The notes under the pieces: generated by a model
Told to the model about the DNA's origin: nothing
Database searches by the model: none
What the model saw: the letters and a program-made list of their open reading frames with translations, nothing else
From: Methanobacteriota archaeon
Lineage (GTDB): Archaea > Thermoplasmatota > Poseidoniia > MGIII > CG-Epi1
Reading direction: 5' to 3'
Assembly: GCA_029977605.1 (NCBI GenBank)
Contig: JAPOKN010000004.1
Span: 1-46,068, forward strand
DNA: 46,068 nt
Position numbers and translations under genes: made by a program
Shown: piece by piece, positions 1-46,068 of the stretch
How positions within the stretch are numbered: position 1 is the stretch's first letter
Layout: each line of letters starts with the position of its first letter

Positions 1-64
1 TGATCATCTAAATATCCCAATTCCTGACAAAACAATAAATGCAACCTCTTCTCAAACGTAATTA

Positions 65-141
65 GGGCCTGTAGCCTAGCCTGGAAGGGCGTCTGGCTTC
101 TAACCAGAAGATCCAGGGTTCGAATCCCTGCAGGCCCGCCA
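65..141 (+). tRNA. tRNA-Arg (anticodon TCT), 3' CCA encoded
   Basis: Acceptor GGGCCTG/CAGGCCC, anticodon arm TCTGG-CTTCTAA-CCAGA (34-36 = TCT), T-arm CAGGGTTCGAATCCCTG, G discriminator then CCA. Confidence 0.95.
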
Positions 142-147
142 CTTATT

Positions 148-1104
148 TTAGAAAGGTAATTTTGTCAAATCTACGTTTCCACCAGTCAATATAATTCCAA
201 CAGTTTCAATGTTATCTAGTTTTCTAAATTCGGGAGTTAAAATTGCTGCAAGAGGTGTTGCACAGCTCGGCTCAATTATAATTTTCATTCTTTCCCATAT
301 TAATTTCATTGCAGTAATTACTTCATCATCATCTACAGTGATTATGGCTTCTAAGTGATCTTTCAAAATTTTCCAAGTATTTTCCCCCATGCTGGTTAGA
401 AGTCCGTCACAAATAGTATCAGGATTCTCTTGAGGCAAAAGTTTTCCTTGTTTTAAAGATCTATATGCGTCATCAGCCCCTTTTGGTTCAGCTCCAAATA
501 ACCTAACATTAGGTAGCATATGTTTAGCAGTAATACATGTTCCAGACATTAGTCCACCACCTCCAATTGGAGCACAAATGGCATCTAATTCTTCAATATC
601 TTCTATCAATTCTAATGCAGCAGTACCTTGTCCTGCGATTACCTTCGGCTCATTAAATGGATGAACGACATATGCGCCAGTTTTTTCAGCAATTTTTTCT
701 AATGTTTCTCTTCTTGCTTTCAGAGTAGGTTCACACAAAGTAATCTTAGCATTGTATCCTTCTACGGCTTGAATTTTAACTTTTGGAGCATTTTTAGGCA
801 TAACTATGTATGCCGGAATATTCCGTTTCATTGCAGCATATGCTACAGCTTGTGCATGGTTTCCACTACTGTGCGTGCAAACTCCCTTTTTGGCTTCTTC
901 CTCAGATAAAGATGATATAGCATTCCACCCTCCTCGAAATTTGAATGCGCCTATCTTCTGGAAATTTTCGCACTTAAAGAATACTTTTTTACCAGTTAAA
1001 TGATCTATTGTTTTATTGGTAAAGATAGGGGTTCGATGACCGTGCCCTTCAATTATTTTTGATGCAGCAATTACATCTTCCATTGATGCCGCATATTTTG
1101 CCAT
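148..1104 (-). CDS. PLP-dependent threonine/serine dehydratase-like enzyme (serine racemase / IlvA family)
   Basis: KCENFQKIGAFKFRG PLP-lysine motif, SSGNHAQAVA, GGGGLMSG glycine loop. ORF opens at 1149; MAKYAASMEDV at 1104 is the likelier start. Confidence 0.88.
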   Translation of the reverse strand: MAKYAASMEDVIAASKIIEGHGHRTPIFTNKTIDHLTGKKVFFKCENFQKIGAFKFRGGWNAISSLSEEEAKKGVCTHSSGNHAQAVAYAAMKRNIPAYIVMPKNAPKVKIQAVEGYNAKITLCEPTLKARRETLEKIAEKTGAYVVHPFNEPKVIAGQGTAALELIEDIEELDAICAPIGGGGLMSGTCITAKHMLPNVRLFGAEPKGADDAYRSLKQGKLLPQENPDTICDGLLTSMGENTWKILKDHLEAIITVDDDEVITAMKLIWERMKIIIEPSCATPLAAILTPEFRKLDNIETVGIILTGGNVDLTKLPF

Positions 1105-1254
1105 TGTGTTATTTACATTAGATGGCTTGTAAAAAAGGTTGATACGCATATTTTTCGTCGTATTTAAGTTTAATATTTGTATTTCTTTCTTTTAAAAAGG
1201 GTATTTAAACCTTTAAATAGGCCCTTTATATACACAGTTCTCCGAGGAGGAACT

Positions 1255-1806
1255 ATGGCAGAAATTATAGTAGTAAACGTGGTAGCCAGTGCATCAATTG
1301 GTAAAGAATTGATGCTTCAAGATATTGCTTTTCAGTTAGAAGGAGCAGAGTATGATCAGGATAGATTCCCAGGTTTGATTTACAAACTAGCTGAACCTAA
1401 AACTGCAGTATTGATATTCAGAAGCGGTAAAGTTGTCTGTACAGGTGCAAGATCAATTCCAGATGTTCATGTTGCAATAAACAAGGTTGTTGATGAATTA
1501 AGAGTCTTAGATATGCCTGTTAAAGATGAACCAGATATTGTTATTCAAAATATTGTAGCAACAACTAATTTGGAATCTACACTTAATTTGATTCAGATTG
1601 CAATGTCATTAGGTTTTGAGAATGTAGAATACGAGCCTGAAGCATTTCCTGGTCTAGTTTACCGTATGGACGATCCAAAAGTTGTTCTTTTATTGTTCGG
1701 TAGCGGTAAAATGGTGTGCGTTGGAGCTAGAGAAGTTAATAACATCAAAGACGCTGTTCGAAACATCAAAGAAGAGTTATCAACAGCAGGTTTAATGAGG
1801 ACATAA
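1255..1806 (+). CDS. tbp: TATA-box binding protein (TBP)
   Basis: Two TBP direct repeats (FPGLIYKL..PKTAVLIFRSGKVVCTGA and FPGLVYRM..PKVVLLLFGSGKMVCVGA). GAGGAGG ribosome-binding site just upstream of ATG 1255; the track ORF start at 1177 is too early. Confidence 0.96.
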   Translation: MAEIIVVNVVASASIGKELMLQDIAFQLEGAEYDQDRFPGLIYKLAEPKTAVLIFRSGKVVCTGARSIPDVHVAINKVVDELRVLDMPVKDEPDIVIQNIVATTNLESTLNLIQIAMSLGFENVEYEPEAFPGLVYRMDDPKVVLLLFGSGKMVCVGAREVNNIKDAVRNIKEELSTAGLMRT

Positions 1807-1810
1807 GTCC

Positions 1811-1984
1811 ATGATTAGTATAGAGCAATTGATTCAACGATTAGAGGCTTTACACGAAGAGAATAATGATCAAGCATTAGAAGTATCAATAGATATCTTC
1901 AATCGTTTAAGGCGCAATATTTCTGGACGCAATACTCTTTATGGGTATCTCTCAGATGACATGTGGCGCGATTTAGAGTGGTGA
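1811..1984 (+). CDS. Small ORF, 57 aa, MISIEQLIQRLEALHEENNDQALEVSIDIFNRLRRNISGRNTLYGYLSDDMWRDLEW
   Basis: My own translation; uninterrupted ATG..TGA filling the gap between tbp (stop 1806) and eIF5A (start 1989), same strand. Not in the supplied ORF track. Confidence 0.65.
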   Translation: MISIEQLIQRLEALHEENNDQALEVSIDIFNRLRRNISGRNTLYGYLSDDMWRDLEW

Positions 1985-1988
1985 ATAA

Positions 1989-2384
1989 ATGAGTCAAACA
2001 TCAATTCAAGAAATTAGGACTTTGAAAGTAGGCAGATACATTGTCATAGACGATGAACCATGTAAATTAGTTGAATACGTTACATCTAAACCAGGAAAAC
2101 ACGGTGAAGCAAAAGCCCGTATGGTCGCTATTGGTCTTTTCGATGGTCAGAAAAGGTCTTTGGTACACCCTGTAAAACATAAGGTTCACGTACCTCAAGT
2201 AGATCGCCGTAAAGCTCAAGTTTTAGCCAATTTAGGATCTGAAATTCAGATGATGGATTTAGAAGATTACAATACATTCAATGTGCCTTTATCCGTCATT
2301 CCAGAAAAATTTCATGGAAATATGGAACCTGGAAATGAAATAGTATATCTATCTGCTATGGGTAGAGTCCTGGTAACAGACTAA
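1989..2384 (+). CDS. eif5A: Translation initiation factor aIF5A (hypusine-containing)
   Basis: SKPGKHGEAKARMVAIGLFDGQKR hypusine loop (PGKHG) followed by an S1/OB-like C-terminal domain. Confidence 0.95.
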   Translation: MSQTSIQEIRTLKVGRYIVIDDEPCKLVEYVTSKPGKHGEAKARMVAIGLFDGQKRSLVHPVKHKVHVPQVDRRKAQVLANLGSEIQMMDLEDYNTFNVPLSVIPEKFHGNMEPGNEIVYLSAMGRVLVTD

Positions 2385-2385
2385 A

Positions 2386-3246
2386 GTGACAGAATTCTTC
2401 GCAGACGCAGAGTCATCATTTGACAATTCTAAATTTGTATATTATGGATATCCTTATGATGGAACGGCTTGTTTCAGAAAGGGAGCTTCTTTAGCTCCAG
2501 ATGAGATACGTAAACACAGCTATAATTTTGAAACTTACTTACTAGAGTTAGGAGTAGATATTACAGATGTTTCTATGAATGATTGGGGAAATATTGATGT
2601 TTCCTCAGATCAAGAAAAAAATGAAACTGCAGTTGAAGAGTTAGTCTCTAAAATTGTTAACGCAAATAAATTCCCCATAGGTTTAGGGGGCGAGCATTCG
2701 TTGACTCCTCCTGCAGTCAAAGCTTTACATTCAAAATATCCTACTTTATCTGTTGTAATTTTAGATGCTCATTTAGACTTTAGAAAAGAATACGAGGGCA
2801 ATCCTCTCTCTCATGCCACCGTAACTAGGAGAGTTAGCGAAATAGTTGGTATAGAAAAAGTACGTCCAGTGGGTATTCGCTCGGTGTCTCAATCTGAAAT
2901 TTCAGAGGCTAGGTCAGTTGGATTGAACTTTTTGGAATCTGGTTGGACTGAGCTTAGAGAATATTTATCAGACGTTATTGAAGATTTAGAAGGGCCGATT
3001 TATTTGAGTTTAGATATGGATGCCGTAGATCCAGCATTTGCACCGGGAGTAGGAACTCCTGAACCTTTGGGTATGACACCTTATGAAGTAATACAGACAG
3101 TCAACTTCTTTGCAGATAGAATAGTAGGTTTTGACTGTGTTGAAGTTTGTCCACCTCATGACAACGGCAATACTTCTGCGCTTGCTGCAAGGTTAATTCG
3201 TCATTTAGTAGGTGCCGTATGGCAATCTCAGCAAAGATTCAAATAA
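2386..3246 (+). CDS. speB: Agmatinase / ureohydrolase family
   Basis: GGEHSLT, DAHLDFR, LSLDMDAVDPAFAPGVGTPEP metal-binding motifs of the arginase/agmatinase family; GTG start. Confidence 0.93.
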   Translation: MTEFFADAESSFDNSKFVYYGYPYDGTACFRKGASLAPDEIRKHSYNFETYLLELGVDITDVSMNDWGNIDVSSDQEKNETAVEELVSKIVNANKFPIGLGGEHSLTPPAVKALHSKYPTLSVVILDAHLDFRKEYEGNPLSHATVTRRVSEIVGIEKVRPVGIRSVSQSEISEARSVGLNFLESGWTELREYLSDVIEDLEGPIYLSLDMDAVDPAFAPGVGTPEPLGMTPYEVIQTVNFFADRIVGFDCVEVCPPHDNGNTSALAARLIRHLVGAVWQSQQRFK

Positions 3247-3248
3247 AT

Positions 3249-3860
3249 TCAGTATTCAACGGGTACAGGATCTAAACTTCTCCACATATACCAAGTCGCT
3301 ATAGAGCACCATGGGCTCCACTTTTCCTTAAATTTCATTAATTTTTCTTTGCTAAGTTTTTCCTTGTTATTATAATGTAGGTTAATTGCATTAACTAATC
3401 CAATGTCTCCGAGTGGTAAAATATTAGTTCTACCCAATCTAAAAATGAGAAACATATCTGCAGTCCAAGGGCCAATCCCTTTAATTTTACACAATTCATT
3501 ACTTACTTCCTCATCGTTCATATCTTCCCAATCTAATTCAGATAGGTTAGCATTTACAATATTCATTATATAATTCGATTTAGTGTTGGAAAGCCCGGTT
3601 TTTCGCATATCCTCAATACTTAACCGCAGTAGATTTTTCTCAGTTATTGAATTGTCACACGCATCATCTAGCCTGTTCCAAATTGCATCTGCAGCTCTTA
3701 CTGAAATTTGTTGGCCTACTACAGATCTTACTAGCGTGTGCAAGGTGTCATTTTTCATTTCCATTCTTTCTTTGGGATAATTGGCTATAATTTTTGCAAT
3801 AACGTTATCATTTTTACTTAAATCTGTCACTGCTTTATCCCACTCAGCAAGCATATTCAT
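3249..3860 (-). CDS. DNA-3-methyladenine glycosylase II-like HhH-GPD protein
   Basis: LVRSVVGQQISVRAADAIW and KIKGIGPWTADMFLIF...LPLGDIGL (HhH-GPD with catalytic Asp). Confidence 0.9.
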   Translation of the reverse strand: MNMLAEWDKAVTDLSKNDNVIAKIIANYPKERMEMKNDTLHTLVRSVVGQQISVRAADAIWNRLDDACDNSITEKNLLRLSIEDMRKTGLSNTKSNYIMNIVNANLSELDWEDMNDEEVSNELCKIKGIGPWTADMFLIFRLGRTNILPLGDIGLVNAINLHYNNKEKLSKEKLMKFKEKWSPWCSIATWYMWRSLDPVPVEY

Positions 3861-3912
3861 TTAGTTTGAATACCGCGTACCTAAAATAGAGCTACGTTGG
3901 TGGAAAATATGT

Positions 3913-3999
3913 GCGGGGGTCGCATAGTCTGGCCAATTGCGTCGGGCTCAAAATCCGATCCTTAGTGGTACGTGGGTTCGAATCCCTCCCCCCGCACCA
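3913..3999 (+). tRNA. tRNA-Leu (anticodon CAA), class II with long variable arm, 3' CCA encoded
   Basis: Acceptor GCGGGGG/CCCCCGC, anticodon arm TCGGG-CTCAAAA-TCCGA (CAA), extended variable region, GGGTTCGAATCCC T-arm, A + CCA. Confidence 0.93.
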
Positions 4000-4356
4000 T
4001 TACAGTTCAATTAAACATCTTTTAACAACATTTCCATCGATTAAATGTTCTTTTACTATTTCAGGGATGTCTTTCTCCGGATTCACAACAGAATACCACA
4101 CACCTTCAGGATAAATTACGATAGTTGGCCCTTGTTCACAAAAATCTAAACATCCAGCAGAATTGATTCTAATGTTCTTTTTTGCATAATTATCTAATTC
4201 CTTTTTGAATAATGCTTTTATGTCACCTTTACTTTTTTTGGAACAGCATTCTCTTGGATGTCCATTTTCTCTTTTATTTTCACAAACAAACACGTGTCTA
4301 TCAAATCCAACAACTTTTCTACCTTTTGGATCCTTCATTGCAATCCTCTTAACCAC
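4000..4356 (-). CDS. Thioredoxin-like [2Fe-2S] ferredoxin / (2Fe-2S) domain protein
   Basis: HVFVCENKRENGHPRECC...INSAGCLDFCEQGPTIVIYPEGVWYSVV; Cys spacing of the thioredoxin-like 2Fe-2S family. Confidence 0.88.
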   Translation of the reverse strand: MVKRIAMKDPKGRKVVGFDRHVFVCENKRENGHPRECCSKKSKGDIKALFKKELDNYAKKNIRINSAGCLDFCEQGPTIVIYPEGVWYSVVNPEKDIPEIVKEHLIDGNVVKRCLIEL

Positions 4357-4871
4357 ATTTCGTGAAAATAGGTGTCATTAGTTAGTTCAGGATGAAATGT
4401 TAATGCCATATTTTTTCTATCAGTACATGCTACTATCTCACCTTTGCAAAATGCAATTGGTTTCGAATTTCCTACTTTCGTTATTGCTGGAGCTCTAATG
4501 AAAACGCCTCTAAAATTTGGATAATCTTCAATTTCCAATTTTTCCTCAAATGAATCTATCTGTCTTCCGTAAAAATTTCGATCAATAACATAATCCATTT
4601 TTTCAAATGTAATATCATCGCTTTTACCTAATAGTATGGCTCCAGCACAAGTTCCCATAATTGGCATATCACTTTTCATTATGAAATCCCAAAGATTAGC
4701 ATTAACAAGTAACTTACGCAGTGTAGTAGATTCGCCGCCAGGCATAATCAAGCCATCAATGTCTCTTATGTCTTCTGTATTTCTTATTTCCTTGTTACTG
4801 ATATTTAGCGAATCCAAAGCTGCACAATGCTCCGAAACTGCACCCTGAAGAGCTAATACACCGATAAGCAT
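4335..4871 (-). CDS. pdxT: Pyridoxal 5'-phosphate synthase glutaminase subunit
   Basis: GVLALQGAVSEH, GLIMPGGESTT, GTCAGAILL, FHPELT: class I glutamine amidotransferase of the PdxT family. Confidence 0.93.
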   Translation of the reverse strand: MLIGVLALQGAVSEHCAALDSLNISNKEIRNTEDIRDIDGLIMPGGESTTLRKLLVNANLWDFIMKSDMPIMGTCAGAILLGKSDDITFEKMDYVIDRNFYGRQIDSFEEKLEIEDYPNFRGVFIRAPAITKVGNSKPIAFCKGEIVACTDRKNMALTFHPELTNDTYFHEMWLRGLQ

Positions 4872-4938
4872 AAATTGAATAGAATTTTACCCTTAAAATA
4901 GCTTCTCATTTTTTCTTTCAAAAAAATAAATGCCAACC

Positions 4939-4950
4939 TTTATAATATAT
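4939..4950 (+). promoter_or_regulatory. Probable archaeal TATA box for the giant surface protein gene
   Basis: ctttataatatat lies about 25-30 nt upstream of a 5' UTR hairpin and about 75 nt upstream of the ATG at 5022. Confidence 0.5.
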
Positions 4951-4968
4951 TGGCGTCATGTATGTAAT

Positions 4969-5000
4969 CCTTCAACGGGCTAAAACCTGTTGATTTAAGG
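4969..5000 (+). promoter_or_regulatory. Predicted 5' UTR stem-loop upstream of the giant surface protein ORF
   Basis: CCTT-CAACGGG-CTAAAA-CCTGTTG-ATTT-AAGG: 7-bp stem (one G-U) plus a 4-bp lower stem with a bulge. Confidence 0.45.
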
Positions 5001-5021
5001 ACTCAACCAAGGTGTGTACAT

Positions 5022-8000
5022 ATGCAAGAAACCTATAAAATAGAAAAGAGAGATTGGGCTGCAACCCTAATGGCTGTTGTAGTCGTCGTGACTATGGTCA
5101 CCAGTACATTCGTACTGTTTGCACCAGAGGCATCGGCAAGAACCGGTAGCGATAGCTACGGTTATAGTTTTAAAGATTCAGCAGAAACTGATGGTCCAAC
5201 TTATGATTGGACAGATATTGTAAGTAGTGGAACAAAATTACTTGGCAGTACAACTGATGGAGCGCAAGGTCCATTTAACATCGGATTCGATTTTGAATTT
5301 TATGAAACCTCGTACGACAAGTTTTACAATGGAGGAGACAACGGTTACATTACATTCGGCGGAGCAGTTTCGAATGCTTGGACGCCTTATGCACTTCCAG
5401 CAACTCAACTTGGCCAAAATGCAATAGTTGCAGGATGGTTTGACGGTGGTTTCTGTACATCTAGAAATCCTAACTCTGGAGTTTATTATGAAACCGTAGG
5501 AGACGAAGGATCTAGACAATTAATTATACAAATGCAAGACCAAGTATACTGGAGTGCTAGAGATGGCAGTTCATATTGTAACAGTGGAAGTGCCTGGGCA
5601 ACTAACACAATTACTTGGCAAATTCTTTTGAACGAAGGTTCCAACAGTATTGTATTACAATATAAAGATGCAACCGGCGGTTCATTTTACGATAACGAAT
5701 ATCTGACATCAGGTATTCAAGGTGTTGTAGATGGTACTCAATATGGTCTACAATACAAATACAGGTCTACACCATCTTCGACTATAGCAGATGAAACTGC
5801 AGTCAAGTTTGTAGCACCACCTCCAAAGAGAAATGACTTGAAATTGTCAGCAACTACTATCCCACAGCCAATTTCATTGGCAGAAGATAACATTCTAGGT
5901 GCAACTGTAACCAACAACGGAGTTAACTGTGATACTGCAGGAGATTGTACTCCAGTACCAGAAACTGACGTTGATGTTACAGCTAGTATATTTTCAGTTA
6001 AAGAAACAGTCACAGAGTTTGACTTTGATGATAGATCAAATGCTGAAGGATGGACTCATTCCGGTATAGGCGGAGCTTCAAGTAAGTGGACTCAAGCACT
6101 GAATGATGGTGTTGGAAATTACAACTACGGTGAAGAAGGAACTGACGATGGTTCATGGTCTTCAGGACGTAAATCAACAACTTTCAGTGGATTGTTCAGC
6201 GATAATCAAAGAATTCACTACGATGGAACAGATATACTCGTAGCAGATGATGGATCTAACTCAGTTAAGAAAATTGATACTACAGATAATTCTGTAACAA
6301 CTATACTCGGACCTGACCTAACAAATTTACGAAATGTTCTTGATGTAACTTCTGATGAAGATTATTATTATACATTGGCAAGAGCATCCAGTACTTATTC
6401 CTCAACAACACGCATATGTAAATGGGATAGAGATGATGGTGCAATGGTAGGTTCTTGTTCAACTGCAGGAAAATATGGTACAGCATTAACTATCTATGAA
6501 GATGCAGACGAATTATTCCTTCTTCAAACATCATCAAGTAGTACATACCGTAAGATTGTAGGTTTCTCTACATCTAACTTAGCAACTAACGGAAAATCAA
6601 TTAGTTATGGTAGTGGAGTATCATCATACTACTATTCACAAGATATTGATGCAGATGAAAATACAGGAGATGTTTACATTTCATACAGAGAATATAATGG
6701 CCGAATGAGAGCTTACGAAAGAGCTACAGACGGTAGTTACTGTGCAAGTACCTCTTGTTACACTCAAGTTTACACTGGAGCCAGGTATCCAATCAGTATG
6801 GAAGTTCATGATAACTACGCATACATAATGGGATACTATTACTCATCATGGTATGGAGGTATCAAGAAAATGCCTACCAACTCTTTGAGTAGTATAACAA
6901 CAGTTATTTCTTCGTTCACACAAGGAACTTACAAAGGTTCTCTTGCAATAACTGATTCGGAAGATATCTACGTGTCTAGTAATTATGCATACAGTTACTA
7001 TAATTTCTTGAATTATCAAGATGCAGTATATTACTTTGAATCTGGAAGTACTTCAGGTACAGCTACTACTACAATTGGTCCAGCACCAACATATCTTGCA
7101 GCATTGAGCTCTCCAGCAATGGATCTTAGTGACGCAGTAGGATTAGAGATGTCTTTCAAAATCTCGTATAATTTCTACTTCAGATACGAAGGAGCTTACT
7201 TAGAAGTTTCAACAGATGGTGGAAATAACTGGGAATACATCAGTAATGATAAATTATCAGGTAAGAAATATTATGGAACTACCTACACAACATGGGGTAA
7301 CCCATTGGTAACTTCAAGAGATGCATGGACTTACTATGATACAGATGGTCGATATTCCTCTTATTCTAACACAGAAAATTGGAAAGAGACTACTGCAACA
7401 TTGGATGAATACACAGGATATGATGACGTACGTCTTCGTTTCGTTGTCGGATATAATACATATTCAATGTCATACTATAATGCATTCTTCAGAGTAGATG
7501 ATGTGTCTTTTACAGCACTAGAAGCAGATGAAACTTTTGCAACAGAAACCCAAACTATAGATTCTCTTGATTTCAAAGCATCAGAATCAGTAAGTTTCTT
7601 TGCAACAAATAAATTCAAGCCTAGCGCAGAAGGATTGCAGGTTGGCGATACAGTAGGAATATCTATTAATGTTCCAGGAAACGCTAATGATGAAGACAAA
7701 ACAAATCAACGTGTAGTTGTCTTTAGAGAAGTAAAATATGTTATATTTTCAGATGACTTCGAAGGTGGAGATAAAGGTTGGACTGATGGAAAAGTTCAAT
7801 ACGGAACTAGTGATTGGGCAGTCCGCTCAATTTCCGCATCAAGTGGTGCAAATTCGATGGACAGTGGTTACAGAAACAGTAATCCAGTTCCTTCTGATAC
7901 TTATGTTTCCACACCAGCATTAGATCTAGGTTTACCTGTTGAAGCTGAACTTCAAATGAAAATAGCATATTATGGATATTATACATATGATGGATACCAA

Positions 8001-11000
8001 GCACAAATATCAGATGATGGTGGAAGTACTTGGTCTATGATAACACCTATCGGCGGTTATCCAAATAATATCTACAATTACGCATACTACGGAAACCCAT
8101 TGCGCGGTCAACCAGCATACACATACTATGGATCTAGTACAGGTTTCACCAGTTCACCAGATTCAAATAAGTATATTGATGTAAAATTCAACCTTGATGC
8201 ATACACCGGTCAAGATGACATTATGTTTAGATGGGTTGCAGGATGGTCATCTATACCAACAGGATATGGATTCTATAATTCATTCTTGAGATTTGATGAC
8301 TTTGCAGTAACTGGTCTTGTGTACAACGATAACGTAGGAGTAAGTGCTTTAGAGCTTCCAGATCCAATTGGAATTGATGAGACTATTGCATTATCTACTA
8401 CAGTCATTAATGCAGGAATCAATAACCAAACAGCTGGAGCAGCTAAAGTAAGATTGCAATTAGGACCTATGGGTCTTGCAACTTACGATACTAGTGATGA
8501 CATAGAGTATACCTCTGTTTCAGAAGCTGCAGCAGCCGGTTGGAGTATGACAGATAAAGTATGTAATACTACATACGGAACATGTACTTCATGGGGAAGT
8601 CCAGCAGGTTTCACAATTGTCGCTGATGATGATACAACCGCATTAGGTCCAGAGGATGGAGAATTCGAGATGTACTACAGCGGTGGAAGTACAGAAACTA
8701 CTACACCTACCTTGAACTTCGCAGATGCTGAAAGTGATCTGAAATTAACCTTGAAACACAGATATAATTTCGATTATTATTCTGGCATGAGTACTGCATA
8801 CAATGGTGGACAAGTCTTGATTTCTACAGATGATGGAGACAATTGGGAATTATTCACACCTGAAGGCGGATATCCAGGAACAATGTACAATTATGCATAT
8901 TATGCAAATCCATTGTACAACCAAGCTGGATTCGTTCACTGTGGTGACTGTTCAGGAGTAAGTGGAACTGCTTCAGATAATGAAGACAAGTACATTGAAA
9001 CAGTATTCGACATGGCAGACTACGTTGGTGAAACAGAAGTCAAACTTAAGTTCCAAGTAGGAATGTATCGATATCAGTATCCAGGTGATGGAGAACACTG
9101 GTACATTGATTCATTAGCATTTACTGGAACTGGTATGGAGTCTGTAGCCTTTGAAGAAATTGTAGCAATTTCCGGAGCTGCAGGACCATTTGTTAGCGGT
9201 GAAAAATTCGAATATTCAAAAGATTACCACTTCCAAGTTCCAGGTGAATACAAAATCGAGTTCACTACTTGGATTGGATCAGATCCTTCAGCAGGAGATG
9301 ATTTTACAGGAGATAATACTGCAGCTGCAACACGTGAGACTATGTTTACCATAGCTGGAACAACAGCAGATGCAGATGCAACCTCTAACAAGAATGATGA
9401 ATTGAATAGAATGTATTACGAAGACGATTGGACATCAGCCAAGGATGGAGGTCCTCAGGACGGACATCAATGGAGAACAGATTCAACATCAAGTTCACCT
9501 GATTCACCAGTATGGTGGGTCGGACCTGATGCATATGGTTCTTCATACAATGGAGATGATGTAAGTCTAATGTCACCAGTAATTGATCTTTCACAAGCTA
9601 CCTCAGCAAAATTAGTGTTTGATCACGTTTTCTCATTCTACGCAAGTATTGGAAACTACAACTATTATTATGATGGTGGTAGAGTAGAAATTAGTACTAA
9701 TGGTGGAAGCACTTGGTCAGCCTTACCTGTCACATCAGGTCAAGGATATGGTGGATCTGTTTACAACTACGCATACTACGGTAACCCTCTAAGAGGTCAG
9801 CAAGCTTTCGTTGCATCTTCTTCAGCAGGTAATAGCATGGTAGAGACACAATGTAGTTTGAATGATTACACTGGCGAAGGTTTCGACAATGTAAGACTCA
9901 GATTCAGATACGGTGGAGCTTTCCCTAACTGGGGAAGTACTTGGAGCATTGACAATGTTGGTATCTACGGACTTGGTTTCGATTTGAAACAAACTAGTTC
10001 ATCTGTACCTTACACATTAGAAGTCGGTGAATCCAGTACAATAACTACCTCGTTTATTAACCAAGGTAAAGGAGACCTAGGTGCCGGTGGCGCAATGTCT
10101 GAAGCTTATGCATACGCATATGTTAACGACATGAGCGGTAACGAGCTATGGTCTTCATCCAGCTCATTGGGTAACTTAGACATGGCATATTATGATGAAA
10201 ACGGAAACACATTTGCTGGAGAATCTACTCCAACAATTAGTTTCGATTTCCCAGGTATGTCCAATGCAGGTATGTACACAGCAGGTGTAATGGTTGCAGA
10301 CTCTAATGGAGACATGTTGTCAGATTTATTCTCAGCAAACAATGATGCAAATCATATGTTGTTAGTAGGTCTTGGAGCTGACATGGGTTCACCAATGCTA
10401 GCAGGCGGATCTAACTGGGGCGCAGCTTCAGATGTTCCATCAGATGTTGGTGCAGGTGCTCTTGGAGTCGCTTGGGATGAAACAGGCGTTGCAACAGGAA
10501 CATTAGACATAGATATTGCAAGTCAAGGAACAGGATTTGTCCCTGAATCACCTACAGTTCAAATTGGAACAACTGTGAAATGGACTAATTCAGATACCAT
10601 GACTCATACTGTAACTGATAAAGCATCAGAGTTTGATTCATTCGATATCGCACCAGGTAGTTCCTTTGAATTAACGTTCAATGAAATAGGAGTGTTCACT
10701 TACTACTGTAAATACCATCCAATGATGGAAGGTACAATTACAGTAACATCTGACAATAGTGCAGATGAGCAAGCAAGAACAAACTACATCAATGTCTGGT
10801 CTGCAGAATCATACTTGTTCTTCTGGGCTAAGTATGACCTTTCTGATGATAGTGCAATATCTGTATATGCACAAAAGAAAGGCTCAGACATAGATGATGC
10901 AGGAACACTAGCTCTTTGGGGAGCTAATGGATTCAAGATAATGGATGGTTCAGATCATTCAGAAGTCGGAGATTCTTTAACTGGAGATAGCGGCTGGAAC

Positions 11001-12146
11001 CCATATTATATCTATTTAGATTCTAATAAATTGGGTTACAACAGTTTAGCATATGATCCAGAAGAAGATAATTCCTATGCATTTGTCTTCAGAGCACGTG
11101 GTGTAGAAGGTACAGCTGAGATTGGAAACGTACAAGTTGTGAGAACACAAGATACAGGTTTCTTCTTCGCTAAAGATAATCCAAATAAGCTAACTTATGA
11201 AATATTCCCAAGTTTAGCTGTAGAAATGGATTATTTCGCTAAGAACATAGGTACAGAAGACAATGAGTTCCAATTCACTCCTCACTTGGTTGCACAAGGT
11301 AAGGATTACATGGGAGCTGCATTCACAATAACAGTACAAGTGTTAGTTAATGGAGTAGAAGATAATGATGTATCTTCAACATCAGACGGTAATGGAACTT
11401 ACACATATGGAGTAGAAATGGCTCCAGATGATGAAGCATTAATTACTGTAAGATTCTTAGCTCCAGACTTTGACTCTGAGAAAGGTGAACCTGCAGGAAA
11501 CCGCAAATTCGATGTGAAAATGGATCCTACTGACACAGGTAGTGATGAAGAAATGAGAGAGCCAACTTCGGCAACCTTGTTCATTAAGCCATCACAATTT
11601 GTTCTAGGCGATATGTCATACGACAGAGCAGGAGTTCTTGAAGGCGATTCATTAGCAATCACTGTAAAAGCATGGAACGAAGGAAACTACGCTTCAGATG
11701 TCTTAATGGTGGTCTATGTAATTGATTCAACTGGAGATGCATACAACACACCAGACGGTGTAAAACGTATGACTAGAGTAGCTTCAACTACAGAACCAGT
11801 AATGGCACCAAAACCAGTTCTTGAGTCACAAGGAATCTATCAGACATGGTACCCAATAACAGCAGTTTGGGAAGAAGCATTCATACCAGGTGAAACAACT
11901 CAGGATTTCACAAATGTTGAGTTATACGCAATGATTAATCCAGATCCAGAGCAACAAGACGTTGACAATGGTTACAAGAAACAAGACGAATACTTGAACC
12001 AAAAAGACGACAATGATGCGTTCGGACAGATTGCAGTTGTTAAAGACAAATCATCTACTCCATCTTTCGCACTTGGAATAGTAGGTATGTCAGTAGCAGC
12101 ATTAATTGCAGCAGCTGGTGCTTCTCTAAGAAGAGAAGAAGAATAA
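5022..12146 (+). CDS. Giant secreted, C-terminally anchored surface protein (2374 aa) with beta-sandwich modules and a cupredoxin domain
   Basis: N-terminal signal (TLMAVVVVVTMVTSTFVLFAPEASA), repeated STDGGxxW..YYGNPLR..VRLRF..VDDVSF modules, plastocyanin-like domain, C-terminal TPSFALGIVGMSVAALIAAAGASLRREEE. Confidence 0.92.
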   Translation: MQETYKIEKRDWAATLMAVVVVVTMVTSTFVLFAPEASARTGSDSYGYSFKDSAETDGPTYDWTDIVSSGTKLLGSTTDGAQGPFNIGFDFEFYETSYDKFYNGGDNGYITFGGAVSNAWTPYALPATQLGQNAIVAGWFDGGFCTSRNPNSGVYYETVGDEGSRQLIIQMQDQVYWSARDGSSYCNSGSAWATNTITWQILLNEGSNSIVLQYKDATGGSFYDNEYLTSGIQGVVDGTQYGLQYKYRSTPSSTIADETAVKFVAPPPKRNDLKLSATTIPQPISLAEDNILGATVTNNGVNCDTAGDCTPVPETDVDVTASIFSVKETVTEFDFDDRSNAEGWTHSGIGGASSKWTQALNDGVGNYNYGEEGTDDGSWSSGRKSTTFSGLFSDNQRIHYDGTDILVADDGSNSVKKIDTTDNSVTTILGPDLTNLRNVLDVTSDEDYYYTLARASSTYSSTTRICKWDRDDGAMVGSCSTAGKYGTALTIYEDADELFLLQTSSSSTYRKIVGFSTSNLATNGKSISYGSGVSSYYYSQDIDADENTGDVYISYREYNGRMRAYERATDGSYCASTSCYTQVYTGARYPISMEVHDNYAYIMGYYYSSWYGGIKKMPTNSLSSITTVISSFTQGTYKGSLAITDSEDIYVSSNYAYSYYNFLNYQDAVYYFESGSTSGTATTTIGPAPTYLAALSSPAMDLSDAVGLEMSFKISYNFYFRYEGAYLEVSTDGGNNWEYISNDKLSGKKYYGTTYTTWGNPLVTSRDAWTYYDTDGRYSSYSNTENWKETTATLDEYTGYDDVRLRFVVGYNTYSMSYYNAFFRVDDVSFTALEADETFATETQTIDSLDFKASESVSFFATNKFKPSAEGLQVGDTVGISINVPGNANDEDKTNQRVVVFREVKYVIFSDDFEGGDKGWTDGKVQYGTSDWAVRSISASSGANSMDSGYRNSNPVPSDTYVSTPALDLGLPVEAELQMKIAYYGYYTYDGYQAQISDDGGSTWSMITPIGGYPNNIYNYAYYGNPLRGQPAYTYYGSSTGFTSSPDSNKYIDVKFNLDAYTGQDDIMFRWVAGWSSIPTGYGFYNSFLRFDDFAVTGLVYNDNVGVSALELPDPIGIDETIALSTTVINAGINNQTAGAAKVRLQLGPMGLATYDTSDDIEYTSVSEAAAAGWSMTDKVCNTTYGTCTSWGSPAGFTIVADDDTTALGPEDGEFEMYYSGGSTETTTPTLNFADAESDLKLTLKHRYNFDYYSGMSTAYNGGQVLISTDDGDNWELFTPEGGYPGTMYNYAYYANPLYNQAGFVHCGDCSGVSGTASDNEDKYIETVFDMADYVGETEVKLKFQVGMYRYQYPGDGEHWYIDSLAFTGTGMESVAFEEIVAISGAAGPFVSGEKFEYSKDYHFQVPGEYKIEFTTWIGSDPSAGDDFTGDNTAAATRETMFTIAGTTADADATSNKNDELNRMYYEDDWTSAKDGGPQDGHQWRTDSTSSSPDSPVWWVGPDAYGSSYNGDDVSLMSPVIDLSQATSAKLVFDHVFSFYASIGNYNYYYDGGRVEISTNGGSTWSALPVTSGQGYGGSVYNYAYYGNPLRGQQAFVASSSAGNSMVETQCSLNDYTGEGFDNVRLRFRYGGAFPNWGSTWSIDNVGIYGLGFDLKQTSSSVPYTLEVGESSTITTSFINQGKGDLGAGGAMSEAYAYAYVNDMSGNELWSSSSSLGNLDMAYYDENGNTFAGESTPTISFDFPGMSNAGMYTAGVMVADSNGDMLSDLFSANNDANHMLLVGLGADMGSPMLAGGSNWGAASDVPSDVGAGALGVAWDETGVATGTLDIDIASQGTGFVPESPTVQIGTTVKWTNSDTMTHTVTDKASEFDSFDIAPGSSFELTFNEIGVFTYYCKYHPMMEGTITVTSDNSADEQARTNYINVWSAESYLFFWAKYDLSDDSAISVYAQKKGSDIDDAGTLALWGANGFKIMDGSDHSEVGDSLTGDSGWNPYYIYLDSNKLGYNSLAYDPEEDNSYAFVFRARGVEGTAEIGNVQVVRTQDTGFFFAKDNPNKLTYEIFPSLAVEMDYFAKNIGTEDNEFQFTPHLVAQGKDYMGAAFTITVQVLVNGVEDNDVSSTSDGNGTYTYGVEMAPDDEALITVRFLAPDFDSEKGEPAGNRKFDVKMDPTDTGSDEEMREPTSATLFIKPSQFVLGDMSYDRAGVLEGDSLAITVKAWNEGNYASDVLMVVYVIDSTGDAYNTPDGVKRMTRVASTTEPVMAPKPVLESQGIYQTWYPITAVWEEAFIPGETTQDFTNVELYAMINPDPEQQDVDNGYKKQDEYLNQKDDNDAFGQIAVVKDKSSTPSFALGIVGMSVAALIAAAGASLRREEE
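7107..9984 (+). repeat. Four divergent repeats of a MAM/immune-inhibitor-A-like jelly-roll module within the giant ORF
   Basis: Approximate module bounds 7107-7524, 7909-8323, 8704-9135, 9574-9984. Each reads xxLDLsxaxxxxlxf..Y..GGxvxISTDGGxxW..Y(N/T)YAYYGNPL...Y.G..dv.lrF....w.iDdv. Confidence 0.75.
10497..10746 (+). other. Plastocyanin-like (type I blue copper, cupredoxin) domain inside the giant ORF
   Basis: GFVPESPTVQIGTTVKWTNSDTMTHTVTD...FNEIGVFTYYCKYHPMMEGTITV; ligands H1862 and C1896-x2-H-x2-M (C..H..M.G). Confidence 0.88.
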
Positions 12147-12158
12147 GTAAGTCAATGA

Positions 12159-12192
12159 GGAAAAGGGGAAGTTTTACTTCCCCCTATTTTCC
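12159..12192 (+). terminator. Strong inverted repeat just after the giant ORF, possible terminator or 3' stabiliser
   Basis: GGAAAAGGGGAAG-TTTTA-CTTCCCCCTATTTTCC; 7-bp core GGGGAAG/CTTCCCC extended by GGAAAA/TTTTCC. Confidence 0.55.
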
Positions 12193-12243
12193 GCTTTAAA
12201 TATTAGCGTCAGCTTTAATGAGGCCTAGTTTTAAATCGGGAAT

Positions 12244-13152
12244 ATGGCGGAGCCAATATCATCAATGGGAACATTGATTCTGATTACAATAGGATTATTA
12301 GTTTCATACTATTGTTTACGAAACCAGTTCATGGTTTCCCAGTCATTGGTTTTCATAAATTTTTCAATATTCGCAAGTTGGTGGATGATTTATCTACTAT
12401 CTCCAAAATTAGGAATTGAAGCTCTAATTGATCTAGGTTTCAAATCGCAATACATTGCCGAGCCACAATTTAGATTAGTTTCGATCATAACAGCTATGTT
12501 CATGCACGGTGGTTCGATGCATATTCTGATGAATATGCTAGTTCTAATTTTGTTAGGAGTTCCATTTGAAGAGAGAATAGGTTCTAGGTCCTTTTTTCTG
12601 ATTTACTTTATTTCAGGAATTTTAGGTTCTTTGATCACAGGGTCAGTATCAGTTTTCAATGCAGAAGGCCTTAACACATTGAATATAGGAGCCTCGGGCG
12701 CCGTTTTTGGAATAATGGGTGGTTTTGCCTTATTGTATCCTCGAGATGAGATACCAATGTTACTAGGTCCAATTTTTCTCCAAAGAGTCCCTGTGATTCT
12801 TGCAACAATAGTCTTTGTGGCGATGGAAACACTATATGTTGGAATGAATACACAAGACGGTATTGGCCATGGAACACACATGGCTTCATTTATAGCAGGG
12901 GTTTTTCTTTCACCATTGTTTCCTAAGAGGGGAATTGTTGAAAAACAATCAATTAGTTTTGATATAAATTATCTTACTAAATTATATGATAAAAGTAGTA
13001 AAGGTGAATACGAGTTATCAATGTTGAAACAGGCAGATGAACCAGAGTTACAATCAGCCTGGTTAGAAACATTCTTAGAGAAACAAACATGCTTAGAATG
13101 CACTGGCAAGCTAGATTCAAAGGGCGTTTGTTCAGATTGCGATACTAGTTAG
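12244..13152 (+). CDS. Rhomboid-family intramembrane serine protease with C-terminal zinc-ribbon-like motif
   Basis: HGGSMHILMNML, NIGASGAVFGIMGG (catalytic Ser), GHGTHMASFIAG (catalytic His); C-terminal CLECTGKLDSKGVCSDC. Confidence 0.93.
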   Translation: MAEPISSMGTLILITIGLLVSYYCLRNQFMVSQSLVFINFSIFASWWMIYLLSPKLGIEALIDLGFKSQYIAEPQFRLVSIITAMFMHGGSMHILMNMLVLILLGVPFEERIGSRSFFLIYFISGILGSLITGSVSVFNAEGLNTLNIGASGAVFGIMGGFALLYPRDEIPMLLGPIFLQRVPVILATIVFVAMETLYVGMNTQDGIGHGTHMASFIAGVFLSPLFPKRGIVEKQSISFDINYLTKLYDKSSKGEYELSMLKQADEPELQSAWLETFLEKQTCLECTGKLDSKGVCSDCDTS

Positions 13153-14619
13153 CTAAGCAGTCAGGAAATGGTCGTAGAATAGGGCAACAACTATTGAGCC
13201 TATAGTACAAGTTATAATCATAACAGGAACTCCTACACCAAGCCATTCTTTGGTTGAAATTTTGTGCCCGCCTCTTTCGCTAATTGCAATGGTCATAACG
13301 TTTGCACTAGAACCAATAGGGGTAGCATTTCCTCCAAATCCACAGCCAATAGCTAAAGCCCAATACAGAGGGATAATATCTACTTCAGCTACACCAGTAA
13401 TTGGATCTTTACTTAATTCTCCTATTTCTAGTATTACAGGTAGCATAGCTGCACAAAAAGGAATGTTATCAACTATGGCAGATGCAATAGCGGAAACCCA
13501 AATGAGAACAATAACCAATACCACGGGACTGTTATGTATTGATCCATCAGGTCCAAAATTATCAAATATCATATTAGCTATAGCCTCTAGATATCCCATA
13601 GCTTCCAGCCCTCCAACCATAACAAATAACCCTGCGAAGAATAAAAGTGCACCCCATTCGACTTTATGCACAACTTCATGGATATCCATACGTTTTTCCT
13701 CGGGAACGCCTAGCATACTAATTGACATAGCAATACCTGCACCACCGAGAGATACTGCGGAAATTTCTAAATCTAAATGCAAAAGTTCCACAGCAGCAAA
13801 CATTACAACAGTTACTGCCAAAGCTCCTAAAGTTCTGTACATCAAAGTATCATTTTTTACAGCTTCCCATTCATCTTCACTAGTTACTTCTTCCACATTC
13901 TGAGGTTTAACTTCTCTCCAGTTTTTGAAGTGGCGATGCATAAACCAGAGAGTAGCACCCCAAGCAATTATGGCCAAAGGAGTTAAGTGGTAGATAAAAC
14001 TCATAAAACCGAATCCTAAGCCTCGAGCGCTTGCATATGACGCGATTAAAACGTTAGGAGGATCTCCTACTAATGTTGCAACACCTCCTGTGTTTGAAAA
14101 GATTGCTAGGGCAATTAGTGGTGGGATAGGATTAATTTCAATCTTAGAGCAAATTTTTAGGGTTACAGGTGCAATTAGAATCAAAGCTGTAACATTATCA
14201 ATAAAGACGGAGATTACAGTGGTGAAAGTTCCTAGATAGAATACCAATTTCCAAGGATCTCCGCCTGATAATTTTGTAGCTTTTATTGCCACAAATTCAA
14301 AGAAACCACTTATTTCTAGCATTCCAGCAAAGATCATCATTCCCAATAGTAATCCTATGACGTTGAAATCTATAGCCTCAAACAGATTATTTTCACATAC
14401 AGCACCGGCTTCACCGTGACCACCTCCTGTACACCAAGTTAGAGAATTGTAGTAAGTTCCAACCAGGAGCATTCCAACGGCACCTCCCCAAGCTGCTAAA
14501 ACACGATCTACAATTTCCCCTAAAATTAAAGCGAAAGCAATCAAAAATACCAGCAAAATTAAAATGGCCTCAATAGACCCAGTATCAGCTACATAACTAC
14601 TAGTTGCATCTGTCGACAT
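13153..14619 (-). CDS. ArsB/NhaD/SLC13-superfamily ion transporter
   Basis: Polytopic; DNVTALILIAPVTL, GDPPNVLIAS, IVDNIPFCAAMLPV, GNATPIGSSANVMT inverted-repeat motifs of the ion transporter superfamily. Confidence 0.88.
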   Translation of the reverse strand: MSTDATSSYVADTGSIEAILILLVFLIAFALILGEIVDRVLAAWGGAVGMLLVGTYYNSLTWCTGGGHGEAGAVCENNLFEAIDFNVIGLLLGMMIFAGMLEISGFFEFVAIKATKLSGGDPWKLVFYLGTFTTVISVFIDNVTALILIAPVTLKICSKIEINPIPPLIALAIFSNTGGVATLVGDPPNVLIASYASARGLGFGFMSFIYHLTPLAIIAWGATLWFMHRHFKNWREVKPQNVEEVTSEDEWEAVKNDTLMYRTLGALAVTVVMFAAVELLHLDLEISAVSLGGAGIAMSISMLGVPEEKRMDIHEVVHKVEWGALLFFAGLFVMVGGLEAMGYLEAIANMIFDNFGPDGSIHNSPVVLVIVLIWVSAIASAIVDNIPFCAAMLPVILEIGELSKDPITGVAEVDIIPLYWALAIGCGFGGNATPIGSSANVMTIAISERGGHKISTKEWLGVGVPVMIITCTIGSIVVALFYDHFLTA

Positions 14620-14650
14620 AAGTTAAATATTCAAAGGTAGGATTAAAAGC

Positions 14651-16945
14651 TTAAGCCATCCTATTCCATAGAGGTTCGGTCCATTTTTTTCTCAATTCTT
14701 CAATTGAAAACATGATACTTTCTTTTTCATTTAATACAAAGTTCACGTTCTTATTTACAGTTCCAATTTTTTTAGCAAAATCAAATCTTTTAGAAAATTC
14801 TCCTTCGAGGCCAGGTTTAACTTGAACGATCCATCTTCCATTTGATTCATTAAATAATTCTAAATCAGCCCTCATGTCTCCAGATAAATTTATTTCAGCT
14901 CCAACTCCACTCATGCACATTTCAATTATTGCAAGTGCCATACCTCCTGTAGAAATGTCATGGCATGCGACAACTTCTCCGCATTCGATAGCATCAATTA
15001 GTTGTTCCATTCTAGGAATAAATGAATCAAAGTCAGTGGTAGGTACATTAGGGCAATTAATGCCTAAGGTTCTATAATACAAACTAGCGCCCAGCTGTTG
15101 TTTATTGTCTCCTACTAGCCATATATCACCTTCATTCTTCAAATCACTAGTAACACATTTTCTGATATCATCAACAAGTCCGATTCCCATTAGAACAGGT
15201 GTAGGAGGTATTGCACCTTCAGCAGTCTCGTTGTATAAGCTAACATTACCTGAAACATAAGGGACGTCAACAGAAGTTGCGGCATCTCTGAGTGCATCAC
15301 AACTTGACTTAAATTGTCCCATAATCTCAGGCCTTTGAGGATTTCCAAAACATAAACAATCAGCTAATGAATCAATCCTAGCACCTACAGAAGCCAAATT
15401 ACGACAAATCTCCTCGACAGCGCTCATTGTGCCATGGTATGGATTGGCTTCCATCAAGTGAGGATTGATGTCTGTAGTCAAAGCAAGCCCTTTCCAAGAA
15501 TCCTCTACAGGCTTTAATACCGATGAATCTCCATGAACTTCTTTACCGATTTTACCCTGAATTGGTTTAATTGCTGTAGCGCCCCTGACCTCATGATCAT
15601 ATTGCCTAATTACCCAGTCTTTCGAAGCAACCTCAGGATTACTGATAATTTCCTCTATTGTTTTAGATAAATTCAAAGGAAGTTCAGGTAATTCTACCGC
15701 TTCTAAATTGTTAACTTCAGGTAAAGTATATGGCCGATTGTATACTGGCCCTCCGGTTGTAAACTCTAAGTCCAAATTCAAAATTTCAGTATTGTGAAAT
15801 CTTACAATATTTCGTTTTTCTTTGATTACTTCTCCAATTGCAACAGCTTCGACGTCCCATGCATTACACCGATCTAGAACGGTTTGTACATCATTAGGCT
15901 TAACAGTAAACATCATTCTTTCTTGAGATTCAGAAACCCAAATTTCCCAGGGTGCCATATTTTTTAATTTTAAATGAACTTTTTCTAAGTCAACTTTTGC
16001 ACCAAAACCAGCATCTAAGGCAAGTTCACCTACAACACAGGAGAGTCCGCCACCTCCTAAATCTTTCATTCCAGTTAATAATCCTAATTCATTCAATTCT
16101 AAGCATAAATGCATCAAAGGTTCTTTTGTAATGGGATCGCCTAATTGAACTGCTCCAATATCATCTTCAGATCCGGCATCTAAATCTCTAGAAGCAAAAG
16201 TAACGCCATGTATTCCGTCTCTTCCTGTTTTTCCACCGGCTAATATGTAAATATCACCTATATCTCCAGCATGACTATGAATCATCAAATCTTTTTTTAC
16301 TATACCAATGCACCCTACATTTACTAAAGGATTTCCAGTGTATCTTGGATGGAAAGCAACTTGTCCAGCAACAGTTGGAATTCCTACTCTGTTTCCGTAG
16401 TCTCGAATTCCGGCTACGACGCCACCCATTAGGTATTGTGGATGTTTAATCCCATCAGGAAGCTCATCGCGAGGCAAGTCTAAATTTCCAAAAAAGATAG
16501 GATCTACAAGCGCAATAGGTTGTGCGCCCATGCACACGACATCCCTTAGTATTCCTCCAATTCCGGTTGCAGACCCTCCGTAAGGATCCAATGCAGAAGG
16601 ATGATTATGGGATTCTAATCCGACAGCATAATAATGCTCATCATCAAATTCCATAATGCCTGCATCTTCCCGTGCGACAACTTTTTTTGATGATTTCAAC
16701 CCAAAAACAGTTTCTTCTAAAACAGGTTTTGATGATTTATAGCAACAATGTTCAGACCATGCTTGATCTATAGCCTGTAGTTCAACATCAGTGGGTTTTC
16801 TTCCTTCTTTAGAAAAGTATTTTTTTACATTTTCCATTTCATCACTTAGTAAACCAAGCCCTAAAGATTTTACAACTTCATCCAAATCAGAATTCTCTAA
16901 ATCAACGTAAAAAACATTTTCCAAATTTTTAACCGGTTCAAGCAT
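14651..16945 (-). CDS. purL: Phosphoribosylformylglycinamidine synthase subunit PurL
   Basis: DQAWSEHCCYKSSKPVL, GLESHNHPSALDPYGGSATGIGGI, MKDLGGGGLSC, CHDISTGGMALA. Confidence 0.97.
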   Translation of the reverse strand: MLEPVKNLENVFYVDLENSDLDEVVKSLGLGLLSDEMENVKKYFSKEGRKPTDVELQAIDQAWSEHCCYKSSKPVLEETVFGLKSSKKVVAREDAGIMEFDDEHYYAVGLESHNHPSALDPYGGSATGIGGILRDVVCMGAQPIALVDPIFFGNLDLPRDELPDGIKHPQYLMGGVVAGIRDYGNRVGIPTVAGQVAFHPRYTGNPLVNVGCIGIVKKDLMIHSHAGDIGDIYILAGGKTGRDGIHGVTFASRDLDAGSEDDIGAVQLGDPITKEPLMHLCLELNELGLLTGMKDLGGGGLSCVVGELALDAGFGAKVDLEKVHLKLKNMAPWEIWVSESQERMMFTVKPNDVQTVLDRCNAWDVEAVAIGEVIKEKRNIVRFHNTEILNLDLEFTTGGPVYNRPYTLPEVNNLEAVELPELPLNLSKTIEEIISNPEVASKDWVIRQYDHEVRGATAIKPIQGKIGKEVHGDSSVLKPVEDSWKGLALTTDINPHLMEANPYHGTMSAVEEICRNLASVGARIDSLADCLCFGNPQRPEIMGQFKSSCDALRDAATSVDVPYVSGNVSLYNETAEGAIPPTPVLMGIGLVDDIRKCVTSDLKNEGDIWLVGDNKQQLGASLYYRTLGINCPNVPTTDFDSFIPRMEQLIDAIECGEVVACHDISTGGMALAIIEMCMSGVGAEINLSGDMRADLELFNESNGRWIVQVKPGLEGEFSKRFDFAKKIGTVNKNVNFVLNEKESIMFSIEELRKKWTEPLWNRMA

Positions 16946-17191
16946 TTATTTTGCCACCGAAATAGAATATTCATGAACTACTGGATTTGCTAATAATTTT
17001 TTGCAAATTTCCTCAGATTCCTTAATTGCTTCAGTTTCGTTCTTATCAATAGTAATTCTGTAGCATTTAACAGAGTCCACTTTTTTAACGCTATCAAAGC
17101 CTAATAAATCTAGGGCTTTTTTCACATTAACGCCTTCTGGATCAGCCATTCCTGATTTTAGTCCAACCTGTATTTCGATTTCAGTAGTCAT
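16946..17191 (-). CDS. purS: Phosphoribosylformylglycinamidine synthase subunit PurS
   Basis: 81-aa PurS-like protein (GMADPEGVNVKKALDLLGFDSVKKV) immediately upstream of purL. Confidence 0.93.
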   Translation of the reverse strand: MTTEIEIQVGLKSGMADPEGVNVKKALDLLGFDSVKKVDSVKCYRITIDKNETEAIKESEEICKKLLANPVVHEYSISVAK

Positions 17192-17261
17192 AAAAGTCTA
17201 ATGTTACAGATTAAGGCCAGAATAAAAATTAATCGGCATAATTTTAGAGTTAATATAGGAA

Positions 17262-17756
17262 TCAGATAAGATTAAAATAGTCGAAAAGAAGTATGGCAAG
17301 CAAGGTTTGAAACCCTGCAGCAATGTCATCCAATAAAATTCCATGGCCTCCATGGAGTTTTTCTAAATTTCTTGCAGGCCATAATTTTGCTACATCAAAA
17401 ATACGGAATAAGATAAATGATAAAAACCAAATATGATTTTCCATTGAAAATTGAATAAGACTCAATGAAGCAATTATAATAAGATATCCAATAACTTCAT
17501 CTAGGACATATATTCCAGGATCGCCTCCATACTTTTTTTCAGCCCAAGGTGCTAATATTAAGCCAAAGTAGTACATTATAGGAATTAATGTTAGTAAAGC
17601 ATATCCTGCATTGCTTTCAAGATAATTAGTTAGTAAGAATCCTAGTACAACACCGCCTAAAGTTCCAAATGTCCCAGGAGCAATAGGAGCCCTTCCTAAA
17701 AAGAAGAAAGACAGATAAATTTCTTTGAATAACTCTTTATTCATTTTTAGCCTCAA
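17262..17756 (-). CDS. pgpA: Phosphatidylglycerophosphatase A-like protein
   Basis: GRAPIAPGTFGTLGGVV, DPGIYVLDEVIGYLI, FRIFDVAKLWPARNLEKLHGGHGILLDDIAAG. Confidence 0.92.
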   Translation of the reverse strand: MRLKMNKELFKEIYLSFFFLGRAPIAPGTFGTLGGVVLGFLLTNYLESNAGYALLTLIPIMYYFGLILAPWAEKKYGGDPGIYVLDEVIGYLIIIASLSLIQFSMENHIWFLSFILFRIFDVAKLWPARNLEKLHGGHGILLDDIAAGFQTLLAILLFDYFNLI

Positions 17757-18366
17757 CCCAAAAATGGTTCATTCTTTGTATGGCAGTTAGATTTCCTAAT
17801 ATTGCCAGCACGGCAACTACGATGGTAACGATAGTCTCGACATCTCCCATTAATTCACCAATCAACAATCCCATTCCTAAAATAAACCACCTTTCGGGCC
17901 TTTCAATTAATCCAATACCTTCTTGTGAAACACCTAGTCTTTCGGCAGCTGCGCGACAGTATGATGTTTGAAATGCTCCAATCATTGCAGCCATTGCCCA
18001 CATTTGTCCAGAAATAAACTCAAGGCTTTCAATAGGCAAAGGATTTACCCAATCGCAAAGAATTAGGGCACTAAAAGCGATACAATCAGCATATCTATCT
18101 AAAGTCGCATCTAAGTATCCGCCTCTTACAGAACTGGTTTTTGTCGCTCTTGCAACTAATCCATCTGCACCGTCGAAAAGAGATGCAATCATCCCTACCA
18201 AAAAAGCGTAATAAATATTTTGATCGTATAATAGCAATGCAGCATACATAGTCAAAGCAACTCCAGAAATTGTAATATGATTCGGTTTGATGCCGAATTT
18301 ACCAAGTCCTTTGGCCAGCGGATCAAACAGCTTTCCAGCAGCAGTTTTCAGAGTTTTACTAAGCAT
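17737..18366 (-). CDS. CDP-alcohol phosphatidyltransferase (archaetidylinositol-phosphate synthase-like)
   Basis: DGADGLVARATKTSSVRGGYLDATLDRYAD CAPT motif. Track ORF begins at 18411; MLSKTLKTAAGKLFDP at 18366 is the likely start. Overlaps pgpA by 20 nt. Confidence 0.88.
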   Translation of the reverse strand: MLSKTLKTAAGKLFDPLAKGLGKFGIKPNHITISGVALTMYAALLLYDQNIYYAFLVGMIASLFDGADGLVARATKTSSVRGGYLDATLDRYADCIAFSALILCDWVNPLPIESLEFISGQMWAMAAMIGAFQTSYCRAAAERLGVSQEGIGLIERPERWFILGMGLLIGELMGDVETIVTIVVAVLAILGNLTAIQRMNHFWVEAKNE

Positions 18367-18425
18367 GGAAGTAAAATGACATGGGAGAGGCTCTTTTAGT
18401 CCCTTGTCCAATGAGCAAATAGCTT

Positions 18426-19388
18426 ATGGACCGAGACCTGATAAAACAACAATTAGAATATGCGCTAGAAGGAACAAACTTTGATGACCAAGGGGAATTA
18501 TACAAAGGTAAAGTTCGAGATAATTACATTAACGAAGAGACGATAACTATGGTTACCACTGATCGAATTTCTGCATTTGACAGAGTTCTAGGTACTGTAC
18601 CATTCAAAGGTCAAGCTCTAACGGAATTAGCAGATTGGTGGTTTGGTGAAACTGCAGACATTGTAGCAAATCACATAATTAAGCGTCCACATCCTAATGT
18701 TTGGAAAGTTAAAAAATGTGAACCAATTCAAGTTGAGATGGTAGTTAGGGGCTATCTAACTGGCGTAACCTCAACATCAGCATGGACGGCTTACCAAAAA
18801 GGAGATAGAAATTTTTGTGGAAATGAGTTGCCAGATGGCATGCGTAAGAATGAAGCCTTTCCAGAACCTATAATCACACCGTCAACAAAGGCAGCACAAG
18901 GTGAACATGATGAATCTGTTGCCCCATCGGAATTGTACAAAAGAGGTGCTGTTGATCCTGGCCTTTACAAGGAATTAGCACGTATTTCAATGAGATTATA
19001 TGAAAGAGGAGTTTCTAGAGCAGCTGACCATGGAATGATATTTGTTGATACAAAATATGAGTTCGGAATATCTAATGGTAAAATAATGCTGATGGATGAA
19101 GTCAACACTCCAGATTCAAGTAGATATTGGATGAAAGATGATTATGAAGATAGATTTGAAAAAGGTGAAGAACCACGTAAGCTTGACAAAGAATACGTCA
19201 GAACCTGGCTTTCTGAGCAAGGTTTCACTGGAGAGGGTAAGCCACCTAAGCTTACAGATGAAATTCGAGTTGAAGCATCAGCAAGATATATGGAAGTAGT
19301 TGAAAAATTCACGGGAGAACCTATGCAATTGGATGTAGGGCCTGTAGATAAATCAATATACTCGATACTCAATCCATTTGCATATTAG
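18426..19388 (+). CDS. purC: Phosphoribosylaminoimidazole-succinocarboxamide synthase (SAICAR synthetase)
   Basis: YKGKVRDNY, TTDRISAFDRVLGTVPFKGQALTELADWWF, LMDEVNTPDSSRYW. Confidence 0.96.
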   Translation: MDRDLIKQQLEYALEGTNFDDQGELYKGKVRDNYINEETITMVTTDRISAFDRVLGTVPFKGQALTELADWWFGETADIVANHIIKRPHPNVWKVKKCEPIQVEMVVRGYLTGVTSTSAWTAYQKGDRNFCGNELPDGMRKNEAFPEPIITPSTKAAQGEHDESVAPSELYKRGAVDPGLYKELARISMRLYERGVSRAADHGMIFVDTKYEFGISNGKIMLMDEVNTPDSSRYWMKDDYEDRFEKGEEPRKLDKEYVRTWLSEQGFTGEGKPPKLTDEIRVEASARYMEVVEKFTGEPMQLDVGPVDKSIYSILNPFAY

Positions 19389-19450
19389 CTGAATAGTCAG
19401 CTTTATATCATATGCTCGAGGTTTACAAATTCCTAGAGGCGTATTTAGTT

Positions 19451-20341
19451 ATGAGTCAAAAGAAATCTAGACAACAAAAAAAGCCAAAATCAGAAATTAA
19501 ATTGGCTGAAGAACGTTTTCAAAGTTGTGTAGTGAAAAGAAATAATTTCAATGACGAAGCCCGCTCCCTCCGGGATGAGCGAAATGCTTTACATGATCAA
19601 AGAGGAAAGATTATGGAAGAAATTATGAAGCATAGGGAAGAAATGAAATCAAATACTTCCGCTAAAGCTAAACATCAGAAGGTAAGAAATACTGCACAGG
19701 AAAAAGCTAAACAACTAATTTCAATAAAGCAACAGAAGCGAGGAAACAAAAAAGGTGGAAAGTCTCTTACCGATACAGTTCAGGCATTACATTCAGAAAT
19801 TCTTAATTTAGAAAGAAGAAGAGAAACTACGGAAATGCCAATTTCTAAAGAGAGAGAAGTAATGGAAAAGTTAGGAATATTGAGGAGAAGTTTGGGAGAG
19901 CAAGAGAGCGAACTTGCAACTCAAGAGCATTTAAATTTAGAAGTATCTGAATTAGATGCAGAAATAGATTCAGAATTTTCTAAGGCTAATGATGAGCATA
20001 GTGAAGTTATAGTTCTGGCCAAGCTCAATAAAAAAATATACAAAAAGGTTAGTAACCTTATGAAAGAAGCTTCCCATTTATCTACAGAAGCAGATAAAAA
20101 GCATAAAGAATTTGTAAATGTTCGTAAGAAAGCTGACAACCAACATTCTAAGGCTATGGAAATGCTAGAAGCATTAAAATTGCACAGAAAAACGGCTAAT
20201 GAAGAAAGACAAGCCAGATGGAAAGTAGTTAAAGACCATAGAAAGAACATAAAGGATGAGTTGTATAATCCTAAAAAATTAGAATCTGCAGCAGATGATG
20301 CCTTACAGCAATTAATGTCTGGCGGTAAAATAAACCTTTAA
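19451..20341 (+). CDS. Long coiled-coil protein (archaeal, Lys/Glu-rich)
   Basis: Heptad-rich, charged, no signal peptide; MSQKKSRQQKKPKSE at 19451 is a plausible start (track ORF opens at 19412). Stop overlaps the next start by 1 nt (TAATG). Confidence 0.75.
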   Translation: MSQKKSRQQKKPKSEIKLAEERFQSCVVKRNNFNDEARSLRDERNALHDQRGKIMEEIMKHREEMKSNTSAKAKHQKVRNTAQEKAKQLISIKQQKRGNKKGGKSLTDTVQALHSEILNLERRRETTEMPISKEREVMEKLGILRRSLGEQESELATQEHLNLEVSELDAEIDSEFSKANDEHSEVIVLAKLNKKIYKKVSNLMKEASHLSTEADKKHKEFVNVRKKADNQHSKAMEMLEALKLHRKTANEERQARWKVVKDHRKNIKDELYNPKKLESAADDALQQLMSGGKINL

Positions 20342-21075
20342 TGGACGCTATAATCCTCGCAGGTGGTTTTGCTAAGAGAATGTGGCCATTAACCAAGAAT
20401 AAACCTAAGCAACTTCTTAATCTTGCGGGGAAACCAATGCTTGATTATGTTTTTGATTCTTTAGATAATCTTGATTTTGAAAGAATTATTGTTTCAGTAA
20501 ATAGTTTTTTTGCACCTCAATTTCAAGAGTATTTATTGTCTAATTCTAAAGATAAGAAAATTGAATTATTTATTGAAGAAAGCACTAATGAAAACGAAAA
20601 ATTAGGCGCTTTAGGCGCTTTAAATCTTTTATTCAAAAAGAAAAAATTGGTAGGTCCAGTTTTCATAGCTGGAGGCGATAATTTGTCAGATTTTGATTTA
20701 ATAAAAATGATAGACCTGTACGAAAAATCGAATTCGGATGTTATTGGTTTATTTGATGTTGAAAATATAGAATTAGCAAAATTATATGGTATAGCTAACC
20801 TAGAGGGGAACAGGATCATTGATTTTGTTGAAAAACCTTCCTCTCCTCCATCGACGTTGGCAGCAACTGCTTATTGGCTACTTTCAGAATCAGGGATAAA
20901 TAATTTTTTTACGTACATAGAAGGCGGAGGAGATAGAGATGCAATGGGTAATTTTTTAACTTGGAACGTTAAACGCAATCCAGTATTGTCAGTATCATTT
21001 AAGGGAAGTTGGTATGATATTGGTGGTTTAGAATCTTATTCAGAGGCGCAGAATTGGTTAGAAAAAAGACCTTAG
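20341..21075 (+). CDS. Sugar-1-phosphate-type nucleotidyltransferase
   Basis: MDAIILAGGFAKRMWPLTKNKPKQLLNLAGKPMLDYV (LAGGxxxRxxPLTxxxPK) and GSWYDIGGLESY. Confidence 0.9.
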   Translation: MDAIILAGGFAKRMWPLTKNKPKQLLNLAGKPMLDYVFDSLDNLDFERIIVSVNSFFAPQFQEYLLSNSKDKKIELFIEESTNENEKLGALGALNLLFKKKKLVGPVFIAGGDNLSDFDLIKMIDLYEKSNSDVIGLFDVENIELAKLYGIANLEGNRIIDFVEKPSSPPSTLAATAYWLLSESGINNFFTYIEGGGDRDAMGNFLTWNVKRNPVLSVSFKGSWYDIGGLESYSEAQNWLEKRP

Positions 21076-21103
21076 GTTTTTTTTAGAACGGCTCTAGTGT
21101 TAA

Positions 21104-22762
21104 GTGATGACTAGTGATTTATCTATACTTGCAGAAGTTCTTGTCATCAGTTCCTTAATTATTTTATCATTAGGATATTTTTTTTCAAGCAAGAACCATA
21201 TTATTTTTGGTAAGAAGTTTCCTGTAAAAATAGGTCACAATCTGAATATTATAGGTTGGTTACTTCTAGGTTTTTTTTGGTGGATACAAGTAGAGCATTA
21301 CATTTTAATAAATGATCCAGCAAATGGTTTTTTCTGTGCATTAGCGATGCCGTTTTTCGGTTACCTGGCAATACATGAATATCTAAGTATACGTTGGAAT
21401 GCTAACTATGAACCACTCAGATGGCTAGCTGCGATGACAGTTGTTGCTGGAGGAATTTATTTTTTCGTTGAGCGAGTCCCTATTCTCTCAGGTTGGTTAA
21501 TTCAAATAGTTGCTGAACAATCAATATGGATATTAAATTCATTTGATATTCCAACATCTTTAGGTAATTTAGATTACGGTGATGGATCAAAATATTACAG
21601 GCCAGCTTCCAATCATGAAGAAGTTCAAATCGCCATTGAAGGTGATGAATGGCGTAATCCTGATTCAGTATCACTTACTATTGTATTAGCATGTACGGCT
21701 TTACAAAGTATGATAATATTTGTGGGCGGAGTTGTTTGTACTAAGGCTCCTGCAGATAGAAGATTTTATGCATTTCTTGCTACAGTCCCTGCAATTTATC
21801 TTTTAAATTTAATAAGAAATGCAGTTGTTATTTGGTTAACATATGAGCACATATGGGGGGATGAAACTTTTTTCTATGCTCACAGCGTTTTAGGGAAAGT
21901 TGGGAGTTTAATTGCCCTGGTATTTCTAGCAATAGCAGTATTTCACTTTTTGCCAGAAATGCAGGATTCCATATTAGGTGTAATTGATTTACCTCTTAGA
22001 AAGGCTCCGGATGGCTTACGAGGACTTCCTTTTGCTAAAGGTATGCCTTCCCAAGTAGCATATCTCTTAGTTACTGGCCTAGTATTATTTCCATTTGGTT
22101 TCTTTTCAAAATCAGTTGAAGAGCAAGGTTTTGATTCAAATCTTCCTCTTGAAAGCATGTATACCTTATCAATAATCTTGTTATTAGTTTCTTTCTTTTT
22201 GTTGTATTTTTACCGAGACCCTGAAAGAAAAATTGAAGCTGGAATTGTTAGTCCTGCTGATGGTCTTGTACAAAGAGCAGAAATAAAGAGTGGAATGGTC
22301 CGCCTATCTATCTTTATGAATGTACATAATGTTCATGTAAACAGGTCTCCTTTTGATGGGAAAATTTTGTCTATTAAACATAAATCTGGAGGTTACCTTC
22401 CAGCTTTTCACAAGGATTCAGATAGGAACGAACGTCTGATGACTAAGATAGAAACCTCAATTGGTGTAATGAAGGTAATTCAGATAGCTGGAGTTTTAGT
22501 TAGACGAATTGTTAGTTACGTTAAACCAGATACAGAAGTTACTAAGGGGGAAAGAATAGGCTTAATCCATTTCGGTTCTAGAGTTGATCTATCATTTGAA
22601 TCTGCAGGAATAGATATTTTAGTTAAAAAGGGAGACAGAGTATTGGCCGGACAACAATTAGCAGAATATACACCAATGTCTTCATTATCAGTTACTGAAA
22701 AGTTATTTGAGGCACCTAAGCGTATTCTGTCAAAATTACAGGCTTCCCAAAGTGATGAGTGA
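21104..22762 (+). CDS. Archaeosortase fused to phosphatidylserine decarboxylase proenzyme
   Basis: N-terminal polytopic half has the archaeosortase triad: LACTALQSM (C197), YLLNLIRNAVV (R238), FFYAHSVLGK (H260). C-terminal half has short-type PSD motifs: YRDPER, VSPADG, FMNVHNVHVNRSP, GERIGLIHFGSRVDL (Gly-Ser processing site G491-S492). Confidence 0.93.
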   Translation: MMTSDLSILAEVLVISSLIILSLGYFFSSKNHIIFGKKFPVKIGHNLNIIGWLLLGFFWWIQVEHYILINDPANGFFCALAMPFFGYLAIHEYLSIRWNANYEPLRWLAAMTVVAGGIYFFVERVPILSGWLIQIVAEQSIWILNSFDIPTSLGNLDYGDGSKYYRPASNHEEVQIAIEGDEWRNPDSVSLTIVLACTALQSMIIFVGGVVCTKAPADRRFYAFLATVPAIYLLNLIRNAVVIWLTYEHIWGDETFFYAHSVLGKVGSLIALVFLAIAVFHFLPEMQDSILGVIDLPLRKAPDGLRGLPFAKGMPSQVAYLLVTGLVLFPFGFFSKSVEEQGFDSNLPLESMYTLSIILLLVSFFLLYFYRDPERKIEAGIVSPADGLVQRAEIKSGMVRLSIFMNVHNVHVNRSPFDGKILSIKHKSGGYLPAFHKDSDRNERLMTKIETSIGVMKVIQIAGVLVRRIVSYVKPDTEVTKGERIGLIHFGSRVDLSFESAGIDILVKKGDRVLAGQQLAEYTPMSSLSVTEKLFEAPKRILSKLQASQSDE

Positions 22763-22765
22763 ATT

Positions 22766-23557
22766 ATGATTAATTTAAAAAAAGTATTTAGGCCATTAAC
22801 TTTGATTTCTTACGCAGATATGGCAACTTTACTAAGTGCTACTTTGGGTTTTTTAGCAATAACATACATGATTGATGGCAACGAGAAAAGTTACATTGTA
22901 GCTATGTTAATATTGCCATTTTGTGCGATTATTGACGGAATGGATGGTGCATTGGCTAGAAAATTTGGTACTAAACATCATTATGGAAAATACCTTGATT
23001 CAATTTCAGATTCAATATGTTTTGGAATCGCTCCGTCCATTTTGGTTTATTCCTTGTATTATAATTTAGATAAAGGCCCAGCAATAGATATTTTTGATGA
23101 TAACTTTGAGGTAAACTTAAGGTATAATATAGATAATATAATTGCAATTTCTTCAGCCTTATTAATCGCAATTTTAAGTATAATCAGATTAGCTAATTTT
23201 ACTATAGGTGATCAGGGTAGTAACGAATATTTTTCAGGTCTACCTTCCCCTGGGTTAACTATGTTTATAGTTGTAATTTCAATAAAGTATTCACAGATTA
23301 ATGATTATAATAATATACTAATTCCCTTATCAATTGGTTTGGTTTCACTACTAACTGCATCAACTATACCCTATGCTAAAGCTAGAAAACAATTTAAGTT
23401 TCCTATACTTTTTGGATTAATTGTACTGATAATAACAATAGTTCTTAGATATTTAGAACAAGCGTTTTGGCTCACAATATGGCCTTTAGCCTTACTTTTG
23501 TACTTAGTCTATTTTTTGCTTTTGCCGTTACTAATTTTAAACAGATATTTTGATTAG
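22766..23557 (+). CDS. pssA: CDP-diacylglycerol/archaeol-serine O-phosphatidyltransferase (phosphatidylserine synthase-like)
   Basis: DGMDGALARKFGTKHHYGKYLDSISDSICFGIAPS; CAPT motif with the PssA-like LDSxxDxxxFGxAP extension; 3 nt after the archaeosortase-PSD ORF. Confidence 0.88.
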   Translation: MINLKKVFRPLTLISYADMATLLSATLGFLAITYMIDGNEKSYIVAMLILPFCAIIDGMDGALARKFGTKHHYGKYLDSISDSICFGIAPSILVYSLYYNLDKGPAIDIFDDNFEVNLRYNIDNIIAISSALLIAILSIIRLANFTIGDQGSNEYFSGLPSPGLTMFIVVISIKYSQINDYNNILIPLSIGLVSLLTASTIPYAKARKQFKFPILFGLIVLIITIVLRYLEQAFWLTIWPLALLLYLVYFLLLPLLILNRYFD

Positions 23558-26500
23558 TGTTTTCTTCTGTAAACAATTAGTGCTAGGAGCCCTACAACAG
23601 ATAAGAATGAAGGTCCAGGAAGTAAAGAGTCCTCGCCTTCAGATGCAGTTTCTTCAGATATAATATCTCCTTCGACTGTAACTGTTAGAGTAACTTGATC
23701 TAATATCTCGAAGACATACCCTCCACTTGAAGATTCACTTGCAGATAAAATATTCAGTGTGTATGTATAAGTTCCAGGCAAAACTTCCCTTGCAATAACT
23801 GCTAAAGCCCCCCAATCTAGCGTTTCACCGGCCTGAACTTTTAATGGATATAATTTAGTATCGGATGGAGAAATAGCTAATCTCCATTCTTTACTATTTT
23901 CATCAAAATAGAGATCAGTATCTTTAGTTCCATCTGGCATAATCAATTCAAGCGCCACATCTACATCCACAGTTCCTTTATTATCAATAATGAAGCCAGT
24001 AGATGCAGTTTGTATTTTAGAAGCTTCAATAGTGATTTCAAAATTTGCTGAATCTAGACATAGATTACTCAAATCAGCGAAGCAAAGAGAAACATCTTGA
24101 ATTTCTTCAATCGGAGTTTGTACGACTATGTTTGATATAGATTTTGCTAATTCATTACCATTATCATCAAAAATTAATATTTCTAATCGATATGTTGCAT
24201 CAGAAGTTCCTAATGGAACATTAATGGTTGCGCTTACAACTTTAGCTTCATCAACATCTAAATCAAATGTTGCAGGTTCTAACATAACCCAACTTCCAGC
24301 TTGACTTTCAGCAACTACTTCTATGGCCTGTTTTCCATTTCCGTCACTTAAAATATTGAATACGATGGTATCAGATTCACCGGGTGCGATTGTTCTTAAG
24401 CCAGATCCTTCTCTTCTTAGAGTTACACCGGTTTCTAATTCTTCTACTGAAACTCTGATTGTTTTATCATCTTTTGCAGTTTCGTCACCTCTTGATGTGG
24501 CTTCAACTTCAATATACACATTTCCATCATCTTGGTCATCAGGAATTGAAATTATTCCATTGACAGTAGCTTCACCATCTGCTCCAATAGTAATTCCGTT
24601 TTCTTCAAATTGGACCCATTCATTTTCATCACCTAAAACTTCAAGATCAAATGTATCGGTTTCATCTCCGTTATTGTATATTGTTACACTAAATTCTACA
24701 TCCTGTCCAGCTACAGATTCAGTGTTTGTTGGACTTACAGCTATTTCGACTTCATAGTTTGTAGGATTATCTGTCACATCTATAGTTAAATCTAAAGTTT
24801 CAGTAACGTCTCCGGCAGTCAGAATAATAGTTAGATCATACAAGTCATATTCAGCATCATCTGGTATTGTTATTTGTAGTTCTATATCTTTACTTTCATT
24901 ACTTTTCATTTCCATTTGATTTGTCATAGATCCCCAATCTTCAGCAGATCCAACCATATCAAGATAGAAGGTATCAGTTCCAGAAGCTCCGTTTTTGATA
25001 ACAATATTAAATTCTAATTTTGCACCAGGTTCACCTTCTTTATCTTGATTAAAAGTAGATATCTCAGGTAGATGAACCATTTCAACATCTAAATCAATTT
25101 CTTTATCATCATTTCTATGATTCTCGTCCTCTTTTGTAGTCTCTACAATAATTATGTATTCACCGGGATTATTACTTTCCCATTCCCATTCTAATGTTTC
25201 TTCTTCACCAGATTCTAATGGTCCTGTTATCTGTTGATTGCTAGTCCAGACTTCGTTCTCTTCAGAATCCAGAATAGTTGCTTTAACATCAATAGCGGCC
25301 TGAGTATCAGATCCATAATTTTTTATTATACTTGAAAACGAAATAGTTGAATTTTCTTTTGCGTCGCTCTCCAATTTGAGTACTTTAACTCCGACATCAT
25401 CTGCAGCTGCAGAGGCCCGTAACCAGTCGAGAGCCCTTCCTACCATGTCCTCACGATCGTTTGAAGTGTTAACCTTACCAAATGTAAAAGGAGAAACAAT
25501 TAATCTGTAATCACCATCATAATGTAAAGACATATTGAAAACCTGTGCAGCATCATCCCAGTTTTCCATTCCATCTTCCATATCGTCAGATAGATGACTT
25601 GTAGTTCCTCCGTTAGAAGTTAATTCAACATCATCAAAATACCAACCCTCATAGGCATCAATAACCCCATCTGCTCCAAATCTCCATTTTAATTTTACAT
25701 CTTCGCCTGAGAAATTTGTTAGATCAAATGTAGCTTGTACCCACCCTCCAGATTGTCCGTAGTAACCAGGTTCTCCATCTAAACCGCTAACTGACTGAGC
25801 AGGATATCCTCCATTAGGCTGTATAACTTCCCACGTTTCTCCTCCATCAGTTGTAATTTGTACGTTTCCTCCATCATAAGCATAGCTTTCACTCTCAGTA
25901 TCATAGTAGTGTTGGAATGATAGCTGGGGGCTGTTTCCAAGTGTGAATTCATCTGAAGTATAAACAGAGTAATCCCATCCATTACCATACTCTCCATCGC
26001 CTTTAGATTCATCCCCTATCCACATTGAATGAGTAGGGCTATTTGCTTTTCGATTTGGATCGCTAACAGTATCTACAATATGCCACCAATTACTTCTATC
26101 AGTATAAAATGCACCAATGGCTTCATCGTTAGGCCTTATCCAATCAGCATAGTCAGAGAAATATATGCTTGTATCTCCCATATTATATTCAGCGTCGCCA
26201 AATATCTCATCTCCGTCTACTCCAATTAGCGGATCGGGCGTTCCAACATTGTTTCTAATGTAATCAATTTTAAAATAATCATATTCAAAATCGCCGGCTT
26301 CTCTTGGCCCGTCACTTTCGTTTAATGCAGTTAAAAATTGTTGTCCCATAATCCAAAGGCTTCCGCCTTGATCCAAATATTCACTAATACATTCTTGCCA
26401 GTTAGTAGTATTTCTTTGATTATGATCGCCTTGAGTCCATATAACAACATCATAGTTACTCATCAAATCTAAAGTAGGATATGGCCCTAATTCACCGAAT

Positions 26501-29500
26501 GATCCCAGTTCACTGTCATAAGGCATGGTGTAAACATCGTAGCCTCTGCTTTCACCATCAGTAAAGTATTCCTGTAAAGCGAACTTTAGTCTATTATCTA
26601 TCTTATCTACATCGTAGTAGTTGTTATATCCATTATTTTTACCGAAGTTTGCATCAACTAATAGAACTTTATCTCCACCTTCTTGTGAATAATAGAATGG
26701 AGTTGCGGAGATGTCACTACTGTCTTCAGTTTCAGGATCATCTCTACTTGTTACAGTTACTGTAAAGGAATGTTCATTTCCAGTAGGTTCCAATGTAGGA
26801 GCAATTACAACTACAGTAAAGTTTTGACTTGAGCCTGAACTTAGATAAATAGAGCTTACATGAGAAATAATTTCCCAATCATCCTCTTGTTCAGAATCTA
26901 AACTTATGTCGTAATATCCACTATTTTCTCCAGTATTTGTGGCAGTAAAGTTGAATGCTACAGATTCACCAGATAGTACATCTTTTGCTTGTTCTTGTAC
27001 CGCTAAAGCAACATTATAGCCACTTTCGGCTATATCTATATTTTCTTCTTTTGGATTATTACCAGCTCTTTCATCTCCAGTTAATAATGTTTCGACTCTT
27101 ATTGTGTAGGTACCTTCAGGTCCACCTTCCCAGGTCCACTCTAATGTAGAATTATCTTTTGATTCAAGTGAATCAATAGTTTGAGTTTCGTTGTAAACTT
27201 CAGTACCATCGTCTCTCGTTACTGTGCCTCTTATATCAAAATCATCTTGATCATTTGTTCCAAAATTGTAGATTTCAGAAGTAAAAGTTACAGCTCTTCC
27301 TGGTTTAGCTGTGCTAGGCGAATCTAATTCTTTAGTTCCAACATCGTTAGGTATCGGTGGAAGACTATAAACTGCAAAATTATCAACATACAATCCTTCA
27401 AGTTGAGTGAAGGTATTAGATTCAAATCTAAGTCTGAATGAAACATCGTCCTCATACTCACTTACATCACTTTCAAAATAGAGCCACCCATTCTCGTCAG
27501 CTCCATCGTATTCGCTAGAGTAATCTCCATCATCGCCGGGTAAAGTTTCTAAAAGTTCCCACTCGCCGGATTGATTTATTTCTAAGTTGACAAAATCATT
27601 TGGACCGTCAATTGCAAACCATACCATTGCAGAAACATATTTTTCAGCACCATCTCCTATGTCAAACGTAGGTGATTCTAAAGAATCATTTAGTGAAGCA
27701 CTGTAAGTTTCAGTACTTGGATTTCCTAAATACCATGAATAATCTCCAGAATAGGATTTGTTGCTATAGTAATTCCACTCACTTTCAACAATGTCGGCCA
27801 TCCAATCTCCGTCGCCATCTTCAAAATCATCTTCAAAATGAGTTTCAGTTCCACTGTTAACTTCAATATTATCAATATACCATCCTTCATAGGCTTCTAC
27901 ACTTGCATCTGTTCCGAACCTAAATTTGAATCTTACATCTTGATTAGTATAGTTTGCAAGACTAAAGGATGCAGTTTCCCAATCAGCAGTATCTCCTTCC
28001 CCAGAAGTTCCAGTGTATCCTGGTTCATTATCCAATCCAACTACGGCATCATCAGGGTATCCGCCGTCAGGATTGATGACTTCCCAAGTTTCTCCGTCGT
28101 CAGTTGTAATTTGAACATTACCTCCATCCCAACTAAATTCAGTACTATACCAAATATCAACAGACATCTGTGGGTTAGTTTGACCAAGTGAAATCTCTTC
28201 ACTTGTATAAACAGAAAAATCCCAATTATTGTCATATTCACCATCTCCCTTAGATTCATCTCCAACCCACATCGCATGAGTTGGACTAGATGCTTCTCTG
28301 TTACTATCTTCGTCAGTATCGATTAAATGCCATGGATTGCTTAATGATTTGTAATTAGTCCACCCATTAACTCCGCTTTCCATGTCATCACTAAATTCAA
28401 CATCGACACTTCTCATCATTGAATCAATTATATCATTTTCTGGAACTTCATCATCATCATCTATGACTTTAGCTTCAAACCAAAAAGTTCCGTAATCATC
28501 AGTTTCCCATTCCCATGTAAGTGTTAAATCTTCACCTGGAGCTAAATCTTCAACATCTTTATTTCCTAAATTTTCAACAACGTTTCCTGCTCCATCATAG
28601 ATTTTACCACTAATTTCAGAATTCATAGTAACATCTCCACTATTTGTAACAATTACACTCATTTCTCTTTCTTCATCTTTCTCAGCGATCATTGGAGTAA
28701 CACGAGCATCTTTTACTTCTAAATCATACGTAACATAGGTATTAACTTTGATAATCTTTTCATTATTTTCCTCTTTTTCATCATTTGAAATTGTGGCCTT
28801 ACTTTTTATCTGATAAACATAGTCTTCATCATCTGGAGTATCCCATTCAAATTCAACAAAAGCACCAGTGCCTGAATCTAGTGAAATAGTTTCAGATTCA
28901 GTAAACGTGTACGAGCTATTCAAACATGTAATTTCTAACGAAACTTGAATACTATCTTGGTCTTCAGTACCTCTGTTTCTTACTGTAACATTTACAATGT
29001 TTTCAACGTTAGGTTCAACAGTCTCTTCATCTTTAGGCGTATTAAATCTGCTTAAACTTACATCATTTTCTAGTTGTTCAACAAGGTATTCAACAACGTT
29101 TTCCATAAATTCGTCCCTATCATCACTACTTGTAATAGAACTAAAATCAATAGTCATGAATACCAATTTGAATTCATCTTCAGTTCTTATGGTTGAAATA
29201 TTATAGTCTCCATTTGAACTTAAGACTTTTTCAAATCCGCTTCTAGGATTAATATCGTCTGCAAAATCTGAGCTTATCGCATCAGCATCGTATTCTATAC
29301 CATCAGAAATAGGATCATCGTCTTCACCATATACTACAGCAGGTGTTGCCCTGTCATTATCGGCATAACTAACGCCAAGATAATCGTGTTCAAAGTCACC
29401 AGCGCTACGATCACCGTCTGATGTATCAAAATCATACAAAATATCCATTCCTATAACCCACATAGCTCCTCCATCCTCTAGATATTCTGCGACATTTGAT

Positions 29501-30156
29501 TTGTCATTATCAGTAAAAGTTACATCAGTGTCTCCACTTTGGTAGTCAGTTCCACATACCCAAATAATCATTTGATACTCTGATAAAACATCTATTCCAG
29601 GAGCATCAGCACTACTATTGACTCTTACTATATCATATGCAATAGGATTAGTAAGGTTGTCAAGGGCATTGGCATAGTATGAGTCAGTTTCAGTCCTCGA
29701 ACCACCATTATTTCCGCTGTTATCATCGTCTAAAAGCAATATGGGCGGATATGAAACGGCAATATCTTCGGTTTCCTCATTATTATCCTCGTCAGATTCA
29801 GTAATTTGTTCTTCTTCATCAACAATTACTTTAATTTTGTGAGATCCTCCCACTGCAGTCCATTCAGTTTCAGCGTCTGCAGTATTTCCACCGGGAATAG
29901 TTATTGTTTCTTTAGCAATAAAGTTTCCATCATAGTAAAAGCTAACATTTGTAGTTACAGTAATTAGTCCACTAGTCCCCCCATCATTTGCGACCTCTGC
30001 GGTAATAGTTATCTCATCACCTCCTGTAGGTGAATCATCACTAAAACTTATCTCATTTATTGATAAGTCAGGATCATTTTCATCAGCTAATGTGTTCATA
30101 GCTGAAAGTGGTAGCATCAGCATGGCTAGCAAGAAAGCAGTTATTTTACGAGACAT
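23554..30156 (-). CDS. Giant secreted, C-terminally anchored surface protein (2200 aa) with CARDB-like, GATase/ThuA-like and MAM-like modules
   Basis: Signal peptide MSRKITAFLLAMLMLPLSAMNTLAD; repeated CARDB/APHP-like domains; C-terminal DSLLPGPSFLSVVGLLALIVYRRKH. Confidence 0.92.
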   Translation of the reverse strand: MSRKITAFLLAMLMLPLSAMNTLADENDPDLSINEISFSDDSPTGGDEITITAEVANDGGTSGLITVTTNVSFYYDGNFIAKETITIPGGNTADAETEWTAVGGSHKIKVIVDEEEQITESDEDNNEETEDIAVSYPPILLLDDDNSGNNGGSRTETDSYYANALDNLTNPIAYDIVRVNSSADAPGIDVLSEYQMIIWVCGTDYQSGDTDVTFTDNDKSNVAEYLEDGGAMWVIGMDILYDFDTSDGDRSAGDFEHDYLGVSYADNDRATPAVVYGEDDDPISDGIEYDADAISSDFADDINPRSGFEKVLSSNGDYNISTIRTEDEFKLVFMTIDFSSITSSDDRDEFMENVVEYLVEQLENDVSLSRFNTPKDEETVEPNVENIVNVTVRNRGTEDQDSIQVSLEITCLNSSYTFTESETISLDSGTGAFVEFEWDTPDDEDYVYQIKSKATISNDEKEENNEKIIKVNTYVTYDLEVKDARVTPMIAEKDEEREMSVIVTNSGDVTMNSEISGKIYDGAGNVVENLGNKDVEDLAPGEDLTLTWEWETDDYGTFWFEAKVIDDDDEVPENDIIDSMMRSVDVEFSDDMESGVNGWTNYKSLSNPWHLIDTDEDSNREASSPTHAMWVGDESKGDGEYDNNWDFSVYTSEEISLGQTNPQMSVDIWYSTEFSWDGGNVQITTDDGETWEVINPDGGYPDDAVVGLDNEPGYTGTSGEGDTADWETASFSLANYTNQDVRFKFRFGTDASVEAYEGWYIDNIEVNSGTETHFEDDFEDGDGDWMADIVESEWNYYSNKSYSGDYSWYLGNPSTETYSASLNDSLESPTFDIGDGAEKYVSAMVWFAIDGPNDFVNLEINQSGEWELLETLPGDDGDYSSEYDGADENGWLYFESDVSEYEDDVSFRLRFESNTFTQLEGLYVDNFAVYSLPPIPNDVGTKELDSPSTAKPGRAVTFTSEIYNFGTNDQDDFDIRGTVTRDDGTEVYNETQTIDSLESKDNSTLEWTWEGGPEGTYTIRVETLLTGDERAGNNPKEENIDIAESGYNVALAVQEQAKDVLSGESVAFNFTATNTGENSGYYDISLDSEQEDDWEIISHVSSIYLSSGSSQNFTVVVIAPTLEPTGNEHSFTVTVTSRDDPETEDSSDISATPFYYSQEGGDKVLLVDANFGKNNGYNNYYDVDKIDNRLKFALQEYFTDGESRGYDVYTMPYDSELGSFGELGPYPTLDLMSNYDVVIWTQGDHNQRNTTNWQECISEYLDQGGSLWIMGQQFLTALNESDGPREAGDFEYDYFKIDYIRNNVGTPDPLIGVDGDEIFGDAEYNMGDTSIYFSDYADWIRPNDEAIGAFYTDRSNWWHIVDTVSDPNRKANSPTHSMWIGDESKGDGEYGNGWDYSVYTSDEFTLGNSPQLSFQHYYDTESESYAYDGGNVQITTDGGETWEVIQPNGGYPAQSVSGLDGEPGYYGQSGGWVQATFDLTNFSGEDVKLKWRFGADGVIDAYEGWYFDDVELTSNGGTTSHLSDDMEDGMENWDDAAQVFNMSLHYDGDYRLIVSPFTFGKVNTSNDREDMVGRALDWLRASAAADDVGVKVLKLESDAKENSTISFSSIIKNYGSDTQAAIDVKATILDSEENEVWTSNQQITGPLESGEEETLEWEWESNNPGEYIIIVETTKEDENHRNDDKEIDLDVEMVHLPEISTFNQDKEGEPGAKLEFNIVIKNGASGTDTFYLDMVGSAEDWGSMTNQMEMKSNESKDIELQITIPDDAEYDLYDLTIILTAGDVTETLDLTIDVTDNPTNYEVEIAVSPTNTESVAGQDVEFSVTIYNNGDETDTFDLEVLGDENEWVQFEENGITIGADGEATVNGIISIPDDQDDGNVYIEVEATSRGDETAKDDKTIRVSVEELETGVTLRREGSGLRTIAPGESDTIVFNILSDGNGKQAIEVVAESQAGSWVMLEPATFDLDVDEAKVVSATINVPLGTSDATYRLEILIFDDNGNELAKSISNIVVQTPIEEIQDVSLCFADLSNLCLDSANFEITIEASKIQTASTGFIIDNKGTVDVDVALELIMPDGTKDTDLYFDENSKEWRLAISPSDTKLYPLKVQAGETLDWGALAVIAREVLPGTYTYTLNILSASESSSGGYVFEILDQVTLTVTVEGDIISEETASEGEDSLLPGPSFLSVVGLLALIVYRRKH

Positions 30157-30180
30157 ATTTCTCCGTAGTTGCCTAGGCCC

Positions 30181-30193
30181 TATAGATATAAAG
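30181..30193 (-). promoter_or_regulatory. Probable TATA box for the second giant surface protein gene
   Basis: Reverse strand CTTTATATCTATA, about 25-37 nt upstream of the ATG at 30156. Confidence 0.5.
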
Positions 30194-30198
30194 GTGTG

Positions 30199-30663
30199 TT
30201 ACACCCTTCGGGTGTAAATTCGATGAAATAATTTAGAACCACTTTCTAGAGGTTTTTTTTCGCTTCCTTTCCATTCATTTCCTATCTTTGGGAAGTAAAT
30301 ACAATTCTTTCCGGTTACGCTATCAGGTACAAGAGTCATATCTATACAATCAGCTAAATTCATAGCCTCTTTGTAAATTCCAGCACCTCCTATAAACCAA
30401 ATATCTCCTTCGCAAGTATCTATAGCCTCATCTATACTTCTGAAGCATTCTACTTCATCAAGTGAACTTCTTGTTATTACAATATTTCTTCTTTCTGGTA
30501 GGGGTTTTATTGGTAAAGATTCCCAAGTATTTCTGCCCATAATAACAGTTTTTCCAATAGTCAGTCTCCTAAATCTCTTTAAATCTTCAGAATAATACCA
30601 AGGAATTGTATTATCTTTTCCAATAACTCCCTCAGGTGACGTTGCTACTAGTATTCCTCTCAT
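30199..30663 (-). CDS. folA: Dihydrofolate reductase
   Basis: GILVATSPEGVIGKDNTIPWYYSEDLKRFR, IMGRNTWESLP, FIGGAGIYKEAM. Confidence 0.94.
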   Translation of the reverse strand: MRGILVATSPEGVIGKDNTIPWYYSEDLKRFRRLTIGKTVIMGRNTWESLPIKPLPERRNIVITRSSLDEVECFRSIDEAIDTCEGDIWFIGGAGIYKEAMNLADCIDMTLVPDSVTGKNCIYFPKIGNEWKGSEKKPLESGSKLFHRIYTRRV

Positions 30664-31532
30664 ACGGCAACTTTGAAAGGTATAAACGGTTCAGGGTTGT
30701 AATTTTTCAATTCAAATTTTGACATTATAGTTTCAGTGTCTTTGTCTAACAAATCCATTACATCATCTAATGTTTTTATATTAGAATCAATTTTAAGTTC
30801 AGGTAAAGGTTTAATCTTTCGCTTTGTTTGTTCCATCAAGCCAGGTATGTGGTCGTATTCTTCCATGCTTCCGTCGGCCTTCTTTGTGTATATGTGCGCA
30901 TCAACTAAAGTATGTCCAAAAGTTCCAACTTTCATGCCAGATAAATGGGCAAAAAGATGTAATAAGAATGAATATCCTGCAATATTATAAGGAACACCTA
31001 GGGCGACATCACAACTTCTTTGAGTCAAGTGTACGCATAATCTAGGTTCTCCATTTTTATCATACTGAACATTAAAAATGAATAGTAAATGACATGGAGG
31101 TAAACCACTAGTTTGAGCATTTCCTGGAGCCCAAGCAGTTATTACCATTCTTCTGCTATTTGGATTTTTTTTTAAGGTTTCTAAAACATACTTAACTTGA
31201 TCATTATACTCATCTTTTCCGTGAACTGGAAATTTTCTCCAAAAATTACCGTAAGCGCTAGGCACAAACCCATCTTCATCTGCCCAGTGATCCCAAAACT
31301 TACAACCGTGCTTTTTTAATAGTCCAATATGCAAATCTCCGGACAAAAACCATAGATTTTCGATAACAATATTTTTCCAGGAAATTTCTTTTGTTGTCAG
31401 CAATGGAAATCCTTCATTTAGGTTGATTGAATAGTTAATATTAAATGCTGAAATTGTATCGACACCAGTTCGATTTTCCTTTCTAGTTCCACGTTTTAAG
31501 ACTTCGTTAACTAAGTCAAGGTATTGTTTCAC
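30660..31532 (-). CDS. thyA: Thymidylate synthase (ThyA type)
   Basis: RTGVDTISAF, GFPLLTTKEISWK, LPPCHLLFIF, LTQRSCDVALGVPYNIAGY; ATGA overlap with folA. Confidence 0.96.
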   Translation of the reverse strand: MKQYLDLVNEVLKRGTRKENRTGVDTISAFNINYSINLNEGFPLLTTKEISWKNIVIENLWFLSGDLHIGLLKKHGCKFWDHWADEDGFVPSAYGNFWRKFPVHGKDEYNDQVKYVLETLKKNPNSRRMVITAWAPGNAQTSGLPPCHLLFIFNVQYDKNGEPRLCVHLTQRSCDVALGVPYNIAGYSFLLHLFAHLSGMKVGTFGHTLVDAHIYTKKADGSMEEYDHIPGLMEQTKRKIKPLPELKIDSNIKTLDDVMDLLDKDTETIMSKFELKNYNPEPFIPFKVAV

Positions 31533-31576
31533 ATTATCCCATTAAAGTGGCCCAATAAAGGCTTATTTCTTTTAGA

Positions 31577-31592
31577 AAATTATATATAATTT
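31577..31592. promoter_or_regulatory. 16-bp perfectly palindromic TATA element between thyA and a small divergent ORF
   Basis: AAATTATATATAATTT is its own reverse complement; spacing suits a plus-strand start near 31610 and a minus-strand start near 31555. Confidence 0.5.
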
Positions 31593-31609
31593 AGTGTAGT
31601 GTGTATTGA

Positions 31610-31738
31610 ATGCCATTTCGAATTATAGACCATGAGTCAAATGAAATTTTGCTAGAATCTCCACACGTCTCAGATTTAATTGAATATATTGATAAACATT
31701 CGGATGAGTATCTTGTAAAAGAATTAACAATATCCTAA
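31610..31738 (+). CDS. Small ORF, 42 aa, MPFRIIDHESNEILLESPHVSDLIEYIDKHSDEYLVKELTIS
   Basis: My own translation; ATG about 25 nt downstream of a consensus-like TATA box (leaderless arrangement), non-repetitive balanced composition. Not in the supplied ORF track. Confidence 0.55.
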   Translation: MPFRIIDHESNEILLESPHVSDLIEYIDKHSDEYLVKELTIS

Positions 31739-31759
31739 TTTTTTTAACAAGAAATAACA

Positions 31760-32053
31760 CTAACTAACTAATATTTCTACGCTTTCAATAAGTCCTATAT
31801 CGTTTTCTGTGACTCCACCTTCATCAGAAGTAGTTGCAGTGATTCTGACTGCACCTTTTTTGTAAATTAAAATTTCTGGATAATGTCCAACTTCGCTAGC
31901 TAACTTAGCGACATGTTGAACGAATGTTGCGGCAGATTCAAAACTATCGAAAGCAAATTCTTTGCGCAGGCACCTGTAGACATCATCATATTCCCATCCA
32001 TCCATACCTTTTATGGCGCTAGCAACATCATTGTCTTTCAATACTGCACTCAT
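31760..32053 (-). CDS. Pterin-4a-carbinolamine dehydratase
   Basis: GWEYDDVYRCLRKEFAFDSFESAATFVQHVAKLASEVGHYPEILIYKKGAVRITATTSDEGGVTENDIGLI (PCD/DCoH motif). Confidence 0.93.
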   Translation of the reverse strand: MSAVLKDNDVASAIKGMDGWEYDDVYRCLRKEFAFDSFESAATFVQHVAKLASEVGHYPEILIYKKGAVRITATTSDEGGVTENDIGLIESVEILVS

Positions 32054-32127
32054 TTAATATCTAATAATACGATGCTATATACGGTTTCACCTAATTGATT
32101 TATAAACATATTTTTAAGTGTATATTT

Positions 32128-33885
32128 GTGAGTACTACTTCACCAAAGGCATTTGGACTTCGTCAAGACTTTCCATTTGTTAGAATGTTTGGATTCTTTT
32201 TGTCGATATTTACAATGACAGTAATGCGAACTACAATCGATAAAATAGTTCCAAGTCCTTACTATTCTATAACAAATAGAAATACAGGAGAAGACTATAT
32301 CATCTTCACAGATGATGCAATTTGGATGTTAATTTTAATGTCATTTGTTATTTTTCTTACACTCACATTCATTATTCCCATAGTACTTTATTTTCGTGGT
32401 TTAAGTAAATGGGAATGGGATCCCACAACAGTAGTATTCTGGTTAATAATTACGTGGAGTTTATCATTTTTCTTCACGGAAATAGCCGCAACAAACTCTA
32501 CGATTGAGCCTTTGTTTTTAGTTTTAACAAAGATATCAGATGGTTCTTTTGTAGTATTTATGACTGTCTTTGTTTTACGAGCTTACAGCAATTACCTAGT
32601 TCCATTGATTTCAGATTGGATAAATGTAGGTAAATCAGATACGCAATACGGACCATTGTTAGATATTCTTGGTTCAATTATGATAATAGTTTTTGGCATT
32701 ACAAATTTCCTATCAACATTCAATGTTGAATTTGGAGTTTTAGTTGCAGGAGTGGGTGTTGTTGGTTTAGTTATTGCGTTAGCTGCTCAAGATACCCTTA
32801 GTAATTTCTTCTCAGGAATTCTTCTTTTACTTGATCAAGGTTTCAAGACAGGAGATATGATTTATTTCAATGATACCTATTGTCTAATTAGGGAAATAGG
32901 CCTTCGTTCGACAAAAATTTATGACATTGTAAACCACGTAATAATTATAATTCCAAATAATGCTCTAGCAAATCAGAACATATTAAATCTTACAAAGCCA
33001 GACAGATATTACAGACTGAGAATTGAAGTTGGAGTCTCTTATGATTCTAATCCAGATGAAGTAGAAGCTGCATTGTTAGAAGTTGCTAAAGAAAATTCAA
33101 GCATTGAGCATGATGATCCTACTAGAAAGCCTTTAGTTAGGTTCCAAAATTTTGGCGATTCAACATTGAACTTTGCATTAGTCGCATGGATTAAAAATGT
33201 TATTAAAATGAGGCAAATAAATTCGGACCTCCATCACCAAGTATTCGCAAAGCTTAGGGCTAAAAATATAGTAATTGCCTTCCCACAGAGAGATGTTCAT
33301 TTATTTCATGAAGGAGATTCCCAGTCTAATTCTCAAGAAAAAAAAATAAATACAACTATTGAAGAGCGTCAGGAAGTGATTGCTGACGATTCAACACCAG
33401 ATGAGCCTAATGAAGTGTCTGAATTAGTTGAAGATTTACCCGATATTTTAGATGAAAATGTTGATCTAGATACAGATAAGGATGAAGAAAATGTGGCTAT
33501 GATTGCACTTATGGACGAGCTTAATATTCTTAGACAGGAAATGAAAACAATAAATAATCAAAATCTGGAATCAGAGAATAAAGAAATTAAGTCTCTTAAA
33601 AGTCAATTATCGCTAATGGAAAAGAATTTTAAAGATAGTGAGAACGAAGAAATTAAGTCTCTCAAAAGTCAATTATCGCAAATGGAAAAGAATTTTAAAG
33701 ATAGTGATAACGAGGAGATAAATTTACTAAGGGATGAAATCAATACCCTAAAAGCAGACCTAAAGGATAGTGAAGATACCAAGCCAGATGAAAAGGTCAT
33801 AAATATTAAGTCGAAAAAAGATGAAGAAGACTTGGCTGAAGCACAAAGATTAATTGAAGAAATTGAGTCTCGTAAATTAGATTAG
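32128..33885 (+). CDS. MscS-family mechanosensitive channel with acidic coiled-coil tail
   Basis: GVLVAGVGVVGLVIALAAQDTLSNFFSGILLLLDQGFKTGDMI MscS signature. Track start 32095; GTG at 32128 (MSTTSPKAFG) is an alternative. Confidence 0.9.
   Translation: MSTTSPKAFGLRQDFPFVRMFGFFLSIFTMTVMRTTIDKIVPSPYYSITNRNTGEDYIIFTDDAIWMLILMSFVIFLTLTFIIPIVLYFRGLSKWEWDPTTVVFWLIITWSLSFFFTEIAATNSTIEPLFLVLTKISDGSFVVFMTVFVLRAYSNYLVPLISDWINVGKSDTQYGPLLDILGSIMIIVFGITNFLSTFNVEFGVLVAGVGVVGLVIALAAQDTLSNFFSGILLLLDQGFKTGDMIYFNDTYCLIREIGLRSTKIYDIVNHVIIIIPNNALANQNILNLTKPDRYYRLRIEVGVSYDSNPDEVEAALLEVAKENSSIEHDDPTRKPLVRFQNFGDSTLNFALVAWIKNVIKMRQINSDLHHQVFAKLRAKNIVIAFPQRDVHLFHEGDSQSNSQEKKINTTIEERQEVIADDSTPDEPNEVSELVEDLPDILDENVDLDTDKDEENVAMIALMDELNILRQEMKTINNQNLESENKEIKSLKSQLSLMEKNFKDSENEEIKSLKSQLSQMEKNFKDSDNEEINLLRDEINTLKADLKDSEDTKPDEKVINIKSKKDEEDLAEAQRLIEEIESRKLD
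33583..33714 (+). repeat. Two tandem 66-bp coding repeats in the channel tail
   Basis: EIKSLKSQLSLMEKNFKDSENE / EIKSLKSQLSQMEKNFKDSDNE; nearly identical at DNA level. Confidence 0.9.
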
Positions 33886-33886
33886 T

Positions 33887-35665
33887 TCATTCATTATTTT
33901 CATACCAGATAGGAGGCGTAAACAAATCATCTGCCCCTCTATCAATTATAGGTAAAGATAAAACACTATTTTGATTAGTTCCTATAGTAACATAGCCACT
34001 ACTTACAGGCGAGGGAATGTAGTCATCATTTGTTTGTGTAATGACTAGTTCTAGCGCGTTTCCAGCAGGAACTACTACATCTAATGCAAACATTTGCATT
34101 TTAGCATTTACAGTTCCAGTAACCGTACAAGGCTGTCCACATTCTCTTCCACCTTCATGATATCTTAGATCCATTACTCCGTGTCCCAAATGGATTCCTC
34201 CGGCAATTGCTAATTCAATGTATAAATGTCCTGAAGTTTGTCCAGGAGGTATTGTTACATCTACATGGAAAGTGGGCATTCCAGAAATCCGAGTTTCATT
34301 TTCAAAAATTTCAGTTTCAAGTGTTAAAGTGTTTGTAGGTCCAACTAATCCGCTTCCCGAAACTACATTCAATCCTTCACCTATAGGTAATTGTAGGAAT
34401 TCTCTGTCATTTGCTGGCCATGTTTGTTCAACTCTCCACCCGCCCAAGTTATCTTGCATTTCTACATGAAGTGCAGGTTTCATGCTGCCTTCATACAAAT
34501 AATAATTGAACCACTCTAACAAGTCTTGAGCCCAGTCATATCTCACAGACATAGGATATGCTTCAGCTCCCCTGCCGGCTGACATTCCATTATGATCTCC
34601 AGGTCTATCGGGGTAGTGATGCCCCCATTGACCAAAAAGCCCTTTAATTTCAAACCCAGCTTGTTGTAATTGCTTATAGGCTGGGAATGCCATATGTGGA
34701 TCCACATTCCAATCTTGCATTCCATGAATAAAATAAATTGAACCGTTGTAATTTTGAATTGTTCGTTCTAGAAAGTGTCTATCTGTCCAGTAAGTATTGC
34801 CTGCGTAGTTTACCTCATCGCCAGCTAAGTATGCAGCAGGACCATTTGCGTAGCCTTCTGCATATCCTCTGCATACAGTTTGCCAATCCTCACTGTCTCC
34901 ATCCCACCCAAATGAGCCATACACTCCATTGTGCATGGCCAGACCTCTGGCTTCCATGGATCCATTTCTCCACATTAAATCGTGAACTCCAATTAATCCA
35001 GATATAGGGATTATAGTTTTTAGATGCGGATTGCCAAACATGGCAGCTTGCCAAGGCGTTGTTCCATCGTATGATTTTCCAACAATTCCTACATTACCAT
35101 TGCTCCATTCTTGTGTCCCTAGCCAAGTTACGGCAGCATCAATCCCCATCTGTTCGCTTAGCCCCATAAAGTCCATACAATGGTTTGACATTCCAGTTCC
35201 AAAAACTGAAACTTGGGCAACAGCATATCCATGAGGAACCATATTTTCAATTAAAAATTTGCCAAGACGGTTTGCAGGTGTTAACGCATCTACATCTCCA
35301 TCATCATAGTAAGGACCGACGTCAGCAATTACAGGAATCTTAGTTCCGTTGGGGACCTCTGGTAGCCAAAGCCCAAGATGAACTTGACAGTCATCAGTTA
35401 TTGTACACCCTAATTCACTACTTGGTAAATCAACATCAATGAATACACTTTCAGGCCCTAATGTACTATATTGACCAGACTCTAATGTGTAGCTATAGGA
35501 TCCAGTTGTATTGAAATTTTGATTTACTCTTTCCCAAACGGGAACAAGTCCATTATCATATATTGATGAATCTTGTTCTAGGGTTTCATTACTGTTCATG
35601 TATAATAAAATTGGCGATATGATCAAAATTGCCACAGTAATTATTGTAAAACTTCGTTCATCCAT
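33887..35665 (-). CDS. Secreted/membrane-anchored X-Pro dipeptidyl-peptidase (CocE/NonD) family hydrolase
   Basis: GIVGKSYDGTTPWQAAM nucleophile elbow, C-terminal PepX-like beta-sandwich, N-terminal hydrophobic segment. Confidence 0.87.
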   Translation of the reverse strand: MDERSFTIITVAILIISPILLYMNSNETLEQDSSIYDNGLVPVWERVNQNFNTTGSYSYTLESGQYSTLGPESVFIDVDLPSSELGCTITDDCQVHLGLWLPEVPNGTKIPVIADVGPYYDDGDVDALTPANRLGKFLIENMVPHGYAVAQVSVFGTGMSNHCMDFMGLSEQMGIDAAVTWLGTQEWSNGNVGIVGKSYDGTTPWQAAMFGNPHLKTIIPISGLIGVHDLMWRNGSMEARGLAMHNGVYGSFGWDGDSEDWQTVCRGYAEGYANGPAAYLAGDEVNYAGNTYWTDRHFLERTIQNYNGSIYFIHGMQDWNVDPHMAFPAYKQLQQAGFEIKGLFGQWGHHYPDRPGDHNGMSAGRGAEAYPMSVRYDWAQDLLEWFNYYLYEGSMKPALHVEMQDNLGGWRVEQTWPANDREFLQLPIGEGLNVVSGSGLVGPTNTLTLETEIFENETRISGMPTFHVDVTIPPGQTSGHLYIELAIAGGIHLGHGVMDLRYHEGGRECGQPCTVTGTVNAKMQMFALDVVVPAGNALELVITQTNDDYIPSPVSSGYVTIGTNQNSVLSLPIIDRGADDLFTPPIWYENNE

Positions 35666-35683
35666 TGATTACACAAAATAAAC

Positions 35684-36397
35684 CTAGGTTTTTACCGATT
35701 TCTTTTTTGTTTGAGCCATGGGAGGCAGTCTCAATTTAGCTTGATGGAAAACGGCAAAAGAAACAACTAAGAATCCCAAAAGTGAAATGAGTGGAACAAT
35801 TATTGTTTCATATATATCATAATGTATTTCTTCTAGGGCAAGAGTATTTAAGAAGGACAAAATCAGGTATAGAATAGCGAATCTACTTGCAATTCTAGCA
35901 CCTTGTCTTTTCTTTATTCCGTATGAAATCCACATTGCAGCGCCTCCAAGAAATAGAACAGTTGAGAATCCAAACGATGCAAGAATGAAGAAATCAAATA
36001 CAGACAAATCATGTACTTCTTCAGTTACTAGTAATTTCCAAAATTCAATAGCCCCTCCATAAAAAAGTCCAAATCCTGCAGAATAGTATGGAGCTCCTCT
36101 CTCATCTTTGAAAGTTTTTCTATTAACTCCGATAAATAGGAAAATTAGAATAATAATGGGAGATACTAATACTTTTGATGCATATCCAATGTCTTCATTG
36201 TAAGTATTAATTCCTCCAAGAATCATGATAATGTCAGCTCCTGTGCCGAGAACGACACCTAATCCACAAGCAATGTATAATTTTCTCTCTACTAAATTTT
36301 CTTCAACTTCCTTAATAACCCAAGAAAAAAAAAGCATGGCAGGTACTATGTATGCCAGCATTCCGATTACATTTCCTTGAAATATTATTGAATCCAT
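35684..36397 (-). CDS. Polytopic membrane protein (YhfC-like, tentative)
   Basis: Several TM segments, GFGLFYGGAIEFWKL segment resembling YhfC-type proteins; weak assignment. Confidence 0.6.
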   Translation of the reverse strand: MDSIIFQGNVIGMLAYIVPAMLFFSWVIKEVEENLVERKLYIACGLGVVLGTGADIIMILGGINTYNEDIGYASKVLVSPIIILIFLFIGVNRKTFKDERGAPYYSAGFGLFYGGAIEFWKLLVTEEVHDLSVFDFFILASFGFSTVLFLGGAAMWISYGIKKRQGARIASRFAILYLILSFLNTLALEEIHYDIYETIIVPLISLLGFLVVSFAVFHQAKLRLPPMAQTKKKSVKT

Positions 36398-36399
36398 AA

Positions 36400-37158
36400 T
36401 TAATTTCTACGCAGTAGTGTTAATAATCCTATTGATAAGATGGAAAGGCTAAAACTAATACTTGGTGTTTTTTCATTTTCTCTTTCATTTGTAGGGGAAC
36501 TAACAAAGCCTTGTAAAGTTATAGATTTCACGTGAACTTCATAGAGAGGTCTATTCAGAGGGTCATTGGATGTAGGAACTTGGGCTACGGCTTTCACTAG
36601 TTCCATGCCTTCTCTTACAACTCCAAATACAGCATATCCGGGGTCGTCATCCTGTGAACGATTTCCATTGTCTAATCCATGCTGTGGTCCGTCACAAATG
36701 TAAAATTGACTTGAGGCCGAGTCAGGATCTACACTTCTAGCCATACCCACAGCTCCATTTATGTGAGTAAGATTTGCATTAGCTTCGAATGGAATATTCT
36801 CATCAGATCCATTACTCCCGCATGAGGGGTCGCTTGCAGGATAAGCCCCAACTGCAGTACAAGTTGGGTCGCCTGTTTGAATGACAAAATCATCAATTAC
36901 ACGGTGAAAGAAAATTCCATCATAGAATGATTGATTTACTAAACTAACAAAATTGTTAACTGTCACGGGAGCCCAATTATGAAATAATTCGATTACAATA
37001 TCTCCCTGAATGTCGTTACCACCACCAATTCCTGCATCATATGTTAGATTAATAACAACTACAGGATTTCCTTTGTAAGATTGTTCCATAGGGCTTGCCT
37101 CAGAGCTTCCATTTGGAATAAAAAGCATCAATATCAAAAGAAAGACGGCAATTCTCAC
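36400..37158 (-). CDS. Secreted cyclophilin-type peptidyl-prolyl isomerase with C-terminal TM/RR tail
   Basis: Signal peptide; VTVNNFVSLVNQSFYDGIFFHRVIDDFVIQTGDPT, NGAVGMARSVDPDSASSQFYI; C-terminus TPSISFSLSILSIGLLTLLRRN. Confidence 0.92.
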   Translation of the reverse strand: MRIAVFLLILMLFIPNGSSEASPMEQSYKGNPVVVINLTYDAGIGGGNDIQGDIVIELFHNWAPVTVNNFVSLVNQSFYDGIFFHRVIDDFVIQTGDPTCTAVGAYPASDPSCGSNGSDENIPFEANANLTHINGAVGMARSVDPDSASSQFYICDGPQHGLDNGNRSQDDDPGYAVFGVVREGMELVKAVAQVPTSNDPLNRPLYEVHVKSITLQGFVSSPTNERENEKTPSISFSLSILSIGLLTLLRRN

Positions 37159-37234
37159 AATATACGTATTTTTGGCTAGTTTATAGCGGTTTAGTATACA
37201 GTAACTATTAAATCTCCTTGAAAACTAGATTTGT

Positions 37235-37594
37235 ATGGACATTAAGGTTACAGAGAATGCTAAATCGAAACTTTACGAGATGGGCGTATCAGAAGAAACG
37301 TTTCTACGAATCGGAGTAAAGTCTGGTGGTTGCTCAGGAAATACCTACGACGCAATACTCGATGATAATATGAGCGAAGTTGATGAAGTTTATTTTTCAG
37401 ATGGCAATCTTAGGATAGTTTCTGATAAAGTAAGTTCAGTTTTTCTAGACGGACTGACTGTTGATTTTTCAAATGATTTAATAGAGCCTGGTTTCAGACT
37501 TACAAATTCCAATGCTAAAGGATCTTGCGGTTGTGGCTCCAGCTTTAGTACAGGTGATCCCGCACCTAATGTTGATGTAAGCTTTACGGTTTAA
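37235..37594 (+). CDS. HesB/IscA/ErpA-family iron-sulfur cluster assembly protein
   Basis: LRIGVKSGGCSGNTYDAILDD ... FRLTNSNAKGSCGCGSSFS (three conserved Cys). Confidence 0.93.
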   Translation: MDIKVTENAKSKLYEMGVSEETFLRIGVKSGGCSGNTYDAILDDNMSEVDEVYFSDGNLRIVSDKVSSVFLDGLTVDFSNDLIEPGFRLTNSNAKGSCGCGSSFSTGDPAPNVDVSFTV

Positions 37595-37596
37595 AA

Positions 37597-37815
37597 ATGG
37601 TTTTGAGTCCAGTATCAATACTCGGCGGAGATTCTGTTTATTGTATCAATGAAGCACAAATGAATCAAGCTAAGCAGTTAGCTGAAGAAGATCCAGAGTC
37701 ATCAATTAAAATTAAATCAATGATTAAAAGTTTAGAATCAGATTTTTCTAGAAATGAAAGGGCTGCACTTGCCTTTACAATAATTGATAATTTAAGAGAA
37801 AATAGAGATAAATAG
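37597..37815 (+). CDS. Small uncharacterised helical protein (72 aa)
   Basis: Tightly packed between iscA-like and DUF2237 genes, same strand, 2-nt and 1-nt gaps. Confidence 0.6.
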   Translation: MVLSPVSILGGDSVYCINEAQMNQAKQLAEEDPESSIKIKSMIKSLESDFSRNERAALAFTIIDNLRENRDK

Positions 37816-37816
37816 A

Positions 37817-38182
37817 ATGGAAGAATCAATAAATGTCTTAGGAAGTAAGTTAGAGTCTTGCTCAACAGATCCTATGACGGGTTGGTTTAGAGATGGTTGT
37901 TGTAATACAGATAAACGAGATTATGGTAGGCATGTTGTATGTGCAGTTATGACCGATGTTTTCTTGGCATTTTCTAAAGGAGCAGGAAATGACCTCAGCT
38001 CTCCAGCACCAGGATTTTCAGGATTAAAGGAAGGAGACAGATGGTGCCTTTGCCTTTCAAGGTGGGTAGAAGCTTATGATTCAGGAATGGCACCTTACGT
38101 AGTTCTCGAAGCTACTCACGAATCTGCTTTAGAGATGGTAGCTTTAGAAAAGTTACAGGAATATGCTTACAAAGAAGTGTAA
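37817..38182 (+). CDS. DUF2237 family protein
   Basis: NVLGSKLESCSTDPMTGWFRDGCCNTDKRDYGRHVVCAVMT..GNDLSSPAPGFSGLKEGDRWCLCLSRWVEA. Confidence 0.9.
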   Translation: MEESINVLGSKLESCSTDPMTGWFRDGCCNTDKRDYGRHVVCAVMTDVFLAFSKGAGNDLSSPAPGFSGLKEGDRWCLCLSRWVEAYDSGMAPYVVLEATHESALEMVALEKLQEYAYKEV

Positions 38183-38183
38183 T

Positions 38184-39119
38184 CTATTGATGTAAATCTT
38201 TTCTTGGGTCGTTATCAGTTCCCCAGTTCGTTACAAATTCTTTTGTTTTTTCGTATAACTCTTCAAATGAATCCCAAACATACAGTATTGGTTGATATTT
38301 CGTAACATCATATGCAAGAGTTTCCATTTCTTCAAAATTAGGTTTTCTATATTCAACCTCACCAGATGCACATGCATGTTCCATTTCACCAAAAGAAGAT
38401 AATAATCCAGGCCCTACTGATTTCACGTTTCCTTCTTCACGACAAGTTCCAAATTCAAGAACATACCAATAAACAGATCCAAGGCGATTGATTGCAGCTT
38501 CACTTTCAGTTCTCATATCAGCCTCTCCAAATAGAACATTAAGCTCAGCCCATTCAGGTACACCTAGCATTGCAGTGTGTCCAACAAGTTCGTGCACAAC
38601 ATCAGGTTCAGGCGTGTAAAATGGTCTTGACGAATGTCTAATATATTGTGTTGAAAGGAAAACTCGGTTTGCTAGAGCAGTGTGAAATGTTTTAGGATGA
38701 ACTAAGCCCCCAACAGGTTCTTGTCTGAAGCCAGTCATTTCTTCTAATGTCTCACTGACTTCTTGTAATTGTGGTATTCTATCGTTGGGTAATCCTAATT
38801 TTTTTGCATTTTCAAGATACTGTTTACATGCGTATTTTTCATGAACAGGAGTAATTCTTTCCATAATCGCAGCCCAAACCGCATCCTCATCTTCAGAGTA
38901 CGGAGCATGTGGAATCTTTTTTGTTCTTCTTTCGTCCATAGACATTTCATTCCATTCAAGTGCAATCTTAGCAATCTCATTTCTTCTTGATCTATAGCCT
39001 TCATCCTTGAATCCTGGATGGTCAGGGTCTAGTTCTACGAAAACGTTTCCACCAACTATTTTTACGGCAGAATTCGCTTCATCTGTTTCTTCACTTACTC
39101 CTTCAGATGGTCCGTGCAT
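38184..39119 (-). CDS. phhA: Phenylalanine-4-hydroxylase (aromatic amino acid hydroxylase family)
   Basis: FYTPEPDVVHELVGHTAML (Fe-binding HxxxxH), VYWYVLEFGTCREEG, GPGLLSSFGEMEHA. Confidence 0.94.
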   Translation of the reverse strand: MHGPSEGVSEETDEANSAVKIVGGNVFVELDPDHPGFKDEGYRSRRNEIAKIALEWNEMSMDERRTKKIPHAPYSEDEDAVWAAIMERITPVHEKYACKQYLENAKKLGLPNDRIPQLQEVSETLEEMTGFRQEPVGGLVHPKTFHTALANRVFLSTQYIRHSSRPFYTPEPDVVHELVGHTAMLGVPEWAELNVLFGEADMRTESEAAINRLGSVYWYVLEFGTCREEGNVKSVGPGLLSSFGEMEHACASGEVEYRKPNFEEMETLAYDVTKYQPILYVWDSFEELYEKTKEFVTNWGTDNDPRKDLHQ

Positions 39120-39231
39120 AATATATCACTAATACCCATATGAAGCCTCTAATAAATGTCTTTGTTTATTTTAGTTGAATTTAGCGATGTTTAATGTTAC
39201 TTATTTATATGTTAATGATAATGTTTACTTA

Positions 39232-39726
39232 ATGAGTATGGAATCGGAAGACAGGTCATTGAAAATTATAATGTTCATTTCTTTCATTGGCCTAATCGAT
39301 GCGATATATTTGTCTTATTTACATCATTTGATTTCCCAAGGGGCTGGCTGTCCAACAGAAAATCTTCCAGGTTTAGATTGTGGCGTAGTTCTGGCAAGCG
39401 ATCAGGCAAAATTATTCGGTATTCCAGTCGCTTGGTTGGGAGTTGTTGGATTTTTGATGCTAATTGGATTGTCTTTAGATAGATATCTAAATATGGACTT
39501 AGAACGTACTTACTACAATAAAATTCTTTTACCAATCACTGGAGTTATTGGTGTTATTTTCGGTTCATATCTAACTTATGCAGAGGCATTCATAATTCAT
39601 GAATGGTGTCCTTTTTGCGTAGTCGCTTTTGTTTTGACAATCGCAGCAACTTTTTTCTGCATAACTGAATATGGTAGTGAAATAAAGGAGTTAATTAACA
39701 AAAATGGCATCGAAGAGGAAGCGTAA
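39232..39726 (+). CDS. Vitamin K epoxide reductase (VKOR) family membrane protein
   Basis: LIDAIYLSYLH...LPGLDCGVVLASDQAKLFGIPVAWLGV...HEWCPFCVVAF (CxxC). Track ORF opens at 39175; MSMESEDRS at 39232 preferred. Confidence 0.92.
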   Translation: MSMESEDRSLKIIMFISFIGLIDAIYLSYLHHLISQGAGCPTENLPGLDCGVVLASDQAKLFGIPVAWLGVVGFLMLIGLSLDRYLNMDLERTYYNKILLPITGVIGVIFGSYLTYAEAFIIHEWCPFCVVAFVLTIAATFFCITEYGSEIKELINKNGIEEEA

Positions 39727-40306
39727 ACTAGAAAAAAAATCATCTAAAGATTTTAAAGATAAAATGCAAGCTAGGAGAGCTTCAGCTAATGATGCATTAT
39801 GGACCTACGGCCTTCCTTTAGCAGTTATTTTAGTGGTAGGATTAGGAGTATATTTTGCTTTTTTCTATGAGATGGGCGACCCTCGTGCAGAAGAATGGGA
39901 GCTTGAAGATCCTCAGTCAGGCGAAGTTTATGCATCAGAAGATTATTACAATAACCGCTTAACAATTGTTGAATTTTTTAACACTAAATGCGGAGCTTGC
40001 CAGACTCAAGCGCCAATTTTGAACGATGTCCATGCAAATTATTCCTCACAAGTAGATATGTTTGCAATAGGTGGCTACAAGTTAGGGAGTGGGCAAGATT
40101 CAGCTTCAAGTATTGCAAACTTCAAAATAGAGTATAATATGCAATTTCCTCATTTATATGACCCCTCTGGAGATTTGATGCGAGATTATGGTTTTTCATC
40201 TTATCCTTCTTTAGCTTTTATCAAAAATGGAGAAATTGTTTACAGCCACTCAGGCATATTATCAGAAAGTCGATTGGCTGCAGAAATTGAAAAACACCTC
40301 GAGTGA
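39704..40306 (+). CDS. Membrane-anchored thioredoxin-like protein
   Basis: N-terminal TM, then LTIVEFFNTKCGACQTQAPIL (CGAC) and SYPSLAFIKNGEIV. Confidence 0.92.
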   Translation: MASKRKRKLEKKSSKDFKDKMQARRASANDALWTYGLPLAVILVVGLGVYFAFFYEMGDPRAEEWELEDPQSGEVYASEDYYNNRLTIVEFFNTKCGACQTQAPILNDVHANYSSQVDMFAIGGYKLGSGQDSASSIANFKIEYNMQFPHLYDPSGDLMRDYGFSSYPSLAFIKNGEIVYSHSGILSESRLAAEIEKHLE

Positions 40307-40340
40307 AAATTTTATATAAGTTTTAATCTGGAGTGAAAAT

Positions 40341-41816
40341 ATGAATCGAAGTATTCCAACAATTTTTATTGTTTTTATGTTCTTAGCATCAACAGGCTGT
40401 TTAGATGCACTAACTAATTCTGGAGATTCAGGTAAATTTTGGGGTGAGGACTGTGAAGACGTTTCTGAGGAAATTTGTCCATCAGGTGAAGCACCAGATT
40501 TTTCATTAGTTGATCAAAACGGAGATACAGTTAATTTGACATTATACGAGGATAAAATAGTGGTAGTTTCGTTTGTTTACACTTACTGTCCCGATATATG
40601 CCCAGCATTAACTTATCAGCTAAGAAAATTATCGGAAGAATTGGGCGACGATTATGGGGAATCTGTAGAATTTATCACAATAACTGTAGACCCTGAACGA
40701 GACACTCCTGAAAGATTAGCCTCTTTTGCAGCTAATAATAATGCAGACTGGAGATTTTTAACATCAGTTTCTAACGACTCGTTTGGAGACATGGTTTCTA
40801 TTTGGGCAGATTACAGAGTTTACGTTGACATTGATGAAGAAGCTTGCTCAGGCAATGGACATTACATGGAAGGATACGATGGATGCCATTGTAATCCAGG
40901 ATTTATGCAAGATTCAAATGATACATATTTCGGTAAAGACGTTTGTATTGAAGATCCTAATTACAGTAATCTAAATGTCTCATTTGAGCAAGGAAGTATA
41001 GAATACGATATTATTTTAGCATTGGAAGAATTTAATGAAGCTGCAGGAATAATAAGTGAAGATTTTGCGCTTCAAGCTATAGATGCTTACGTATCTCAAA
41101 CTTTCCCTTCAAGTTGGACAATGCCTGGCGTAGATAATACAACATACAAATCTAGAGATTATTACAATAACAACCTAACATTAATTGAGTTTTTTCATAC
41201 AGACTGTTCAGTTTGTAATGCACAAATTCCTGAACTTAAAGAATTCCATGCAAATTTTTCGAATCAAGTTGACGTAATATCAATTGGCGGATATTCACTA
41301 GGTGGCAATGTAGATGATATTTCTACCATTGAAGACTTCGCATCTGAGCACAATGTTTCTTGGCCTTATGTTCTTGATGAAGAGGGTACAATGATGACTA
41401 AGTTCGGACTAGAAAGTAGATATCCTAGTTGGGTACTATTAGAAGGCAATTTGTCATCGGGAATTCCACAAGTTGTTGATACTTTTGTAGGCAGAGAATC
41501 ATACGATGACTTAGTTTATAGAATAGATAATCGTTCATCTCCAATTAATGTCTCTGAACAACTTGTCGATATTATAGATTATTTTGGACACTGGAGTCAA
41601 GACCATATATCTGATACAGAAATGATATCTATCATCTCAGATTTACTAGGATATGAGTTTGAAAATGAAGTAGTTGAAGAGGTAGCTAATTATGGAGTTA
41701 GTCATTCTAATAAGTTATATCTGATAGATAAGGAAGGAAATGTTAGAGTAGTTTGGAGAGGAATAGAATGGACTTATGCCTCAGTTTACCATGATATTCA
41801 ACTTCTTATGTTGTAA
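40341..41816 (+). CDS. Lipoprotein with SCO1/SenC domain, EGF-like segment and thioredoxin-like domain
   Basis: Lipobox LASTGC; YTYCPDICPAL (CxxxC, C83/C87); CSGNGHYMEGYDGCHCNPGF; EFFHTDCSVCNAQIPEL; VSHSNKLYLIDKEGNVRVVW near the C-terminus. Confidence 0.92.
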   Translation: MNRSIPTIFIVFMFLASTGCLDALTNSGDSGKFWGEDCEDVSEEICPSGEAPDFSLVDQNGDTVNLTLYEDKIVVVSFVYTYCPDICPALTYQLRKLSEELGDDYGESVEFITITVDPERDTPERLASFAANNNADWRFLTSVSNDSFGDMVSIWADYRVYVDIDEEACSGNGHYMEGYDGCHCNPGFMQDSNDTYFGKDVCIEDPNYSNLNVSFEQGSIEYDIILALEEFNEAAGIISEDFALQAIDAYVSQTFPSSWTMPGVDNTTYKSRDYYNNNLTLIEFFHTDCSVCNAQIPELKEFHANFSNQVDVISIGGYSLGGNVDDISTIEDFASEHNVSWPYVLDEEGTMMTKFGLESRYPSWVLLEGNLSSGIPQVVDTFVGRESYDDLVYRIDNRSSPINVSEQLVDIIDYFGHWSQDHISDTEMISIISDLLGYEFENEVVEEVANYGVSHSNKLYLIDKEGNVRVVWRGIEWTYASVYHDIQLLML

Positions 41817-41838
41817 TACAAGTTAAGCCCATATACCC

Positions 41839-42303
41839 TTGTTCAGATTATATTTTATGACACTATTAGGATTCGGTGACGACAATTTAGTATTTTTTGA
41901 CTTTGAATTTAGTTATGTTAGTATAATCGGCGCGAGTATTTCGGTTTTTCTTGGTATTGTGATGACACAATCTGGTTTTGACAAGATATTTAATTGGGAA
42001 GGCGAATTAGATTTCATTACAGGTAAGTTTGCTAACACTCCCCTAGCTAATTTTTCTACATTTGGTTTAATTCAAGTTACAATATTTGAAATATTATCAG
42101 GCCTTTTGTCATTATTTGGGTCGCTTATGGCCTTATTTTACAATGATTATTCCTATGCAATAATGGGTTTAATTTTAGCAGCAAGTTCTTTAGCTATTCT
42201 AATGTTAGGTCAAAGAATCTCAAAAGACTATGAAGGAGCAGCAGTGTTAGTTCCTTACTATATTTTAACAATGTTTGGTCTATTTATCTACACTCAGTTT
42301 TAG
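41839..42303 (+). CDS. DoxX-like membrane protein
   Basis: Four predicted TM segments with QSGFDKIFNWEGELDFITGKFANTPLA as in DoxX/MauE-like proteins. Confidence 0.65.
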   Translation: MFRLYFMTLLGFGDDNLVFFDFEFSYVSIIGASISVFLGIVMTQSGFDKIFNWEGELDFITGKFANTPLANFSTFGLIQVTIFEILSGLLSLFGSLMALFYNDYSYAIMGLILAASSLAILMLGQRISKDYEGAAVLVPYYILTMFGLFIYTQF

Positions 42304-42683
42304 AAACCACAAATAGTAGCCAAATCATCTACAGCACCAGGAGTTGTTAGCCCTACAGCTAAGAATAATACGGCTAAGAAAAACAGAGGTACAGATGCAG
42401 TCTGATAAACTAATGGAGGATCCCATGTCATGTGCATAAAGAATGAGCAAATATACCAGCATTTGATAAGTGCTATACCGAATAGAATTAGCATATTCAA
42501 TGCAAACGAATCAAATTCTTGAACAATTGCCAATACTTCTAGAATTGTCCAAAAAACTAGCCACGCAAATATTTTGATGAATCCATCTACAGGATCATCA
42601 GTATGCCCAAAAGTCACCCAGTCTGGGAAAGAATGGTCATGGTGTTCATCGTGGCTGTTTTCAGTTTTTGTTTCTTCACTCAT
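42300..42683 (-). CDS. coxD: Cytochrome c oxidase subunit IV (prokaryotic caa3 type)
   Basis: Three TM segments, ALIKCWYICSFFMHMTWDPP; last gene of the cox cluster. Confidence 0.85.
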   Translation of the reverse strand: MSEETKTENSHDEHHDHSFPDWVTFGHTDDPVDGFIKIFAWLVFWTILEVLAIVQEFDSFALNMLILFGIALIKCWYICSFFMHMTWDPPLVYQTASVPLFFLAVLFLAVGLTTPGAVDDLATICGF

Positions 42684-42691
42684 TTTTTACC

Positions 42692-43660
42692 TCAATATAA
42701 ATAGAAAAATGGAAATACAAATACCCAAACCAAATCAACGTAGTGCCAGTATAGTCCAAATAGCTCAATAGTTTCATGGTTTTCTTCATTATATCCATCT
42801 TTGTTTGATTTTGCAATCAAGTATCCTAATGCAATTAGCCCAATGAAGACGTGAGCACCATGCATGCCTGTAGTAATGTAAAAAGTACTGCCTTCAATAC
42901 TAGTATCAAGCCAAAAACCATTTGCGTATTTTGGAGCAATACAATGGTCTGCGATGCTTTGTCCTGCTAAAACGTCACAACCGTTATGAGATTCGTCCCA
43001 GAAATTATAATGTCTCATTTCATTCCATTCCCACAACTTTAGAGCTAAGAACATAGCTCCTAGGACAAAGGTAACAGCCAAATATCTAGTAACTGCTTTT
43101 GGGTTATTGTTCTTAGCAGCATACAATGCTAACACAACAGTCAAACTGCTTAAAAGAAGTGCAAATGTATTAATCACTCCAAATATTAAGTGACTTCTGA
43201 TAACATCAGCAGCAGGTACCCAGCAATCTTCAAAGTATAATCCACAATCAATGTCTGGAGAATAGTCTGGCATTGACGCTCTGTATCTCAAATATGCACT
43301 TAATAATGTACTGAAAACCATGACTTCAGTTAATAGGAAAATCCACATTCCAAATTTTCGAGTTGAAATTGTATCCCAGAATTTATGATAAGTTTCTATG
43401 TGTTCATCTTCTTCACCTTCTAGATCCCAATAATCTTGAACCCACATGAAGAATGCTGTAAAAATTCCAATAAGTCCTATGATGAATACAAACCAGTAAC
43501 CCGTATCTCCTGTTTTATCTTCACCGCCAGCAGTGGCCATGACTAACCCAATAAACATAATTGCAGTTGCAACACAGAATAAGAAAGGCGCAGGAGTTTC
43601 TATGTGAGCATGATGCTCATCATGTTCATCACTCATTTTTTTTAGCCTCCTCTTCGGCAT
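42692..43660 (-). CDS. coxC: Cytochrome c oxidase subunit III
   Basis: KFGMWIFLLTEVMVFSTLLSAYLRYR, GSTFYITTGMHGAHVFIGLIALGYLI, YWHYVDLVWVFVFPFFYLY. Confidence 0.94.
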   Translation of the reverse strand: MPKRRLKKMSDEHDEHHAHIETPAPFLFCVATAIMFIGLVMATAGGEDKTGDTGYWFVFIIGLIGIFTAFFMWVQDYWDLEGEEDEHIETYHKFWDTISTRKFGMWIFLLTEVMVFSTLLSAYLRYRASMPDYSPDIDCGLYFEDCWVPAADVIRSHLIFGVINTFALLLSSLTVVLALYAAKNNNPKAVTRYLAVTFVLGAMFLALKLWEWNEMRHYNFWDESHNGCDVLAGQSIADHCIAPKYANGFWLDTSIEGSTFYITTGMHGAHVFIGLIALGYLIAKSNKDGYNEENHETIELFGLYWHYVDLVWVFVFPFFYLY

Positions 43661-45950
43661 CTAGCAATGTAGGAATTTCGATGAAACTATTTTCTGGCGG
43701 TGGAGATGATGTAGCCCATTCTAATGACCATCCATTCCACGGATTGTCTCCAGCTTCTTTACCATTCCTGTAAGAGTAAAATACGTTATAAACAAAAATT
43801 AGTTGTACTAAGCCGAATAGTATTGCGAAAATACTAATGAATTGGTTTAATTCTGTTAACGATGCGTCATAGGTAGCATATCTTCTTGGCATTCCAGAAA
43901 TTCCTACATTGTGCATCGGATAAAATGCAGCGTTAAAAGTGATGAATGTTGTTGCAAAATGTATAATTCCTAATCTTTCATCCATCATCTTTCCAGTCAT
44001 TTTAGGATACCAATAGTAAACTCCAGCTATGAAAGAAAACATAGTTCCCCCAATCAAGACATAATGGAAGTGTGCTACAACGAAATAAGTGTCGTGGAAA
44101 GCAATATCTAATGGAATAGAAGCCAAAATAATGCCAGTAATTCCTCCAATTGTGAAAGTAATAATAGTACCTAATGAAAACATCATTGGTGTGTTTAGAA
44201 CTACAGATCCACCAGTCATAGTAGCAAGCCAATTGAATATTTTAATTCCAGTAGGTACTGCAACTAACATTGTTGTTAGCATTACAATGAAACGGAATAA
44301 TGGATCAGCACCTGTAGTAAACATGTGGTGACCGTATACTACGAACGAAATTATTCCTATTGTAGCCATTGCATATACCATAGAAGTGTATCCAAAAATT
44401 GGTCTTCTTGAAAATGTAGATATTATTTCAGATAAAACGCCAAAGGCAGGTAAAATAACAATGTAAACTTCCGGATGTCCAAAGTACCAGAATAAGTGCT
44501 GCCACAATATAGGGTCAGAATCTGGACCTGAAAAGTATAAACTTCCAAAAGTACGATCTGCCATCAGTAAAATTAAAGCAACAGTGAATACAGGAATAGA
44601 TAGCAGAAGTAAGAATACAGTTACAAGGATAGACCAAGCGAATAGGGGCATTTTCATTAGAGAAACTCCTGGAGCACGCATTCTCAGCATAGTTACTAGG
44701 AAATTAACTGCTGTAAGTGTTGAAGAAGCTCCCAACATTAGTTGCCCAGCAACCCAGAAATCCGTTCCAGGCCTTGTAGCGGATGCGCCAGAAGAATAAG
44801 GTGCATATCCAGTCCAGCCAACGTCTCCAGCACCTCCAGTGAAATATCCCATGTACAATACAATACCGCCAGTAGGAAGGAGCCAATAACCAAATGAATT
44901 TAGTCTTGGGAATGCTAAATCTCTTGCACCAATTTGAAGAGGAATTAAGTAATTTGCAAAGCCAAAAATGATAGGCATGGCAGCCATGAAAATCATGGTT
45001 GTTCCATGCATTGTAAAGGTAGAGTTATACTCTTGGTATGTTAAGAAATCACCATCCACTCGAGGTTCATATAATTGCCATCTAATCAATAAACCTAAAA
45101 TTCCCCCAATGAAGAACCAGGCAAATCCAGTGACAATGTAAAGCGTTCCAATATATTTGTGATCAGTAGTCGTGAGCCATGGATAAATCCATTTCCAGTA
45201 GCTCTTCATTACCTCTTCGAATGATTCGTCTTGATCGACCATTCTATATCCAACTACTACAACAGCTAAAGTAATGAAAACAATTCCAAATCCGTATACT
45301 ACTTTCTTAGGTCCAGATAATTCGCCATGAGCTCCACCATCTGTAATTTGAGCATTTTTACCAGCAAGAAGGAAGGTTCCTGAATTCCAATAGTCTCCAC
45401 TATTTCCCATACCTCCACTATCTTCGTAAGCATTTCCGTTAACAGAATTTCCGTAAACCATGAATTCTGCAACTACAGAATCGCTATCTGGAGCTGTCCA
45501 ATTGAAACTCCATTCTCTTAAGTTATTTCCATCTCCACTCTGCCCCTCTTCTCCCCCAGTGTGAGTTAGGTAACTACTATCTTCAGGTTTCCATACGTTA
45601 TCATCAATAGGAGTTAAAGTTCCAGTGGAAACTTTCAGCATAAAACCTCCCATATTGGGTCCATTTTCCATTGGTGCAATATCATTTGGTCCGCCGGAAA
45701 TGTTGAGAATTAATGTGTAAGTTTCACCTGCTGTAAAATTAGAAGGTATTGTTAAATTTAGAATAACAGCCGAATTTGGATTATTCATATTTCCGTCGCC
45801 TATATTGTGACAGCTACAGCCATTTGCTTCGACTAATGTGCTTATACTTGGATCAATTCCTCCTGGATTTGTTTCTCCAGTTGGAACTGCAGTTACAGCA
45901 AAAATGATGCTTAATAGTATTCCTAGCCCTATTGCTTTACTTCTAAGCAT
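43629..45950 (-). CDS. coxA: Cytochrome c oxidase subunit I with N-terminal extracellular extension
   Basis: TTDHKYIGTLY, WQHLFWYFGHPEVYIVILPAFG, HHMFTTG, HDTYFVVAHFHYVLIGG; about 240 aa precede the canonical start of the fold. Confidence 0.96.
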   Translation of the reverse strand: MLRSKAIGLGILLSIIFAVTAVPTGETNPGGIDPSISTLVEANGCSCHNIGDGNMNNPNSAVILNLTIPSNFTAGETYTLILNISGGPNDIAPMENGPNMGGFMLKVSTGTLTPIDDNVWKPEDSSYLTHTGGEEGQSGDGNNLREWSFNWTAPDSDSVVAEFMVYGNSVNGNAYEDSGGMGNSGDYWNSGTFLLAGKNAQITDGGAHGELSGPKKVVYGFGIVFITLAVVVVGYRMVDQDESFEEVMKSYWKWIYPWLTTTDHKYIGTLYIVTGFAWFFIGGILGLLIRWQLYEPRVDGDFLTYQEYNSTFTMHGTTMIFMAAMPIIFGFANYLIPLQIGARDLAFPRLNSFGYWLLPTGGIVLYMGYFTGGAGDVGWTGYAPYSSGASATRPGTDFWVAGQLMLGASSTLTAVNFLVTMLRMRAPGVSLMKMPLFAWSILVTVFLLLLSIPVFTVALILLMADRTFGSLYFSGPDSDPILWQHLFWYFGHPEVYIVILPAFGVLSEIISTFSRRPIFGYTSMVYAMATIGIISFVVYGHHMFTTGADPLFRFIVMLTTMLVAVPTGIKIFNWLATMTGGSVVLNTPMMFSLGTIITFTIGGITGIILASIPLDIAFHDTYFVVAHFHYVLIGGTMFSFIAGVYYWYPKMTGKMMDERLGIIHFATTFITFNAAFYPMHNVGISGMPRRYATYDASLTELNQFISIFAILFGLVQLIFVYNVFYSYRNGKEAGDNPWNGWSLEWATSSPPPENSFIEIPTLLDAEEEAKKNE

Positions 45951-46068
45951 TGTTTACCTCAGTTACATATATTTCAGCTAACATTTGAGAGTGGCTATTT
46001 CCACAGTATTCAGTACAGTAAATCCTGTAAGGTTCATCTCTTGCCGATACCATACTGGTGTCAACCCA
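45943..46068 (-). CDS. coxB: Cytochrome c oxidase subunit II, C-terminal end (truncated by the window edge)
   Basis: My own translation: ..WVDTSMVSARDEPYRIYCTEYCGNSHSQMLAEIYVTEVNNA*, with CuA motif CxExCGxxHxxM; stop overlaps the coxA start region. Not in the ORF track. Confidence 0.93.
   Translation of the reverse strand, partial: WVDTSMVSARDEPYRIYCTEYCGNSHSQMLAEIYVTEVNNA

Follow-up and report, generated by a model that had tools for sequence, protein, structure and literature searches.

Marine Group III (MGIII) comprises uncultured archaea of the sea. The stretch of MGIII DNA analysed here, 46,068 nucleotides in length and referred to as the window, contains an open reading frame (21104-22762 on the forward strand) whose 552 codons are translated without an internal stop and whose product joins archaeosortase A (ArtA) to an archaetidylserine/phosphatidylserine decarboxylase (PSD). 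In profile searches, residues 44-294 matched TIGR04125 (archaeosortase A) with 141.4 bits against a cut-off of 75 (E 3.5e-41), residues 365-520 matched PF02666 with 134 bits against a cut-off of 22, and the C-terminal half matched NF003685 (short-type PSD) with 193.6 bits against a cut-off of 183. With all three models over their cut-offs, the sequence-only reading of this DNA as encoding an archaeosortase and a complete short-type PSD in one polypeptide is borne out, and the fusion in the window is confirmed as genuine. With NF038088 (protein sorting system archaetidylserine decarboxylase, anchor_synt_D) the fused protein scored 176.7 bits, under the cut-off of 240; the decarboxylases of that model have their context in common with the window fusion, but the window protein scores outside the model. 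The fusion is the sole match to PF02666 in the window genome (88% complete) and, among the matches listed, the sole match to TIGR04125. The coordinates of the features discussed are collected in Table 1.

Table 1. Genes, domains and residues of the artA-psd locus in the window
Feature	Coordinates	Strand	Basis or remark
pgpA-like phosphatase, same headgroup neighbourhood	17262..17756	-	profile match, synteny
Archaetidylinositol-phosphate synthase-like gene, headgroup neighbourhood	17737..18411	-	profile match, synteny
DUF7121 gene, upstream of fusion	19412-20341		
Sugar-phosphate-type nucleotidyltransferase, upstream gene of block	20341..21075	+	profile matches, synteny
Fused gene, archaeosortase A + archaetidylserine/phosphatidylserine decarboxylase	21104..22762	+	552 aa, GTG start
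ArtA half, residues 1-300	21104..22003	+	TIGR04125 match and eight predicted membrane helices in model
ArtA nucleophile Cys197	21692..21694	+	identical in 34/34 ArtA halves
ArtA Arg238	21815..21817	+	identical in 34/34 ArtA halves
ArtA His260, candidate third active-site residue	21881..21883	+	identical in 34/34 ArtA halves
Junction and hydrophobic hairpin, residues 312-369	22037..22210	+	FAKG start, helices 316-333 and 349-369
PSD catalytic domain, residues 365-520	22196..22663	+	PF02666
PSD Asp386 (SPADG), self-cleavage triad	22259..22261	+	alignment column without any other residue
PSD His411 (E. coli H147 equivalent), self-cleavage triad	22334..22336	+	36/36 rows
Predicted self-cleavage site Gly491-Ser492 (FGSR)	22574..22579	+	36/36 rows; mechanism from Psd literature
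pssA-like archaetidylserine synthase (CDP-OH_P_transf)	22766..23557	+	3 nt downstream of fusion
Surface protein, 2200 aa, tripartite C-terminal tail LLPGPSFLSVVGLLALIVYRRKH	23554..30156	-	convergent with pssA; position conserved

The gene that follows the fusion exceeds the cut-off of PF01066 (CDP-OH_P_transf); with NF038087 (archaetidylserine synthase) it reached 93.9 bits against a cut-off of 240, though this is the best match of the protein. A pssA gene directly follows the fusion in every longer MGIII locus checked. Where loci are long enough, the MGIII block consists of pgpA and the archaetidylinositol-phosphate synthase gene on one strand, and of purC, the DUF7121 gene, the nucleotidyltransferase gene, artA-psd and pssA on the other, after which comes an opposed gene for a very large surface protein; the arrangement with pssA and then a tailed surface protein after the fusion is shared by MGIII loci from two genera. 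The DUF7121 and nucleotidyltransferase genes lie upstream of the fusion in every MGIII locus long enough to show them.

The 2200-residue surface protein encoded opposite pssA is a likely substrate of ArtA. About 20 large proteins in the window genome end in PGF/PGP-like or similar tails, hydrophobic and followed by Arg/Lys, and at least five of these tails contain PGF; the tails were listed by composition, a procedure that also takes in ordinary C-terminal membrane helices and carries no estimate of false positives. When the window genome was searched with TIGR04126 (PGF-CTERM), all matches were under the cut-off. Elsewhere in the window (5022-12146), a 2374-residue protein, whose C-terminal tail is hydrophobic with ASLRREEE as its last residues, is possibly another surface protein.

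The catalytic residues named in the sequence-only reading (C197, R238, H260, SPADG and G491-S492) all lie at the positions it gave, SPADG being residues 383-387 of the fused protein. In H. volcanii ArtA the active-site residues are Cys173, Arg214 and Arg253 (PMC9263693). The Cys-Arg spacing of 41 residues in that enzyme is equal to that in the window ArtA half, but the third residue is Arg253 in H. volcanii, whereas the candidate in the window protein is His260, 22 residues C-terminal of Arg238. Conservation was surveyed in an alignment of 55 proteins, with 34 ArtA rows and up to 36 PSD rows. Loss of catalytic residues among close relatives had been named in advance as a ground for refuting the proposal. 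The catalytic residues are conserved with one exception: the Cys, Arg and His of ArtA and the PSD residues D386, H411, G491 and S492 are kept, but H408 varies. This residue, the His that opens the HxxH of PSD and the equivalent of H144 in E. coli Psd, is present in the window protein and is variable even within the genus; many aligned fused relatives have Q, F, L or W in its place. In E. coli Psd, H144 is near the substrate headgroup and is important for decarboxylation (PMC9385802). By analogy with Psd, Ser492 is predicted to become the pyruvoyl group after cleavage.

Structure prediction, which had been proposed as a check, agrees with the two-part architecture. An AlphaFold2 model of the fused protein, made on the 55-protein alignment (mean pLDDT 92.1, pTM 0.87), consists of a helical half with the eight long helices of ArtA, a two-helix hairpin (316-333 and 349-369) and, after it, an all-beta domain. 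In the PDB, the model found its best fold matches in PSD-family PsiD structures, aligned to the C-terminal half (top match 8x4q, E 1.1e-3), and this search gave no convincing match for the ArtA half; by sequence, neither the fused protein nor the family profile matched any PDB entry. By loop-charge count, acidic loops precede Cys197 (146-191), surround His260 (246-261) and form the turn of the hairpin (336-348), basic or mixed charge is seen in loops 213-224 and 283-314, and the N-terminal loop 24-42 is an exception to the charge rule. In the model, five membrane helices lie between the Cys197 end and the PSD domain. From the loop charges and these five helices, the ArtA residues are predicted to face outward and the PSD domain to lie on the cytoplasmic side of the membrane, a topology that represents helix count and loop charge and not measured geometry. 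The published location of the ArtA active site agrees with the outward-facing prediction (PMC9263693).

Two details of the original proposal need revision in this light. It supposed that the fusion channels its lipid product to the transpeptidase; because the two active sites are predicted to face opposite sides of the membrane, the product lipid would have to cross the bilayer before reaching ArtA, and the fusion would give no direct transfer; no flippase was found. The evidence favours ArtA and PSD being held in one place but gives no support to simple channelling. The proposal also had self-cleavage release the alpha chain, which conflicts with what is known of E. coli Psd, in which the pyruvoyl strand belongs to the main sheet (PMC9385802); by analogy, the 61-residue pyruvoyl alpha chain should stay bound in the PSD fold.

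The fused reading frame is uninterrupted over its whole length in a further 13 species of the window genus and in four species of a second genus, making 18 MGIII species with the window included; the 17 further proteins, all of the same family, are 52-98% identical to that of the window. Another MGIII genome (G003) has the frame open until a run of N, and further MGIII copies are interrupted by contig ends. A frameshift error joining two genes had been recognised from the start as a danger to the interpretation. Such an artefact, or one due to an assembly error or an overlooked stop codon, now has next to no likelihood: nothing within the MGIII family favours it, the fusion of another Thermoplasmatota family (f13, discussed below) being the one case known from a lone MAG, and the identical architecture recurs intact in so many independent MGIII assemblies that a sequencing or assembly join is excluded for MGIII. 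The copies in the 17 further species also rule out a fusion peculiar to the window genome. Two sequences were noted in passing. A second PSD-half fragment, 87% identical and situated at a contig edge (G002:C2:49642-50091, L047), occurs in the same MAG as the first; a mixed strain is its probable source. The window locus also has a 97% identical counterpart on a contig (L033, PCCQ01000086.1) whose MAG bears the title Candidatus Neomarinimicrobiota bacterium, probably through a binning or labelling error.

The MGIII fusion is derived from neighbouring artA and psd genes: among the matches listed, 62 of 70 Thermoplasmatota genomes outside the window's class that had both matches carry artA immediately before psd in the same orientation. 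The reading frames of artA and psd share 4 nt in many of these genomes; in Methanolobus, Methanococcoides and Methanoperedens they likewise form an adjacent pair, 0-11 nt apart or overlapping. The FAKG sequence at the junction resembles the M(L/F)AKG start of many unfused PSDs, as would be expected from loss of the stop and start between neighbouring genes. A survey for similar fusions, another of the checks proposed, found them in two other Thermoplasmatota families. In f13 there is a protein of 418 residues that lacks the hydrophobic hairpin (L098:1586-2842, one MAG), and in f19 there are two, of 447 and 444 residues, that retain it (L099:1597-2940 and L100:1307-2641). These proteins have the domain order of the MGIII fusion in one ORF, but their junctions differ and they are placed apart from it on trees. 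Outside Thermoplasmatota, the search for fusions covered the database sequence matches to the window protein. On the ArtA trees, no fewer than two changes between the fused and unfused states are required; the PSD tree displays three, but its well-supported branches force no more than one. Judged from the ArtA tree, the fusion happened at least twice.

Some relatives keep ArtA without its partner. In a genome of the third genus of the window family (G017), artA stands alone (L102 4003-4911) and encodes 302 residues that end at the fusion linker; the block is otherwise conserved, but it lacks psd, pssA and the gene for the giant surface protein, and a dihydrofolate reductase-like ORF comes after artA. 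When PssA and PSD were sought elsewhere in this 79%-complete genome, no good match was found. In the sister family f3, of the same class, 46 of the 50 ArtA-positive genomes listed have ArtA without PSD and four have PSD alongside it; those tested are mostly without a convincing PssA. Representative f3 ArtA proteins (from genomes exemplified by L025, L027, L030, L031 and L103) retain the Cys, Arg and His residues. PSD and PssA thus tend to go missing together, and ArtA can outlive them. A general need of ArtA for PSD is contradicted by most of the f3 genomes listed and by G017; because these keep ArtA without PSD and PssA, the lipid supply is not universally required. Such relatives provide natural counter-examples: their acceptor must differ or the lipid must be made in another way.

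The fused protein is probably a bifunctional ArtA/archaetidylserine decarboxylase that serves to anchor C-terminally tagged surface proteins to a lipid. PssA, the product of the adjoining gene, would make archaetidylserine. The PSD half, going by its sequence and the Psd literature, would generate its pyruvoyl group by self-cleavage at Gly491-Ser492, with the beta chain remaining covalently joined to ArtA and the 61-residue alpha chain held in the fold, and would then convert archaetidylserine to archaetidylethanolamine at the cytoplasmic face, although its true substrate could be another aminolipid. After the lipid had crossed to the outer face, the ArtA half would cut the PGF-type C-terminal tails of exported surface proteins by means of Cys197 and pass the new C-terminus to the lipid acceptor, probably to the amine of ethanolamine. 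The fusion would hold the two enzymes one-to-one in the same place. A more elaborate version, in which one polypeptide makes the acceptor lipid inside and then passes it outward to the sortase via the shared bundle of membrane helices, is quite improbable; if true, a single machine would both synthesise and transfer the lipid for protein anchoring.

The function might be more modest if fusion mainly equalises the amounts of two co-expressed enzymes, with PSD making an ordinary membrane lipid and ArtA using another acceptor. That another acceptor is workable follows from G017 and most of the f3 genomes listed, and the opposite faces predicted for the two active sites are in keeping with separate tasks; we nevertheless consider this explanation unlikely, given that artA-psd adjacency is very persistent, that fusion took place more than once, and that deletion of pssA or pssD in Haloferax volcanii blocks cleavage of ArtA substrates (PMC7157517). 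On a different suggestion, the PSD half decarboxylates little or not at all and serves ArtA chiefly in a structural or regulatory capacity. In its favour, the authors of that study left protein-protein interaction open as the cause of the dependence, and Q, F, L or W stands at the H144-equivalent position of many fused proteins. Against it, the Ser, the Asp and one His of the self-cleavage triad do not vary, pssA stays beside the fusion, and pssA and psd are missing together in G017, all of which makes a PSD half without catalytic purpose very improbable.

The bifunctional anchoring enzyme also accords with the Haloferax ArtA-PssA-PssD pathway (PMC7157517), to which the sequence-only reading had linked the locus, a link strengthened by conservation of the fusion and by the adjoining pssA. 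In H. volcanii the three proteins co-localise at midcell (PMC7157517), and archaetidylethanolamine has been proposed as the nucleophile in a model that its authors term speculative (PMC7157517). NCBIfam assigns its models for PSD and PSS by name to 'protein sorting systems', so a functional link between ArtA and PSD was already known. No paper describing an ArtA-PSD fusion was found in the open-access literature; subscription journals were mostly outside this search and an earlier mention is possible. The repeated fusion, on top of persistent adjacency, offers independent comparative support for PSD as a direct partner in ArtA-dependent anchoring. It ties physically two steps that were earlier joined by genetics and gene order alone, and it contributes a fixed ratio and a shared location of ArtA and PSD. 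A dual enzyme encoded by a single gene is also a compact test object for the anchor lipid of archaeosortases.

The PSD half has the pyruvoyl decarboxylase fold and the Gly-Ser self-cleavage site of E. coli Psd and of PsiD, but these lack the sortase domain of the window fusion, and E. coli Psd associates with the membrane peripherally, whereas the window PSD domain is tethered by membrane helices. The artA-psd pairs of Methanolobus, Methanococcoides and Methanoperedens are two ORFs where the window has one; unfused homologues of the methanogen and Methanoperedens type are about 30% identical to the window protein in ArtA and about 50% in PSD. In the artA-pssA-pssD clusters of Methanosarcina (PMC7157517), the genes lie side by side on one strand as separate ORFs. 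The H. volcanii pathway (HVO_0915, HVO_1143 and HVO_0146; PMC7157517) has its three enzyme families in common with the window locus, but there the three genes are unlinked and their products are separate proteins, whereas in the window ArtA and PssD form one chain and pssA follows 3 nt downstream.
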